Positions 1 through 64,000 of a DNA stretch of 64,000 nucleotides are shown piece after piece. How positions within the stretch are numbered: position 1 is the stretch's first letter; every line of letters starts with the position of its first letter. This DNA is from Bradyrhizobium sp. ISRA464 (GTDB lineage Bacteria > Pseudomonadota > Alphaproteobacteria > Rhizobiales > Xanthobacteraceae), in assembly GCF_029910095.1 (NCBI RefSeq), contig NZ_CP094526.1, positions 3,906,001 through 3,970,000 on the forward strand, in the 5' to 3' direction. The notes under the pieces are model-generated. The model saw only the letters and a list, made by a program, of their open reading frames with translations. It had not been told where the DNA came from and made no database searches. A program made the position numbers and the translations under genes.

Positions 1-257
1 TGGCCGTCAAACCATGTGACCTCGACGTTGAACAGCTTGCCCCAGAACTCGGCCGCCTTCTTGCCCTGCGCGCACCACGTCGCCTGCAGTCCCGCGTTGG
101 AGAATGCGGCCTTCAGCGGCTTTTCCGAGCGGCCCATTTCGGCTGCGAGCGCGGGGTTGACGTTCATCCCGCCGAACAGCACTGCTGCCGCTCCGCCGGC
201 TGCCGCCATTTGCAGAAGATCGCGTCGTGACGTCGGAGTTTTATCCATCCCTGGCAT
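1..257 (-). CDS. ABC transporter substrate-binding protein, Tat signal (5' part only)
   Basis: Partial gene; the frame runs off the left edge after about 85 codons. The N-terminus carries a twin-arginine signal (SRRDLLQ) followed by an Ala/Gly-rich hydrophobic stretch ending in NPALAAE, so the protein should be exported folded by Tat. The start at 257 is chosen because GGAG lies 9 nt upstream; an in-frame ATG at 278 lacks such a site. The mature start (KAAFSNAGLQATWCAQGKK) resembles periplasmic binding proteins of sugar-type ABC importers. Substrate cannot be told from this fragment, and the permease and ATPase genes would lie outside the window. Confidence 0.7.
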   Translation of the reverse strand, partial: MPGMDKTPTSRRDLLQMAAAGGAAAVLFGGMNVNPALAAEMGRSEKPLKAAFSNAGLQATWCAQGKKAAEFWGKLFNVEVTWFDG

Positions 258-375
258 TGGTGTTTGCTCCCTCTTCATTTTTCTGGCCGTCGGCGTCAGT
301 TGCACGCGCCGCGGATAAAGCGAGTGTGTCACAATCGGAACAGCTCCGCTACGCCCTCGCGGTGACGCGATGTTG

Positions 376-783
376 CTAACCCGCGTGCTGCCGAACGACG
401 GTCTCGAGGTCGTGCAGCAGCTTGTGCCACGCAGCATCGATGTCGCTCGACCATTGCTCGGCGAGAAGCTCGCGCAGGGTTGCGGCGATCACGCCGAAGA
501 ACCCGACGAACAGCTCGCGCGGCGTGCCGTAGGCGTCATGCGACGACACCTCGCATTCGATCAGCCGGAAATGTCCGGTGCGCTCGCCGGCAAAATCGAG
601 GATGGCCTCGATCGTGAGCGACAGCATCGAGCCCTTCACCGGATCGCTGCCTTCGGTGCGAAACATCGCCTGCGCCTCGGGGTGTTCGCGGAACAGGCGG
701 CGATAGACCAGCGGCGTGAGATCGTCGCAGCACGCGGCGGCGAGCTCGAAGCTATGCTCGATCGGATTTGTTGATGACGTCAT
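376..783 (-). CDS. globin family protein
   Basis: 135-residue single-domain protein that I recognise as a bacterial globin from its overall helical pattern and length. His82 (context SSHDAYG) is the likely proximal heme ligand, and Trp111 and Trp119 sit where H-helix tryptophans usually occur. A role in binding O2 or NO in the cytoplasm is inferred from the family only. The gene stands alone, downstream of a candidate small RNA and terminator on the same strand, and convergent with nothing. The ATG at 783 is followed directly by TCATCAACA-type codons without a strong ribosome binding site. Confidence 0.7.
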   Translation of the reverse strand: MTSSTNPIEHSFELAAACCDDLTPLVYRRLFREHPEAQAMFRTEGSDPVKGSMLSLTIEAILDFAGERTGHFRLIECEVSSHDAYGTPRELFVGFFGVIAATLRELLAEQWSSDIDAAWHKLLHDLETVVRQHAG

Positions 784-802
784 TGCCGATTGCGATCATC
801 AC

Positions 803-834
803 ACAAAAAAAGAGCAGGGCTCCAAGCCCTGCTC
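803..834 (-). terminator. intrinsic terminator, minus strand
   Basis: A perfect 9-bp stem (GAGCAGGGC at 812-820 with GCCCTGCTC at 826-834, 5-nt loop) is followed on the minus strand by seven to eight U residues. On the plus strand no T-run follows. It therefore ends a minus-strand transcript that arises right of 834, before the globin start at 783. Confidence 0.85.
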
Positions 835-960
835 CAAAAATTGTGTCGACCCTATTTGCCCCAAAAATGCGATTTGATCTTGATTGATGGGGTGACGCTG
901 CTTATGCGCGTCGGGTTCCTCCCGAGACTTGGACCACCAAGACTAACCTTGCGGCTGGCC
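803..960 (-). ncRNA. candidate small RNA ending at the terminator
   Basis: No coding frame explains the minus-strand terminator at 803-834, yet the sequence just upstream folds into several short hairpins when read on the minus strand: CTTGGTGGTCCAAG, TCGGGAGGAACCCGA, GACGC...GCGTC around a 9-nt loop, and CCCCA...TGGGG. This is the look of a structured small RNA about 150 nt long. The 5' end is a guess; only a weak promoter-like GTGACA-N16-CTACCA was seen near 970-1010. I could not match it to a named family. From 961 to 1229 I see no gene, only a small GGTGC/GCACC hairpin near 1114. Confidence 0.45.
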
Positions 961-1229
961 TAGGGCCGAATTGGTAGACCATCTTTCCAGGCTTGTCACC
1001 ATTTTCGGCAACGATTGTTCAAATTTCGAGCATTTTGCGAAATGATTGAGATGGTGCTACTGCCGGTTGCAGTGCGGGCCCGAAAACGCGTGATGGGGTA
1101 AGGGGATACGGCAGGTGCGAAGCACCCCGGGGCGCAATCGTCATGGCTAGTCATTTCCTGCCGTTGGAATAGACGGCGGCCGACTATGGTCTCGACTTCC
1201 AGGGTTCCTGGTGGTTAGTTCCCTCCCGG

Positions 1230-1613
1230 ATGGGTTTCGCGATGCGCCGGCGGCTGAAGAATTTTCTGCCCATAGTCCTGGTTGCCCTGCTGGTGCAGAT
1301 TTTTGCACCGATCGGGGCCTGCTGGGCGGCGAGCCTTGCCGCGTCCGACCCGCTGGCCGCTGCCGGCATCTGCCATGTCGACCCGAGCTCAGGGGGCGGG
1401 CAGGGCGACCAGGCTGGTCAGCACGCCCATGACGGCTGTTGCGCGGTGTGCAGCGTGCTGCAGACCGGGGCTCCCATCGATACCCCGCAAGTATCCGCTT
1501 CGCCCGCCGAACGCGCGGCGAGCCAGGTCGCCTGGCACGATTTCGCGTCCGTGCTGGTTCGCTCTCGCATCGGTTCGCACGCGCAGGCGCGCGCGCCTCC
1601 ATTTCTGTCCTGA
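1230..1613 (+). CDS. DUF2946 family protein (copper-associated)
   Basis: Small secreted or membrane-anchored protein. After a basic start (MRRRLKNFL) comes one hydrophobic segment ending near ACWAAS, then a His/Cys cluster HAHDGCCAVC that is typical of DUF2946 proteins and could bind copper. It is the first gene of a run leading into a TonB receptor and copper chaperones, which is where this family is usually found. An ATG at 1242 is an equally good start since neither has a strong ribosome binding site. Function is not established for the family; a role in copper handling is inferred from the neighbours and the Cys/His motif. Confidence 0.65.
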   Translation: MGFAMRRRLKNFLPIVLVALLVQIFAPIGACWAASLAASDPLAAAGICHVDPSSGGGQGDQAGQHAHDGCCAVCSVLQTGAPIDTPQVSASPAERAASQVAWHDFASVLVRSRIGSHAQARAPPFLS

Positions 1614-1698
1614 CGACGTTCTCGCGGCCGGTGCGTCTTGCGCGCCGGTGAAATGCCCTTGAGCAAACCGGCCAATGCGCCGGTGTCAGGATTCATAC

Positions 1699-4182
1699 AT
1701 GTTTCGTCATCATGCCCGCGGTGGCGCGGGCGTTGTCGCCGTCCAAGCGGCGCTGCTGGCGTCTGCTGAGCTGGCCCATGCGCAGAGCGGTGAGCAGAAG
1801 GTGCTCCCGGCTGTCACCGTCGAAGCGCCGCGCCCATCGCCACGGCAGGCCGCGCACAAGCCGGTCCATCGGGCGGCCGCCAGCCGGCCGCGGACGGCGC
1901 CTGCCGCGGCGGCGCAGCACAGGCCAATCGTGGTCGTCAATGCCGAGGGAGCAGGTGCCAACGCCTCGCTCAGGACCCCGCCCGCGGTCGAAAGGTTCCA
2001 GCTGCCGCAGAAGTCGTACAGCATCACGTCGAAGCAGATCGACGAGACCATCAATCTCAAGGACCCCGAGGACGCGGTCAAATACATGCCGAGCCTGTTC
2101 GTGCGCAAACGCAACGACGGCGACAACATGGCGGTGCTGGCGACCCGGAGCTGGGGCGTCAATTCGAGCGCGCGCACGCTGATCTATTACGACGATCTTC
2201 TGATCTCGGCGCTGATCGGCAACAACAACACCAACGCTTCGCCGAAGTGGAACCTGATCTCGCCGGAAGCAATCGGTCGGATCGACTTCCTCAATGGTCC
2301 GTTCGCGGCCGCCTATCCGGGCAACTCGATCGGCGGCGTGCTGCTGATCTCCTCGAAGATGCCCGACAAGCCCTTCGCCGTGGCCAAGGAGACGGTCTCG
2401 GTGATGCCGTGGAGCCAATACGGCACCAAGGACACCTACGCTACCAGCCAGACCAGCGCCGCGGCCGGAAACCGGGACGGCAAGGTATCCTGGCTGGTCA
2501 GCGCGAACTACCTCGACAGCTACCAGCAGCCACTGACCTACACGACGAGCTCAACGATCCCGGGGGGCACCACGCGCGCGTTTCCCGCGCTCAACAAGCA
2601 AGGCGTTGCGGCCAATGTGGTCGGGGCCGGCATCCTGGCGCACTCCCAGCAGACATCAGCCAATCTTCGTCTCGCCTATGACGTCACGCCGCTGGTGCAG
2701 GCGACCTATTCGCTCGGCATCTGGAACAACCACCAGGTCTCCGATCCCCAGACCTATTTGCGCTCGGCGGCCACCGGCGCACCGACCTTCGCCGGGATCT
2801 CGGGCTTCGCCACCGGCAAGTATATCTGGGACCAGACGCATATGAGCAACGCGGTCTCGCTCAAGAGCGACACCAAGGGCGTCTATGACTTCGACATCTC
2901 GGCTTCCAGCTACAACTATCTCCAGGACACGCAGCGAAATCCGTTCACGGTCGCTGCGACCGGCACGGGATTTTCGCCGAACGGCAAGATCACCCGGATG
3001 GACGGCACCAACTGGCAGAACGTCGACGCCAAGGGCATCTGGCGGTCCTTCGGCTTTGATGGACCGCACGAGATCAGCTTCGGCGTTCACGGCGATCGCT
3101 ACGAGTTGGAAAATCCGGTTTACGCATCCACAGTATGGAATGCGACGTCATCGACCGGCACCGGAGCGCTCTATTCGACCGGCGTTGGCGAGACGCGCAC
3201 CGGAGCGCTCTGGTTTCAGGACGCCTGGAAGCTGACACCGGCGCTCAAACTGACACTGGGCGGCCGATTGGAGAGCTGGCAGGCCCTCGGCGGCTTCAAC
3301 GTCAACACGACGACAACGCGCTCCGGGGTCATCACGTCGATCACCGCGATCAATCAGCCGGGCCTCAGCTCGACCAACTTCTCGCCGAAGGCGTCGGTCT
3401 CGTTCGATCCGAACAAGGACTGGAACATCACCGCCAATTTTGGCGAGGCCTATCGCTACCCGACCGTGACCGAGCTCTACCAAAACGTCACGGTCGGCGG
3501 TGTCGCCACCTTTGCCAATCCTTTCCTCAAGCCGGAGCAGGATTTCACCGGCGAGCTGAACATCGAGCGCAAATGGGTCGACGGCCGGGTCCGCCTGACA
3601 TTGTTCTCCGAGCGGACCAGCAACGCGATCGTCTCGCAGACCAATCTCGTGACCAATCCAGCCACGGGCGCGCAAACGCCGACCACGGTCGTCAGCAACG
3701 TCGAAGCCATCCAGATGCGGGGTGTCGAGCTCTCCGCCGAGAAGGACAATATGTTTGTCGCCGGGCTGCAGTTGTTCGGCAGCGTGACCTACGTCGATTC
3801 AAGGATCCTCGCCGACGCAAGCTGGGCCGGCATCAACCCGCTGACGAACCTGCCGACCACCGCCGTCGGCAAGCGCGTCCCTTACGTACCGGACTGGCGG
3901 GCAAGGTTCGGCATGACCTACCGGCCGAACGAAAGCTGGGCCTACACGGTCGCGGCGCGCTACAGCGGCAAGCAGTACTCGACGCTCGACAACACCGATA
4001 TCATTCCCCACGTCTACGGCGCGTTCGACAACTTTTTCGTCGTCGACATGAAGACCCATTACAACGCGACCAAGAATTTCGCCTTCGATTTCGGGATCGA
4101 TAACATCTTCAACGAGCAATATTTCCTGTTCCACCCATTTCCCGGCAGAACTTTTGTTCTGGCCGGGAAATACACCTTCTGA
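1699..4182 (+). CDS. TonB-dependent outer membrane receptor, probable copper receptor
   Basis: 827 residues. A signal peptide (to about ELAHAQS) is followed by a Pro/Ala-rich linker, a plug domain at about residues 100-215 (ends near GGVLLISSKMP) and a 22-strand-type barrel finishing with an aromatic terminal residue (AGKYTF), as expected for Bam-assembled porins. The start at 1699 is preferred over an in-frame ATG at 1675 because AGGA sits 7 nt upstream and the signal peptide then begins cleanly. It probably imports a copper complex using TonB energy. The substrate is inferred from the following PCuAC, YcnI and CopCD genes, not from the receptor sequence. Confidence 0.88.
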   Translation: MFRHHARGGAGVVAVQAALLASAELAHAQSGEQKVLPAVTVEAPRPSPRQAAHKPVHRAAASRPRTAPAAAAQHRPIVVVNAEGAGANASLRTPPAVERFQLPQKSYSITSKQIDETINLKDPEDAVKYMPSLFVRKRNDGDNMAVLATRSWGVNSSARTLIYYDDLLISALIGNNNTNASPKWNLISPEAIGRIDFLNGPFAAAYPGNSIGGVLLISSKMPDKPFAVAKETVSVMPWSQYGTKDTYATSQTSAAAGNRDGKVSWLVSANYLDSYQQPLTYTTSSTIPGGTTRAFPALNKQGVAANVVGAGILAHSQQTSANLRLAYDVTPLVQATYSLGIWNNHQVSDPQTYLRSAATGAPTFAGISGFATGKYIWDQTHMSNAVSLKSDTKGVYDFDISASSYNYLQDTQRNPFTVAATGTGFSPNGKITRMDGTNWQNVDAKGIWRSFGFDGPHEISFGVHGDRYELENPVYASTVWNATSSTGTGALYSTGVGETRTGALWFQDAWKLTPALKLTLGGRLESWQALGGFNVNTTTTRSGVITSITAINQPGLSSTNFSPKASVSFDPNKDWNITANFGEAYRYPTVTELYQNVTVGGVATFANPFLKPEQDFTGELNIERKWVDGRVRLTLFSERTSNAIVSQTNLVTNPATGAQTPTTVVSNVEAIQMRGVELSAEKDNMFVAGLQLFGSVTYVDSRILADASWAGINPLTNLPTTAVGKRVPYVPDWRARFGMTYRPNESWAYTVAARYSGKQYSTLDNTDIIPHVYGAFDNFFVVDMKTHYNATKNFAFDFGIDNIFNEQYFLFHPFPGRTFVLAGKYTF

Positions 4183-4217
4183 GCGGATTGCCAATCGGCA
4201 ACAACAAAAGGAGCTCC

Positions 4218-4742
4218 ATGATGAAACTAACACTGGCTGGACTTGCCGCGATCTTTGCTCTCGTGCTGGCCACGCCTGCGTCCGCCGGGGACGTCAAGGC
4301 CGGCGATCTCGTCATCTCGCAGGCTTGGGCGCGCGCCACCCCTAACGGTGCGAAGATCGGCGGCGGTTACCTGACGATCGAGAACAAGGGGACCACGCCC
4401 GATCGTCTGATCGGCGGCTCCGGCGCCATCGCGGGCAAGATGGAAATCCACGAGATGGCGATGAACAACGGCGTGATGAAGATGCGCCCGATCGACAAGG
4501 GCCTCACCATCGAACCCGGCAAGACGGTGAAGCTAGCGCCCGGCGGCTACCATCTGATGATGTTCGACCTGAAGAGCCCGCTGAAGCAGGGCGAAAAGGT
4601 ACCGGTCACGCTCGAATTCGAAAAGGCCGGCAAGGTGACGGTCTCGCTGGATGTGCAGGCCGTCGGTGCGCAGGGTCCCGGCGGCGGTGATCACTCCGGG
4701 CATGGCGACCATTCCGATCACATGGACATGAAGAAGATGTGA
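4218..4742 (+). CDS. periplasmic copper chaperone PCu(A)C
   Basis: Exported protein of about 174 residues with a signal peptide ending at TPASAGD. It has the PCuAC layout: IHEM, then MKM about ten residues on, then YHLMM, giving the His and Met ligands that hold Cu(I). The tail after residue 155 is rich in His, Asp and Met (GDHSGHGDHSDHMDM), an extra metal-binding extension. In this family the protein delivers copper to the CuA or CuB site of cytochrome oxidase. AAGGAG lies 4 nt before the ATG at 4218 and 7 nt before the ATG at 4221, so either may be used. It follows the receptor by about 35 nt. Confidence 0.9.
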   Translation: MMKLTLAGLAAIFALVLATPASAGDVKAGDLVISQAWARATPNGAKIGGGYLTIENKGTTPDRLIGGSGAIAGKMEIHEMAMNNGVMKMRPIDKGLTIEPGKTVKLAPGGYHLMMFDLKSPLKQGEKVPVTLEFEKAGKVTVSLDVQAVGAQGPGGGDHSGHGDHSDHMDMKKM

Positions 4743-4750
4743 GGGCGGAA

Positions 4751-5275
4751 ATGAGACGTGCTCTTCTGGCGGGCGCCATCTCGGCGCTCGCGATGTCGCC
4801 CGCCCTTGCCCATATCACGCTCGAAGGAAAGCAGGCGGCGATCGGCTCGTACTACAAGGCGGTGTTCGCAGTGCCGCACGGCTGCGCCGGCTCGGCGACG
4901 ACCAAGATCCGCGTCCAGATTCCGGACGGCGTGATCGCGGTGAAGCCGATGCCGAAGCCCGGCTGGAACGTCGAGTCCGTCAGCGGCAAGTATACGACCG
5001 AATATGATTATCACGGACGGAAGTTCTCCGAGGGCGTGAAGGAAGTCGCCTGGAGCGGCGGCAAGCTCGCGGACCAGAACTACGATGAGTTCGTGATGAT
5101 GACGTTCCTCACCGACACCTTGAAGCCGAACACCACGCTTTATTTCCCCGTCGTCCAGGAATGCGAGCAGGGTGTCAGCCGCTGGATCGACATCCCGGCA
5201 GAAGGTCGGGGGAACGACCACGACTATGGCAGCAAGACTCCGGCACCCGGCGTCAAGCTGCTGCCGAAATCGTAA
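4751..5275 (+). CDS. YcnI-like DUF1775 copper-binding protein
   Basis: 174 residues. The signal peptide ends at SPALA and the mature chain would begin with His (HITLEGK), the N-terminal His ligand that DUF1775/YcnI proteins use to bind copper. The middle holds the conserved KPGWNVES and WSGG segments. The ATG at 4751 is chosen because GAGG starts 10 nt upstream; a GTG at 4739 overlaps the previous stop. Genes of this type commonly sit with PCuAC and CopCD, as here. It is a periplasmic or membrane-associated copper protein; the partner is not shown by the sequence. Confidence 0.88.
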   Translation: MRRALLAGAISALAMSPALAHITLEGKQAAIGSYYKAVFAVPHGCAGSATTKIRVQIPDGVIAVKPMPKPGWNVESVSGKYTTEYDYHGRKFSEGVKEVAWSGGKLADQNYDEFVMMTFLTDTLKPNTTLYFPVVQECEQGVSRWIDIPAEGRGNDHDYGSKTPAPGVKLLPKS

Positions 5276-5279
5276 CGCC

Positions 5280-6845
5280 ATGCGGCTGGTCGCAAGGCTT
5301 GCTGCGCTGCTCCTGGCGGCGTATCTTGCGACCGCTGCCCATGCTCATGCGGTGCTGGTCGGCACCGAGCCGGCGGATGGCAGCGTGCTGGCGGCGGCGC
5401 CGAAGACGGTGGTGCTCCGCTTCAATGAGGCGGTGGCGCCGACCGCGGTCAGCCTGCTCGACGCCACAGGCAAGCCGCGCGACGTTGCGATCCAGGCCGT
5501 CGACCAATCCGTGCTGGTGACGCTGCCGGCTGACCTGCCGCAGGGTACGCAGGTGGTCAGCTATCGCGTGGTGTCGCAGGATGGTCATCCTGTCGCCGGC
5601 TCGCTGTTGTTCTCGATCGGTGTCGTGACCGGCTCGGCCGCGCCGTCAGGCGAGAGCGCGGTCGATCCGCTGATCTGGCTGGCGCGGATCGGCGTCTATC
5701 TCGGGCTGTTCGTCGGCGTCGGCGGCGCGTTCTTCGCCGCGTGGATCGCGCAGGCGCGTGCGGGCAGGGCGGTGATCCTGGGATCGCTCGGCGTCGGCCT
5801 TGTCAGCGCGATCGTCTCGCTCGGCCTTCAGGGCCTTGATCTGTTGAACCTGCCGCTCACGGGGCTCGCGACGCGCGGCCCGTGGACCAGCGCACTCGCC
5901 ACCACCTTTGGTCCCTCGATGCTGGTTGCGATCGCCGCGATGCTGATCGCCGCGATCGGCTGGCGAAGTCCGTCGAGCGGAGCGGTGCGGATCGGAACCG
6001 TGGTCGCGATGATTGGCGTTGGCCTGACACTTGCTGCGAGCGGTCACGCGGCGACAGCGTCGCCGCAGTGGCTGACGCGGCCGGCGGTCTTCGTTCATGG
6101 CGTCGGCCTGGCCTATTGGGTCGGCGCCCTCGCGCCGATCGCGGCGATGGTGTGGCGGCGGAATGACGGCACGCTGCCGTGGACGCTCCGCCGCTTTTCC
6201 AACGTTGCGGTGCCGGTGGTCGGGGTGATCGCGCTGTCGGGGCTCGCGCTCGCGATCGTCCAGCTCGAGAGTTTTGGCGCGCTGATCGACACGCGATACG
6301 GCAACATCCTTGCGCTCAAGCTCGGACTGGTTCTGTTGCTGCTTGTGCTGGCGGCGCTGAACCGGTTCCTGTTCACGCCGGCCGTTGCGCACGATCCCCG
6401 CAAGACGAAGCCTCTGCTGCGATCGGTCATCGGAGAGTGCGTGCTCGCTCTCGCGATTTTCGCGCTGGTCGCGGGCTGGCGCTTCACGCCGCCGCCGCGC
6501 GCGCTCGCGATGTCGACCGATGTCCCGCTCGCGGTCCATATCCACGCCGATGCCGCCATGTTCCAGGTCCTGATCGGGCCCGGCAAGGTCGGACAGAACG
6601 ACTTCGTATTGCAGCTGATGAATGACGATGCGAGCCCTCTTGTCACAAAGGAGGCGACGCTGACGCTGAGTCTGCCCGAGCGCGGCATCGAGCCGATGGA
6701 ACGCAGCGCAGCTCTTGGACCCGATGGCTATTGGCACGTCCGCAAGGTGCCGTTGCCGTTCCCGGGCCGCTGGCACATGCAGATCGACGCTCTTGTGACC
6801 GACTTCAAGAAAGTGACGCTGGAAGACGATTTCGAGGTGAGGTAA
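5280..6845 (+). CDS. CopC-CopD fusion protein with C-terminal FixH/YtkA-like domain
   Basis: 521 residues. After the signal peptide the CopC domain (residues 22-120) starts with His (AHAHAVLVG) and keeps SQDGHPVAG, the usual copper ligands. Residues about 130-410 form roughly eight membrane spans of the CopD type. The last 100 residues (from LAVHIHADAAMF) look like the soluble FixH/YtkA-type domain, a less common addition. The start at 5280 lies 4 nt after the YcnI stop, which implies translational coupling. The protein probably moves copper between periplasm and cytoplasm. It closes the copper operon; about 165 nt separate it from proS. Confidence 0.88.
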   Translation: MRLVARLAALLLAAYLATAAHAHAVLVGTEPADGSVLAAAPKTVVLRFNEAVAPTAVSLLDATGKPRDVAIQAVDQSVLVTLPADLPQGTQVVSYRVVSQDGHPVAGSLLFSIGVVTGSAAPSGESAVDPLIWLARIGVYLGLFVGVGGAFFAAWIAQARAGRAVILGSLGVGLVSAIVSLGLQGLDLLNLPLTGLATRGPWTSALATTFGPSMLVAIAAMLIAAIGWRSPSSGAVRIGTVVAMIGVGLTLAASGHAATASPQWLTRPAVFVHGVGLAYWVGALAPIAAMVWRRNDGTLPWTLRRFSNVAVPVVGVIALSGLALAIVQLESFGALIDTRYGNILALKLGLVLLLLVLAALNRFLFTPAVAHDPRKTKPLLRSVIGECVLALAIFALVAGWRFTPPPRALAMSTDVPLAVHIHADAAMFQVLIGPGKVGQNDFVLQLMNDDASPLVTKEATLTLSLPERGIEPMERSAALGPDGYWHVRKVPLPFPGRWHMQIDALVTDFKKVTLEDDFEVR

Positions 6846-7011
6846 AGGCGACCTCGGTATGACGGACTGCGTTTGGAGGACGCAATGCGCTCAAATGGCC
6901 GAAAATCGCCTGATTTGACGGGTTTTTCGCAATCGCTGGCCTTGTGTTTTCGTATCCGATCCGGTTTCACTGCAGCTCTTCCCACGCTTTCCTGATTCTC
7001 CGAGTAACCCC

Positions 7012-8331
7012 ATGCGATTGTCGCGGTTTTTCCTGCCCATTCTGAAAGAGAACCCGAAAGAGGCGGAGATCGTCTCGCATCGGCTGATGCTGCGCGCGGG
7101 CATGATGCGGCAGGAGGCGGCCGGAATTTATGCCTGGCTGCCGCTCGGCTTCCGGGTGCTGAAGAAGATCGAGCAGATCGTCCGCGAGGAGCAGGATCGC
7201 GCCGGCGCGCTCGAGCTGTTGATGCCGACGCTGCAGCTTGCCGATCTCTGGCGGGAAAGCGGCCGCTACGACGCCTATGGTCCGGAGATGCTGCGCATCG
7301 TCGATCGCCACAAGCGCGAGCTGCTGTACGGGCCGACCAACGAGGAGATGATCACCGAGATCTTCCGCTCCTACGTCAAGTCGTACAAGAACCTGCCGCT
7401 CAACCTCTATCACATCCAGTGGAAGTTCCGCGACGAGCAGCGTCCGCGGTTCGGCGTGATGCGCGGCCGCGAGTTCCTGATGAAGGACGCGTATTCGTTC
7501 GACCTCGACGAGGCTGGCGCGCGCCGCTCCTACAACAAGATGTTCGTCGCCTACTTGCGCACCTTTGCGCGGATGGGCTTGAAGGCGATTCCGATGCGGG
7601 CCGAGACTGGTCCGATCGGCGGTGACCTCAGTCATGAATTCATCGTGCTCGCGGAGACCGGTGAGTCCGGCGTCTACATCAATCGCGACGTGCTCGACCT
7701 GCCGGTGCCGGGAGCGGACGTCGATTATGATGGCGATCTGACGCCGATCATCAAGCAATGGACCTCAGTCTACGCGGCAACGGAGGACGTGCACGATGCC
7801 GCGCGTTTCGAGCAGGAGGTGCCCGAAGCGAAGCGCTTGAACACCCGCGGCATCGAGGTCGGCCAGATCTTCTATTTCGGCACCAAATATTCCGACACCA
7901 TGAAGGCGCTGGTGGCCGGTCCCGATGGCGTCGACATGCCGATCCACGGCGGCTCCTACGGCGTTGGCGTGTCGCGACTGGTCGGTGCAATCATCGAGGC
8001 CTGTCACGATGAAGCCGGCATCAAATGGCCCGAAGCGGTTGCGCCGTTCCGCGCTGCGATCCTCAACCTCAAGCAGGGCGATGCCGCTGTCGATGGCGCC
8101 TGCGAGCAGCTCTACCGCGATCTGACGGCGAACGGCGTCGACGTGCTGTACGACGACACCGATCAGCGCGCCGGCGCGAAATTCGCCGCGGCCGATCTGA
8201 TCGGCATTCCCTGGCAGATCCTCGTCGGCCCCAAGGGCCTCGCGGACGGCAAGGTCGAGGTGAAGCGTCGCAGCGACGGTTCGCGCGAGAACATGAGCCC
8301 TGCCGACGTGGTCGCAAAACTCGCGGGTTAA
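7012..8331 (+). CDS. proS: proline--tRNA ligase (short alphaproteobacterial type)
   Basis: Charges tRNA-Pro with proline in the cytoplasm. At 439 residues it is the compact bacterial form that lacks the inserted editing domain found in the roughly 570-residue enzymes. Class II motifs are visible: motif 2 in [18 protein letters not shown] and motif 3 in [13 protein letters not shown]. The C-terminal anticodon-binding domain covers about residues 340-439. A TTGACG hexamer lies near 6916 in the upstream gap, but no convincing -10 follows. It is followed by the lol genes, a neighbourhood common in Rhizobiales. Confidence 0.95.
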
Positions 8332-8403
8332 AGTTTATTCACCTCGCTCGATCCCGCAGGGTAATCCGGCCACATTTGCCCCGAATCATGGGATTATCGA
8401 CAG

Positions 8404-9684
8404 ATGGATGAGACCATGAACGAGCCAGTCCGTACCCGGCCTTTTGCGCCATTCGAATGGCTTCTGTCCGGACGCTACCTGCGCGCACGCCGCAAGGAAG
8501 GGTTCATTTCAGTCATCGCTGGCTTTTCGTTTCTGGGCATCATGCTCGGCGTCGCCACGCTGATCGTCGTGATGGCGGTCATGAACGGCTTCCGCAAGGA
8601 ACTGCTGGACAAGATTCTCGGTCTCAACGGGCACCTTCTGGTGCAGCCGCTGGAGTCGCCGCTGACCGACTGGAAGGACGTCGCCGACCGCATCAGCCAG
8701 GTTCCGGGTATCCGCCTGGCCGCGCCTGTTGTGGACGGGCAGGGGCTCGGCTCATCGCCATTCAACGCGGCCGGCGTCTTCATCCGTGGCATCCGCGCCG
8801 ACGATCTCAACAACCTCACCTCGATCGCCAAGAACATCAAGCAGGGCTCGCTCGAAGGTTTTGACGAGGGGCAGGGAGTTGCGATCGGCCGCAGGCTCGC
8901 CGACCAGCTGTCGCTGCATGCCGGCGACAGCATCACGCTGGTTTCGCCGAAGGGCGCGGTGACGCCGATGGGCACCACGCCGCGCATCAAGCCCTACAAG
9001 ATCACCGCAGTGTTCGAGATCGGCATGTCGGAATACGATTCGACCTTCGTGTTCATGCCGCTGGCCGAGGCGCAGGCCTATTTCAACCGCAACAACGACG
9101 TGTCGTCGATCGAGGTGTTCACCACCAACCCGGACAAGATCGACACCTACCGCAAGCTGGTGACCGAGGCCGCGGGACGGCCGGTGTTCCTGGTCGACTG
9201 GCGGCAACGCAACTCGACCTTCTTCAACGCGCTGCAGGTCGAGCGCAACGTGATGTTCCTGATCCTGACCATGATCGTGCTGGTCGCGGCGCTCAACATC
9301 GTCTCGGGCCTGATCATGCTTGTGAAGGACAAGGGGCAGGACATCGCGATCCTGCGCACCATGGGGGCCTCGCAAGGCTCGATCATGCGCATCTTCCTGA
9401 TCACCGGCGCCTCGATCGGCGTGGTCGGTACGCTGACCGGCTTCCTCGTCGGCATGGTGATCTGCCTGAACATCGAGACGATCCGGCAGTTCCTGTCGTG
9501 GCTCACCAATACCGAGTTGTTCTCGCCTGAGCTCTATTTCCTCTCCAAGCTGCCCGCCGAGGTCGATTTCGGCGAAACGCTGGCCGTGGTGATCATGGCG
9601 CTGACGCTGTCTTTCCTGGCGACGCTCTACCCGTCGTGGCGCGCCGCGCGCCTCGATCCGGTCGATGCGCTCCGGTACGAGTGA
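8404..9684 (+). CDS. lolC: lipoprotein-releasing ABC transporter permease LolC/E
   Basis: 426-residue inner membrane subunit that extracts lipoproteins for transfer to the outer membrane. It has one N-terminal membrane span (about residues 28-50), a large periplasmic domain, and three C-terminal spans with the FtsX-type core. The conserved [12 protein letters not shown] coupling helix precedes span 2. A single LolC/E-type permease suggests a homodimeric LolF-like exporter rather than a LolC-LolE pair, but a second permease elsewhere cannot be excluded. A second ATG at 8416 is possible. The stop is 8 nt before lolD. Confidence 0.92.
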
Positions 9685-9692
9685 GGGCGCAT

Positions 9693-10391
9693 ATGACGGA
9701 GGGGGCGGAAGAGGTACCGGTCATCTATCTCCACGAGATCAGGCGGGAGTACAAGCAGGGCGAAGCGACGCTGACGATCCTGAACGGCGCGAAGCTCGCG
9801 CTGTGGCCGGGCCAGTCGGTGGCGCTGGTCGCGCCGTCGGGATCGGGCAAATCGACCTTGCTGCATATCGCAGGCCTGCTGGAGAGCCCTGACGACGGTG
9901 AGGTCTATGTCGCGGGCACGCCGACCTCGCAATTATCCGATGTCGACCGCACCCAGATTCGCCGCACCGACATCGGCTTCGTCTATCAGTCGCACCGGCT
10001 GCTGCCAGAGTTCTCGGCGCTTGAGAACGTCATGTTGCCGCAAATGATCCGCGGCCTCAAACGCTCCGAGACCGTGAAGCGGGCGACCGAGATCCTGGGC
10101 TATCTCGGCCTCGGCGACCGCATCACGCACCGGCCGGCTGAACTGTCCGGCGGTGAGCAGCAGCGCGTGGCGATCGCGCGCGCGGTCGCGAATGCGCCGC
10201 GAGCGCTGCTTGCAGACGAGCCGACCGGCAATCTCGATCCGAGCACCGCCGATCACGTCTTCAACGCGCTGATGCAACTCGTGAAGGCGACTCGGGTCGC
10301 GATGCTTATCGCCACCCACAACATGGATCTGGCCGCACGGATGGACCGCCGGGTGTCATTGTCGAACGGACAGGTCGTCGAGCTCGATTAG
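9693..10391 (+). CDS. lolD: lipoprotein-releasing ABC transporter ATPase LolD
   Basis: 232-residue ATPase that powers lipoprotein release with the adjacent permease. Walker A is PSGSGKST, the signature is LSGGEQQR, Walker B is [12 protein letters not shown], and the switch His is in IATHNMD. The ATG at 9693 is preceded by GAGGG and fits the family length; an upstream in-frame ATG at 9636 would lie inside the permease gene. Confidence 0.95.
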
Positions 10392-10394
10392 CTC

Positions 10395-10661
10395 TTAATA
10401 GGCCGGCCGGCGCCGTTTGGCGGGCTCTCTCGGACGATCGGCGGAAAGTCCGACATAGTAGGGGTTGTTGAAGCACATCGCTGGAAGGCCGGAGGCCGCT
10501 GCCCGGCACTGCTCCATCGATGTGTAGCCACAGTTGGTATCTTCGCCACCCCATCGGTAGTTGGTTTTGCAGACCGGCGAGGTCGAATCGTATTTTTGGG
10601 CGCTCGCGGGCGCGCCTGCGACGACGGCTGCGACGAATAGCGCCAGAGTGAGGCTGCGCAT
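10395..10661 (-). CDS. DUF3551 secreted protein
   Basis: 88 residues with a signal peptide (MRSLTLALF to ASAQ) and a small mature domain with four Cys (PVCKTNYRW, NCGYTS, QCRAA, MCFNNPYY), the standard DUF3551 pattern seen in multiple copies in bradyrhizobial genomes. AGGAG lies 7 nt before the ATG at 10661, so the longer frame starting at 10706 is rejected. It faces lolD tail to tail, 3 nt apart. Function unknown; the paired Cys suggest disulfides in the periplasm. Confidence 0.8.
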   Translation of the reverse strand: MRSLTLALFVAAVVAGAPASAQKYDSTSPVCKTNYRWGGEDTNCGYTSMEQCRAAASGLPAMCFNNPYYVGLSADRPREPAKRRRPAY

Positions 10662-10780
10662 CAGAAATCTCCTGCCGATCAGGCGTCCGCCATTCTCGCT
10701 GATCAAATTCGCGCGGAAGCAGGCCTTCCGGTGCTGGCCGGCGTCAAATCACGTTCCTGCGCCGCGATTGCGGACCGGCG

Positions 10781-11074
10781 TCAGTGGATGAAAAGCTCGA
10801 AGAAATTGCCCTCGCGGCGTTCGCGCGGCGGGACGTGGAGATAGGAGCGGGGGTCGTTGTCGCCGGCATAGAAGGGATTGGTGACGCAGTTCTGTCCGAT
10901 TCCATCCGCGGTGGCCCGGCACTGCTGATACGACTCGTAAGCGCAGTTGCTGAGGCCGGGATATCGATCGCCCTGAATGCAGAAGGGGTAGCGGACGCCG
11001 ACGGCATGCGCGGGAGTTCCAGTGAAGATTGCAAGCGCGCTGACCGACGCTGCCGCAAGAATCAGTCTGCGCAT
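10781..11074 (-). CDS. DUF3551 secreted protein (second copy)
   Basis: 97 residues, homologous in layout to the neighbour at 10395: signal peptide MRRLILAAASVSAL to PAHA, then Cys in PFCIQG, NCAYES, QCRAT and NCVTNPFY. The start at 11074 has AGGGAA upstream. The two copies lie in tandem about 120 nt apart, so a local duplication is likely. The 294 nt between this start and the porin gene holds the divergent promoter region; I saw no clear operator in it. Confidence 0.8.
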   Translation of the reverse strand: MRRLILAAASVSALAIFTGTPAHAVGVRYPFCIQGDRYPGLSNCAYESYQQCRATADGIGQNCVTNPFYAGDNDPRSYLHVPPRERREGNFFELFIH

Positions 11075-11368
11075 GGGTATTCCCTTGGTGCGATGACGTG
11101 AAGAATTGCGATGATCCAAACCGGACAAGCGGGTTCCCGTCAACACGGTCTCACGCGCAATTGCGCACGCAGATTTAAATTGTGAAAATTGTGCGGCAAT
11201 CGTGTGTCGAAATGTTCAAGAAATGCCTGTAACGCAACGTTAACTTACAATTTGAGCGAAGTCGTTTCGGCCTGCCTGTTGCAGCGAAGTTACAGCAATT
11301 CTGCACGAGGCTGGTATGAGCATGTTCTGAGGCCTTGGGGGCCAGTAGAAAAAGTTGGAACGGGAAAA

Positions 11369-12118
11369 ATGAAAAAGGTTTTGCTTGTTACGGCCAGCCT
11401 GATCGCGCTCGGCGCGGTTGCGCCGGCCTCCGCGGCTGATCTCGCGGCTCGGCCTTACACCAAGGCGCCGCCGATGATCGCCGCCGTCTATGACTGGACC
11501 GGTTTCTACATCGGTATCAACGGCGGTTGGGGCACCAGCCATAACAGCTGGACCAACACTGCGGTTGGTGGCGTTCCCTTCGCACCGCTTAGCGAAGGCA
11601 GCCATGACGCTTCCGGCGGCACGGTCGGTGGTCAGATCGGCTACCGCTGGCAGGCTGGCGGCTGGGTGTTCGGCCTCGAAGCGCAGGGCAACTGGGCTGA
11701 CTTCAGCGGCTCGAACGCCAGCGCGGCCTTCGCACTCCTGGACAACCGCACCAAGATCGACGCGTTCGGCCTGTTCACCGGTCAGATCGGCTACGCCTGG
11801 AACACCACCCTGCTCTACGTGAAGGGCGGTGCTGCGGTGACCGACAGCAAGTATGAAGGTCTGACGGCCGGTGCGCTGGTCGACAGCGCGTCCGACACCC
11901 GTTGGGGCGGCACCGTCGGTGTCGGTCTCGAATACGCCTTCGCTCCGGGCTGGTCGGCTGCTGTCGAGTACGACCACCTGTTCATGGGCAAGAACAGCTA
12001 CACGCTGGTCACCCCGACCGGCATCAACAGCCGCACCGACGACATCAAGCAGGATGTCGACCTCGTCACCGTTCGCCTGAACTACAAGTTCGGCGGCCCG
12101 GTCGTCGCGCGCTACTGA
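11369..12118 (+). CDS. outer membrane beta-barrel porin, Omp25/RopB type
   Basis: 249 residues. The signal peptide ends at APASA, followed by the motif ADLAARPYTKAPP that marks Omp25/RopB-like small porins of Rhizobiales. Then comes YDWTGFYIGINGGWG, an eight-stranded barrel, and the end VTVRLNYKF ahead of a short tail. The protein sits in the outer membrane, where the family serves envelope integrity. The ATG at 11369 has a purine-rich GGAACGGGAA upstream. A strong terminator follows, so it is a single-gene transcript. Confidence 0.92.
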   Translation: MKKVLLVTASLIALGAVAPASAADLAARPYTKAPPMIAAVYDWTGFYIGINGGWGTSHNSWTNTAVGGVPFAPLSEGSHDASGGTVGGQIGYRWQAGGWVFGLEAQGNWADFSGSNASAAFALLDNRTKIDAFGLFTGQIGYAWNTTLLYVKGGAAVTDSKYEGLTAGALVDSASDTRWGGTVGVGLEYAFAPGWSAAVEYDHLFMGKNSYTLVTPTGINSRTDDIKQDVDLVTVRLNYKFGGPVVARY

Positions 12119-12145
12119 TCGCTCGCTTAAACTCAAGCGGTATCG

Positions 12146-12176
12146 AAAGCCCCGGAGCATTCTCCGGGGCTTTTTT
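12146..12176 (+). terminator. intrinsic terminator of the porin gene
   Basis: An 11-bp perfect stem (AAGCCCCGGAG at 12147-12157 and CTCCGGGGCTT at 12162-12172, loop CATT) runs into a T tract to 12176. The group II intron fragment begins immediately after it. Confidence 0.95.
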
Positions 12177-12779
12177 GTGTGTGCCGAGTATGAACGACAG
12201 CTTGGAGGTGGAAGTCCTCTATCCAGCCTGATGACGGCGAAGGATTAGCGAAGCGCAAGGGCGTGACCGCGAGGAGGCGTCTGAAGAAAGCGTGGAGCAA
12301 AACCGCGGCCTGATGGACAAGAACCGGATAACGAGGCCTACCCGGCCCGGACGAGCGAGCACGTGATCGCGAAGTCCATGGTCATCAAGGGTCGGGGTGG
12401 TAAATCCGGCGGGCGTGCGGCGAAGGCGGTTGGTCTTACCTCGGGAGGTCTGCGCTGTGTCCCGGCAACGGGACTGAGGCCGTCGCAAGGTGGCCTGACC
12501 GCAGCGCAGAAGTCAGCCGAGGGCATAGTAGGCGGCAGCGCGCCGCCGAAGGCCCGAACGGTGGAAGTGGTTAGTAGAGCGGTCCATCTCGCGCGAGCCA
12601 TGCGGCAGAAGAATCAGATCGAGCTGAACTCGGGCACCGGAGCGGAGGGTGAAGCCCCGAGCGCCGCCGCCCGAGAGACCGAAGCAAGCGCGACGAAGGC
12701 TAGTCTTGAACGCCCGGCGGTCGCAGGGCCGTCGATGGAAGCAGTGGTCGAGCGTGAGAATCTGAAGAAAGCGTTGGCG
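12177..12779 (+). mobile_element. group II intron, 5' part only
   Basis: The sequence from about 12177-12181 (GTGTGCCG) through 12600 reads like the 5' ribozyme domain of a bacterial group II intron: GTGYG start, TGGAGGTGGAAGTCCTC, GCCTGATGACGGCGAAGG, TGATGGACAAGAACCGGATA and the AGAAGTCAGCCGAGGGCATA block just before the reverse transcriptase frame. The intron is cut after codons for LKKALA at 12779. The 3' domains and branch site are absent from the window. It sits directly after the porin terminator, the target habit known for group IIC introns; the class assignment is inference. Confidence 0.75.
12600..12779 (+). pseudogene. group II intron reverse transcriptase, N-terminal fragment
   Basis: The frame from the ATG at 12600 gives MRQKNQIEL and then SMEAVVERENLKKALA, the usual opening of intron-encoded reverse transcriptase/maturase proteins. 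It breaks at 12779; the next residues of the family (QVKRNKGAAGVDG) are found on the opposite strand at 13187. No catalytic residues remain here. Confidence 0.75.
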
Positions 12780-13015
12780 GTAGTCAACATCATCGCCAAA
12801 CACGGCATCCACGGCCGTCAGGTACGGCCTGTGGCCGTCGCTGGTGAGCTGCACGCGATTAGTCAGCCTGCTCCGCAGATCGCTCACAAACGAAAGAGCG
12901 GCGTCCATGTCGCGTGCGCCGAGCAACCAGCTAACGATTAGCTTGGTGGTCGGCATCAATGGCGGTCCAGGTCCAGACGTCGCCAGCGTTCGCCGGGGCG
13001 GCTGTCGCCTTCTGG
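12780..13015 (-). pseudogene. IS1-like transposase, middle fragment
   Basis: Read on the minus strand this gives GDVWTWTAIDAD, then after a one-base frameshift TKLIVSWLLGARDMDAALSF and TSDGHRPYLTAVDAVFGDDVDY. These hold two Asp residues of an IS1-like DDE transposase. An extra C in GACCACCAAG breaks the frame. The fragment stops at DVDY; its continuation starts at 13924. Confidence 0.75.
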
Positions 13016-13187
13016 CCGCAGGCCGCCCGATGCCTTCGGTATCTCCACCCGCCTCACCGGCTGTGGCTTGTAGGTGCCGTCAAGCAACTGGGCGCGGATC
13101 GTGAGCCAGTGCTCCTTCAGGTGGGTCGGCAGCTCGCCGACGGTCATCCCGTCGACGCCCGCCGCCCCCTTGTTGCGCTTCACTTGC
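13016..13187 (-). pseudogene. group II intron reverse transcriptase, middle fragment
   Basis: Minus-strand frame QVKRNKGAAGVDGMTVGELP through VRRVEIPKASGGLRP, which is the part of the intron reverse transcriptase that should follow LKKALA at 12779. It is cut at GGLRP where the IS1-like sequence begins, so the polymerase active site (YADD box) is missing. Confidence 0.8.
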
Positions 13188-13301
13188 CACCGTCGAAGGT
13201 GCCGTTCCGACCCGCCGCGCAATCTCGCGGGTCGGCATCCCGGCCGACTTCAATCTGATCACATCGCGCACATGGCGCATCGCAAACCTCTCCGTCGGCA
13301 T
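13188..13301 (-). pseudogene. istA: IS21 transposase IstA, N-terminal fragment
   Basis: Minus-strand frame starting MPTERFAMRHVRDVIRLKSA and ending APSTV, the helix-turn-helix DNA-binding start of an IS21-type IstA. It ends abruptly at 13188 against the reverse transcriptase fragment. About 170 residues of a normal IstA, including most of the catalytic core, are not found between this piece and the C-terminal piece at 13925. Confidence 0.75.
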
Positions 13302-13367
13302 CCAGGTCCCCTTCGCAAAGCCGAAAGGCAGGACCGTAGCGGAGCCAGAAGAGGCCTCGTCACCCCG

Positions 13368-13484
13368 GGGCGACATCATCCCGGAATGGTGGGCGAGATC
13401 ATCTCGGAATGGTGGGCGACATCAAATCGGAACGGTGGGCGAGATCATTCCGGAATCCTGGGCGACATCGAGCGGAATCAGCAC
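13368..13484 (-). repeat. IS21 left-end repeat array, five 23-bp units
   Basis: Five units with 23-bp spacing start at 13368, 13391, 13414, 13437 and 13460, each built on GGGCGA(G/C)ATC followed by a CGGAAT-like block. They match the four units at the right end, and are the multiple transposase-binding sites typical of IS21 termini. The outermost unit carries the tip ending at 13484. Confidence 0.85.
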
Positions 13485-13490
13485 CACAGG
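13485..13490. repeat. target-site duplication of the IS21 element (inverted copy)
   Basis: CACAGG, the reverse complement of CCTGTG found just outside the right tip at 15856-15861. The opposite orientation shows that this end was inverted after insertion. Confidence 0.8.
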
Positions 13491-13924
13491 ACACTGACCG
13501 AGTGGCCCTTGCCGATAGCGTACTGCCGCACGACGAACTGATACTCAGGCTTGAAGTTCGCCAGCTCCCACTGCTCCAGCATGGCAACAAGGTCTTCCAT
13601 CTCCCAAAGCTTGTCGGTGACCTTGGCAGCCATTGCCGGCGTCACCTTTAGGGTCTGATGGATGCGAACGAAGTTGTAATACATCGTATGCAGCGCAATC
13701 GCTGCCGCGTGGTTCTGGACCTTCTTTGAGAAGGCATTCGTCAATCGCGTGAACCGGCGCATGTGCATACGCATGGTGAGATTGCTGCGCTCAGCATAGG
13801 ACGTGCTGATGTGCTTCTGCTCGGGGTTGCCGATCTTGGGCTTCTTCTCTGCACCAATGCACTTAGCCGGGCTGTAACGGGTCTCAGCCTGCGGGTCAGC
13901 GCCGTAAATCTTGACCAACATGGC
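13491..13924 (-). pseudogene. IS1-like transposase C-terminus plus downstream accessory frame
   Basis: Minus-strand frame starting [20 protein letters not shown], with the catalytic Glu in [12 protein letters not shown] and ending near DLVAMLEQWE. It joins exactly to DVDY of the fragment ending at 12780. The same frame continues into ANFKPEYQFVVRQYAIGKGH, which I take to be a small accessory frame, broken at VLW by the IS21 insertion; its remainder is at 15856. Confidence 0.75.
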
Positions 13925-14839
13925 GTGCCGGACAACACCAAGGTCGCGGTGATCAAAGCCTGCCTCTACGATCCGCAGATCAACCGCAGCTACGCCGACA
14001 TGGCGGCGCATTACGGCACCGCCATTCTGCCGGCCAGGCCACGGCGGCCACGCGACAAGGCGAAGGTCGAGCAGGCGGTCCTCATGGTCGAGCGCTGGCT
14101 GCTTGGACGGCTGCGCCACCGGACCTTCCACAGCCTCGCCGAGGTCAACGCGGCGATCGCCGAGTTAATGACCCGGCTCAACGAGGAGCGACCGATCCGG
14201 CGGCTCGGCGTGACCCGCCGCAAGCTATTGGAGGAGATCGACCGGCCGGCACTCAAGGCCTTGCCGGAAAGCCCTTACGTGTTTGCCGAGTGGCGGATCT
14301 GCCGGGTCAGCATCGACTATCACGTCGAGGTCGAGGCGCATTACTACAGCGTCCCGCATCGCTTCGTCCGCGCCGAAGTTGAGGTACGCGTCACCGCCCG
14401 CACCGTCGAGATTTTCCACAAGGGTGAGCGGATCGCCGCGCATCAGCGCATGAGCGGCAACCACAAGCACACGACCGTGCCGGAGCACATGGCCTCCAGT
14501 CATCGGCGCTACGCCGGCTGGACCATCGAGCGCATCCGCAAGGAGGCCGCCATCATCGGACCGGCCACCGCGGCGCTGTGCGATCTGATCCTCGATGAGC
14601 GTTCGCATCCGGAACAGGGCTTCCGCGCTTGCCTCGGCATCATCCGGCTCGCCCGATCCTACGGGCAACAGCGGCTCGATGCCGCCGCCATGCGGGCGAT
14701 CGATATCGGCGCGCGCACTTACGGTTCGGTCAAATCGATCCTCGCCAACAACCTTGATCGGCGTCCTTCACCCAAGCGCTCCGCGGACGACGCGCCGATC
14801 CTTCATCCCAACATCCGCGGGCCGCGCTACTACAACTAG
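13925..14839 (+). pseudogene. istA: IS21 transposase IstA, C-terminal fragment
   Basis: Frame from [20 protein letters not shown] to the stop at 14839, about 304 residues. It covers the end of the rve catalytic domain ([20 protein letters not shown] includes the catalytic Glu region) and the C-terminal IstA domain. An open frame continues upstream to 13763 but that part is antisense to the IS1-like piece. The N-terminal domains are missing, so transposase activity is not expected. It precedes istB by 12 nt. Confidence 0.85.
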
Positions 14840-14851
14840 GGAGATCACGCC

Positions 14852-15595
14852 TTGCTCACCCATCCGACCCTCGATCAGCTTCACGCGCTCGGCCTTCATG
14901 GCATGGCCAAGGCTTTCGCCGACATCGAAGCCGGCGGCGAGGCCGCCAGCCTCGGCCACGCCGAATGGCTTGCGCTGCTGCTCGAACGTGAAGCGTCGCT
15001 GCGGCGCGACAAGCGACTGTCGAAGCGGCTGCAATACGCCAAGCTGCGCCAGCAGGCCTGCGTCGAGGACATCGACTATCGCACCCCGCGCGGCCTCGAC
15101 CGCAGCCTCTTGACGATGCTGGTCGAAGGCCAATGGATCGACGACCACACCAATCTTTTGATCTGTGGCCCGTCCGGCGTCGGCAAGAGCTGGCTCGCTT
15201 CGGCGCTCGGCAACAAAGCCTGCCGCGACAATCGCTCCGTGCTCTATCAGCGCGTCCCGCGACTGTTCAGTGATCTCGCCTTGGCGCGCGGCGACGGCCG
15301 CCACCCGCGTCTGCTGCGCGCACTGGGCCGTGTCGATCTGCTCATCCTCGACGACTGGGGCCTCGAGCCGCTCGACGCCGCGGCCCGGCACGACCTCCTG
15401 GAGATCCTCGAGGACCGCTACGGCCACCGCTCCACCATCGTCACCAGCCAGCTCCCCGTCGATCAATGGCACGCGCTGATCGGCGACCCCACCTACGCCG
15501 ATGCCGTCCTCGACCGCCTGGTCCACAATGCTCACCGGATCGATCTCAACGGCGAGAGCCTGCGGCGAACCCGCAAGCCCGGCCGAACGGCCTGA
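14852..15595 (+). CDS. istB: IS21 helper ATPase IstB
   Basis: 247-residue AAA+ ATPase that helps IstA choose and remodel target DNA. Walker A is GPSGVGKSW at about residue 105 and Walker B is LLILDDWGLE. The start is a TTG at 14852 with GGGAG 8 nt upstream; full family length is retained. It appears intact, unlike its partner IstA, so it could act only in trans with another IS21 copy. Confidence 0.93.
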   Translation: MLTHPTLDQLHALGLHGMAKAFADIEAGGEAASLGHAEWLALLLEREASLRRDKRLSKRLQYAKLRQQACVEDIDYRTPRGLDRSLLTMLVEGQWIDDHTNLLICGPSGVGKSWLASALGNKACRDNRSVLYQRVPRLFSDLALARGDGRHPRLLRALGRVDLLILDDWGLEPLDAAARHDLLEILEDRYGHRSTIVTSQLPVDQWHALIGDPTYADAVLDRLVHNAHRIDLNGESLRRTRKPGRTA

Positions 15596-15761
15596 GCCAG
15601 TGGCGCTGTGGACATGCCGCTGCGCGTGGACAACGCGAAGGGCGTTGCCCACATGCCCACAGCAGGAGCAGCAAAAAAACAAGTCCTTCGAGCCGCGATT
15701 CAAGATTGACCACGCGGCTTCGCCGATGCCAGAAACCAAACAGCCAGAACGCCTCGCGCCC

Positions 15762-15855
15762 GGGCGATATCAAATCGGAATGGTGGGCGAGATCATCTCG
15801 GAATCCTGGGCGAGATCAAATCGGTACACCCGGGCGAGATCATCGGAATCCGCAC
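15762..15855 (+). repeat. IS21 right-end repeat array, four units
   Basis: Units start at 15762, 15785, 15808 and 15832, with the same GGGCGA.ATC...CGGAAT consensus as the left array. The tip is CGGAATCCGCAC at 15844-15855, followed by the target duplication CCTGTG. Confidence 0.85.
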
Positions 15856-15982
15856 CCTGTGGCGAGGCGGCGAAGTAGATAGTATCTTTGGTTTCCAGAG
15901 CGAGCATGAAGCTCTGGAGTGGGTGCGGGAGAAGTCGCAGGAATGGTTGCTGGAGCATAAAACCAAGAAGGGCGCCACCTGA
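15856..15982 (+). pseudogene. 3' part of the accessory frame cut by IS21
   Basis: Frame LWRGGEVDSIFGFQSEHEAL to LLEHKTKKGAT and stop at 15982. When the IS21 element and one copy of CCTGTG are removed, it continues in frame from GKGHSVSV of the minus-strand piece at 13491. The restored product is a small protein of roughly 65-70 residues of unknown function. A GGGCGCC/GGCGCCC hairpin (15970-15989) covers the stop, without a T-run. Confidence 0.65.
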
Positions 15983-16001
15983 GGCGCCCTGAGGGGGCGA
16001 A

Positions 16002-16217
16002 ATGAATAGATCAATTTGGGGCCGTTTGATCGCCGTGGCCGTGGTTGAGTTGGTAATAGGCGGTATGTGGCTGTTCGGTACTGTCAACCCGGCGATTTTC
16101 GCTGTGCTGATGCTTGGTGTGCCCGCACTGGCTCTGACGGTTGCTCTGCCAATAGTGTATTTGATCAGGTCCAATCGTTCTTCAATACAAGACGGCCCAC
16201 CTTCAAATCCCAACTAG
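16002..16217 (+). CDS. small hypothetical membrane protein
   Basis: 71 residues with two hydrophobic spans (about residues 8-27 and 31-53) and a polar tail SNRSSIQDGPPSNPN. GAGGGGGCG lies just before the ATG. I do not recognise a family. It sits 20 nt after the broken accessory frame. Between 16218 and 16292 is a perfect inverted repeat GGTCAGTTT...AAACTGACC (16261-16280) followed by CACTACC, which resembles an IS-end remnant. Confidence 0.5.
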   Translation: MNRSIWGRLIAVAVVELVIGGMWLFGTVNPAIFAVLMLGVPALALTVALPIVYLIRSNRSSIQDGPPSNPN

Positions 16218-16292
16218 GCCCGCCACCTCCCGCCACGATTAACCAAGGGAATTCTTTCGGGGTCAGTTTTCAAACTGACCCACTACCCCGGC

Positions 16293-16321
16293 TTGACTCT
16301 GAGAACAAAAAAAGAACAATG
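16293..16321 (+). promoter_or_regulatory. sigma70 promoter with LexA (SOS) box in the spacer
   Basis: TTGACT at 16293-16298, a 17-nt spacer, and ACAATG at 16316-16321. Inside lies GAAC-N7-GAAC (16303-16317), the reverse complement of the alphaproteobacterial LexA site GTTC-N7-GTTC. Bound LexA would cover both hexamers. The nearest start codon is the 32-codon frame at 16355, and dnaE follows. Confidence 0.8.
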
Positions 16322-16354
16322 TTCTGCATACGTTCCAGTTCACGGGAGGCGGCC

Positions 16355-16453
16355 ATGTTGAAGATTTTCGTGGAAGAGGCGGCGGCACTGGCATCGATCA
16401 CGCTGTTCGTCGGAATGATCGCGGTCTGGGCCCAGCTCTTCACCCAGTTCTGA
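16355..16453 (+). CDS. 32-residue single-span membrane peptide, predicted SOS-induced
   Basis: The frame begins MLKIFVEEAAALASITLFVG and ends LFTQF. The first eight residues are charged or polar, the next 20 or so form one hydrophobic helix. GGGAGG is 5 nt before the ATG and the LexA-box promoter is about 35-60 nt upstream, so it should be made after DNA damage. By size, topology, SOS control and position ahead of dnaE it resembles SidA, the 29-residue division inhibitor of Caulobacter. That link rests on architecture only. It is too short for routine gene finders. A 9-bp hairpin (16522-16548) lies between it and dnaE. Confidence 0.65.
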   Translation: MLKIFVEEAAALASITLFVGMIAVWAQLFTQF

Positions 16454-16645
16454 AAATGGGCGAGCGGGACCAGCGGCATAAGCACCCCCTGGGGAAAAGC
16501 GGGAGGATGGGCCGCCATGCGGCGTTCCGCGTGGACTCGGCGGAACGCAGGCGTCACGATGGCGCGGCGAGTCGGGCCTAAAGCATAACCAAGCGCTGGG
16601 GCCGTTGGCTCGCGTCATCCCCAGCGCAGTGATCCCTGAGCAGCC

Positions 16646-19600
16646 ATGTCGAATGCCGGATTCGTTCATCTTCACGTCCATTCGGCCTATTCGCTGCTGA
16701 AGGGCGCGATCAAGATCGCCAAGCTCGGCGAGCTTGCGAAGGCTGATCGCCAGCCGGCGCTGGCGCTCACCGACACCGACAACATGTTCGGGGCGCTGGA
16801 ATTCTCCGACAAGATGGCGGGCTACGGCATCCAGCCGATCGTGGGCTGCGAGCTCGCGGTGGATTTCGGCGACGTCGATCCCACTGCACGCAGCGTGCTG
16901 GCGGCGGGGCCCGCGCGAATCGTCCTGCTCGCGGCGCGTGAGCGCAGCTATCGCAGCCTGATGCGGCTGAACTCGCGGGCGTTTCTGGAGACGCCCGTCA
17001 ACCAGACCCCGCACATCAAGTTCGACTGGCTCGCGGACGATGCCGAAGACCTGATTGCGCTGACCGGCGGCCCTGACGGGCCGATTGCGCTCGCGCTCGG
17101 CGCCGACCAGGCGGCGTTGGCGGCCACCCGCTGCGACCGTTTGGCCGGCCTGTTTGGCGACCGGCTCTATGTCGAGTTGCAGCGCCACGGCGTGGACAGG
17201 GAGCGCCGGACGGAGGGCGGCCTGATCGATCTCGCTTATGCCAAGGGCCTGCCGCTGGTCGCGACCAACGAGCCGTATTTCGCCACCACCGACGACTACG
17301 AATCGCATGATGCGCTGCTGTGCATCGCCGGCGGTCATCTGATCGCCGAGACCGATCGCGTGCAGCTCACCCCCGATCACCGCTTCAAGACCCGTGCGGA
17401 GATGGCGGTGCTGTTCGCCGACATTCCGGAAGCGCTGGCGTCGACAATGGAGATCGCCGAGCGCTGCTCGTTCCGGCCGAAGACGCGCAAGCCGATTCTG
17501 CCGTTCTTCACCGTCGGTGCCGCGCAGAGTTCCGATGCCGCCGCCGACGAGGCGGCCGAGCTGAAGCGGCAGGCGGAGGAGGGGCTTGTAAAGCGCCTGA
17601 AGGTGCACGGTCTGTCGCCGGGGATGACGGAGGAGGACTACAACAAGCGGCTCGCTTTCGAGCTCGACGTCATCACCCGCATGAAATACGCGGGCTACTT
17701 CCTGATCGTGTCCGACTTCATCAAATGGGCCAAGGCTCAGGGCATCCCGGTCGGACCCGGCCGCGGCTCCGGTGCAGGCTCGCTGGTTGCGTGGGTGCTC
17801 ACCATCACCGACCTCGATCCGATGCGCTTCGCGCTTCTGTTCGAGCGCTTCCTCAATCCCGAGCGCGTCTCGATGCCGGACTTCGACATCGACTTCTGCC
17901 AGGACCGCCGCGGTGAGGTGATTCAGTATGTGCAGGAGCGCTACGGCCGCGATCAGGTGGCGCAGATCATCACCTTCGGTACGCTGCAGGCGCGCGGCGT
18001 CCTGCGCGACGTCGGGCGCGTGCTGCAGATGCCCTACGGTCAGGTCGACAAGCTGACCAAGCTGGTGCCGCAGAATCCCGCAGCTCCAGTCACGCTGGCG
18101 CAGGCGATCGAAGGCGAGCCCAAGCTGCAGGCGTTCCGCGACGAGGATCCGGTCGTGGCGCGCGCCTTCGACATCGCGCAGCGTCTCGAGGGCCTGACCC
18201 GCCACGCCTCGACTCACGCGGCCGGTATCGTGATCGGCGATCGGCCGCTCAGCGAGCTGGTGCCGCTCTACCGCGATCCGAAATCCGACATGCCGGTCAC
18301 CCAGTTCAACATGAAATGGGTCGAACCGGCGGGGCTGGTGAAATTCGACTTCCTCGGGCTGAAGACGCTGACCGTGCTCGATGTCGCGGTGAAGCTGCTC
18401 AAGCAACGCGACATCCATGTCGATCTTGCGACCCTGCCGATCGACGACGCGGCAAGCTACCAGATGCTGGCGCGGGGCGACGTGGTCGGCGTGTTCCAGG
18501 TGGAAAGCCAGGGCATGCGGCGCGCGCTGATCGACATGCGGCCGGACCGCTTCGAGGACATTATCGCGCTGGTGGCGCTGTACCGTCCGGGTCCGATGGC
18601 GAACATCCCGACCTATTGCGCGCGCAAGCATGGCGACGAGGAGCCGGAATACCTGCATCCGATCCTGGAGCCGATCCTGAAGGAGACGTTCGGCGTCATC
18701 ATCTATCAGGAGCAGGTGATGCAGATCGCGCAGCAGATGGCGGGCTACTCGCTCGGCCAGGCCGACCTGCTGCGCCGCGCGATGGGCAAGAAAATCCGCG
18801 CCGAAATGGACAAGCAGCGCGACGTCTTCGTCGCCGGCGCGACCAAGAACAACGTGCCGAAGGCGCAGGCGGAGACGATCTTCGAGCTGCTCGCCAAGTT
18901 CGCCGACTACGGCTTCAACAAGAGCCACGCGGCGGCCTATGCGCTGGTGTCGTACCACACCGCCTACATGAAGGCGCATTACCCGGTCGAGTTCCTCGCC
19001 GCGTCGATGACGCTCGAACTCAATAACACGGACAAGCTCTCCGAATTTCGTTCCGAGGCGCAGCGCCTCGGCATCAAGGTCGAGGCGCCCAACATCAATC
19101 GCTCCGGTGCGACCTTCGAGGTCGGCGGCAACACGATCTACTACGCGCTCGCCGCGCTGAAGGGCGTCGGCCTGCAGGCGGTCGAGCAGATCGTGGAGGA
19201 GCGCAAGAAGGGCGCGTTCACCTCGCTCGCCGATTTCGCCGCGCGCGTGAGCCCGCGCGCGGTCAACAAGCGCATCATCGAGAGCCTCGCGGCCGCGGGC
19301 GCCTTCGACACGCTCGAACCCAACCGCGCCAGGGTGTTCGCCGGCGCGGACGCGATTCTCGCCGCCTGCCAGCGCGCCCATGAAGCCGCGACGTCGGGAC
19401 AGAACGACATGTTCGGCGGCGCGGCGGATGCGCCGAGCATCATTCTGCCGCAGGTCGAGCCGTGGCTGCCGGCGGACCGGCTGCGCCGCGAATATGATGC
19501 GATCGGATTCTTCCTCTCGGGCCATCCGCTGGACGATTACGCCACCGCCCTGAAGCGGCTTCGCGTGCAGTCCTGGGCGGAGTTCTCGCGCGCGGTCAAA

Positions 19601-20164
19601 ACCGGCGCGACCGCGGGGAAGGTGGCGGCGACGGTGGTGTCGCGCATGGAGCGCCGCACCAAGACCGGCAACAAGATGGGAATCATGGGCCTGTCGGACC
19701 CAACCGGCCATTTCGAGGCGGTGCTGTTCTCCGAGGGGCTCGCGCAATATCGTGACGTGCTCGAGCCGGGCGCGGCGGTGCTGCTGCAGCTTGGCGCCGA
19801 ACTGCAGGGCGAAGATGTGCGGGCCAGGGTGCTGCACGCCGAACCGCTGGATCACGCGGCGGCCAAGACGCAAAAGGGCTTGCGCATCTTCGTCCGCGAC
19901 ACCAAGCCGCTCGACTCGATCGCCCGCCGGCTCAACATGCCGGAAGCCGCTCCGCCCGCCGGCGGCGCCGGAAAGGTGACGGCGGCAAAGCCGGAGCCGG
20001 CACCGCCGCCTGCGGCTGGTGCCGATGGCGACGTCTCGCTGGTGATGATGCTCGACCTCGAAACCGAGGTGGAGATGAAGCTGCCCGGCCGCTACAAGGT
20101 CTCGCCGCAGATCGCCGGAGCGATCAAGGCCGTCGCCGGCGTCGTCGACGTGCAAACGCTGTAA
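16646..20164 (+). CDS. dnaE: DNA polymerase III alpha subunit
   Basis: 1172-residue replicative polymerase. The N-terminal PHP domain starts at [11 protein letters not shown] (residue 8). The palm has the catalytic PDFDIDF at about residues 410-416 and [10 protein letters not shown] just before it. The finger and thumb follow with [10 protein letters not shown] and [14 protein letters not shown], then HhH and OB-fold regions ([10 protein letters not shown]). It works with the beta clamp at the fork. It may be co-transcribed with the upstream SOS peptide, but about 190 nt separate them and no ribosome binding site is strong at the ATG. After the stop comes a nested hairpin (20173-20216) without a T-run. 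Confidence 0.96.
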
Positions 20165-20243
20165 AAAGGATCCCGGACCGGTCGAATAGGGGCCTTTTTG
20201 GCCGAATCCGGTCCTTCGGGGCGGCTTGGCCGGGCATATTTCC

Positions 20244-20276
20244 TTGCTTCTGGCGCAAATCGCGCTATATAGCGCG
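20244..20276 (+). promoter_or_regulatory. probable rpsB promoter with palindromic -10 region
   Basis: TTGCTT (20244-20249), 17-nt spacer, ATATAG (20267-20272). The -10 lies in a perfect 16-bp palindrome CGCGCTATATAGCGCG (20261-20276). The transcript would have a leader of about 100 nt before rpsB. Confidence 0.55.
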
Positions 20277-20382
20277 CCATCTCACACGGAAACATGGCTC
20301 TCAAGGCCGTCCGGTGGCAACCGGGCCAATCAGGCGCGTTTGCTCACACGTTTCCGGAGGAACCAACCGGAGAATTAGACCT

Positions 20383-21378
20383 ATGGCGCTGCCCGAATTC
20401 AATATGCGTCAGCTCTTGGAAGCTGGCGTTCACTTTGGCCACCAGTCTCACCGCTGGAACCCGAAGATGGCCGACTACATCTTCGGCGCCCGCAACAACA
20501 TCCACATCATCGATCTCGCGCAGACCGTGCCGATGCTGCATCGCGCGCTTCAGGCGGTGAGCGACACGGTCGCCAAGGGCGGCCGCATCCTGTTCGTCGG
20601 CACCAAGCGCCAGGCTCAGGACGGCGTCGCCGATGCGGCGAAGCGTTCGGCGCAGTACTTCGTCAATTCGCGCTGGCTCGGTGGCACGCTCACCAACTGG
20701 AAGACGATCTCCGCCTCGATCAAGCGGCTGCGTCACCTCGATGAGGTGCTGTCGTCAGGCGAAGCCAACTCCTACACCAAGAAGGAGCGGCTGACGCTGC
20801 AGCGCGAGCGCGACAAGCTCGACCGTTCGCTCGGCGGCATCAAGGACATGGGCGGTCTGCCCGACATGATCTTTGTGATCGACACCAACAAGGAAGACAT
20901 CGCGATCCAGGAGGCGCAGCGGCTCAACATCCCGGTCGCCGCGATCGTCGACACCAATTCCGACCCAAAGGGCATCACCTATGTGGTGCCGGGCAATGAT
21001 GACGCGGGTCGCGCCATCTCGCTGTACTGCGACCTCGTCGCGCGTGCTGCCATCGACGGCATCTCGCGTGCGCAGGGCGATTCCGGGATCGATATCGGAG
21101 CGTCGGCCGAGCCGGTGCGGGAAGAGCTGCCGTCGGCAGCGGCCCCCGCAGGCTTCCAGGGCCTTGCTGGTCCGCGTGGCACCGCCGACAATCTCAAGAA
21201 GCTCACCGGCGTGTCCGGTGCGATCGAGAAGAAGCTCAACGACCTCGGCATCTTCCATTACTGGCAGCTTGCCGAGCTCGATCCCGGCACCGCACACAAG
21301 ATCGGCGAAGAGGTCGGTCTTCCGAGCCGTGCCGACGCCTGGGTTGCCCAGGCCAAGGCGCTCGCCGAAGCGGAATAA
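20383..21378 (+). CDS. rpsB: 30S ribosomal protein S2, with C-terminal helix-hairpin-helix extension
   Basis: 331 residues against about 240 in E. coli. Residues 1-235 are standard S2 ([30 protein letters not shown]). After a linker, residues 265-331 ([20 protein letters not shown], then WQLAEL) form a helix-hairpin-helix domain found in alphaproteobacterial S2. It binds the 30S platform and is needed for S1 recruitment; the role of the extension is not known from this sequence. The start at 20383 has GGAG about 11 nt upstream. Confidence 0.96.
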
Positions 21379-21390
21379 CGGTTACGCGGC

Positions 21391-21413
21391 GCGGCCGGGC
21401 TGGTCCCGGCCGC
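21391..21413 (+). terminator. rpsB-tsf intergenic hairpin, possible attenuator
   Basis: A perfect 9-bp GC stem GCGGCCGGG/CCCGGCCGC with a 5-nt loop, 13 nt after the rpsB stop, without a T-run. It probably stabilises or partly terminates the transcript between rpsB and tsf. Confidence 0.45.
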
Positions 21414-21504
21414 AGCCTGTACTCCACGAACAACGATTTTCCTGTCGCTGACGGCGGCGCCACCGGGCGCCGCGGTTTCTCTACAGGCAAGAAGGACATT
21501 GAAC

Positions 21505-22428
21505 ATGGCAACGATCACAGCAGCGATGGTCAAGGATCTCCGCGAATCGACCGGCGCGGGCATGATGGATTGCAAGGCGGCGCTGACCGAGACCGGCGGC
21601 GACATGCAGGCTGCGCAGGATTGGCTGCGCAAGAAGGGTCTGTCCAAGGCCGCCAAGAAGGCCGGTCGCGTCGCGGCAGAAGGTCTGATCGGTGCGCTGA
21701 CGTCGGGCACCAAGGGCGTGCTGGTCGAGGTCAATTCGGAGACCGACTTCGTTGCGCGCAACGAGCAGTTCCAGGGCCTCGTGAAGATGATCGCGCAGGT
21801 CGCGCTCCACAACGGCGCCGAGGTCGATACGATCAAGGCCGCCAAGGTTGGCGATGTCACCGTCGAGACCGCGATCTCGGACGCGATCGCGACCATCGGC
21901 GAGAACATGACGCTGCGTCGCGCCGCTTCGCTCGAGGTGAGCAAGGGCGTGGTGTCGAGCTACGTCCACAACGCCGTCGTCGATGGCGCCGGCAAGATCG
22001 GCGTGATCGTGGCGCTCGAGTCTGCCGGCAAGGCCGACGAGCTCGCGGTGCTCGGCCGCCAGCTCGCCATGCATGTGGCGGCGGCCAAGCCGCTGGCGCT
22101 GGATGCGGCCGGGCTCGATCCGGAGACCGTCAAGCGCGAGAAGGACGTGCTGGCCGACAAGTACCGCCAGCAGGGCAAGCCAGAGAACGTCATCGAGAAG
22201 ATCGTCGATTCCGGCCTGAAGACCTACTACAAGGAAGTCTGCCTGTTGGATCAGGCCTTTATCCACGACAGCGGCAAGTCCGTTGCCCAGGCGGTCAAGG
22301 AAGCTGAGGGTAAGGTTGGCGCGCCGGTCAAAATCACCGGCTTTGTGAACTATGCTCTCGGCGAGGGAATCGAGAAGCAGGAAAGCGATTTCGCTGCCGA
22401 AGTCGCGGCCGCCAGCGGCAAGAAGTAA
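21505..22428 (+). CDS. tsf: elongation factor Ts
   Basis: 307 residues; the nucleotide exchange factor that recycles EF-Tu-GDP. The N-terminal UBA-like domain carries [16 protein letters not shown], followed by the core with [12 protein letters not shown] and FIHDSGKSV near the end. The start at 21505 has AAGGA upstream. It follows rpsB as usual. Confidence 0.97.
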
Positions 22429-22495
22429 CCGCTGACATCAGGCTTCCGGTGTGTGCCGGAAGCCCACCTGCGCGGGACAAGGAAGCGATCGCATC

Positions 22496-23212
22496 ATGGC
22501 TGAGCCGGTCTATCGTCGCGTGGTGGTCAAGCTGTCCGGCGAATACCTGGCCGGTTCTCACGCCTTCGGTATCGATCAGCCGACCGTCGATCGTGTCGCC
22601 GACGACCTGATCGCGGCGCGCCAGCTCGGGGTCGAGGTCGCGGTGGTAATCGGCGGCGGCAACATCGTCCGCGGCGTGGAGGTCTCCTCACGCGGCGTGT
22701 CCCGGCCGACGGGCGATACCATGGGCATGCTCGCCACGATGATGAACTGCCTCGCGCTGGAGGCTGCCATCGAGCGCAAGGGTACCCCGGCGCGGACGCT
22801 GTCGGCGTTCGTGATGCCGGAGATTTCAGAGCTGTTCACCCGCAGTGCAGCGCACAAATACCTCTCCGAGGGACGGATCGTCCTGCTCGGTGGTGGAACC
22901 GGCAATCCGTTCTTCACAACCGATACAACCGCCGTGCTGAGGGCGGCCGAGATCGGCGCGCAGGCGGTGCTCAAGGCCACCAATGTCGACGGCGTCTACA
23001 GCGCCGATCCGAAGAAGGATCCCAAAGCCAAGCGCTTCGACCGCCTGACCCATTCGCAGGCGATCGAGGGCGGTTACAAGGTCATGGACGCGACCGCTTT
23101 CGCGCTTGCCCGCGAGACGTCGCTGCCTATCATCGTGTTCTCGATTGCAGAGCCCGGTTCGATCGGTGCGATTCTGCGCGGTACCGGACACGGCACGGTC
23201 GTCGCCGGCTGA
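22496..23212 (+). CDS. pyrH: UMP kinase
   Basis: 238-residue amino-acid-kinase-fold enzyme making UDP from UMP, the first step to CTP. Visible motifs are [11 protein letters not shown] at the N-terminus, VIGGGNI for phosphate binding, [14 protein letters not shown] and [20 protein letters not shown] lies about 11 nt before the ATG at 22496. Part of the rpsB-tsf-pyrH-frr run. Confidence 0.96.
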
Positions 23213-23263
23213 TTGCAGCGCCTCTTGGCGTCGACAACGGGTTTCTTGAGAAGGGAGAACGTC

Positions 23264-23827
23264 ATGGCCGCACCAGGTTTTGACATCAACGAAGTGAAGC
23301 GCCGTATGCAGGGCGCCACGCAGTCGCTCAAGCACGAGCTCGGCGGTCTGCGCACCGGTCGGGCCGCGGCCTCCATGCTGGAGCCGGTCCAGGTCGAGGC
23401 GTATGGCTCGCATATGCCGCTAAACCAGGTTGCGACCATCAGCGTGCCCGAGCCGCGTCTGCTCTCGGTGCAGGTCTGGGACAAGTCGATGGTGAAGGCG
23501 GTGGAGAAGGCGATCGTCGATTCCAACCTCGGCCTGTCGCCGGCGACCGAAGGGCAGGTGCTGCGGCTGCGGATTCCCGAACTCAACGCGGAGCGCCGCA
23601 AGGAGCTCGTCAAGGTCGCGCACAAATACGCTGAGCAGGCGAAGGTTGCCGTGCGCCACGTGCGCCGCGACGGTCTCGATATCATCAAGAAGCTCGAGAA
23701 GAATCACGAGATCTCCGAGGACGATCAGGAGCGTCTGTCGAACGAAGTGCAGAAGGCGACCGACGGCGTGATCGCCGAGATCGATCAGCTGCTTGCCGCC
23801 AAGGAGAAGGAAATCCTGACGGTCTGA
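23264..23827 (+). CDS. frr: ribosome recycling factor
   Basis: 187 residues. It splits the post-termination ribosome together with EF-G. The family motif [14 protein letters not shown] is at residues 27-40 and the C-terminal helix has HVRRDGLD and [16 protein letters not shown] precedes the ATG at 23264, so the upstream in-frame start at 23213 is rejected. Confidence 0.96.
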
Positions 23828-23904
23828 CGCGATCCTTGATTTGACGCGTTGGCTTCATGCGAGCTGGCATCCATTTCGCCTGAAGACGCTACGGAAAACA
23901 GCCG

Positions 23905-24663
23905 ATGTCCAAAGCCGCCGCCCCAGCAACTGAGATACCGGATCGCGCCGGCGGTCCGTTGCATGTGGCTGTTATCATGGATGGCAACGGGCGCTGGGCC
24001 GCCGCGCGCGGCCTGCCGCGGGCCGAGGGCCATCGTCGCGGCGTCGAGGCGCTCCGCCGCGTCGTCCGTGCGGCGCATGAACTCGGCATCCTCTATTTGA
24101 CGATCTTCTCGTTCAGCTCGGAGAACTGGTCGCGGCCCGCGACCGAGATCGGGGATTTGTTTGGCCTGTTGCGCCGTTTCATTCGCAACGATCTGGCGAC
24201 GCTGCATCGCGACGGGGTGAGGGTGCGCGTGATCGGCGAGCGTGACGGGCTCGAACCCGACATCTGCGCACTGCTCAACGAGGCCGAGGATCTGACCAGG
24301 GCCAACACCAAGCTCAACCTCGTCGTCGCCTTCAACTACGGCTCGCGCGCGGAGATCGCATCGGCCGCGCGGCGCCTGGCGCGCGAGGTCGCCGAGGGCA
24401 GGCGCGACGCCGACTCGATCGATGCCGACACGCTCGGCAAATATCTCGATGCACCTGATATTCCCGATCCCGATCTGATCATCCGCACCAGCGGCGAGCA
24501 ACGCCTGTCGAATTTCCTGATGTGGCAGGCCGCCTACAGCGAACTCGTGTTCGTGCCGATTCACTGGCCGGATTTCGACAAGGCGGCGCTCGAGAGCGCG
24601 ATCGCGGAGTATGGCAGACGCGAGCGCCGGTTCGGCGGCCTCGCTGCGAAAACCGGCTCGTGA
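23905..24663 (+). CDS. uppS: undecaprenyl diphosphate synthase (isoprenyl transferase)
   Basis: 252 residues. It builds the C55 lipid carrier for peptidoglycan and O-antigen from farnesyl-PP and isopentenyl-PP. The catalytic motif is MDGNGRWA, with FSFSSENW and [16 protein letters not shown] also present. The stop overlaps the GTG start of cdsA by four bases (GTGA). Confidence 0.96.
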
Positions 24664-25508
24664 CTGAGGACGAAGCCGTGCCGGCGGCGCCAAGCGAGCA
24701 GGGGTCGCGCAATCTGGTGATGCGCGTGGTTGCGGCTTTGGTGCTGGCGCCGGTCGCAATCGCATTAGCCTATGCCGGCGGCATCGCGTGGTCCCTGCTG
24801 GTGACGGTGGCGGCGATCGGGCTGTTCGTGGAATGGCTGATGGTCACGGGCCTTGCGCGCAAGTTTCGTGTCGTGGCGCCGGGCGTCGTCGTTCTCCTCC
24901 TCGTCGGTCTTTGTCTGATGGTGGGCCGGAGCGAGGCGGCGTTGGTCGTTCTCGTCGTCGGCGCCGTCGCGCTCGCGCTGATACCAGGCGTGCGACGCCA
25001 CTGGGCGACCGCAGGCCTTATCTATGCGGGGGCCGCCGAGATCGCAGCGATCCTGGTGCGCCTCGATCCGGCCAAGGGCTTTGCCGCGCTGATGTTCGTG
25101 CTGCTGGTGGTCTGGGTCACCGACATCGGGGGTTATTTTGCCGGCCGCAGCATCGGAGGGCCAAAGCTCTGGGTGCGGGTCAGCCCGAAGAAGACTTGGG
25201 CCGGTGCGATCGGCGGCTTTGTGGCAAGCCTGCTTGTCGCTGCCGGTTTCGCCGCCTTCGAGATCGGCACCACCGGGCCGCTGCTGGTGCTCGGCGCCGC
25301 GCTGTCGGTGGTTTCACAACTCGGTGATCTCTTTGAATCGGCGGTGAAACGGCGGTTCGGAGTGAAGGATTCGAGCCACATTATTCCCGGCCATGGCGGC
25401 CTTCTGGACCGCCTGGACGGATTTGTCGCAGCCGTCATTGTGGCGGCAATTTTCGGCTTTCTTCGCGGCGGTGCAGATGGCGTCGGACGCGGTCTTATGG
25501 TTTGGTGA
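24660..25508 (+). CDS. cdsA: phosphatidate cytidylyltransferase
   Basis: 282-residue membrane enzyme that makes CDP-diacylglycerol from phosphatidate and CTP. About seven or eight spans; the signature region near the C-terminus has [31 protein letters not shown] and [14 protein letters not shown]. The start is the GTG at 24660 that overlaps the uppS stop. Ends 4 nt before dxr. Confidence 0.93.
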
Positions 25509-25512
25509 TGAG

Positions 25513-26736
25513 ATGAGCGCAGTTCCGTTGCGTAACAACAAGGCCGCGGTATCAGCCGTGCGGACCGTGAGCGTTCTGGGTGCCACCGGCTCAATCGGCG
25601 ACAGCACCATGGATCTCCTGCGCGGCGCACGGGACCGTTACCAAGTCGAGGCGCTGACCGCGAACAGCAATGTCCAGGCGCTCGCTAAGCTGGCGAAGGA
25701 ATTCGGCGCGCGCTTTGCCGCGATTGCCGACCCGGCCCGCTTGTCCGAGCTGAAGGGTGCGCTGGCCGGCACACGGATCGAATGCGGGGCCGGGGAGAGC
25801 GCGATCATAGAAGCGGCGGCGCGGCCGGCGGATTGGGTGATGGCGGCGGTCAGCGGCGCAGCCGGGCTGAAGCCCGCGCTCGCGGCGGTCGATCGCGGCG
25901 CGACCGTTGCGCTTGCCAACAAGGAGTGCCTCGTCTGCGCCGGCGATTTCTTCATGGAACGCGCGGCCAGGGCGGGCGCCCGCATCCTACCGGCGGACTC
26001 CGAGCATAATGCGCTGTTCCAGGCGCTCAGCTCCGGCAATCGCGAAGAGCTGGTGCGGGTGATCATCACCGCGTCCGGTGGGCCGTTCCGCACCTGGGCT
26101 CCTGCCGATATCGAGCAGGCGACGCTGGAGCAGGCGCTGAAGCACCCCAATTGGAGCATGGGCCAGAAGATCACCATCGATTCCGCGTCGATGATGAACA
26201 AGGGCCTCGAGGTCATTGAAGCGTCCTATCTGTTCGGACTGACGCCCGACGAGATCGACGTGCTGGTGCATCCGCAATCGATCGTCCACGGCATGGTTGA
26301 ATTCTCGGACCGCTCCGTGGTGGCGCAACTCGGCACGCCCGACATGCGTATCCCGATCGCGCATTGCCTGGGTTGGCCCGACCGTATCGTCGGCCCGTCG
26401 GCGAAGCTCGATCTCGCCAGGATCGGACAGTTGACCTTCGAGACACCGGATTTCGAGCGCTTCCCCGGGCTGCGGCTGGCCTACGAGGCGCTGCGGACCG
26501 GACGGGGCGCGACGACCGTCTTCAACGCTGCCAATGAAGTCGCGGTGGCCGCCTTCATCGCGGGCAAGATCAAGTTCGGCGCGATCGCGCGCCTGGTTGA
26601 GGCGACCATCAATGATTGGATGCGGTCAGGGAATCGGGCACCGCTGGCATCGGCGGATGAGACGATTTCCGTTGACCATACTGCGCGAAATAGAGCTGCC
26701 GCCCTATTGCCTCAAATTGCCCTAAAGGCAACCTAG
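25513..26736 (+). CDS. dxr: 1-deoxy-D-xylulose 5-phosphate reductoisomerase
   Basis: 407 residues; makes MEP from DXP with NADPH in the non-mevalonate pathway. NADPH site [12 protein letters not shown], then [10 protein letters not shown], metal ligands in [12 protein letters not shown], substrate loop [20 protein letters not shown]. The start at 25513 is 4 nt after cdsA; an upstream in-frame ATG lies inside cdsA. Confidence 0.95.
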
Positions 26737-26779
26737 AGGGTTGGGGACGGAGCCTTTGGCTCTTGTCGAGAGGAAACGA

Positions 26780-27931
26780 ATGCCCGAGTTTTTTCTGCAT
26801 AGTTTCAATACGTTGAGCCATGGGCTCGTGGGTTATATCGTTCCCTTCCTGTTCGTCCTGACGATTGTCGTCTTCTTTCACGAGCTGGGCCATTTCCTCG
26901 TTGCGCGCTGGGCGGGCGTGAAGGTGTTGACCTTCTCGCTCGGGTTCGGGCCGGAGCTCGTGGGCTTCAACGACCGGCATGGCACGCGCTGGAAGATTTC
27001 CGCGGTTCCGCTCGGCGGCTACGTGAAATTCTTCGGCGACGACACCGAGGCGTCCACGCCTGCTGCGGCGACGCTTGCCGCGATGACCGCGGAGGAGCGG
27101 CAGGGCAGCTTCCATCACAAGAGTGTCGGACGGCGCGCCGCGATCGTCGCGGCCGGTCCGTTTGCCAATTTCATCCTGGCCATTGCGATCTTCACCTGCC
27201 TGTTCACCTTTTTCGGCAAGCCGAGCACGTCGGCACGGGTCGACAAGGTGGAAGCCAACAGCGCCGCCGCTGCCGCCGGGTTCCAGATCGGTGACATCGT
27301 CACCGCAATCGACGGCACGAAGATCGACAGCTTCTCGGACATGCAGCGCATCGTCAGCATCAATGCCGGCGACGCGCTGACCTTCACGGTCAAGCGGGGC
27401 AATTCAACCGTGCAGCTTCGCGGAACCCCCGAACTGCGCGAGGTGAAGGACCCCTTCGGCAACACCCACCGGATGGGTGTGATGGGCATCACACGGGCGA
27501 CCGCACCTGGCGATGCCGTGACCGAGAAGGTCGATCCCGTGACCGCGCTTGGGCTGGGCATCAAGGAAACCTGGTTCGTGATTGACAGGACCCTGGCCTA
27601 TATCGGCGGTATCTTCACCGGGCGGGAGGCGGCTGATCAGGTCGGCGGGCCGCTCCGAATCGCCCAGATCTCGGGGCAGGTTGCCACCATCGGCGTGGCC
27701 GCCCTGATCCACCTGGCAGCCGTCCTTTCGATCTCCATCGGCCTTCTGAACCTGTTCCCGGTTCCGCTCCTCGATGGCGGGCACCTCTTGTTTTACTCCG
27801 TCGAGGCCGTCCGCGGCCGCCCGCTGTCGGAGCGGGCTCAAGAAATGGGGTTCCGAATCGGGCTGGGTTTGGTGTTGATGCTGATGGTCTTTGCTACCTA
27901 CAACGACATCCTGCATCTGGCCGCGTCCTGA
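26780..27931 (+). CDS. rseP: RIP zinc metalloprotease RseP
   Basis: 383-residue inner membrane site-2 protease. Zinc motif FFHELGHF in the first span (residues 32-39), a periplasmic PDZ domain (about 115-200), and the third zinc ligand in NLFPVPLLDGGH. It cleaves anti-sigma factors or signal peptides within the membrane. GAGAGGAAACG precedes the ATG at 26780. About 175 nt, with only a small CGTTGC/GCAACG hairpin, separate it from bamA. Confidence 0.95.
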   Translation: MPEFFLHSFNTLSHGLVGYIVPFLFVLTIVVFFHELGHFLVARWAGVKVLTFSLGFGPELVGFNDRHGTRWKISAVPLGGYVKFFGDDTEASTPAAATLAAMTAEERQGSFHHKSVGRRAAIVAAGPFANFILAIAIFTCLFTFFGKPSTSARVDKVEANSAAAAAGFQIGDIVTAIDGTKIDSFSDMQRIVSINAGDALTFTVKRGNSTVQLRGTPELREVKDPFGNTHRMGVMGITRATAPGDAVTEKVDPVTALGLGIKETWFVIDRTLAYIGGIFTGREAADQVGGPLRIAQISGQVATIGVAALIHLAAVLSISIGLLNLFPVPLLDGGHLLFYSVEAVRGRPLSERAQEMGFRIGLGLVLMLMVFATYNDILHLAAS

Positions 27932-28106
27932 AGTAGGCTTTTTTGAGGCGTTGCTATTGGGCAACGTCTTGGAACGAAAATGGAAATGCACTGCGGTAGT
28001 AAGTTTGCCCCCATGGCAAAGTTGGCTACAAGCTGGGCGGAAGGTTGGGAATCTGTCGGGGCGTTGGGGAACGACCCGGCATCGGAAGGATAAGGGCGCG
28101 TCGCGC

Positions 28107-30647
28107 ATGATGTTTGGAATGCGAGTGAGGGGGGGCTTGTTCGCTGCCCTGGTCATGTTCGCCGTGCCGGTGGCTGCCACCTTGGCGGCCGTTGCTGTGT
28201 CTGCGCCTGCAGCCGCTCAGAATGTCAACTCGATCACGGTGGAGGGGAACCGGCGCGTCGAAGTTGAGACCATCCGCTCCTATTTCCACGCCGGCCCGGG
28301 CGGCCGGCTGAGCCAGGCCGATATCGACGACGGCCTGAAAGCCCTGATCGAGACCGGTCTGTTCCAGGACGTCCATATCGACCAGCGCGGTGGGCATCTG
28401 GTCGTGGTCGTGGTCGAAAACCCGGTGATCGGCCGCGTTGCCTTCGAGGGCAACAAGAAGATCAAGGACGAGCAGCTGGCCGCCGAAGTCCAGTCCAAGC
28501 CGCGCGGCACGTTCTCGCGTCCGATGGTTCAGTCGGATGCGTTGCGAATCGCTGAAATCTACCGCCGTTCGGGCCGCTACGACGTGCGGGTGAATCCGGA
28601 GATCATCGAGCAGCCGAACAACCGCGTCGACTTGGTCTTCGAGATCAATGAAGGCGTCAAGACGGGCGTCCGGTCGATCGAGTTCATCGGCAATAACGCG
28701 TACTCGGCGTCGCGCCTGCGCGACGTCATCAAGACGCGTGAATCGAACATCCTTAGCTTCCTGGGCGGCAACGACGTCTACGACCCTGACCGTGTCGAGG
28801 CGGACCGTGACCTGCTGCGCCGGTTCTATCTCAAGAATGGCTATGCCGACGTCCAGGTGGTGGCGGCGTTGACCGAGTACGACCCCGAGAAGAAAGGGTT
28901 CCTGGTTACCTTCAAGATCGAGGAGGGCCAGCAGTATCGCGTCGCATCCGTGAACTACACGTCGTCGATCGCAACCCTCAATCCGAATTCGCTGAGCTCG
29001 TTCTCGCGCGTCAGCGTCGGCTCGCTCTACAACGCGGAGGCGTTGGAGAAGTCGGTCGAGGAGATGCAGATCGAGGCGTCGCGCCGCGGCTACGCCTTTG
29101 CGATCGTCCGGCCGCGCGGTGACCGCAATTTCGAGAATCACACGGTCTCGATCACCTTCGCGGTCGACGAAGGGCCGCGCACCTATATCGAGCGCATCAA
29201 TATCCGCGGCAACACCCGCACGCGCGACTACGTGATCCGCCGCGAGTTCGACATTTCCGAGGGCGACGCCTACAACCGCGCGCTGGTTGACCGCGCCGAG
29301 CGCCGGCTGAAGAACCTCGACTTCTTCAAGACCGTGAAGATCACCACGGAACCTGGATCCTCGAGCGACCGCGTCATCCTGGTCGTCGATCTCGAGGAAA
29401 AATCGACCGGCGACTTCTCGGTCTCGGGCGGCTACTCGACCACCGACGGTGCGCTGGCCGAAGTCAGCGTCTCCGAGCGCAACCTGCTCGGGCGAGGCCT
29501 GTTCGCGAAAGCGTCGGTGACCTACGGCCAGTACGCGCGCGGCTATTCGCTGTCCTTCGTCGAGCCCTATCTGCTCGACTACCGCGTCGCGCTCGGCCTC
29601 GACCTGTATCAGCGCCAGCAGCTATCCAACAGGTACATCGCGTACGGCACCAAGACGCTGGGCTTCAGCCCGCGGCTCGGCTTCAGCCTCCGCGAAGATC
29701 TGTCGCTGCAGCTTCGCTACTCGATCTATCAGCAGGAAATCACGCTGCCCTCGACGCTCGACAACTGTAACAACCAGCAATTCTTGCCGGATGGAACGCC
29801 CAATCCCGCGTTCAATCCAAGCCCTGCGTTCGCAGCGCTTAACGGCATCAGCTTGGTATCGACGAACGGCCTGGGCTGCTTTAGCGACGGTGAAGCTTCG
29901 CTGCCGGTCCGCAAGGAACTGGCGGGTGGCAGGGCGCTGACCTCGGCGCTCGGCTACACGCTGAACCACAACACCCTCGACAACAACAAGAACCCAACCG
30001 ACGGCCTGCTGATCGACTTCAAGCAGGACTTCGCGGGTGTCGGCGGCGACGTCAGCTACATCAAGACGGCGATCGATGCGAAGTACTACACGCCGCTGGT
30101 TGCAGACATCGTCGGCGTGATCCACGCCCAAGGCGGCATCCTGAACAAGATGGGCAGCCAGGATCTGCGCATGCTCGATCACTTCCAGATGGGCCCGAAC
30201 CTGGTCCGCGGCTTTGCGCCGAACGGCATCGGTCCGCGTGACATCAATCCCTTCGGCACCCAGGATGCCATCGGCGGCACCAAGTACTGGGGCGTGTCGG
30301 CGGAACTGCAGATGCCGTTCTGGTTCCTGCCGAAGGAAGTTGGCCTCAAGGGCGCGGTCTATGCCGATGCTGGCGGCCTGTACGACTACCAGGGACCAAC
30401 TTCGTGGGCGGCAACTGGCGAAGTCAACACGCCCGGCTGTATCAAGCCGACGCAGAACCCGCCGTCTCCGGGAACCTGCCTTGGCCTGCAGTTTGACGAC
30501 AGCAAGGTGGTCCGTACCTCGGTCGGTGTCGGCTTGATCTGGCAATCGCCGTTCGGTCCGCTGCGCTTCGACTACGCCGTCCCGCTCACCAAAGGTCAGT
30601 TTGACCGCGTGCAAGAATTCCGGTTTGGTGGCGGTACAACGTTCTAA
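28107..30647 (+). CDS. bamA: outer membrane protein assembly factor BamA
   Basis: 846 residues. Signal peptide ends at APAAAQ; five POTRA domains (about residues 35-430) recruit clients and Bam lipoproteins; the rest is the 16-stranded barrel. [10 protein letters not shown] is the conserved loop-6 VRGF element, and the chain ends FGGGTTF with a terminal aromatic residue. ATGs at 28107, 28110 and 28119 are all possible starts, with AAGGATAAGG upstream. Confidence 0.95.
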
Positions 30648-30679
30648 GATCGTTTGCCGGCCGGACTGCGACGGATGGA

Positions 30680-31741
30680 ATGGCGCAGCCGATCTTCTTC
30701 AAGACTCCCCCTTCGTCAACGCTGGCTGAGATAGCCGCGCTGACGAAGGCGCATTTGGTCGACCCCGCGAGGGGCGCGCAGCAGATCAAGGGGCTGGCTT
30801 CGCTCGACGAGGCCGGTCCGATGCATCTCGCCTTCTTCGACAACCTGAAGTACGTCGATCAGCTCGCCGCGACCAAGGCCGGTGCGTGCCTGGTGAGCCA
30901 GCGCTTCGAGGCGCAGGTGCCCAAGGGGGTCGCCGTGCTGCGTGCGGCCAAGCCGTTCCATGCCTTCGTCCAGATCGCGCGCGAATGGCATTCCGACGCG
31001 CTGCGGCCGCAATCCTGGTTCGGCACCGACGGTATCGCGCCATCGGCCATCATCGATCCCACCGCGCAGCTCGAAGACGGTGTCGTCGTCGATCCGCTGG
31101 TCGTGATCGGCCCCCGGGTCGAGATCGGCTCGGGCACCGTGATCGGAGCCGGCGCGGTGATCGGAGCCGACGTCAAGATCGGTCGGGACTGCAATGTGGG
31201 CGCCAAGACCACCATCCAGTTCGCGCTGATCGGCAACAATGTCCTGATCCACCCCGGCTGCAATATCGGCCAGGACGGCTACGGGTTCATATTCTTCGGG
31301 CCGGCGGGCCATGTGAAGGTGCCGCAGACCGGCCGCGTGCTGATCCAGAACAATGTCGAGGTCGGCGCCGGTTCGACCATCGATCGCGGTTCCCTGCGCG
31401 ACACCGTGATCGGCGAGGGCACCAAAATCGACAACCAGGTCCAGATCGGCCACAATGTGACAATCGGCCGTGATTGCCTGCTGGCGGCCCAGATCGGGCT
31501 CGCAGGCAGTCTGACGATCGGCGACAATGTCGCGCTCGGCGCCAAGGTGGGCATCAACAACCATCTCAAGATCGGCGACGGCGCCCAGGTTACGGCGATG
31601 AGCGCGGTGAAGGACGACATCCCGGCCAACGGCCGCTGGGGCGGGCATTTTGCCAAGCCGACCAAGCAATGGTTCAGGGAAATCATCGCGGTTGAACGCC
31701 TGGTGCGCGACAGCGAAACGAAGGGTGAGGGGAAGGAGTGA
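30680..31741 (+). CDS. lpxD: UDP-3-O-(3-hydroxyacyl)glucosamine N-acyltransferase
   Basis: 353 residues, third step of lipid A synthesis. N-terminal uridine-binding domain, then a left-handed beta helix of hexapeptide repeats ([15 protein letters not shown]) with the catalytic His in QIGHNVTIG. The stop codon shares its last base with the fabZ start (TGATG). No skp gene lies between bamA and lpxD, as usual in Rhizobiales. Confidence 0.96.
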
Positions 31742-32199
31742 TGGAGGAGGCACCGGTCAGGTTCGAGCTCGTGGATATCAACGATATCCTGAAGACGCTG
31801 CCGCACCGTTTTCCGATGTTGCTGATCGACCGGGTCATCAAGATCCGCACCGACTACAGCGGTATCGGCATCAAGAACGTCACCTTCAACGAACCGGCTT
31901 TCCAGGGGCATTTCCCCGAGCGTCCCGTCTATCCCGGCGTGATGATGATCGAGGCGATGGCGCAGACCGCGGGCGTGATCGGCATCAAGTCGGTCGAGGG
32001 CACCGAGAAGCCGCGCGCGGTCTACTTCCTCACCATCGACAAGTGCAAGTTCAGGAAGCCGGTGCTGCCCGGCGATACCATCGAGTACCACATGCGCTCA
32101 ATCGGGCGGCGCAAGGCGATGTGGTGGTTTCACGGTGATGCCAAGGTCGACGGGCAGGTCGTTGCCGAGGCCGATGTCGGCGCCATGTTGACGGACTGA
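31741..32199 (+). CDS. fabZ: 3-hydroxyacyl-ACP dehydratase FabZ
   Basis: 152-residue hot-dog enzyme that removes water from 3-hydroxyacyl-ACP in fatty acid synthesis. [13 protein letters not shown] and [20 protein letters not shown] hold the catalytic His and Glu. GGAAGGAG ends 2 nt before the ATG at 31741; a GTG at 31738 is less likely. Confidence 0.96.
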
Positions 32200-32212
32200 G
32201 CCGGCGCGCTCG

Positions 32213-32532
32213 CTACGTTCTGCAGGCGTATCGGCCGTCTACTCCTGCGATCCGCGACACACGATTCAGGTACAGGCCCATCGACGGCGCGTTCATCAGC
32301 GCGTCGAACGTCGCGGCGGGACGCCGCAATAGTGTTGGTCACTGCCCCTGACGGCGACCAGCAGCGCAAGCTGTGCCGCGTCGTAGCAGACGCGCTGGAC
32401 GATCGTGCTGCGATCGATCTCGCGACAGTCGAACGTCGACAGATCGAGAGTAGCGCCATTGCCAGTGTCGATCGTCAGGGGGCCGATCGGCGCCGAGAGC
32501 AGGCTGAAGATCAGCGCGGCGGCACGGTCCAT
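32213..32532 (-). pseudogene. KTSC-domain protein, frameshifted
   Basis: Antisense to the lpx operon. From the ATG at 32532 the frame reads MDRAAALIFSLLSAPIG (signal-like), then FDCREIDRSTIVQRVCYD and HYCGVPP, matching a KTSC domain. After VPP one G is missing; in the next frame the domain continues TFDALMNAPSMGLYLNRVSR and ends ACRT at 32213. So a single-base deletion, or a sequencing error, breaks it. AGGAG lies 12 nt upstream of the start. It sits in the gap between fabZ and lpxA, which otherwise holds nothing. Confidence 0.6.
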
Positions 32533-32670
32533 GGATCGACTGCGCTCCTGTCGCTTGCAACAGCCGGTCATGATACGTCACTGGACAGAGTGGGCAAAGT
32601 CGCGCTAACGACCGCGAAGCCCGAGACTTTAGCGCCTTGGCGCCGTTAACGAATTCCGGACCAGACCTCC

Positions 32671-33465
32671 ATGAGCATGATCGATCCCACTGCGCGCATT
32701 GCGGATGGCGCCGTGATCGGAGCCGGCACCGAGATCGGTCCATACTGCATCATCGGCCCCAACGTCGTGATCGGCGCGGACTGCAAGCTGATCGCGCATG
32801 TCACGGTTAGCGGGCATACGACCATTGGCGCCGGCTGCGTCATCTCGCCGTTTGCCGCGCTCGGCGGTGCGCCGCAGGACCTGAGCTATCGCGGCGAGCC
32901 GACCCGCCTCGAGATCGGCGAGGCCTGCACGATCCGTGAGGGCGTGACCATGAACATCGGCACCGTCAAGGGCGGCGGGCTCACGCGCGTCGGCGATCGC
33001 GGCTTCTTCATGAACAACAGCCATGTCGGTCACGACTGCATCGTCGGCAACAACGTGATCTTCGCCACCTCGGCGACGCTCGGCGGCCACTGTGAGATCG
33101 GCGACTTCGTCTATATCGGCGGTCTGTCGGCGGTGCACCAGTTCACGCGCGTCGGTCCGCAGGTGATGATCGGCGGCGTCTGCGGCGTGCGCGGCGACAT
33201 CATCCCATTCGGGCTCGCCAACGGTCAGTATGCCGTGCTCGAGGGGCTCAACATCATCGGGATGAAGCGCCGCCAGTTCACCAAGCAACGGCTGGCGACG
33301 GTGCGCGGGTTCTATCAAAAGCTGTTCCACGGCCCCGGCATCTTTGCCGAGCGGCTGGCGTCGGTGCAGCCGCTGGCCAGCGAGGATCCCGCGATCGCCG
33401 AAATTCTGGCCTTCATCGACGGCGGCAAGCACCGCGCGCTTTGCCTTCCCGCCAACACGAACTGA
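32671..33465 (+). CDS. lpxA: acyl-ACP--UDP-N-acetylglucosamine O-acyltransferase
   Basis: 264 residues, first step of lipid A synthesis. Left-handed beta helix with hexapeptide repeats from IDPTARIADGAVIG, catalytic His in NNSHVGHDC, and a helical C-terminal domain. Ends 7 nt before lpxI. Confidence 0.96.
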   Translation: MSMIDPTARIADGAVIGAGTEIGPYCIIGPNVVIGADCKLIAHVTVSGHTTIGAGCVISPFAALGGAPQDLSYRGEPTRLEIGEACTIREGVTMNIGTVKGGGLTRVGDRGFFMNNSHVGHDCIVGNNVIFATSATLGGHCEIGDFVYIGGLSAVHQFTRVGPQVMIGGVCGVRGDIIPFGLANGQYAVLEGLNIIGMKRRQFTKQRLATVRGFYQKLFHGPGIFAERLASVQPLASEDPAIAEILAFIDGGKHRALCLPANTN

Positions 33466-33472
33466 GCACGGC

Positions 33473-34342
33473 ATGGCCGCCAGCACAACGTCAGCGGCGC
33501 CTTCACTAACCTCGCCGGTCGGCGTGATCGCCGGCGGCGGCGCCATGCCGTTTGCGGTGGCGGACTCGCTGGTCGCGCGCGGCATCACGCCGGTGCTGTT
33601 CGCGCTGCGTGGCGCCTGCGACCCCGCGCGCGCGCAACGGTTTCGTCACCGCTGGATCTCGGTCGGCCAGCTGGGGCGGGCGACCAGGCTGTTCCGCGAC
33701 GAGGGCTGCCGCGACCTGATCTTCATCGGCACCCTGGTGCGGCCGGCGCTGTCCGAGATCCGCCTCGACTGGGGCACGCTGCGTCTGCTCGGCCACGTGG
33801 TGCGCGCGTTTCGCGGCGGTGACGATCACCTGTTGTCGAGCGTCGGCCGGATCCTCGAGCAGCAGGGATTTCGCATGGTCGGAATCAAGGATGTCGCGCC
33901 CGATCTGCTGATGCCGGAAGGCACCATCACGCGCGCGGTTCCCGACGGCAGAGCGCTTGCCGACATTGCGCGGGGACGCGGCGTGCTTGACGCGCTCGGT
34001 CCGTTCGATATCGGCCAGGCGGCTGTCGTGATCGACGGTCACGTGGTTGCGGTCGAGGATATCGAGGGCACCGACGGGCTGCTGGCGCGCGTGGCGCGCC
34101 TGCGCGCCGAGGGCCGCATCCGCGCCAAGGCAGGGCGCGGCGTGCTGGTGAAAGCGCCCAAGAGCAGGCAGGATCTGCGCTTCGATCTGCCGACCATTGG
34201 CCCGCGGACGGTCGAGGGCGCGGCGGCGGCGGGCATCGCAGGGATCGCCGTGATCGCCGGCAATACACTTGCCGCCGAACCACAGGCCCTGATCGAGACC
34301 GCCGACGCCAAGCAGCTCTTCGTCATTGGTTTGGCCGGCTGA
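33473..34342 (+). CDS. lpxI: UDP-2,3-diacylglucosamine diphosphatase LpxI
   Basis: 289 residues. LpxI (DUF1009) replaces LpxH in many alphaproteobacteria and makes lipid X from UDP-diacylglucosamine. Motifs GVIAGGGAMP at the N-terminus, FRGGDDHLLSSVGRILE and GVLVKAPKSRQDLRFDLPT are visible. Positioned between lpxA and lpxB with gaps of only 7 and 2 nt. Confidence 0.94.
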   Translation: MAASTTSAAPSLTSPVGVIAGGGAMPFAVADSLVARGITPVLFALRGACDPARAQRFRHRWISVGQLGRATRLFRDEGCRDLIFIGTLVRPALSEIRLDWGTLRLLGHVVRAFRGGDDHLLSSVGRILEQQGFRMVGIKDVAPDLLMPEGTITRAVPDGRALADIARGRGVLDALGPFDIGQAAVVIDGHVVAVEDIEGTDGLLARVARLRAEGRIRAKAGRGVLVKAPKSRQDLRFDLPTIGPRTVEGAAAAGIAGIAVIAGNTLAAEPQALIETADAKQLFVIGLAG

Positions 34343-34344
34343 CA

Positions 34345-35523
34345 ATGCAGGCGAGCAATCCCGCCACTGCCCGGAAGATCTTCCTCATCGCGACCGAGGA
34401 ATCCGGCGATCGGCTCGGCGCCGCGCTGATGAAGGTGCTGCGCCAGCGCCTCGGCGACGCCGTACGGTTCTCCGGCGTCGGCGGCCGGCAGATGAGCAGC
34501 GAAGGGATCGCCCCGTTGTTCCCGATCGAAGAGCTGTCGATCATGGGCTTTGCTGCGGTCGTGAAGCAATTGCCGAAGATCCTGCAATTGATCCGCCGCA
34601 CGGCGGATGCGGTGCTCGATGAGGCGCCCGACATGCTCGTCATCATCGACAGCCCCGATTTCACCCATCGCGTCGCCCGCCGCGTCCGCGCGCGCAATCC
34701 GAACATCCCGATTGTCGATTACGTCTCGCCGTCGGTCTGGGCCTGGCGACCCGGCAGGGCGCGCGCGATGCGCAGCTATGTCGATCATGTGCTGGCATTG
34801 CTGCCGTTCGAGCCCGAGGAATATCGCAAGCTGGAAGGACCATCCTGCAGCTATGTCGGCCATCCCCTGACCGAGCAATTGGCTTCGCTCCGGCCCAACG
34901 CCGAGGAGCAAAAGCGGCGCGAGACCCCGCCGCCGGTCCTGCTGGTTCTGCCGGGCAGCCGGCGCGGTGAGATCAGGCATCATCTGGCGCTGTTCGGCGC
35001 GGCGCTTGGTCAGCTCGGCCAGCGAATGAAATTCGAGCTGGTGCTTCCGACCATGCCGCATCTCGAGACGATGGTGCGCGAGGGCGTGGCGTCGTGGCCG
35101 ATCGTGCCGAGGATCGCGGTCGGTGAAACGGAGAAGCGCGCGGCGTTCCGCATCGCGCGCGCCGCGCTGGCGAAGTCGGGCACCGTGACGCTGGAGCTTG
35201 CACTGTCGGGCATTCCCATGGTGACCGCCTATCGCGTCGGCGCCGCCGAGGCGTTCATCCTGCGCCGCGCGATCCGGGTGTCGTCGGTGATCCTCGCCAA
35301 TCTCGTGATCGGCAGCGAGATCATCCCGGAATTCCTGCAGGAGAACTGCACTCCGGAGAAGCTCGCGCAAGCGCTCGGCGACGTGCTCGCGGATTCCCCC
35401 GAGCGGCTGCGGCAGCTCGTGGCGTTCGGGACGCTGGACGCGAAAATGTCGACCGGCAACCAGCCGGCAAGCGTCCGCGCCGCCGATATCGTGCTGGCGA
35501 CGATGAGCCAGCAGTCGGGCTAG
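34345..35523 (+). CDS. lpxB: lipid-A-disaccharide synthase
   Basis: 392-residue GT-B glycosyltransferase that joins lipid X to UDP-diacylglucosamine. ATEESGDRLGAALMK opens the N-terminal domain; PSVWAWRPGRA and LPGSRRGEIRHH are family motifs. Last gene of the lipid A run; the next 100 nt hold the operator of the ArsR pair. Confidence 0.95.
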   Translation: MQASNPATARKIFLIATEESGDRLGAALMKVLRQRLGDAVRFSGVGGRQMSSEGIAPLFPIEELSIMGFAAVVKQLPKILQLIRRTADAVLDEAPDMLVIIDSPDFTHRVARRVRARNPNIPIVDYVSPSVWAWRPGRARAMRSYVDHVLALLPFEPEEYRKLEGPSCSYVGHPLTEQLASLRPNAEEQKRRETPPPVLLVLPGSRRGEIRHHLALFGAALGQLGQRMKFELVLPTMPHLETMVREGVASWPIVPRIAVGETEKRAAFRIARAALAKSGTVTLELALSGIPMVTAYRVGAAEAFILRRAIRVSSVILANLVIGSEIIPEFLQENCTPEKLAQALGDVLADSPERLRQLVAFGTLDAKMSTGNQPASVRAADIVLATMSQQSG

Positions 35524-35587
35524 GGAACACCTGAAGCTGTTCGCGGGCGGCATCTGGCCGCAGCGGCTTGGCCAAATCATTAGGCTG

Positions 35588-35601
35588 TACTAATATTAGT
35601 A
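35588..35601. promoter_or_regulatory. ArsR-type operator palindrome
   Basis: Perfect 14-bp palindrome TACTAATATTAGTA, with a further half-site CTAATG at 35606-35611, about 30-40 nt before the SRPBCC start. AT-rich in a GC-rich surround, it is the likely site for the ArsR regulator encoded two genes on. Confidence 0.55.
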
Positions 35602-35628
35602 TCGGCTAATGTTCATAGAGCCCTTCGC

Positions 35629-36288
35629 ATGAAGATCGATCCAATCGCCTATGCCGGAGCCGTCGTTCGCGAAGTCGCCGTCAGGGAGCGCGACGGCAAG
35701 CCGGCGCGGGCGGTGATCGCGACCCGCAGCTACGACACCGACACCGCTGATCTTTGGGACGCACTGACCAATCCCGAGCGTATTCCACGCTGGTTCCTGC
35801 CGATCTTGGGCGATCTGAGACTTGGTGGCCGCTACAAATTCGAGGGGCAGGCGGGCGGCGAAATCACGGCCTGCGAGCCACCGCGCCGGCTCGCGGTGAC
35901 CTGGGAGGCCATGGGAACCGTGAGCTGGGTTACGGTGACGCTGGCCGATGATCACTCCGGGGGAACGCGCCTGGAACTGGAGCATCTCTCGATTATCGAG
36001 GGTGACTTCTGGGATCGTTATGGACCGGGTGCCGTCGGCGTTGGCTGGGATCTCGCTCTGATCGGGCTCGCCCTCTATCTCGCTACGGGTGACGGGCAGG
36101 AATTCGACCGCGACGCGGCTGCGGCGTGGCCCGCCTCGGAGGACGGCAAGGACTTCATCCGACGCAGTAGCATGGACTGGTGCAGGGCCTCGATCGCTGC
36201 GGGCACGGAAGAAGCCGCCGCGCGGAGCGCCGCGGCCAACACGACGGCTTTCTATTGCGGCGAGCCGGAACCGGGCAGTGGAGGCTAG
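35629..36288 (+). CDS. SRPBCC (AHSA1-like) domain protein
   Basis: 219 residues. The AHSA1-type start-like fold runs from RSYDTDTADLWDALTNPERI through PRWFLP, LGGRYKFEG and LEHLSIIEG. Such proteins bind small hydrophobic ligands and are often paired with an ArsR repressor, as here. The ligand is unknown. Its stop is 6 nt before the regulator's GTG start. Confidence 0.8.
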   Translation: MKIDPIAYAGAVVREVAVRERDGKPARAVIATRSYDTDTADLWDALTNPERIPRWFLPILGDLRLGGRYKFEGQAGGEITACEPPRRLAVTWEAMGTVSWVTVTLADDHSGGTRLELEHLSIIEGDFWDRYGPGAVGVGWDLALIGLALYLATGDGQEFDRDAAAAWPASEDGKDFIRRSSMDWCRASIAAGTEEAAARSAAANTTAFYCGEPEPGSGG

Positions 36289-36294
36289 CGATCG

Positions 36295-36630
36295 GTGCAC
36301 GCTTTCGACATCCTCGGCGATCCTGTTCGCCGGCGCATTCTGGAGCTGCTCGCGACCGGCGAGCACAGTTCGGGTGACATCGTTGCCGTCGTACAGCGCG
36401 AATTCGGCATCACCCAGTCGGCGGTGTCGCAGCAGCTGCGGATCCTTCGGGATGCCGGCTTTGCATCGGTGCGCGCCGACGGCACGCGCCGTATCTATGC
36501 GGTCGAGCCCGCGCGGCTGCGCGAAGTCGACGACTGGCTCGACAGGTTCAGGGCGTTCTGGCTGCCGCGCCTCGACGCGCTCGCGACCGAAGTGGCGCGG
36601 GGCAAACGAAAACGGCGCCATCGCGAATGA
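36295..36630 (+). CDS. ArsR-family transcriptional regulator
   Basis: 111-residue winged helix repressor: FDILGDPVRRRILELLATGE and ITQSAVSQQLRILRDAGF form the recognition helices. No Cys residue is present, so it is not a metal sensor of the classic kind. GTG start at 36295. The order SRPBCC then ArsR is the reverse of the usual pair. Confidence 0.85.
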   Translation: MHAFDILGDPVRRRILELLATGEHSSGDIVAVVQREFGITQSAVSQQLRILRDAGFASVRADGTRRIYAVEPARLREVDDWLDRFRAFWLPRLDALATEVARGKRKRRHRE

Positions 36631-36637
36631 TGGCGCC
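36604..36637 (-). terminator. intrinsic terminator of gltA
   Basis: GGCGCCATC/GATGGCGCC 9-bp perfect stem (36614-36637, 6-nt loop), followed on the minus strand by GTTTTCGTTT. It overlaps the last codons of the arsR gene. Confidence 0.65.
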
Positions 36638-36661
36638 GCTTGGAAGCGTGAGCGAGGAGGC

Positions 36662-37963
36662 TTACTTGCGCTTGTCGATCGGCACGTAGTCGCGGCGGGC
36701 GACACCGGTGTAGAGCTGGCGCGGACGGCCGATCTTCTGCTGCGGATCCTCGATCATCTCGCTCCACTGGCTGATCCAGCCGACCGTGCGGGCGACTGCG
36801 AACAGCACCGTGAACATCGAGACCGGGAAGCCCATCGCCTTGAGCGTGATGCCCGAATAGAAGTCGACGTTCGGGTACAGCTTGCGGTCGATAAAGTACT
36901 GGTCGTTGAGCGCGATCTTCTCGAGCTCCATCGCGACCTTGAGCATCGGATCGTCGCCGTGCCCGGTCTCCTTGAGCACCGCGTGACACATCTTCTGCAT
37001 GATCTTGGCGCGAGGGTCGTAGTTCTTGTAGACGCGGTGGCCGAAGCCCATCAGGCGGACTTCGCTGTTCTTGTCCTTCACCTTGGCGATGAAGTCCGGA
37101 ATGTTTTCGACCTTGCCGATGCCGTAGAGCATGTTCAGCGCGGCTTCGTTGGCGCCGCCATGCGCCGGACCCCACAGGCAGGCGATGCCGGCCGCGATGC
37201 AGGCGAACGGGTTGGCACCCGAGGAGCCCGCGATGCGCACGGTCGAGGTCGACGCGTTCTGCTCGTGGTCGGCATGCAGGATGAAGATCTTGTCGAGCGC
37301 GTCGGCGAGGACAGGATTGATCTTGTACTCCTCGCAGGGCACCGCGAAGCACATATTGAGGAAGTTCTCGGCAAACGAGAGCGGGTTCTTCGGATACACG
37401 AAGGGCTGACCGACGGTGTACTTGTAGGCCATCGCCGCCAGCGTCGGGATCTTGGCGATCATCCGGATCGAGGCGACCATCCGCTGCTGCGGATCGTTGA
37501 TGTCGGTGGAGTCGTGATAGAACGCGGCGAGCGCGCCGACCGCTGCGACCATGATCGCCATCGGATGAGCGTCGCGGCGGAAGCCCTGGAAGAAGCGGGC
37601 CATCTGTTCATGCACCATGGTGTGGTGCGTGACGGTGTAATCGAACTTCTTCTTCTGCTCGGGGGTCGGAAGCTCCCCGTAGAGCAAGAGGTAGCAGGTC
37701 TCGAGGAAGTCGCCATGTTCGGCGAGCTGCTCGATCGGGTAGCCGCGGTATTCAAGGACACCGGCGTCGCCGTCGATGTAGGTGATCTTGGACTGGCAGC
37801 TGCCGGTCGACGTGAAACCAGGATCGTAGGTAAACACCCCGGCCTGGCCGTAGAGCTTGGCGATGTCGATGACATCAGGCCCAACGGTGCCGCTCAGTAT
37901 CGGGAAATCATAAGTCTTGTTGCCGATGGTGAGTGTGGCTGTCTTGCTGGATTTTGCGTCCAT
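36662..37963 (-). CDS. gltA: citrate synthase (type II)
   Basis: 433 residues; condenses acetyl-CoA and oxaloacetate. Catalytic His and Asp regions are seen in [29 protein letters not shown] and [14 protein letters not shown]. The large hexameric form is suggested by the N-terminal beta domain ([14 protein letters not shown]). The start at 37963 has GGGGAT upstream; the longer frame to 38014 is not supported. Confidence 0.96.
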
Positions 37964-38095
37964 CGTGATATCCCCGATGAATTCGTTGAATAATCCGACC
38001 TTGCCCCGTCGCAATTTTGCGGCGCATGGCGGTGCGGGACGGCTTGGCTAGAAAGCGTCCGAAGATGGGTAGCTTATTGCAATGTGCGCTGCAAG

Positions 38096-38117
38096 ATGGA
38101 CCCTGGAGGGGGTCCAT
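38096..38117 (-). terminator. hairpin downstream of gltX
   Basis: 8-bp perfect stem ATGGACCC/GGGTCCAT, 6-nt loop, just after the gltX stop. No T-run, so termination strength is uncertain. Confidence 0.4.
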
Positions 38118-38123
38118 GCAGGA

Positions 38124-39545
38124 TTACGCCGCCTGATCGGCGAGGCGGGCAAGGCACTCCTGACGGCCCAGGACGGCCAGAACGTCGAATATGCCCGGTG
38201 ACGTTGTACGGCCCGTCAGCGCCACTCGCAGCGGCTGGGCGACGGCACCGAGTTTCAGATTGTTCTGCTCGGCGAAATTCCGCATGGCGGTCTCGGTCGT
38301 CTGCGCCGTCCAGTCGTTCACCGCTTCCAGCGCCGCGCGCAGCCGGCCGATCAACGCCCGTGTTTCCGGCGTCAGTAGCGCGGCCGCTTTCGGTTCGATC
38401 GCGAGCGGGCGATCGGCGAAGATGAAGTAGGCGCCGCTGATCAGTTCGATCAGCGTCTTGGCGCGCTCCTTCAGGCTCGGCATCGCACGCAACAATTGCG
38501 CGCGCGTGGTGTCGTTGAGCTTGGCCTTCAGCGCGGCTCCTTCGGGCACGTAGTCCAGCACGCTCTCGAACTGGGTCACGAGGGATTGGTCGTCGCTGTG
38601 GCGGATATAGTGGCCGTTGAGATTCTCGAGCTTGGCGAAGTCGAACCGCGCGGCGGAACGGCCGATGCCGGAAAGGTCAAACGCGTCGATCATCTCCTGG
38701 GTCGAGAAGATCTCCTGATCGCCGTGGCTCCAGCCGAGCCGGACCAGATAGTTGCGCAACGCGGTGGGCAGATAGCCCATGGCACGATAGGCGTCGACAC
38801 CGAGCGCACCGTGGCGCTTCGAGAGTTTCGAGCCGTCGGGACCGTGGATCAGCGGAATATGGGACATGCTCGGGATGTTCCATTCGAGCGCGTCGTAGAT
38901 CTGCTTCTGGCGCGCGGCATTGATCAGGTGATCGTCGCCGCGGATCACGTGGGTGACACCCATGTCGTGGTCGTCAACCACGACCGCAAGCATGTAGGTC
39001 GGGGTGCCGTCGCCGCGCAGCAGCACGAGGTCATCGAGGTTTTCATTCTGCCAGACCACGCGGCCCTGCACCTGGTCCTCGATCACGGTCTCGCCGGTCT
39101 GCGGCGCCTTCAGGCGGATGGTCGGCTTGATGTCTGCCGGCGCCGTGGCGGGATCACGGTCGCGCCACATGCCGTCATAGAGGCGGGTGCGGCCCTCGGC
39201 GCGCGCCTTCTCGCGCATCGCGGCCAGCTCCTCCGGGGTGGCGTAGCAGCGATAGGCCCGGCCCGAGGCAAGCAGGCTCTCGGCGACCTCGCGGTGGCGG
39301 GCGGCGCGGCTGAACTGGTAGATGACGTCGCCGTCCCAATCGAGCCCGAGCCACTTCAGGCCGTCCAGGATGGCGTCGATCGCCTCCTTGGTCGAGCGTT
39401 CGCGATCAGTGTCCTCGATTCGGAGCAGCATCTTGCCGCCGCGCTTCTTGGCATAGAGCCAGTTGAACAGCGCGGTGCGGGCACCCCCGATGTGGAGGAA
39501 GCCGGTGGGCGAGGGGGCGAAGCGGGTAACAACGGATTCGGTCAT
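38124..39545 (-). CDS. gltX: glutamate--tRNA ligase
   Basis: 473 residues, class I synthetase. HIGH motif is FLHIGGART and the KMSKS motif is GSKLSKRHG. The C-terminal anticodon-binding part is helical as in bacterial enzymes. Divergent from glnS, with about 150 nt shared promoter space. The start at 39545 removes an unlikely proline-rich extension. Confidence 0.95.
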
Positions 39546-39699
39546 GGTCGGACGAGGCGTATGCGTGAACGGCGGTGGTGTATAGCAGGAACCGGACATA
39601 ACTAAAGCCTAGGTTGGGCCTCCGGCCGCCCAAACCAGGCTTGGCCCGGCGGCGCGAATTTGGCAGAAGGTCCGCCAGACTCCTCCAGGGAACCCATAG

Positions 39700-41382
<1,683 letters not shown>

Positions 41383-41507
41383 GCCTTTCAGCCTCGCGTC
41401 TCGACAGGCGCCGGTGCTCCGATCCGCAGGAACTGCCGCTTCGTTCCGCTAGCGCGTGATGAGATTAGGTTGAGCTGGAGCGGCGGCAACGGAGGGTCAC
41501 CTCTCCC

Positions 41508-41672
41508 TTGGGAGAGGCATAGGCCGCCTTCGGCGGCCGTCCTTAAGAGAACGCCGAAGCGCGGCTTCGGCTATGGCCTAGCGCCGGGTGAGGGGTTACG
41601 GTCTCTCGCTAGAGCCACGGCCCCTCACCCGATTTGCTGCGCAAATCGACCTCTCCCCGTCGGGGAGAGGTG
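41508..41672. repeat. intergenic palindromic repeat
   Basis: About 165 nt bounded by TCACCTCTCCC and GGGAGAGGTGA, with inner hairpins GGCCGCC-TTC-GGCGGCC (41532-41548), CGAAGC-GCG-GCTTCG and ATTTGC-TGC-GCAAAT. This is a dispersed intergenic repeat type common in bradyrhizobia. No coding frame is evident. The rest of 41383-41720 shows nothing I can name. Confidence 0.65.
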
Positions 41673-41720
41673 AAGCGAATGCGTGGCCGAACCGATTCGA
41701 TCCAAACTCATCTTGCTCTA

Positions 41721-42026
41721 GTCGGCTGACTGCGGCTTCCGCTGGCCTTGCGGCTCGGCAGGGATCGCAAGCGAGATGGCGGAGCAGGGCACGACGCCGG
41801 GCGGCAAGCGCGGCTAGGCGAGAACGTGGCCGCCGCGCGCGGCCGTCCCGACCGGGTGGTTACATCCCGGCGCGTCAGCATCTGGCGGCCTTCGTCGAGA
41901 CATTGCGTCAATCGGCCCGTGCCGAGGCCGGCGCCGGGCGGCTGTTGTCCTGGGTGCCGGTAGCGTTCGGCACCGGCGTCGCGTTCTATTTCGCGGCCGA
42001 GCACGAGCCGGTGCTGCCGGCCGCCG
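41721..42026 (+). pseudogene. duplicate of the comEC 5' end, decayed
   Basis: Aligns with 44089-44394, roughly nine bases in ten by eye, starting at GTCGGCTGAC and including GAGATGGCGGAGCAGGGCAC around the start codon. The copy has a TAG in the GGCGGCAAGCGCGGC-TAG stretch and a frame change after it. It ends at the stop codon of the glutamine synthetase gene. It is a direct repeat of the real comEC start 2.4 kb downstream. Confidence 0.85.
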
Positions 42027-43457
42027 CTAGATATCGTAATACAAATGGAATTCGTAGGGATGAGGTCGCAATCTGATGGGATCGACCTCCTTCTTCCGTT
42101 TGTAGTCGAGCCAGGTTTCGATCACGTCCGCGGTGAAGACATCGCTCCGCAGCAGGAACGCGTGATCCCGTTCGAGCGCATCCAGCGCCTGGTCCAGTGA
42201 CCCCGGCGTCGACTTCACCTCCTTGGCCTCGGCGGGTGGCAGGTCGTAGAGGTTCTTGTCGATTGGGCTGCCCGGGTCGATCTTGTTGTGGATGCCGTCG
42301 AGGCCTGCCATCAGCATCGCGGCAAAGGCCAGATAGGGATTGCAGGAGGGATCCGGCGAGCGAAATTCGACGCGCTTGGCCTTCGGGTTCGGTGAATACA
42401 TCGGAATGCGGCAGCAGGCCGATCGGTTGCGTTGGGAATAGACCAGGTTGATCGGAGCCTCATAGCCCGGCACCAGACGTCGATAGGAGTTGGTGGTTGG
42501 GGCGCAAAGCCCACACAATGCCCAGGCATGGGTTAACAGGCCGCCGATATAGTGGCGGGCGAGCTGGCTCAGTTCGGCATAGTCGCCCCTGTCGTAGAAC
42601 AGGTTGGTCTCGCCCTTCCACAGCGACTGATGAACATGCATTCCGGATGCGTTGTCCTCGAACAGCGGCTTTGGCATGAATGTCGCGGTCATGCCGTTCC
42701 GGCGGGCAGTGTTCTTCACCACGTATTTGTAGATCATCAGACTGTCCGCCATGCGCGTGAGCGTGGCGAAGCTCATGTCGATTTCGTTCTGCCCGCCGGT
42801 CGCGACTTCATGGTGATGGGCTTCGATCTGGATGCCCAGCTGCTCCATGGTCAACACCATTTCGGTGCGGAGTGCCTGCATGCTGTCGGTGGGGGGAACC
42901 GGAAAGTATCCCTCTTTCGGGCGCGGCTTGTGTCCCAGATTGGGCGCTTCCTCTGTGCCCGTGTTCCAGCTGCCTTCACTGGAATCGATTTCGTGGAAGG
43001 CGTAATTGATGCCCTGTGCGTAGCGCACGCTGTCGAACACAAAGAACTCCGCCTCCGGACCGAAGTAGCTGGTATCGGCGTGGCCCGTGGCCTTCAGGTG
43101 GGTTTCGGCCTTCTGGGCGATATAGCGGGCGTCGCGGCTATAGGATTGACCGGTTACGGGGTCGCGGATGTTGCAGATCAAGACCAGGGTGGATGCAGGG
43201 GAATACGGGTCGAGGAAAGCCGTGGTCGGGTCCGGGACGACCAGCATGTCGCTTTCCTGGATTTCCTGAAAGCCGCGGATTGATGAGCCGTCGAATCCAA
43301 TCCCTTCGCTGAGGGCGTCGAAGCTCGCCGCGCTCGGCGGGACAGAAAAATGTTGCCACACCCCCGGCAAATCGGTGAATCGCAGATCGATCATCTGCAC
43401 TTTCTCGTCCGTGATCGCCTTCACGAGATCTTCGGCTGTCGCACACTTCGGAAACAT
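42027..43457 (-). CDS. glnA: type I glutamine synthetase
   Basis: 476-residue ammonia-assimilating enzyme. Motifs: [34 protein letters not shown], the ATP loop [16 protein letters not shown], and [10 protein letters not shown] with the Tyr that GlnE adenylylates. Length and this Tyr place it in the GSI-beta class. AGGAG precedes the start at 43457. No glnB neighbour is present, and it lies between two copies of the comEC start, so it may be a second, inserted copy rather than the main glnA. No convincing sigma54 promoter was seen. Confidence 0.92.
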
Positions 43458-43571
43458 GGCTTCAACTCCTGTCATGGAGAGCCGCGTCGTTGAGATTGTG
43501 CTGTCGTTCAGCCGTCACAAGGCGGCTTGAGACGGATCCTGCTCCACGTTTTGCGCCGCGCGCTGGCAGCC

Positions 43572-43754
43572 TCAGCTTTGGTGCGGCCCGCGCATCAACT
43601 TCATGGCGTCTTCGATATGCCGCCATGTTCTGGCCAGCTCGGCCTCGCCTTTTGCTTCGAGCTCGATGGCGTTCTGGGCCGCTTCCGCAATGGCCTTGGC
43701 GCCATGTGCCTCGAGCAACTGCCGCGCATAGTTGTGGATTTCGATTTCTCGCAT
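43572..43754 (-). CDS. small conserved-type hypothetical protein
   Basis: 60 residues, MREIEIHNYARQLLEAHG then an Ala/Glu-rich amphipathic helix and RTWRHIEDAMKLM. Soluble and helical. GAGGAG lies 9 nt before the ATG at 43754. Lies 114 nt upstream of glnA on the same strand and may be co-transcribed with it. No family recognised. Confidence 0.6.
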   Translation of the reverse strand: MREIEIHNYARQLLEAHGAKAIAEAAQNAIELEAKGEAELARTWRHIEDAMKLMRGPHQS

Positions 43755-44088
43755 GGCGTCATACTCCTCTCGTCCTGAGCGCAACCGTGAGCACCGGTCG
43801 GACCGCGAACCGCAGACGTTGACACCTCATCAAGCGCAGACAGTGTGCATCTTGCTGCAGCGCGATTGCAAGAGCGCTCTCCGGGCTGAAGGCCGCCAGC
43901 AGGTCGTCGGCTTACGGATCGGCAGCGGCAGGACAACGCAGGTCGGACAGATGTTTTTCTTTCGCTGCTGCCACACCTTATCTCGCGAAGAAGGAGGTGA
44001 GGATTACGCGCATCATGGGGCAGTCGCGGGCGGCCGTTGGATCCTGGTGGCCGGCCTGGTCTGTCCGTATTCTGCATTCGTTCCGCTA
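43755..44088. other. intergenic region before comEC
   Basis: No recognised gene. It holds a perfect ten-base anti-SD match AAGGAGGTGA at 43991-44000, followed by an ATG at 44015 that opens a 24-codon frame ending at the repeat boundary. It is likely the cut-off start of another gene, or chance. Confidence 0.35.
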
Positions 44089-44143
44089 GTCGGCTGACCG
44101 CGGCTTCCGCTAGCCTTGCGTCCCGGCAGGGATCGCAAGCGAG

Positions 44144-46432
44144 ATGGCGGAGCAGGGCACGACGCCGGGCGGCAAACGCGGCTACGCGGGGACGTGGCCG
44201 CCGCGCGCGGCCGTCCCGACCGGCGGTTACATCCCGGTGCGCTTCAGCATCTGGCCGCCTTTCGTCGGGACATTGCGGCAGTGGGCCCGCGCCGAGGCCG
44301 GCGCCGGGCGGCTGTTGCCCTGGGTGCCTGTGGCGTTCGGCACCGGCATCGCGCTGTATTTCTCGGCCGAACACGAGCCGGTGCTGTGGGTCGCGGCGTC
44401 GGTCGCGATCGCACTGTGTGCTCTGGCGTTCCTGCTGCGGCGACAGCGGCTGTTTCCCGCGATCGTGATGGTGGCGGCGGTGGCTGCGGGCTTTGCCACC
44501 GCGACGTGGAGGACGGCGCACGTCGCGCACACCGTGCTGGCCCGGCCGATGTTCTCGGTAGCGCTGACCGGCTTCGTCGAGACCCGCGACATCCGCGAGA
44601 AGACCGACCGTTTCGTGCTGCGCGTCGTCTCGATGGAGAGCCCGCGCGACGCGACCAGGCTCGATCGCGTGCGGCTCTCGGTCAAGAAGGGCACCGCGCC
44701 CGAAGTCGGCAGCTTCGTCGCGTTGAAGGCGCGGCTGCTGCCGCCGCTCGGGCCGCAGCGCCCGGGCTCCTATGATTTCGGCCGTGACCTCTATTTCCAG
44801 GGCATCGGCGCCTCCGGCTTCGTGATGGGCGCCGTCAAGACGACGGAGCCGCCGGCGAGCGGCGGGTTCGCGCTGCGGTACGCCGCCTTCATGCAGGGCC
44901 TGCGCGACGCCATCGATGCGCGGATCCGCACCACGCTCGACGGCGACCAGCGCGCGATCGCGACTGCGCTGCTCACCGGCCGGCGCGATGCGATCACGAC
45001 GCCGGTCAACGATGCGATGTTCATCTCGGGGCTTGGCCACCTGCTGTCGATCTCCGGCTACCACATGGCCGTCGTCGCGGGCGTGGTGTTCTTCGCGGTG
45101 CGTGCGCTGCTCGCGCTGTTCCCGGCGCTGACGGCGGGGGATCCGATCAAGAAATGGGCGGCCGCCGCAGCCCTCGTCGCCGCCGCCTTCTATCTCATGC
45201 TGTCGGGGGCCGAGGTTGCGACCCAGCGATCCTTTTTCATGACGGCGGTGGTGCTGATCGCTGTGATCGTCGATCGCCGCGCGATCACGTTCCGCACGCT
45301 GGCGGTGGCTGCGCTGATCGTGCTCGTGATCGCGCCGGAAGCGCTGGTGCATCCGAGCTTCCAGATGTCGTTCGCGGCTACCCTCGGGCTGGTGGCGCTG
45401 GTGCAGATCGGGATGCCGAGCCTGTTGGCCTCGCCTGATCACTCGGTGACGGCGCGGGTGGCGCTGTGGGGCGGGCGCGAGATCGCCATGCTGGTGTTGG
45501 CCTCGCTGGTGGCGGGGCTCGCCACGACGCCCTACGCCGCGTTCCACTTCCACCGCGTCACGCCCTACGGGCTGCTCGCCAATCTCGCGGCGATGCCGGT
45601 GGTGTCGGCGGTGGTGATGCCGGCGGGCCTGCTGGGGCTCGCCGCGATGCCGTTCGGGTTCGACGGCGTGTTCTGGGCGATCATGGGCGTTGGCATCGAC
45701 TGGATGATCGTGGTGACGCAATGGGTCGCCGCCCCGCCGGGCGCGGTCGGGCGCATGGCGGCGTTCGGCACCGGGCCGCTGATCGTGGCGAGCGCCGGCC
45801 TCGTCCTGCTCGGGTTGTTGCGCACGCCGTTGCGCTGGTCGGGCGCGGCGCTGCTTGCGGTGGCGCTGATCTGGGCGGTGCGGGTGCCGCAGTCGGACGT
45901 GCTGGTCGCGGCCGACGGCCGCAATGTGGCGGTCCGCGGCGGCGACGGGCGGCTGCATCTGATGCGGAGCGGCAAGGACGCCTTCCTGATCAAGGAGTGG
46001 CTGGCGGCGGACGCCGACGCGCGGACGGCGGCCGACGCCTCGCTCGCGGACGGCGTCTCCTGCGACGAGAACGGCTGCGTGACCCAGGGCGCGGGCGGCA
46101 TGCTCGTTTCGCTGGCGATGCGGCCCGCGGCGCTGGCCGACGATTGCGAGCGTGCGGCGCTGATCGTGACGGCACGGCCGGCGCCGCAGGGCTGCGCGGC
46201 CTCGGTGATCGATGCCGAACGGCTGCGGCGGCGCCACGGCGCGCTGGTGCTGCGCCGCACCCGCGATGGCTTTGCCGTCGATGCGGTCAGGCCCGGCGGG
46301 ATCGACCGGCCATGGACGCCGGCGGTTCCCGGCGACACCGAGAGCGAGACCGCGCTGCGCCTGCCCGGCCGCGCGCCGCGCCCGGCGGTGGATGCGACCC
46401 CGGCGGAGGCCGATCTGCAGGGCGACGATTAG
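44144..46432 (+). CDS. comEC: ComEC/Rec2 family DNA-uptake channel protein
   Basis: 762 residues. A few N-terminal spans, the DUF4131 domain (about residues 60-190), and the Competence domain with SGLGHLLSISGYHMAVVAG and the GAEVATQRSF stretch. The C-terminal tail (about 590-762) is a periplasmic domain that lacks a clear HxHxDH metallo-beta-lactamase motif. In competent bacteria ComEC carries single-stranded DNA across the inner membrane. No other competence gene is in the window. Its stop overlaps the stop of the opposing gene by four bases. Confidence 0.9.
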   Translation: MAEQGTTPGGKRGYAGTWPPRAAVPTGGYIPVRFSIWPPFVGTLRQWARAEAGAGRLLPWVPVAFGTGIALYFSAEHEPVLWVAASVAIALCALAFLLRRQRLFPAIVMVAAVAAGFATATWRTAHVAHTVLARPMFSVALTGFVETRDIREKTDRFVLRVVSMESPRDATRLDRVRLSVKKGTAPEVGSFVALKARLLPPLGPQRPGSYDFGRDLYFQGIGASGFVMGAVKTTEPPASGGFALRYAAFMQGLRDAIDARIRTTLDGDQRAIATALLTGRRDAITTPVNDAMFISGLGHLLSISGYHMAVVAGVVFFAVRALLALFPALTAGDPIKKWAAAAALVAAAFYLMLSGAEVATQRSFFMTAVVLIAVIVDRRAITFRTLAVAALIVLVIAPEALVHPSFQMSFAATLGLVALVQIGMPSLLASPDHSVTARVALWGGREIAMLVLASLVAGLATTPYAAFHFHRVTPYGLLANLAAMPVVSAVVMPAGLLGLAAMPFGFDGVFWAIMGVGIDWMIVVTQWVAAPPGAVGRMAAFGTGPLIVASAGLVLLGLLRTPLRWSGAALLAVALIWAVRVPQSDVLVAADGRNVAVRGGDGRLHLMRSGKDAFLIKEWLAADADARTAADASLADGVSCDENGCVTQGAGGMLVSLAMRPAALADDCERAALIVTARPAPQGCAASVIDAERLRRRHGALVLRRTRDGFAVDAVRPGGIDRPWTPAVPGDTESETALRLPGRAPRPAVDATPAEADLQGDD

Positions 46433-46692
46433 TGCTGATCGGGGAGGGGATGGGTCGGCAGGTCAAAGGCGCCGAGGTGATACTCGTCCGAGTCAGGATC
46501 GGCGTCGGGCTTCTTGACTAGGGTAAACGTCGCTTCGGGGAATTGCTGCCAGACCTTCAGGTCGTCAGCCGTCACGGTCAGCCAGCCGAACCGGAACATG
46601 TAGCGGCCCGGCTCCGTGACGCGTCCAGCCTTTTGCCATGTGACCTTGTCGACCACCGAGCACGTCCTTGTCCGTGAGCGATGATGCGCCAA
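46429..46692 (-). CDS. hypothetical protein
   Basis: Up to 87 residues; the part from GRYMFRFGWLTVTADDLKVW through TFTLVKKPD looks like a conserved small domain. The true start is probably one of two GTG codons near 46653-46656, because the first dozen residues (HHRSRTRTCS) look non-coding. Function unknown. Converges with comEC. Confidence 0.5.
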   Translation of the reverse strand: MAHHRSRTRTCSVVDKVTWQKAGRVTEPGRYMFRFGWLTVTADDLKVWQQFPEATFTLVKKPDADPDSDEYHLGAFDLPTHPLPDQH

Positions 46693-46806
46693 GGCGCCGT
46701 CCGACGCAAATCCCCAGACGCGCCCCGGAACCCGAAGTCCGGGGTCGCTCGAAATCGGTTAGGTCACATGCCGCAGGTCCAAACTCATCCTGCGGCCATG
46801 ATGCGC

Positions 46807-47235
46807 TCAACCCAAAAACAGCGACGCGAATGCAGAGGGCCGCCGCTCGACCACCTTCGGCTTCTCGACGACAGGCGGGTGAAGAGCGGGTAGCTGCAGT
46901 ACGGTGACGTGCTGTCCTTCGACGAGCTGGGTCACCAGCACATGGCTGCCGTCGGGGAATTCGACCGCATCATGATGGCGATCGGGAACGTCGGGCTCGA
47001 CTTCGTTGAACACGCCGACGCGGAAGCCGATCGTCTTGGTCCAGATCCAGCGGCTGTCGTAGCGCACGTTCTCGACGAACGCGAGCTCGGTGCCGGGAAG
47101 CATGCAGACCGCGACATTTGGATCGCTCTCCGAAGCAAAGCCGCGGGTTGACGTGCCGCGGAATGTCGTGGTGATCAGCGTCTCTCCGACAACGGCGGGG
47201 CGCGATGCCACGGCGTGCAGACTATAGTCACACAT
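46807..47235 (-). CDS. conserved hypothetical protein
   Basis: 142 residues beginning MCDYSLHAVASRPAVVGE, then FRGTSTRGFA and MLPGTELAFVENVRY, ending in a Pro/Lys-rich tail. I recall this opening from uncharacterised bradyrhizobial proteins but know no function. GAGGAG lies 8 nt before the start at 47235. From 47236 to 47534 I see no gene. Confidence 0.65.
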   Translation of the reverse strand: MCDYSLHAVASRPAVVGETLITTTFRGTSTRGFASESDPNVAVCMLPGTELAFVENVRYDSRWIWTKTIGFRVGVFNEVEPDVPDRHHDAVEFPDGSHVLVTQLVEGQHVTVLQLPALHPPVVEKPKVVERRPSAFASLFLG

Positions 47236-47534
47236 CGGATGGCTCCTCATTTCGAGATAGCGACCCGTGCCTCTCCTGAGGCGCAGGCCTCTACCAGAGT
47301 GGACGACAGCAAACGAGGTTCTTCCCGTTTCTGGGCGATTGTACGACTGGCTGCGGAAGGCTCCGATCACAAACGCGCTACAGCGTTCCGGTGGTATCGG
47401 GACGCGCCGGAGGCCCTCGCGCAGCGCAGTCTATAGGCAACGGCGTTGCGCGTCGCTCGTTCCCTCACAACATGTGTTCAACTGCACGAAGGCACGCCGC
47501 GCTGCACGCGGTCGCGGCTGGACATGCGACGCGG

Positions 47535-48239
47535 TCAGTATTTGCGATAGAGCCCGATCAGCTTGCCCTGGATCCGTACGCGGTTTGGCGGCAGGATGCG
47601 CACTTCATAGGCGGTATTGGCAGGCTCGAGCGCGATCGACGCGCCGCGGCGGCGGAAGCGCTTCAGCGTCGCTTCCTCCTCGTCGATCAGCGCCACCACG
47701 ATGTCGCCGGTGTTGGCGGTGTCGTTGCGCTGGATCAGCGCCATGTCGCCGTCGAGGATGCCGGCGTCGACCATGGAGTCGCCGCGCACCTCCAGCGCAT
47801 AATGTTCGCCGGCGCCGAGCATGTCCGGCGGCACGCTGATGGTGTGGCTGCGGGTCTGCAGCGCCTCGATCGGCGTACCGGCCGCGATCCGGCCCATGAC
47901 AGGGACGGCGACCGGCCGGTTGCCGTCATCCTCGGCGATCTGCGGCGTGCTGGAGCGCTTGCCGAGCGTGCCCTCGATAACACTGGGGGTGAAGCCGCGG
48001 CGGCCGTTGCCGCCGCCGGCCGAGAGTTCGGGAAGCTTGATCACCTCGATGGCGCGGGCGCGGTTCGGCAGGCGGCGGATGAAGCCGCGCTCCTCCAGTG
48101 CTGTAATGAGGCGGTGGATACCGGACTTCGAGCGCAGGTCGAGCGCATCCTTCATCTCGTCGAAAGAGGGCGGGACGCCGGCCTCCTTCAGACGTTCATT
48201 GATGAAACGCAGAAGTTCGTACTGTTTGCGCGTGAGCAT
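47535..48239 (-). CDS. lexA: SOS repressor LexA
   Basis: 234 residues. N-terminal winged helix ([33 protein letters not shown]), self-cleavage site Ala-Gly in RIAAGTP, nucleophile Ser in VRGDSMVD and general base Lys in EATLKRF. It should repress itself through the box at 48387 and the peptide/dnaE promoter at 16293. Confidence 0.97.
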
Positions 48240-48386
48240 CTCGAGTATTCCCCCGGTTGATAGCGTCGTTCGATTCCGAGACCTTCAGGGAGCCTGACCT
48301 CGGGAGCGCGAGACTTGCGACACTCCTCAGTGCGCTCCCATTTGTAGACACCAGTACTCGAAACAAATCATGAACGGACACTATAT

Positions 48387-48401
48387 GTTCGATATGTGTT
48401 C
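48387..48401 (-). promoter_or_regulatory. LexA box of lexA
   Basis: GTTC-GATATGT-GTTC, an exact alphaproteobacterial SOS site, about 150 nt upstream of the lexA start. A TATAGT-like -10 on the minus strand (48381-48386) adjoins it, so LexA would block its own promoter. Confidence 0.8.
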
Positions 48402-48463
48402 CGCAACCACTTAATTTCCGGTGAACGCAGCCGCTCGCGCCTGATCGGTGCGGTCGCAAAGCC

Positions 48464-49675
48464 TCACTCAGGCAGTGTCAGGATCTCGCACGCCTCGCCT
48501 TTGACGGCCGCCGGCGCGAACGGCGGACGGATCACAAGTGCCCGTGCCGCAGCAAGATTCCCCAACAGCGAGCTGTCCTGCTGGGTGACGGGTGTCGCGA
48601 TCAGCTTGCCGTCGTCGCGCTCTTCGAGCCGCGCACGGAGATAGTCCTCGCGCTGATCGTTGGCGGCGAGGTCACGGCCAAGCAGGGCGCTGTCGCGGAC
48701 ATGATGAATCACTTTTCGGCCGCTCAGGGCGCGAATCAACGGCACCAGAAACAGGAAGGCGCAGACATAGGACGACACCGGATTTCCGGGCAGGCCGATC
48801 ACCCGCATTGTTCCCAGCCGGCCATGCATCATCGGCTTGCCCGGCCGCATCGCGATCCGCCAGAACGCCATCCGGACGCCCTCCGCCTCCAGCGACTGCT
48901 TGACGAGATCATGATCGCCGACCGAGGCGCCGCCGGTGGTGATCAGGATGTCGGCGTCCGCCTCCCGCGCCTGGCGGATGCCGGCCGTGGTGGCCGCCAC
49001 CGTATCGGCGGCGATGCCGAGGTCGACGGTCTCCGCGCCCTCCGCGCGGGCCAGGGCCCGCAGCGCGTAGCCGTTGGAATAGACAATCTGGCCGGGGCCG
49101 GGGCGGGAGCCCGGCATCACCAGCTCGTCGCCGGTCGCCAGCACCGCGACCTTCGGACGGCGGCGCACGGCGAGTTCCGGATAGTTCATGGCCGCGGCGA
49201 GCGAGAGCGCGCGGTCGGAGAGGCGGCTGCCGGCCGCAAGCAGCACGTCGCCCGCGTGGAAGTCGACGCCAGCGGAGCGGATGTGCCGTCCCTTCGCGGC
49301 GGCCTCGGTGATCGTGATGTGGTCGCCGTCAGCCTTGGTGTCTTCCTGGATAATGACGGCGTCCGCGCCGTCAGGGATCACGCCGCCGGTGAAGATCCGC
49401 ACCGCTTCGCCCGCGCCGACCGTCCGCTCGAACGGGCGGCCGGCGGCGACTTCGCCAATCACCTTCAGCCTGGCCGACAGGTCGGACGCATCGGCCGCGC
49501 GCACCGCATAGCCGTCCATCGCCGACATGGCCTGCGGCGGCTGCGTGCGCCGCGCCGCGACGTCGCGCGCCAGCGTGCGGTGGTAGGCGGCATCGAGCGC
49601 GACCGTCTCCTCCGGCAGCGGTTCGGCGCCGGCGAGAATGGCTGACAGGGCATCGGCAACCGGCATCAGGGCCAC
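48464..49675 (-). CDS. moeA: molybdopterin molybdotransferase MoeA
   Basis: 403 residues. Inserts molybdate into adenylated molybdopterin. MSAMDGYAVRA near the N-terminus, IFTGGVIPDGADAVIIQED, ITTGGASVGDHD and GLPGNPVSSYV are family signatures. The start is a GTG at 49675 with GAGGAG 8 nt upstream; an ATG at 49666 is possible. It precedes lexA on the same strand but the SOS box lies between them. Confidence 0.95.
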   Translation of the reverse strand: MALMPVADALSAILAGAEPLPEETVALDAAYHRTLARDVAARRTQPPQAMSAMDGYAVRAADASDLSARLKVIGEVAAGRPFERTVGAGEAVRIFTGGVIPDGADAVIIQEDTKADGDHITITEAAAKGRHIRSAGVDFHAGDVLLAAGSRLSDRALSLAAAMNYPELAVRRRPKVAVLATGDELVMPGSRPGPGQIVYSNGYALRALARAEGAETVDLGIAADTVAATTAGIRQAREADADILITTGGASVGDHDLVKQSLEAEGVRMAFWRIAMRPGKPMMHGRLGTMRVIGLPGNPVSSYVCAFLFLVPLIRALSGRKVIHHVRDSALLGRDLAANDQREDYLRARLEERDDGKLIATPVTQQDSSLLGNLAAARALVIRPPFAPAAVKGEACEILTLPE

Positions 49676-49703
49676 GGGCAGGGCTCCTCAAATCCCAAGG
49701 TCT

Positions 49704-50330
49704 TCATATTCCAAGTGCGGTGAGTGCCCTTGCCACGTCATCCGTCGATGTCACATGGATGGCATGTAGGCCGCGCGCCCGCGCACCCTCGATATTGGCC
49801 GCTGTGTCGTCGAAGAACAGGATCCGTGACGCCGGCACGCCGATCGCTCTTACCACATGATCATAGGCCTCGGCGTCCGGTTTTCGAAGGCCGATCGCCG
49901 ACGACAGGAACACGTTGCGAAAATGCCTGAGCACATCGGCATAGGCGACCGAGAAATGCGCGATGTGGGCCGGGTTGGTGTTCGAGAAGGCATAGAGCGG
50001 CATCCGCTTCGCGGCTGTCGCCAGGAGCGGCGCGATACCCGGCATCTCGCCGGTGAAGATCGCGTTCCAGCCCTCGAGGAACTGCGCATCGGTGAGGTCG
50101 ATGCCGAGCGAGCGGCGCAGGTTCGCGAAGAACGCCGCGTCGTCGACCTTGCCGGTCTCGTGATGCTTGAAGCTGTCGTCGACGACGAAGCGCCGTGCGA
50201 GATCGGCAGGCGCGCAGCCGGCGTGTCCCGCCCAGTTCGCCATCACCCTGTCGAAGCTGATGTCGAGCACGACGCGGCCGATATCGAACAGCAGCACGTC
50301 GACGGAATTGGGGGAGAGTTGCGTGGTCAT
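49704..50330 (-). CDS. HAD-superfamily hydrolase, YihX-like
   Basis: 208 residues with the four HAD motifs: DVLLFDIGRVVLD (nucleophile Asp), YAFSNTN, RKPDAEAYD and ILFFDDTAANIEGA. The FDIG form of motif I and the helical cap point to the HAD-IA sugar-phosphate phosphatase group. Substrate unknown. It lies 28 nt upstream of moeA. Confidence 0.88.
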   Translation of the reverse strand: MTTQLSPNSVDVLLFDIGRVVLDISFDRVMANWAGHAGCAPADLARRFVVDDSFKHHETGKVDDAAFFANLRRSLGIDLTDAQFLEGWNAIFTGEMPGIAPLLATAAKRMPLYAFSNTNPAHIAHFSVAYADVLRHFRNVFLSSAIGLRKPDAEAYDHVVRAIGVPASRILFFDDTAANIEGARARGLHAIHVTSTDDVARALTALGI

Positions 50331-51272
50331 TGCATGAACGGTGTACGAAAATTGCGGGCAGGCGGCAATGTCTTCGATTGGGGAGTCCTCGATGATGGCT
50401 CCCTCAGTTCACGTCATTGCGAGGAGCTCGCGACAAAATTGCAAAGCAATTTTGCGCTGAAGCGACGACTTGTCCGCCGAAGCCTCGGCGAAGGCGGAAG
50501 CAATCCATCGCTCCGCCCCGCCGTCATACCCCGCGCATGCGGGGTATCCAGTACGCTGCGGCCTCTCGGGTCAATCACTGCTGCCTCTGGAATACTGGAT
50601 CGCCCGCTTTCGCGGGCGATGACAGTCGTTGAGATATGGCTTTGCGTTCTCGCGACACGATCTGTCCGAGCTTTGCTTCTTCGTTTCGCCCTCTCTTGAT
50701 CAGAGGGCGCAGGGAAAGCCGGGTGCCGATCGCACCCATGGGTCCCGAGCAAATGGAAAGCTCGGGAGGTAGGACCACAGGTGAAACCGGAGCAATCCCG
50801 GCTTTCCCTGCGCGATGGGTTACGGCTTATACGTGCTCTCCCCGGCGAGACTGGGCTTTGTTGTCACCGTCTTTGCAAAAGCGCTTCGCGCTTTGCAAGG
50901 AGACACCTGCCACTAGGGCGTCAGGCCTGCACGACTTCACCGTCCGCCTCATGCGCACTCGTCAGTTGCGCAATCGGCGTCCACCGCATCTCGACCCAAC
51001 ACTCGTGACGATCGCGAAGCGCCCCTCAAGCGGGTGAGACGGGCCATTCATACATTGAGTTGCGCTTCTGGAAAACAGAAATATTTCTCGCCCAAGGACT
51101 TGACGGTTTTTACTGAGTTGCCCGTCGTGTCCAATCGGCAACACGTTCCCAGGCGAACGCGGCGCTCGCGAGCGCGGGTGAAGTAGCGCCTGTGCTCGCA
51201 AGGGCGGAAAGTCTGATAGGCCGGTCACGTTCGCACGACCCTCAGAAGCAGACACGAGTCGTGGCCGTGTCC
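50331..51272. repeat. dispersed intergenic repeats
   Basis: Non-coding. 50415-50515 starts GTCATTGCGAGGAGCTCGCG and carries AAATTGCAAAGCAATTTTG; 50547-50608 holds ATCCAGTA/TACTGGAT and CGCCCGCTTTCGCGGGCG hairpins. A second block (50694-50910) is one long imperfect palindrome between GCGCAGGGAAAGCCGGG and CCCGGCTTTCCCTGCGC, with a nested AAAGCGC-TTC-GCGCTTT hairpin after it. These match the style of repeat families scattered through bradyrhizobial genomes. Frames inside them read as chance. Confidence 0.6.
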
Positions 51273-51968
51273 TTAGATCGCGAGGGAGGGGATCCAGAAG
51301 TAGTACGCATTCAGCATGTAGAGCCCGGACGCGATCAGCGTGACGGCGCCCGCAATCTCAAAGCTCTTATGATAGTTGCTGAGTACGCTGAGGTTTTCCA
51401 ACCATCCAGCGGCCCATGCTCCCAACGCAATCGGAATTGCGCGACCAACTGAGAACGCGAGCAACAGCGCCGCACCGAAGAGCGGCGATGCGATTGCCGC
51501 CGCTGCACCGAGCAAAATAACCAGTGCGGGCGTGCAGACCGGACAGACCGCGACTGCAAAGACAATCCCGAGCGCGAACGCTCCCCACGCAGTCGTCGGA
51601 CGTTTCGCGCGCGGCGCAAACCATGGCAAACGCAAGCGAACCCACCCAGGCCACATGAGACCCAGGACAATGAGAACTGGCCCAAGCAAGAGTCCCCATT
51701 GGCGTCCGATCAAGTGTGCGGCCCAACTTCCGCCAAGACCGGCGACAAAGCCGAGGGCGACCTGGGCAAGGATCATGGCTGCTGTGAAAGCAACAGCGAA
51801 GAGCGCCGACTGTTGTGCGCTCCGCGCTCGCGTGACATAGGCGAGTGAAACCGGAATTGACGCGAGCGCTACTGGATTGAAGCTGAAGACAAGACCAGCG
51901 ATGAAGGCGACGCCGAGCGCCAGCAAACTCGCGTGTTCGACGGCCTGGCTGAGCGTATCCATGTCCAT
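51273..51968 (-). CDS. CcdA/DsbD-type membrane thiol-redox protein
   Basis: 231 residues with six hydrophobic spans. The first has SFNPVALASIPVSLAYV and a later one has VAVCPVCTPALVI, giving the CPxC pair of the CcdA family, which carries electrons across the membrane. The start at 51968 is taken because upstream codons are not hydrophobic. It overlaps almost directly with the thioredoxin-like gene (2 nt gap), implying that the two act together in a metal-response operon. Confidence 0.8.
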   Translation of the reverse strand: MDMDTLSQAVEHASLLALGVAFIAGLVFSFNPVALASIPVSLAYVTRARSAQQSALFAVAFTAAMILAQVALGFVAGLGGSWAAHLIGRQWGLLLGPVLIVLGLMWPGWVRLRLPWFAPRAKRPTTAWGAFALGIVFAVAVCPVCTPALVILLGAAAAIASPLFGAALLLAFSVGRAIPIALGAWAAGWLENLSVLSNYHKSFEIAGAVTLIASGLYMLNAYYFWIPSLAI

Positions 51969-51969
51969 G

Positions 51970-52230
51970 TCAGGCTCTCTTGTTGATTCGTCTAACCAGT
52001 TCGCGGCGCAATTGTCCGCACGTGGGCAACGAGGCAAAGACGACATCGCCATCGATTACAATCGATGGAAGCGTGATCACGCCGACTTCAACCGCATAGT
52101 CCAATTGGTCGAGTACATTTAGCTCGCGCCAAACAAGACCGGGAACCAGCTCGATCGCCGTCGCCCTTAGCGCATCCTTGTCGTCAGCGCACTTCGTGCA
52201 GCCGGGTGCGTAGAATAGTTCGATCTTCAT
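51970..52230 (-). CDS. small thioredoxin-like protein
   Basis: 86 residues: MKIELFYAPGCTKCADDKDA, the CxxC redox centre at residues 11-14, and the cis-Pro in VITLPSIVIDG. Has the thioredoxin/glutaredoxin fold without a signal peptide. Likely partner of the CcdA-like protein and possibly of metal thiolates exported by the adjacent ATPase. Confidence 0.8.
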   Translation of the reverse strand: MKIELFYAPGCTKCADDKDALRATAIELVPGLVWRELNVLDQLDYAVEVGVITLPSIVIDGDVVFASLPTCGQLRRELVRRINKRA

Positions 52231-52318
52231 TTTTGAGCACGGCCAATATTGGGCAATCGTCCAAAGGTCGCTCCCCGCAGGCGGCGCAGCCTGGGCTATG
52301 GAACATCTCCACCTTCAT
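52184..52318 (-). CDS. 44-residue CxxC peptide
   Basis: Frame MKVEMFHSPGCAACGERPLD to TRLHEVR, overlapping the start of the thioredoxin-like gene by 47 nt in another frame and starting 4 nt after the merR stop. Its opening copies that of the neighbour (MKIELFYAPGC), so it may be a truncated thioredoxin-like duplicate or a true metal-binding peptide with five Cys and His ligands. Confidence 0.4.
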   Translation of the reverse strand: MKVEMFHSPGCAACGERPLDDCPILAVLKNEDRTILRTRLHEVR

Positions 52319-52321
52319 GTT

Positions 52322-52741
52322 TCACTGCACCCTTTCCGAACCGTTGGCTTGCTCCAGCGCGGCGATGATCGTGCATTCTTTGACCGGCCGCTTCTCGTTC
52401 GCACACTCAGAGATCAGTTGATCGAGGGCCTTCGACATCGCTTTCATCGCTCGGATCCTGCCTTCGATCTGCAACTTCTTCTCGATGGCTCGCGTGCGAA
52501 CGTCCCCGCAACAGGCCTTGTCGCGACTGCGCAGGTCGAGGAGATCCCGGATTTCGGCCAGCGTGAACCCGCACTGCTGGGCGTGCTTGATGAAGTGGAT
52601 GCGCCGGGCGGAATCTCGGTCGTACAGCCGGTATCCAGCAGGGCTTTTGCCGGCCGGGCTGATGAGGCCCTCCTCCTCGTAGTAGCGGAGGGTGTCGTTA
52701 CTGACGCTCGTCAGGCCGGCCAATTTGCCGATCGTAATCAT
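52322..52741 (-). CDS. MerR-family metal-responsive regulator
   Basis: 139 residues. N-terminal helix-turn-helix (ITIGKLAGLTSVSNDTLRYY), long dimer helix, and Cys ligands at DKACCGD, SECANEK and VKECTII, the pattern of CadR/PbrR/ZntR sensors for soft divalent metals. Likely activates both operons through the operators at 52774 and 55607 by untwisting their long spacers. Confidence 0.88.
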   Translation of the reverse strand: MITIGKLAGLTSVSNDTLRYYEEEGLISPAGKSPAGYRLYDRDSARRIHFIKHAQQCGFTLAEIRDLLDLRSRDKACCGDVRTRAIEKKLQIEGRIRAMKAMSKALDQLISECANEKRPVKECTIIAALEQANGSERVQ

Positions 52742-52773
52742 GCCGCGTGCCTCTCCGGAGGCTGGTTTTGGAG

Positions 52774-52796
52774 CCTGGAGTATACTCCAGGGTCAA
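52774..52796 (-). promoter_or_regulatory. MerR-type operator-promoter before merR
   Basis: 18-bp perfect palindrome CCTGGAGTATACTCCAGG (52774-52791), with TTGACC (52791-52796) as the minus-strand -35 overlapping its edge. The -10 after a 19-20 nt spacer is weak (CCAAAA). Confidence 0.8.
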
Positions 52797-52812
52797 GCCA
52801 ATTGGCGCGGCT

Positions 52813-55269
52813 TTAGAGCGATTGCGGCACCGGAACATTCACGATCGGCTGACCGACGCTACGGATTGCATCGAAGAACAGACGCGGAGTTCCCCAAAGG
52901 GAATTGCAGAAGATCGCCGTGACGCTAACCGCCATCGCGATCATTGCCCAGACCGGGTTGATCAGGCCGGTCGCCGCGATGGGGATCCCAATGCCATTGA
53001 AGAGGAACGCGAGCGTGACGTTCTGGACCATCTTGCGGTAGCTGCGGCCACTGATTTCGCGGGCCTCCACGAGCGCACTCAACCGATTCGAGAGGATGAT
53101 GATGTCGGCCGCTTCGATCGCAATGTCGGTTCCGCCGCCCATTGCGATACCTACATCGGCCTGCATGAGCGCAGGGGCATCATTGACGCCATCGCCAACC
53201 ATGCCGACCCGGCCTGTACCTTGAAGCTTGCGCACGATCGTGGCCTTGTCCTGCGGCAATATGCCGGCATGAACCTCATCGATGCCGACCTCGCGAGCGA
53301 CCCATCGAGCCGCGCGCTCATTGTCGCCGGTCACGAGCGCGGTCCGGAGGCCCGCACGATGCAAGCTGCGGATGGCCTCGACGGCATCGGCTCGGAGCGT
53401 GTCACCGAGCGCAATGATACCCAGGGCTCGTCCGTCTCTCGCTACGCCGACCACCGTGAGCCCAGTGGCCTCGAGAGCCGCGATGCGTGTCAGCAACTGG
53501 CTGAGATCGACCTCTTCATCGGCGAGGAAACGCGGATTGCCGACCGTAACCTCGCTACCGCCGATCCGGGCAACGACGCCTTTGCCCGGCAAGGCCTCGA
53601 AGCTTTCGACATCCGGGGGTGTCACGCCGCGCTCAAAAGCAGCCGTCACGACGGCCTGCGCGAGAGGATGCTCTGAAGAGGCCTCGGCGGCGGCCGCCAG
53701 GGCGAGCAGTTCGGATTCGGCCAGGCCAAGGGCTGTGGCCGCTCGCAACACTGGACGCCCTTCCGTCAACGTACCGGTCTTGTCGAGTACGATCCGCTGT
53801 ACAAGGCGGAAGCCTTGGAACGCCTCGCCGGTGCGCATCAGGATGCCACGCTCCGCAGCCTGACCTGCTCCACGCACGATCGAGAGCGGGGCGGAGATGC
53901 CGACCGCGCAGGGGTAGCCCATCACCAGCACGCTCAGACCAGCGAAGACCGCTCGCTCAATATCCAGATGTCCGCCGGCGAGCCAAGACCAGATCAGCCA
54001 GCCGACTACAGCAAGTGCGGCAGTCCCAAGGACCGTGGGCGTATAGACGCGCAGCACCCGGTCAACGAGATGCAAGATCCCCGGCTTCAGCGCCCGCGCA
54101 TCTTCGACATGCCGGATAACCTGGCTGAGAAAGCTACCTTCGCCGATCGCGGTCACTCGCACCAGCAGCGTGCCGGTTCCGTTGATCGAGCCTCCGATGA
54201 CTGAATCGCCCTCGGCCTTTCCGACCGGGATTGACTCGCCGGTGACGAGCGATTGGTCGACGCCGGAACGGCCGCTCTGAACGGTGCCGTCAGCAGGGAT
54301 GCGCTCGCCCGGCCGAACACGCACGAGGTCACCGATGAGGACCCCCTCGATCGGCAATTCGACCTCCTTGCCGTTGCGGACGACGCGAGCGGTCTCCGGC
54401 TGCAAATCAAGGAGCCGCTTGACGGCCTGGGAGCTGCGCGTCTTCACGATGAGCGACAGCCATTCCGAAAAAATGTGATAGGTGCCGACCATCACCGAGA
54501 CGGCAAAGAACGGTGCCGTCGGGTAGTCTGGCCGCTTGAGCACGAGGCCGATGATGCCGCCCGCAATGCCCGCGAACGCGCCGATCTCCAGCAGCACATG
54601 CTGATTGAGAATGCCCCGGCGAAGCGCCTGAACGGCCATGTGAAGAATGTGCCTCCCGACCCCGAAGACCAGCGCCAGAGCGAGGGCGCCGGTCAACCAT
54701 GGAGCGGCGCTGACCAGATAGCCGCGCAAGTTGAGATACAGCAGCGTCAACGCCATCACCGCGAGGCCGATGAAGCTCGCTGTTGCCACCCAGAAGCCGG
54801 TCGACCTCAGGACCAGGAAAACAAAAGCGCCAAGGCTCAGGCACACCAGTGCCGGAAGGAAGCCGATCCAGCCGACGGACTGATTGGCAATGATCGGGAT
54901 CGACGCGACGCTCAGCACCACCGCCAGCACAAAACGTCGTGCCTCGTGTACCAGGTCCCGCTCTTCTTCCTCAAAGGCTCTGAGCTTGCGAGGATCGGAG
55001 ATCGTGTAGCCGATGTCACGCAGCGTCTGCAGGAACTCCTCGGGGCGGGCGATGGCCGGATCGTATTCGACGAGCGCTTGCTCGTGCGTCAGGCTTACGG
55101 CCACCTTGTCCACACCGGGCATGTGGCCCAGCGCCTTCTCGATCGTGCCGGTGCACAGGGAGCAGTGCAGTCCGCCAATCCGCGCGCGAATCTTCCGTCG
55201 GCTTGGTCTCGTTGAAGGCTCGTCGCTCCATGGCGTGAAGGTGGAAGCTGTTCCAGTCGCGACGGTCAT
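52813..55269 (-). CDS. P1B-type heavy-metal ATPase with YPC motif
   Basis: 818 residues. One N-terminal HMA domain (GGLHCSLCTGTIEKAL), eight spans, actuator TGESIPVG, phosphorylation site DKTGT, nucleotide-domain SSEHPLAQA and hinge GDGVNDAPA. The spans' metal motif reads MGYPCAVG: Tyr replaces the first Cys of the usual CPC, so ion choice is unclear. GGAGG lies 5 nt before the ATG at 55269; the ATG at 55281 overlaps it. It should export a soft metal to the periplasm. 46 nt after the HMA chaperone gene. Confidence 0.93.
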   Translation of the reverse strand: MTVATGTASTFTPWSDEPSTRPSRRKIRARIGGLHCSLCTGTIEKALGHMPGVDKVAVSLTHEQALVEYDPAIARPEEFLQTLRDIGYTISDPRKLRAFEEEERDLVHEARRFVLAVVLSVASIPIIANQSVGWIGFLPALVCLSLGAFVFLVLRSTGFWVATASFIGLAVMALTLLYLNLRGYLVSAAPWLTGALALALVFGVGRHILHMAVQALRRGILNQHVLLEIGAFAGIAGGIIGLVLKRPDYPTAPFFAVSVMVGTYHIFSEWLSLIVKTRSSQAVKRLLDLQPETARVVRNGKEVELPIEGVLIGDLVRVRPGERIPADGTVQSGRSGVDQSLVTGESIPVGKAEGDSVIGGSINGTGTLLVRVTAIGEGSFLSQVIRHVEDARALKPGILHLVDRVLRVYTPTVLGTAALAVVGWLIWSWLAGGHLDIERAVFAGLSVLVMGYPCAVGISAPLSIVRGAGQAAERGILMRTGEAFQGFRLVQRIVLDKTGTLTEGRPVLRAATALGLAESELLALAAAAEASSEHPLAQAVVTAAFERGVTPPDVESFEALPGKGVVARIGGSEVTVGNPRFLADEEVDLSQLLTRIAALEATGLTVVGVARDGRALGIIALGDTLRADAVEAIRSLHRAGLRTALVTGDNERAARWVAREVGIDEVHAGILPQDKATIVRKLQGTGRVGMVGDGVNDAPALMQADVGIAMGGGTDIAIEAADIIILSNRLSALVEAREISGRSYRKMVQNVTLAFLFNGIGIPIAATGLINPVWAMIAMAVSVTAIFCNSLWGTPRLFFDAIRSVGQPIVNVPVPQSL

Positions 55270-55314
55270 TGCATCCTCCATTTGCGCTCGCCCCGCACTT
55301 GCGTTTGCCGTGGG

Positions 55315-55551
55315 TCAGTGGGCACTTCCGTCGGCAGGCTCGCGGGACACGACCCTAAATCGGTCCCCCTGGATCACTTTCACAAGGCGGTCTTCCTGAA
55401 CGGCTTGGGGATCAAAGAGGACACGCGCCTGCCGGTCGGCGAACGAGACCGATGCCATGCGAACGCCTGGTTCCTTTTCGACGCGGTCCTTGATGGTGTT
55501 TGCGCATGCGTCGCAGTTCATGCCGTCGATTTTGAAGATGGTCGTTTTCAT
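55315..55551 (-). CDS. HMA-domain metallochaperone
   Basis: 78 residues, one ferredoxin-like HMA domain with GMNCDACANTIKDRVE. It lacks a signal peptide, so it would hold the metal in the cytoplasm and pass it to the ATPase downstream. AGAGGAAC precedes the start at 55551. First gene after the second MerR operator. Confidence 0.88.
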   Translation of the reverse strand: MKTTIFKIDGMNCDACANTIKDRVEKEPGVRMASVSFADRQARVLFDPQAVQEDRLVKVIQGDRFRVVSREPADGSAH

Positions 55552-55603
55552 TGAAGTTCCTCTGAAGATTGCCGCCGTTGTTTTTGGCTTGAGCACAAGG
55601 GTA

Positions 55604-55629
55604 GCCCCTGGACCTAGCTCCAGGGTCAA
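55604..55629 (-). promoter_or_regulatory. MerR-type operator-promoter before the HMA/ATPase operon
   Basis: CCTGGA-N6-TCCAGG (55607-55624) with TTGACC as -35 (55624-55629), a 20-nt spacer and TACCCT as -10 on the minus strand. Same half-sites as the merR operator; the long spacer is the MerR-activator hallmark. Confidence 0.8.
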
Positions 55630-55973
55630 GCGCAAGTACTGACCACGGCCGCGGATCGGAAATCCGCTCGCGATCGTTGCGATCGGAACGCTGGCCGGTC
55701 AGATTACCGTGGTCCTGGCGGCACCAGGCGCGAAATCCCATCGCCTTCTTGGAGTACGGCCGCGCCGCCGATGCTGTTGCGGCCATCGCGTTCAGCACCC
55801 CGCACGCCTGCGTCGAAAGCCCGCCGCATCGCAAAGTGCGATAGCTGGTAGATACATCCTCGTCTACCTCGGGGCCGGCGTATAGGCTATCACCACAATC
55901 AATGTGTCTCGGCTCGGCATTCGCATGGCTCGGGCACGTAGAGCCCGCAACCATGATCGCACAGGAGCAGTCG
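55630..55973. other. gap between metal island and binding-protein gene
   Basis: About 340 nt without a supported gene. A plus-strand stretch at 55650-55740 encodes GNPLAIVAIGTLAGQITVVL, which could be a remnant of a membrane or enzyme gene but is too short to assign. Confidence 0.4.
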
Positions 55974-56885
55974 ATGCGTTTGCCCGCCGTCCTCTTCGTT
56001 GTCTCTCTCGCCGCGAGCCCCGCGACAGCCGAAGAGCTGTCCGGCACGCTCCAGAAGATCAAGGAAACGAAGAAGATCACGCTCGGCTATCAAGAGGCCT
56101 CCGTTCCCTTCAGCTACCTCGACGGCAATCAGCGACCGGTCGGGTTTGCGCTCGATATCTGTCTCAGGATCGTCGATGCCGTGAAGAAGGACCTCGGCAT
56201 GCCTGATATCGCGGTCGACTATCTGCCCCTGACCTCGTCCAATCGTATTCCGCTCATGGTCAACGGCACGATCGACCTGCATTGCTCGGCGACCACCAAC
56301 AGCGCCGATCGCCAGAAGCAGGTGACCTTCACCAACACGCATTTCCTGAGCGCGACGCGATTTGCCGCCAAGAAGTCGCATAACATCAACACAATCGACG
56401 ATCTGAAAGGAAAGGCCGTCACGGCGGTGGCAGGGTCGGTCAACCTGGCGCAGCTCATCAAGGTCAATGCCGAGCGCAAGCTGGGCGTCAGCATCCTCCC
56501 GGCGAAGGACCAGGCCGAGGCGTTCCTGCTGCTGGAGACCGGTCGCGTCGAGGCCTATGTGCTCGACGACGTGCAACTGGCCGTGGCGATCGCGCGATCG
56601 AAGGAGCCTGCGGCCTACATGATCAGCACGGAGACGTTCTCGAAGCCGGAGCCTTACGGGATCATGCTGCGTCGGGAAGACGCGCCGTTCAAGGCGCTCG
56701 CCGACCGCGCCACCGCGGAGCTTTACCGGAGCCCGGAGATCGAGGTCATGTACAAGAAGTGGCTGGAATCGCCGACCCCGCCGAACGGGATCAACTACAA
56801 CGTCCCGGTGTCGCCGGCGCTCCGCAATGCGTTTGCCAATCCGAGCTCGAGCTTCGATCCTGATGTGTATGCCGACGCCAAATAG
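55974..56885 (+). CDS. amino-acid ABC transporter substrate-binding protein
   Basis: 303 residues. Signal peptide ends at SPATAEE; the bilobed family 3 solute-binding fold shows ITLGYQEASVPFSYLDGNQR, GFALDIC and KPEPYGIMLRREDAPF. This is the GltI-like (glutamate/aspartate) type. GGAG is 7 nt before the ATG at 55974. No permease or ATPase gene is adjacent, so it depends on a transporter elsewhere. 56886-57230 shows no gene. Confidence 0.88.
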   Translation: MRLPAVLFVVSLAASPATAEELSGTLQKIKETKKITLGYQEASVPFSYLDGNQRPVGFALDICLRIVDAVKKDLGMPDIAVDYLPLTSSNRIPLMVNGTIDLHCSATTNSADRQKQVTFTNTHFLSATRFAAKKSHNINTIDDLKGKAVTAVAGSVNLAQLIKVNAERKLGVSILPAKDQAEAFLLLETGRVEAYVLDDVQLAVAIARSKEPAAYMISTETFSKPEPYGIMLRREDAPFKALADRATAELYRSPEIEVMYKKWLESPTPPNGINYNVPVSPALRNAFANPSSSFDPDVYADAK

Positions 56886-57230
56886 CAGTCCCCGCGCGCC
56901 TTCTCATCAACATCGGCCACCTGCAATCACCCGGAGAGCAGAGCGCGGCGCAAAGCCGTCTATCTTTGGAACGGCTTTTCGCATGCACGGCGAAAAACGA
57001 AATAGCATCTCATATCCATCGGCCGTTTTTCCCGCTTCACGCACGGTGACTGCCAATCGGGAGCTGCGCCGGTGACGGCTCGGCAATTCCTTTTTGACCT
57101 GAAAGAAACATGCGCCACTCTGGATTGCCGGTGCGCACTGATCAACATACGTGGCGGTCTGTTGGGCAAGATCGGGCCCGTGCGAGTCTGGATGGCGCAA
57201 GCTGAGTATGAAGGACCGAAATTTTAGGGC

Positions 57231-57375
57231 TCAGGACCAGAAGCGATCCTCTCGGTGCTCGTCACCTTGATACTCACGGAACTCGACCGCTTTCCCATCC
57301 TTCATGTGCCAGACATGCACCTCCTGAAACGACTCGGATACCCCGCTTCTCTGTGCATTCACGGTGGCCAACACA
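57231..57375 (-). pseudogene. SnoaL-like (NTF2-fold) protein, C-terminal remnant
   Basis: Minus-strand frame VLATVNAQRSGVSESFQEVH, then WHMKDGKAVEFREYQ and DRFWS at the stop (57231-57233). It matches the C-terminal strands of SnoaL-like proteins. The N-terminal half is absent; sequence right of 57380 belongs to other remnants. Confidence 0.6.
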
Positions 57376-57479
57376 ACTGGCACGGTCCGCCTCATTTAAG
57401 GCGGAGATGTGGAAGGGGCGCGGCGAAGCCTCCATGTCCGGAGTGGCCCAAACCCGAGATGCATCCTTGTCGGGTTCTA

Positions 57480-58295
57480 CGTCCGCGCCCAGTCCTCGAT
57501 GTCGGGCGTGCGCTCGAGCGGACGATCGCCCTCCCACGGACGCGATCGCGCATAGCGAGCGCTGGCCGGTGCCGCGGGCGCCTGAGACGCGCGAGGTGAA
57601 GGATCTGGTTCAGGCCTGGGGACAGGCGGCGCGGCGTGCCAACGAGGCCGGGTTCGCCGTGCTCGAGCTGCACGGCGCCCATGGCTATCTCGTGCATGAA
57701 TTCCTCTCCGAGCGCGCAACCGGCGCGGCGGCGCGTATGGTGGCTCGGAAGCGAACCGGATGCGCTTTCTGATCGAGGTGACGGAAGCCGTGCGGGTCCA
57801 TTGGCCCGATCACAAGCCATTGTTGGTGCGGCTGTCGGTCGAGGACAATGCGGGCTGGGGACCCGAACAGAGCGCGCGGCTGACGAAAATCCTCAAGGGG
57901 AAGGCGTCGACGTGATCGACTGCTCGTCGGGCGGAATCACCGAGATGGCGCCGATCCTGGGCAAGGAGATCAAATACAGCTACCAGGTGCCGCTGTCGGA
58001 ATATGTCCGCCGCCACGCCGATATCATGACCATGGCGGTCGGCCTGATTATCCATGGTGACCAGGCTGAACAAATCCTGTGCGATGAACAAGCAGATTTG
58101 ATCGCCGTCGGCCGGGAAATCCTGAATAACCCGAACTGGCCGATGGACGCCGCGCTAAAGCTGGGGGTAGACGGGCCGTTCCGAAGCGTGCCTCCGCAGT
58201 TTGGCTGTTGGCTGGGCACACGGGCCAAGCGCGAATTTGGGACCAGGCCGTCGACCTGGCAGAACGGGTTGCAGGAGGTTGGCAAGGCACCCTAG
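57480..58295 (+). pseudogene. Old Yellow Enzyme-type NADH:flavin oxidoreductase, broken
   Basis: Three successive frames give one YqjM-like OYE. Frame 1: ERWPVPRAPETREVKDL and LELHGAHGYLVHEFLS to about 57720. Frame 2: YGGSEANRMRFLIEVTEAV, ARLTKILKGK to about 57890. Frame 3: GVDVIDCSSGGITEMAP, AVGLIIHGDQAEQIL, DLIAVGREILNNPNWP to the stop at 58295. HGAHGYL and VGREILNNP are FMN and active-site motifs. Two frameshifts and a missing N-terminal half make it inactive. 58296-58484 holds nothing I recognise. Confidence 0.8.
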
Positions 58296-58484
58296 ATAGG
58301 GGCACCCAAGATTAAGGGCGTCCTGGATTATGAGGCGATCACCGGGATTCGCACCATCATCCCATCTACTTGTTTGAGCGAGACCTTTTCGGAAAGCCGC
58401 ATATGCGACAGTCTTGGCCTGCGAGGGAGGCTGAGTGCGCCCCCTCGCGGAAACCAAGCACGCTGAGCATACCCGCCGCTTCGG

Positions 58485-59381
58485 CTAGCGCTCACGGCTC
58501 CACGGGAAAAGCGAGGCCGGGAAATCTGCCGCGTAGCGGTGACCGATCGGCGGACGAGGCGTTTCCTGCGGAGGATTCCGGTCAGGCTCCACGACCTTCC
58601 GGTAAAGATGCCAGCTCGCGTGACCGAGCACCGGCAGGACGACGCACAGCCCGACAAAGAACGGCAGCGAGCCCACTGCCAGCAAGACCGCAACGACGAA
58701 TCCCCACACGGCCATCTCCACTGGATTCTTCATCACGGCTCGCACCGAGGTGCGGATCGCATCGATCGCCGTCGCGTGCTGGTCGAGCATCAGCGGAAAC
58801 GAGACAACGCTGATGCACAGCGCCACCACCGCGAACAGGAAACCGACGCCGCATCCGACGACAATGAGCGTCCAGCCTTCGGGCGTCGTCAGCACGCGCA
58901 ATGCGAAATCGGGGATGCTCGCAGCCGGAGCATAGCCGAAGGTTGCAATGTAGATCGCGTTGGCGGCGGCGATCCACACCCCGAACAGAACGAACAGCAG
59001 GATGCCAAGCTCGATCATGGCGCCGAACGACGGTGCGCGCAGCACCTCCATTGCATCCCAGGCTCCCGGTTCCTCTCCGCGCTCGCGGCGGCGGCTCAGC
59101 TCGTAGAGGCCGAGCGCGGCGAAGGGACCGATCAGGGTAAAGCCGGCGGCGAGTGGAAAGAGCAGCGGCAGCACCGAATAGCCAAGGACGAGCCTGAACA
59201 GGGCAAGTCCGAGGATAGGATACATCACGCACAGGACGATGGCGTGGGTCGGGATGGCACTGAAATCTTCCCAGCCGAGGCGCAGCGCGTTGCCGAGGTC
59301 GTAAAGGCTGATCTTGCGAACGTCATAGACGGTAGAGACGCCAAACAAGTGCAGTTTGGGTCGTGCGAACACTGTGGTCAT
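58485..59381 (-). CDS. DUF2189 integral membrane protein
   Basis: 298 residues with about six spans. The opening VRKISLYDLGNALRLGWEDF and GPFAALGLYELSRRRERGE mark DUF2189, which is often found near respiratory oxidase genes. Function unknown. AAGGAG lies 10 nt before the ATG at 59381. It is divergent from the cox operon. Confidence 0.85.
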   Translation of the reverse strand: MTTVFARPKLHLFGVSTVYDVRKISLYDLGNALRLGWEDFSAIPTHAIVLCVMYPILGLALFRLVLGYSVLPLLFPLAAGFTLIGPFAALGLYELSRRRERGEEPGAWDAMEVLRAPSFGAMIELGILLFVLFGVWIAAANAIYIATFGYAPAASIPDFALRVLTTPEGWTLIVVGCGVGFLFAVVALCISVVSFPLMLDQHATAIDAIRTSVRAVMKNPVEMAVWGFVVAVLLAVGSLPFFVGLCVVLPVLGHASWHLYRKVVEPDRNPPQETPRPPIGHRYAADFPASLFPWSRER

Positions 59382-59910
59382 GGCTCCGGTCTCCTTGCTC
59401 TTGCCCGCAGGGAACGGAGCGCCTCAAAGCACGCGCATCCGCCTCATGCGCGAAAATCGCGACTGAGTCCGGCAAATCAGGTTCAATGAGAAGAAGCTTG
59501 CCGGACGACATCCGGTACAGGGAAGTTAGTCCGATACGGCGTAGAAGCAAGAGAGCGAACGCGGTCGAGAGAGTTGTTGTACTTCTGCGCAGGACGATTT
59601 TGCGTCGCACCATCGAATGGTCACGCCGATCGGCTTCCCTCGGCGTGCAAAGGCATTCCGGCCAACACGCGCCGGACCTACTCCTCTATTGACGCCGGGC
59701 TCGACGGGGACCATCTTAAATCGTTGAACGCCCCCAGCTCCGATGAGATTGCGGTCGTGACATTGAGCCTTTGGTGGTGTCCCGACGTCGCGACCCGCAG
59801 AATGGGCGAGGCAAGAGGCGCGGTGATGGTGGATGTGACATCATCCCTCTGACGTGAGCTCCGCCCTTTCGTTCCTCTCCGCAGCCTTGAATGGCAAGGA
59901 GGAATGAGGG
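59382..59910. other. intergenic region upstream of the oxidase operon
   Basis: 529 nt between divergent genes, so it should hold the cox promoter. A TTGACG hexamer at 59689 is the best -35 candidate, with a weak CATCTT 17 nt on. I found no FixK-type TTGAT-N4-ATCAA box and no gene. Confidence 0.4.
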
Positions 59911-60744
59911 ATGGCTGTAGCGCTCATACTGCTTCTGGTTGCCGTCGCCTCGGTGCTGTTTCACCTCTTCAGCCCGTGGTGGTGGACACCGCTCGCCTCG
60001 AACTGGGGCTACATCGACGCCACCATTACCCTGACATTCTGGATCACCGGGGCGGTCTTCGTCGCGGTCGTCGGCTTCATGGCCTACTGCGTGCTCCGCT
60101 TTCACCACAGGGAGGGAAGGCAGGCGGCCTACAACCCCGAGAACAAGCGGCTCGAATGGTGGCTCAGCGTCGGCACTGCAATCGGCGTCGCGGCCATGTT
60201 GGCTCCCGGATTGGTCGTCTGGCACCAGTTCGTCACCGTTCCGGCCGGCGCGACCGAGGTCGAGGTCATGGGGCAGCAGTGGCAATGGAGCTATCGGCTT
60301 CCCGGAAAAGACGGCAAGCTTGGGACCTCCGATGCCCGCCTCATTAGTCCAGACAATCCGATGGGGTTGAATCCCGACGATCCAGACGGAAAGGACGATA
60401 TCGTTGTTCAAAACGACGATCTGCACCTGCTGGTCGGAAAACCGGTGAAGGTGCTGCTCCGCTCAATCGACGTCGTGCATGATTTCTACGTGCCCGAGTT
60501 CCGGGCGAAGATGGACATGATCCCGGGCTCGGTGACCTATTACTGGTTCACGCCGACCCGCACCGGGACATTCGAGGTTCTCTGCGCAGAACTCTGCGGC
60601 GTCGCGCACGCGCAGATGCGTAGCAATGTCGTGGTTCAGGACGAGAAAGAATATCACGCGTGGCTGGAGAAGCAGCGGACGTTTGCCGATCTGTCGGAGC
60701 GGCACAACGTCGCGAAGGCAACCGACAGGACAGGCAGCGAATGA
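59911..60744 (+). CDS. coxM: cytochrome c oxidase subunit II
   Basis: 277 residues. Two N-terminal spans, then the cupredoxin domain. The CuA ligands are in CAELCGVAHAQM and the His of IDVVHDFYVPEF. It takes electrons from cytochrome c. No lipoprotein Cys is present. The symbol follows the coxMNOP alternative oxidase of Bradyrhizobium, judged from gene order. The ribosome binding site AAGGAGGAA is strong. Confidence 0.9.
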   Translation: MAVALILLLVAVASVLFHLFSPWWWTPLASNWGYIDATITLTFWITGAVFVAVVGFMAYCVLRFHHREGRQAAYNPENKRLEWWLSVGTAIGVAAMLAPGLVVWHQFVTVPAGATEVEVMGQQWQWSYRLPGKDGKLGTSDARLISPDNPMGLNPDDPDGKDDIVVQNDDLHLLVGKPVKVLLRSIDVVHDFYVPEFRAKMDMIPGSVTYYWFTPTRTGTFEVLCAELCGVAHAQMRSNVVVQDEKEYHAWLEKQRTFADLSERHNVAKATDRTGSE

Positions 60745-60818
60745 CGATACCGACGAGGCGGCGCCATCCGTCGTGAGGCGAATTCCTCGCTGAACAGAAG
60801 ACCAAGGAGGATATTCCG

Positions 60819-62597
60819 ATGGTCGATGTCCCGTATGATGCAATCGCAGGCGTTCCGCCTGCCGAAGTGACTGACGTCGAACTCTATCATCCGAAGAGCT
60901 GGTTGACGAAGTACGTCTTTTCGCAGGACGCCAAGGTCATCGCCATCCAGTATTCGATCACGGCGATGTCGATCGGAATGGTCGCGCTGGTGCTGTCGTG
61001 GCTGATGCGGCTGCAACTGGGATTTCCCGGCACATTCTCCTTCATCGACGCCAACCAATATCTCCAGCTCATCACCATGCATGGCATGATCATGGTGATC
61101 TACCTCCTGACCGCGTTGTTCCTTGGAGGCTTCGGCAACTACCTGATCCCGCTTATGGTCGGTGCCCGGGACATGGTGTTCCCCTATGTGAACATGCTGA
61201 GCTACTGGGTCTATCTGCTCGCGGTCCTTGTGCTGGTCTCGACCTTTTTCGTGCCCGGAGGGCCCACCGGCGCCGGCTGGACGCTGTACCCGCCGCAGGC
61301 GATCCTCTCCGGCACGCCTGGCGGGCAAGATTGGGGCATCATCCTCATGCTGTCCTCCCTGATCCTGTTCATCATCGGCTTCACCATGGGTGGGCTCAAC
61401 TATGTGGTGACGGTGCTGCAGGCGCGCACGCGCGGCATGACCTTGATGCGGTTGCCGTTGACCGTGTGGGGCATTTTCACGGCGACCGTCATGGCGCTCC
61501 TGGCCTTCCCGGCGCTGTTCGTCGCCTCGGTGATGCTGCTGCTCGACCGCCTGCTGGGGACCAGCTTCTTCATGCCGACGCTCGTCGAGATGGGCGCGGT
61601 GTCGAAGTATAGCGGCGGCAGCCCGATCCTGTTCCAGCATCTGTTCTGGTTCTTCGGCCATCCCGAAGTCTACATCGTCGCCTTGCCGGCCTTCGGCATC
61701 ATCTCCGATCTGATCAGCGTCCATGCGCGGAAGAACATCTTCGGCTATCGGATGATGGTCTGGGCCATCGTGGCGATCGGCGCTCTCAGCTTCGTCGTTT
61801 GGGCGCACCACATGTATGTGAGCGGCATGAACCCGTATTTCGGGTTCTTCTTCGCCACCACGACGCTCATCATCGCCATCCCGACCGCGATCAAGGTTTA
61901 CAATTGGGTGCTGACCCTGTGGCGCGGCGATATTCATCTCACCATCCCGATGCTGTTCGCGCTCGCGTTCATCATCACGTTCGTCAACGGCGGACTGACC
62001 GGCCTGTTTCTCGGCAACGTCGTCGTGGACGTTCCGCTGTCCGATACGATGTTCGTCGTCGCACACTTCCACATGGTGATGGGTATTGCGCCGATCATGG
62101 CCGTGTTCGGCGGGATTTATCACTGGTATCCGAAGATCACGGGACGGATGCTGAACGAGGTGCTCGGACGATTCCACTTCTGGGTCTCGTTCATCGGGGC
62201 CTATGCGATCTTCTTCCCCATGCACTATCTGGGCCTCCTGGGCATGCCCCGCCGCTATCACGACATCGGCGACACGGCCTTCGTCCCGGCGTCCGCCCAT
62301 GACCTCAATGCATTCATGAGCGTGGCGGCTCTGATAGTCGGTTTCGCCCAGCTCGTGTTCCTGTTCAATCTGGTCTGGAGCCTGTTCAAAGGGAGAGAGG
62401 CCGGCGGCAATCCCTGGGGAGCCTCGTCGCTGGAATGGCAAACGCCTGAGACTCCTCCAGGGCATGGCAATTGGGGCAAGGAGCTCCCGATCGTCTATCG
62501 CTGGGCTTACGACTACAGCGTACCTGGCGCCGCGAGGGATTTCGTGCCGCAAAATGAGCCGCTAGCCGGATTGCAGGCGCAGGGGGCCCATTCGTGA
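60819..62597 (+). CDS. coxN: cytochrome c oxidase subunit I
   Basis: 592 residues, 12 or more spans. Heme and CuB ligands: MHGMIMVIYLL, the cross-linked pair in GHPEVYIVAL, VWAHHMYVSG, and VVAHFHMVMGI. It reduces O2 to water and pumps protons. The strong AAGGAGG lies before the ATG. Its stop overlaps the next gene's GTG by four bases. Confidence 0.94.
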   Translation: MVDVPYDAIAGVPPAEVTDVELYHPKSWLTKYVFSQDAKVIAIQYSITAMSIGMVALVLSWLMRLQLGFPGTFSFIDANQYLQLITMHGMIMVIYLLTALFLGGFGNYLIPLMVGARDMVFPYVNMLSYWVYLLAVLVLVSTFFVPGGPTGAGWTLYPPQAILSGTPGGQDWGIILMLSSLILFIIGFTMGGLNYVVTVLQARTRGMTLMRLPLTVWGIFTATVMALLAFPALFVASVMLLLDRLLGTSFFMPTLVEMGAVSKYSGGSPILFQHLFWFFGHPEVYIVALPAFGIISDLISVHARKNIFGYRMMVWAIVAIGALSFVVWAHHMYVSGMNPYFGFFFATTTLIIAIPTAIKVYNWVLTLWRGDIHLTIPMLFALAFIITFVNGGLTGLFLGNVVVDVPLSDTMFVVAHFHMVMGIAPIMAVFGGIYHWYPKITGRMLNEVLGRFHFWVSFIGAYAIFFPMHYLGLLGMPRRYHDIGDTAFVPASAHDLNAFMSVAALIVGFAQLVFLFNLVWSLFKGREAGGNPWGASSLEWQTPETPPGHGNWGKELPIVYRWAYDYSVPGAARDFVPQNEPLAGLQAQGAHS

Positions 62598-63298
62598 GTG
62601 CCATTGTCCTGTTCATGGCTGGAATAGCCGCAATTGCGGGATGGTGGCTCTCGCACCAGCGGCTGGCTGCCAAGCCATGGCTGGAAGAGGGCATGGTCGT
62701 CGATCTCCGCGAGGAGAGGGGGCCGTCGTTGCCGGCGGCGAAGCTCGGATTGGGCGTGTTTCTCGCGGTCGTCGGCTCATTGTTCGCGCTCCTGATCAGC
62801 GCCTACTCCATGCGCAACGCCAGTGTGGACTGGCGCGAGCTGCCCCTGCCAAAATTGTTGTGGTTCAACACCGGCGTTCTGGCCATGAGCAGCGTCGCGT
62901 TGCAGTGCGCGGTCATTCGGGCGCGACGCGACGACATTGACGGCTCACTCGCCGGCCTGCTCGTCGGCGGAGTATCCGCCGTCACGTTCCTCGCGGGGCA
63001 ATTGCTGGTGTGGCAGCAGTTGAACGTCGCCGGGTTCTTCGTGGCGTCCAACCCGGCCAATTCCTTTTTCTACCTGCTCACTGCGATGCACGGGCTGCAT
63101 CTGATGGGCGGTCTGGTGGCCTTGGGCAGAACGACCACCAAGCTATGGCGTGGTGTCGAGGCGTCTCGGGCTCGGCTGAGCGTGGAGCTCTGTGCCATCT
63201 ATTGGCATTTCCTGTTGCTGGTCTGGCTGGTCCTGCTTGGTCTCCTGACCGGCTGGACCGACAACTTCGTCAACATCTGTCGTCAATTGCTCACTTAG
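62594..63298 (+). CDS. coxO: cytochrome c oxidase subunit III-like protein (first)
   Basis: 234 residues, about six or seven spans. The second half matches subunit III: FFYLLTAMHGLHLMGG and SVELCAIYWHFLLLVWLVL. The N-terminal half is divergent. GTG start at 62594 overlaps the coxN stop, so translation is coupled. It and the next gene together supply subunit III. Confidence 0.85.
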   Translation: MSAIVLFMAGIAAIAGWWLSHQRLAAKPWLEEGMVVDLREERGPSLPAAKLGLGVFLAVVGSLFALLISAYSMRNASVDWRELPLPKLLWFNTGVLAMSSVALQCAVIRARRDDIDGSLAGLLVGGVSAVTFLAGQLLVWQQLNVAGFFVASNPANSFFYLLTAMHGLHLMGGLVALGRTTTKLWRGVEASRARLSVELCAIYWHFLLLVWLVLLGLLTGWTDNFVNICRQLLT

Positions 63299-63314
63299 GA
63301 AGGACGGAAACCAG

Positions 63315-64000
63315 ATGGCAGAGACGGCGCTGACAAGTACGCTCGAACCGCCTGCGCGGCCGGCAGGCTGGCGCGGCATCGCCGCCGACTGGTCCTCGGA
63401 TCAGCGCGCCTTCAAGAACGTTTCTTGGGGGAAGGCCATGATGTGGATCTTCCTCCTCAGCGACACCTTCATCTTCAGTTGCTTCCTGCTGTCGTACATG
63501 ACGACGCGGATGTCGACGACGGTGCCATGGCCCAATACCAGCGAAGTCTTCGCCCTCAATATCGGCGATACACACATCCCGATGATCCTGATCGCCATCA
63601 TGACTTTCATCCTGATCAGCAGCAGCGGGACGATGGCGATGGCCGTCAATTTCGGCTATCGCCACGACCGCATCAAAACCGCTGCCCTGATGCTGGCCAC
63701 CGCGGCATTTGGCGCAACCTTCGTCGGAATGCAGGCGTTCGAGTGGACCAAGCTGATCATGGAAGGCGTCCGGCCCTGGGGCAATCCGTGGGGCGCGGCG
63801 CAATTCGGCGCCTCCTTCTTCATGATCACCGGCTTCCACGGCACCCACGTGACCATCGGCGTCATCTTCCTGATCGCCATCGCGCGAAAAGTTTTGCGGG
63901 GAGACTTCGACGTCGAGAGGCGCGGCTTCTTCACGAGCCGGAAGGGATACTACGAGATCGTCGAAATCACCGGCCTGTATTGGCACTTCGTCGACCTCGT
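63315..64000 (+). CDS. coxP: cytochrome c oxidase subunit III-like protein (second), 3' end cut
   Basis: First 228 codons only; the window ends inside the last spans. Subunit III motifs: SWGKAMMWIFLLSDTFIF, FEWTKLIMEGV, GFHGTHVTIG and EITGLYWHFVDL. AGGAAGGA precedes the ATG. Fourth gene of the coxMNOP-like operon. Confidence 0.9.
   Translation, partial: MAETALTSTLEPPARPAGWRGIAADWSSDQRAFKNVSWGKAMMWIFLLSDTFIFSCFLLSYMTTRMSTTVPWPNTSEVFALNIGDTHIPMILIAIMTFILISSSGTMAMAVNFGYRHDRIKTAALMLATAAFGATFVGMQAFEWTKLIMEGVRPWGNPWGAAQFGASFFMITGFHGTHVTIGVIFLIAIARKVLRGDFDVERRGFFTSRKGYYEIVEITGLYWHFVDL

Follow-up and report, generated by a model that had tools for sequence, protein, structure and literature searches.

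A 32-codon gene located just upstream of dnaE1 in Bradyrhizobium sp. ISRA464, at positions 16355-16453 of the + strand of the 64,000-nucleotide stretch analysed here (hereafter the window), probably encodes a diverged orthologue of SidA, namely a LexA-controlled helical peptide that would halt cell division through the late divisome after DNA damage. A probability of about 0.8 is given to this reading, in which the gene, its boxes, the selection acting on it, its genomic slot and its sequence similarity to SidA, with intermediates, constitute the observed part. SidA of Caulobacter, an inner-membrane protein of 29 residues, acts on FtsW and inhibits division in trans (PMC4211646).

The elements of the locus follow one another on the + strand in the order TTGACT (a -35-like hexamer, 16293-16298), two LexA-type boxes, a Shine-Dalgarno-like GGGAGG (16344-16349), the frame of the putative SidA-type single-helix membrane peptide MLKIFVEEAAALASITLFVGMIAVWAQLFTQF (P0001; ATG at 16355, stop codon at 16451-16453), assigned from profile, selection and structure, a gap of 192 nt (16454-16645), and dnaE1 (16646-20164), the conserved neighbour. 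An earlier note on this DNA had placed promoter, box and frame at 16293-16453, followed by dnaE, and all of these elements are present in the sequence. Its "dnaE" is the replicative dnaE1, encoding the DNA polymerase III alpha subunit, according to NF004226 (1496.9 bits), which rules out a dnaE2 or imuAB cassette as the neighbour. The gap between peptide and dnaE1 contains two perfect 9-bp inverted repeats (16522-16548 and 16593-16627); a scan found no terminator-like site in these 192 nt, and their predicted RNA folding was no more stable than that of shuffles (z -0.23).

On the upstream side, a lolD-like ABC ATPase gene (9636-10391, + strand; PF00005), which in relatives is the upstream neighbour of the slot, lies about 6 kb away from the peptide, with IS21 genes in between. 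Thus, an insertion has split the usual lolD-peptide neighbourhood in this genome. The IS21 pair, at 13763-15595, is incomplete and consists of an istA-like frame, in which only the C-terminal part of the model was matched, and istB; proS-like, lolC/E-like and lolD-like genes occupy 7012-10391 on its upstream side. A 71-residue hydrophobic frame with no Pfam or NCBIfam match is found directly 5' of the SOS promoter (16002-16217), and a perfect 10-bp inverted repeat (GGGTCAGTTT/AAACTGACCC, 16260-16281) just 5' of the -35 hexamer; as a guess, this repeat is possibly an IS end or the terminator stem of an upstream unit.

The promoter region carries two exact LexA-type boxes of opposed orientation. 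Box 1 (GAACAAAAAAAGAAC, 16303-16317, + strand) is an exact GAAC-N7-GAAC and overlaps the -10-like hexamer AACAAT (16315-16320, + strand), and box 2 (16321-16335, - strand; GTTCTGCATACGTTC on the + strand) is also exact, the compound site reading GAAC-N7-GAAC-AAT-GTTC-N7-GTTC. The exact SOS box described in the earlier note was therefore real, but it is one of a pair and not single. Its -10 element, ACAATG at a distance of N17, is a poor match and gives way to AACAAT with a 16-nt spacer, which is favoured by the promoter scan: together with TTGACT it matches 9 of 12 consensus bases, and shuffles contain on average 0.2 such sites. When up to 3 mismatches were allowed, the compound pattern, defined post hoc with the site already known, was absent from all 100 sequences obtained by dinucleotide shuffling of the window. 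Single boxes with at most one mismatch are not unusual in the window (37 found versus 48.5 expected; 5 sites exact), so that the weight rests on the pair and on its conservation. Indeed, the pair GAAC-N7-GAAC-N3-GTTC-N7-GTTC is exact in all 25 genus loci and in 51 of 53 family loci, the other two having one mismatch per box, and it starts 46-87 nt 5' of the ATG. The same box type is carried by the gene for the presumed repressor, lexA (about 47538-48239, - strand, the low end taken from a model match and the start codon read from the sequence), which is preceded by an exact box (48387-48401, - strand) and a one-mismatch box (48361-48375). These two boxes are likewise in opposite orientation (48361-48401), resembling the arrangement at the peptide. 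Other exact GAAC-N7-GAAC sites in the window are located at 26840-26854 and 35963-35977.

Judged from its codon statistics, the peptide frame is under purifying selection. Its pN/pS is 0.142 for the 25 loci of the genus and 0.137 for the 53 of the family, and the other two frames give 1.96 and 3.65 over the same 53 loci (55 listed loci minus two weak ones, those outside the genus being the best-scoring ones). The variable codon positions in this set comprise 28 of 31 third positions and only 4 of 31 second positions. The peptide was matched in all 25 genus genomes (its own and 24 others) with E values of at most 1.3e-9, and in 237 of 295 family genomes, covering 38 of 47 genera, at E<=1, where a few of the matches are weak; the remaining 58 family genomes gave no match at that threshold. 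A plain search with the same peptide in 16 genomes of the order's other families returned nothing significant (two at E 0.28 and 0.90), and the plasmid collection searched held no relatives of it. Neither Pfam nor NCBIfam offered another assignment: Pfam gave no match for the window peptide and just stray weak ones over 28 family members, and NCBIfam, apart from SidA, only two stray weak matches over these 28. The single hydrophobic helix proposed by the earlier note for the 32-codon frame was borne out by hydropathy and by AlphaFold2 (9-row alignment), which predicts one helix over residues 2-31 of the 32 with a mean pLDDT of 94 and is silent on function. SidA, with about 29 residues and one transmembrane helix, has the same format.

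CCNA_02004 and CC1926 are presumably neighbouring genes in Caulobacter, judging from the offset between the two numberings. The former is sidA (PMC11034885) and the latter dnaE (PMC1839093). The situation in the type strain C. vibrioides DSM 9893 (L156) fits both assignments, since the 29-residue peptide found in the slot just 5' of dnaE1 is SidA according to the curated equivalog model NF033228 (72.4 bits; cut-off 35); its frame opens 149 nt upstream of the first DnaE residue in the alignment and is preceded by LexA boxes, one exact and two with one mismatch. Among Caulobacteraceae-type loci, the region before dnaE1 contains a peptide of 29-33 residues and a box with no more than one mismatch in all 76 evaluable cases, and in 44 the box is exact. 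This set derives from the best 80 of 266 loci, 4 of which were dropped for having too little upstream sequence; nearly all of the 80 are titled Caulobacter, Brevundimonas, Phenylobacterium or Caulobacterales, with a few Proteobacteria and one MAG Bordetella. The peptide caller used for these 76 loci demanded a loose SidA-like motif, and a motif-free caller concurred (44/44 with an exact box, 76/76 with at most one mismatch). Thus, the slot 5' of dnaE1 is shared by the window, C. vibrioides DSM 9893 and 75 further loci.

Sequence homology to SidA, assessed against decoys, is modest for the window peptide and firmer for its family and the intermediates. NF033228 gave no match to the window peptide at thresholds up to E 10, and formal membership of that curated family is thus lacking. 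A peptide from the window's family (G062) gave a weak match under the cut-off (E 0.067, 13.2 bits), and at E<=0.1 the model recognised 4 of the 28 members of a diverse alignment (A3), these being three Caulobacteraceae peptides and that of G062. A profile built from 61 Caulobacteraceae peptides was scored on ORFs of at least 22 residues located up to 1.6 kb upstream of dnaE1 at 323 loci. Peptides of the window's family, f1, were matched from E 0.0024, the window's own at E 0.048, and the top outside match belonged to another family (L257, E 0.0015); the two uppermost rows, L106 and L107, are Caulobacteraceae genomes obtained by another route and were discounted as outside matches. The best decoys reached E 3.3 on the opposite strand and E 1.1 among shuffled sequences. 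After iteration, 215 of the 323 loci were accepted, and the sole strong decoy match was an inverted copy of the gene. Comparison of the f1 peptides (27 distinct sequences) with those of Caulobacteraceae by hhalign gave a gapless alignment of 24 columns with a score of 18.5 and a probability of 48%, a score reached by 1 shuffle in 300 when all columns were permuted and by 1 in 300 when only those of the helix were. The 28 members of A3 have one invariant Phe and the consensus M....RD.AAL.S..LF......W, and intermediates between the window's family and the Caulobacteraceae peptides are present in other families. Over 65 loci, peptide similarity followed DnaE similarity with a Spearman rho of 0.37, which none of 999 permutations equalled.

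What the earlier note had offered as a SidA-like candidate, to be aligned with the Caulobacter peptide, can be raised on these grounds to a probable orthologue: by slot, boxes, size, profile, gapless alignment and intermediates, the window peptide is probably SidA in diverged form, outside the curated model. The two share their size (29 versus 32 residues), a single helix preceded by one or more acidic residues, LexA boxes of the GTTC-N7-GTTC kind and the position just 5' of dnaE1. They differ in that identity to the C. vibrioides peptide is 34%, the Trp of the window peptide lies further along the helix, and the window boxes are opposed and 18 nt apart.

Box and peptide are linked well beyond the genus. 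Among 85 dnaE1 upstream regions of the order (25 listed and 60 picked, of 152 matching genomes), 84 were long enough; an exact box was present in 46 of them, and in 42 of these 46 it was followed directly by a helix peptide, located 15-120 nt past the box start. The same rule was satisfied in 3 of 230 shuffled and 0 of 47 opposite-strand controls. When peptides were called blind to the box, both elements were found at 39 loci, the box only at 9, the peptide only at 5 and neither at 31 (Fisher p 5e-10). A hydrophobic small frame missed by the profile is present at seven of the nine loci with the box only (L303, L306, L308, L310, L314, L318 and L322), and another of the nine, L276, has the gene in inverted form; either linkage rule was satisfied at 55 of the 85 loci. 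The slot is not always occupied by the family: in a class-wide sample of 40 loci picked from 239 matching genomes, a box with at most one mismatch and a peptide were called together at 9, and the other 31 had no such call, so that many families are without it there. At 12 loci from other Caulobacterales, box and peptide calls were unassociated (3/3/3/3), and at three of those with a peptide the boxes all have one mismatch. Four loci from these other Caulobacterales families (L145, L146, L150 and L153) have slot peptides of 28-31 residues, three of them with imperfect boxes only, and perhaps these imperfect boxes mark a shifted LexA motif. The earlier note's description of a bradyrhizobial peptide is too narrow, similar peptides being found in many other alphaproteobacteria.

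The gene is not bound to dnaE1. In family f153, where 58 of 61 genomes gave a dnaE match and 30 listed loci were examined, the peptide is found at dnaE1 in 18 (17 at E<0.03, one at 0.05), and 17 of these 18 have an exact box; at the 12 loci lacking the peptide, no exact box was found within 900 nt. In 11 of these 12 genomes a 28-residue relative was detected elsewhere (E 5e-7 to 0.12) with a profile of 28 rows, nine of them f153 peptides, which made no use of the box. In all 11 relocated genes an exact LexA box lies 36-51 nt upstream of the start codon, against a background of 2.3% of random 150-nt stretches at f153 loci, and a LolD-type ATPase motif lies upstream of the peptide at 6 of the 11. 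A LolD-type gene is followed in G132 by boxes, peptide and nusG, with no dnaE, and G753 has two exact boxes and a 93-residue frame, with a SidA-type helix at its end, on the opposite strand from dnaE. To judge from the sequences, the SidA-type helix of family f11 (L276/L380 of G753, L248 of G034 and L255 of G800) may form the final part of a longer frame. Profile searches found nothing convincing elsewhere in the twelfth f153 genome (G854, best E 0.55) or in 16 genomes of the order without the peptide at dnaE1 (best E 0.21), and therefore real losses or greater divergence remain among them.

Since boxes and peptide stay together where dnaE is not adjacent or lies on the opposite strand, the boxes are not kept for dnaE; most simply, the box belongs to the peptide, which is a gene in its own right and not a leader of dnaE1. 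This bears on the listing of dnaE, apart from the dnaE2 cassette, among the SOS-regulated genes of Caulobacter (PMC3323433), which we read as dnaE1: the LexA box credited to that gene would most simply be the box of sidA.

The arrangement at the locus nevertheless invites other explanations. A leader peptide or upstream ORF tuning dnaE1, with the SOS box serving dnaE1, would agree with a frame located on the same strand, 192 nt 5' of dnaE1 and with no terminator-like site in between, with the SOS listing of the Caulobacter dnaE in PMC3323433, and with the inclusion of S. meliloti sORF25, from the dnaE1 5'-UTR, in a group of sORFs some of which could be uORFs (PMC10117765). It is judged improbable, because selection acts on the amino-acid sequence, because boxes and peptide are kept without an adjacent dnaE1 (G132), inverted (G753) or relocated (11 of 12 f153 genomes), and because the Caulobacter counterpart inhibits division in trans (PMC4211646). 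The same strand, distance and lack of a terminator-like site would also suit a SidA-like peptide whose SOS promoter drives dnaE1 as well, damage raising both products; the separation of the two genes in other genomes and a possible dnaE1 promoter of its own in the gap weigh against it, and such co-transcription, which the earlier note had raised, is regarded as a real but minority possibility. Hardly any credence is left for a chance open frame behind a genuine LexA box serving dnaE1. Thirty-two codons are indeed few and the window has further exact GAAC-N7-GAAC sites, but the substitution ratios suggested as a check in the earlier note rule it out (pN/pS 0.14 versus more than 1.9 in the other frames), and the peptide recurs in every one of the 25 genus genomes and, at E<=1, in 237 of the 295 family genomes.

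A different kind of alternative concerns function. TisB is an SOS-controlled small peptide with a single helix, and a membrane-active peptide of the TisB or DinQ kind, lowering the membrane potential and unrelated to SidA in function, would have size, single helix and SOS control in common with the product described here. This is thought unlikely, though somewhat less so than a leader function, given that slot, box and sequence tie the window peptide to SidA, and that an invariant Phe and a common pattern in 28 diverse members suggest a protein partner over composition alone. DidA, the other small single-helix membrane division inhibitor that acts in Caulobacter after DNA damage, has 71 residues, is driven by DriD and not by LexA, independently of SOS, and targets FtsN (PMC4211646); identity with it is ruled out for a 32-residue peptide with LexA boxes.

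A diverged SidA orthologue could work at this locus as follows. LexA bound to the two opposed boxes would cover the -10 region of a sigma-70-type promoter and repress it. Upon DNA damage, RecA-stimulated cleavage of LexA would free the promoter and allow the 32-residue peptide to be made, which would then enter the inner membrane as one helix with its N-terminus inside and keep the late divisome (FtsW/FtsI/FtsN) inactive until repair of the chromosome is complete. For induction by damage, insertion into the membrane and its orientation, arrest of division and the choice of FtsW as target, this scheme borrows from SidA. At the positions of Caulobacter F145 and A246, the sites of SidA-suppressing changes, the FtsW of this genome carries the matching residues; counted by eye on an alignment, F145 is found in 8 of 8 genomes and A246 in 6 of 8, with Ser in two. 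These sites are generally conserved, and their presence is thus a consistency check with no power to discriminate.

Damage-induced membrane proteins that act late in division, as inhibitors belonging to the SOS response, are also known from other bacteria, namely YneA of B. subtilis, SosA of S. aureus and ChiZ of M. tuberculosis. All three are longer, and YneA has a LysM domain. Such a domain distinguishes ChiZ as well (PMC13396833), and in the same source AlphaFold3 models, of low confidence according to their authors, place YneA, SosA, ChiZ and SidA on TM7 of FtsW, with SidA on the side opposite to the other three. Closer to Bradyrhizobium, ribosome profiling of S. meliloti revealed a translated small frame, sORF25, in the dnaE1 5'-UTR, with no role assigned to it (PMC10117765). 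It is similar to the present gene in being a translated small frame at this position in another rhizobium, and its membership of the same family, compared by description only, is a lead. The literature searched describes no SidA relatives outside Caulobacter, and an earlier mention in subscription papers is possible; Modell 2011 is reportedly the founding SidA paper. The main texts of PMC5082802 and PMC4842269 do not mention dnaE or LexA.

The family reaches well beyond the curated SidA model, and the window peptide had been unannotated until now. Taken together, the data make it likely, at a somewhat lower confidence than the orthology of the window peptide, that SidA is an old alphaproteobacterial checkpoint, represented by fast-diverging LexA-controlled helices (27-47 residues at the loci covered), often located just 5' of dnaE1, that would act in much of the class to hold back division during the SOS response, and that the LexA box ascribed to dnaE in Caulobacter and related bacteria belongs to this peptide gene, which is mostly unannotated. 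The combination of slot, box and profile family yields candidate genes in rhizobia and other genera that are small and easily missed by annotation, and it gives an explanation for the apparent SOS regulation of dnaE, the conserved box being most likely that of the peptide. Moreover, natural variation among these diverged, co-located peptides and the FtsW proteins they pair with could serve to map the site of contact.
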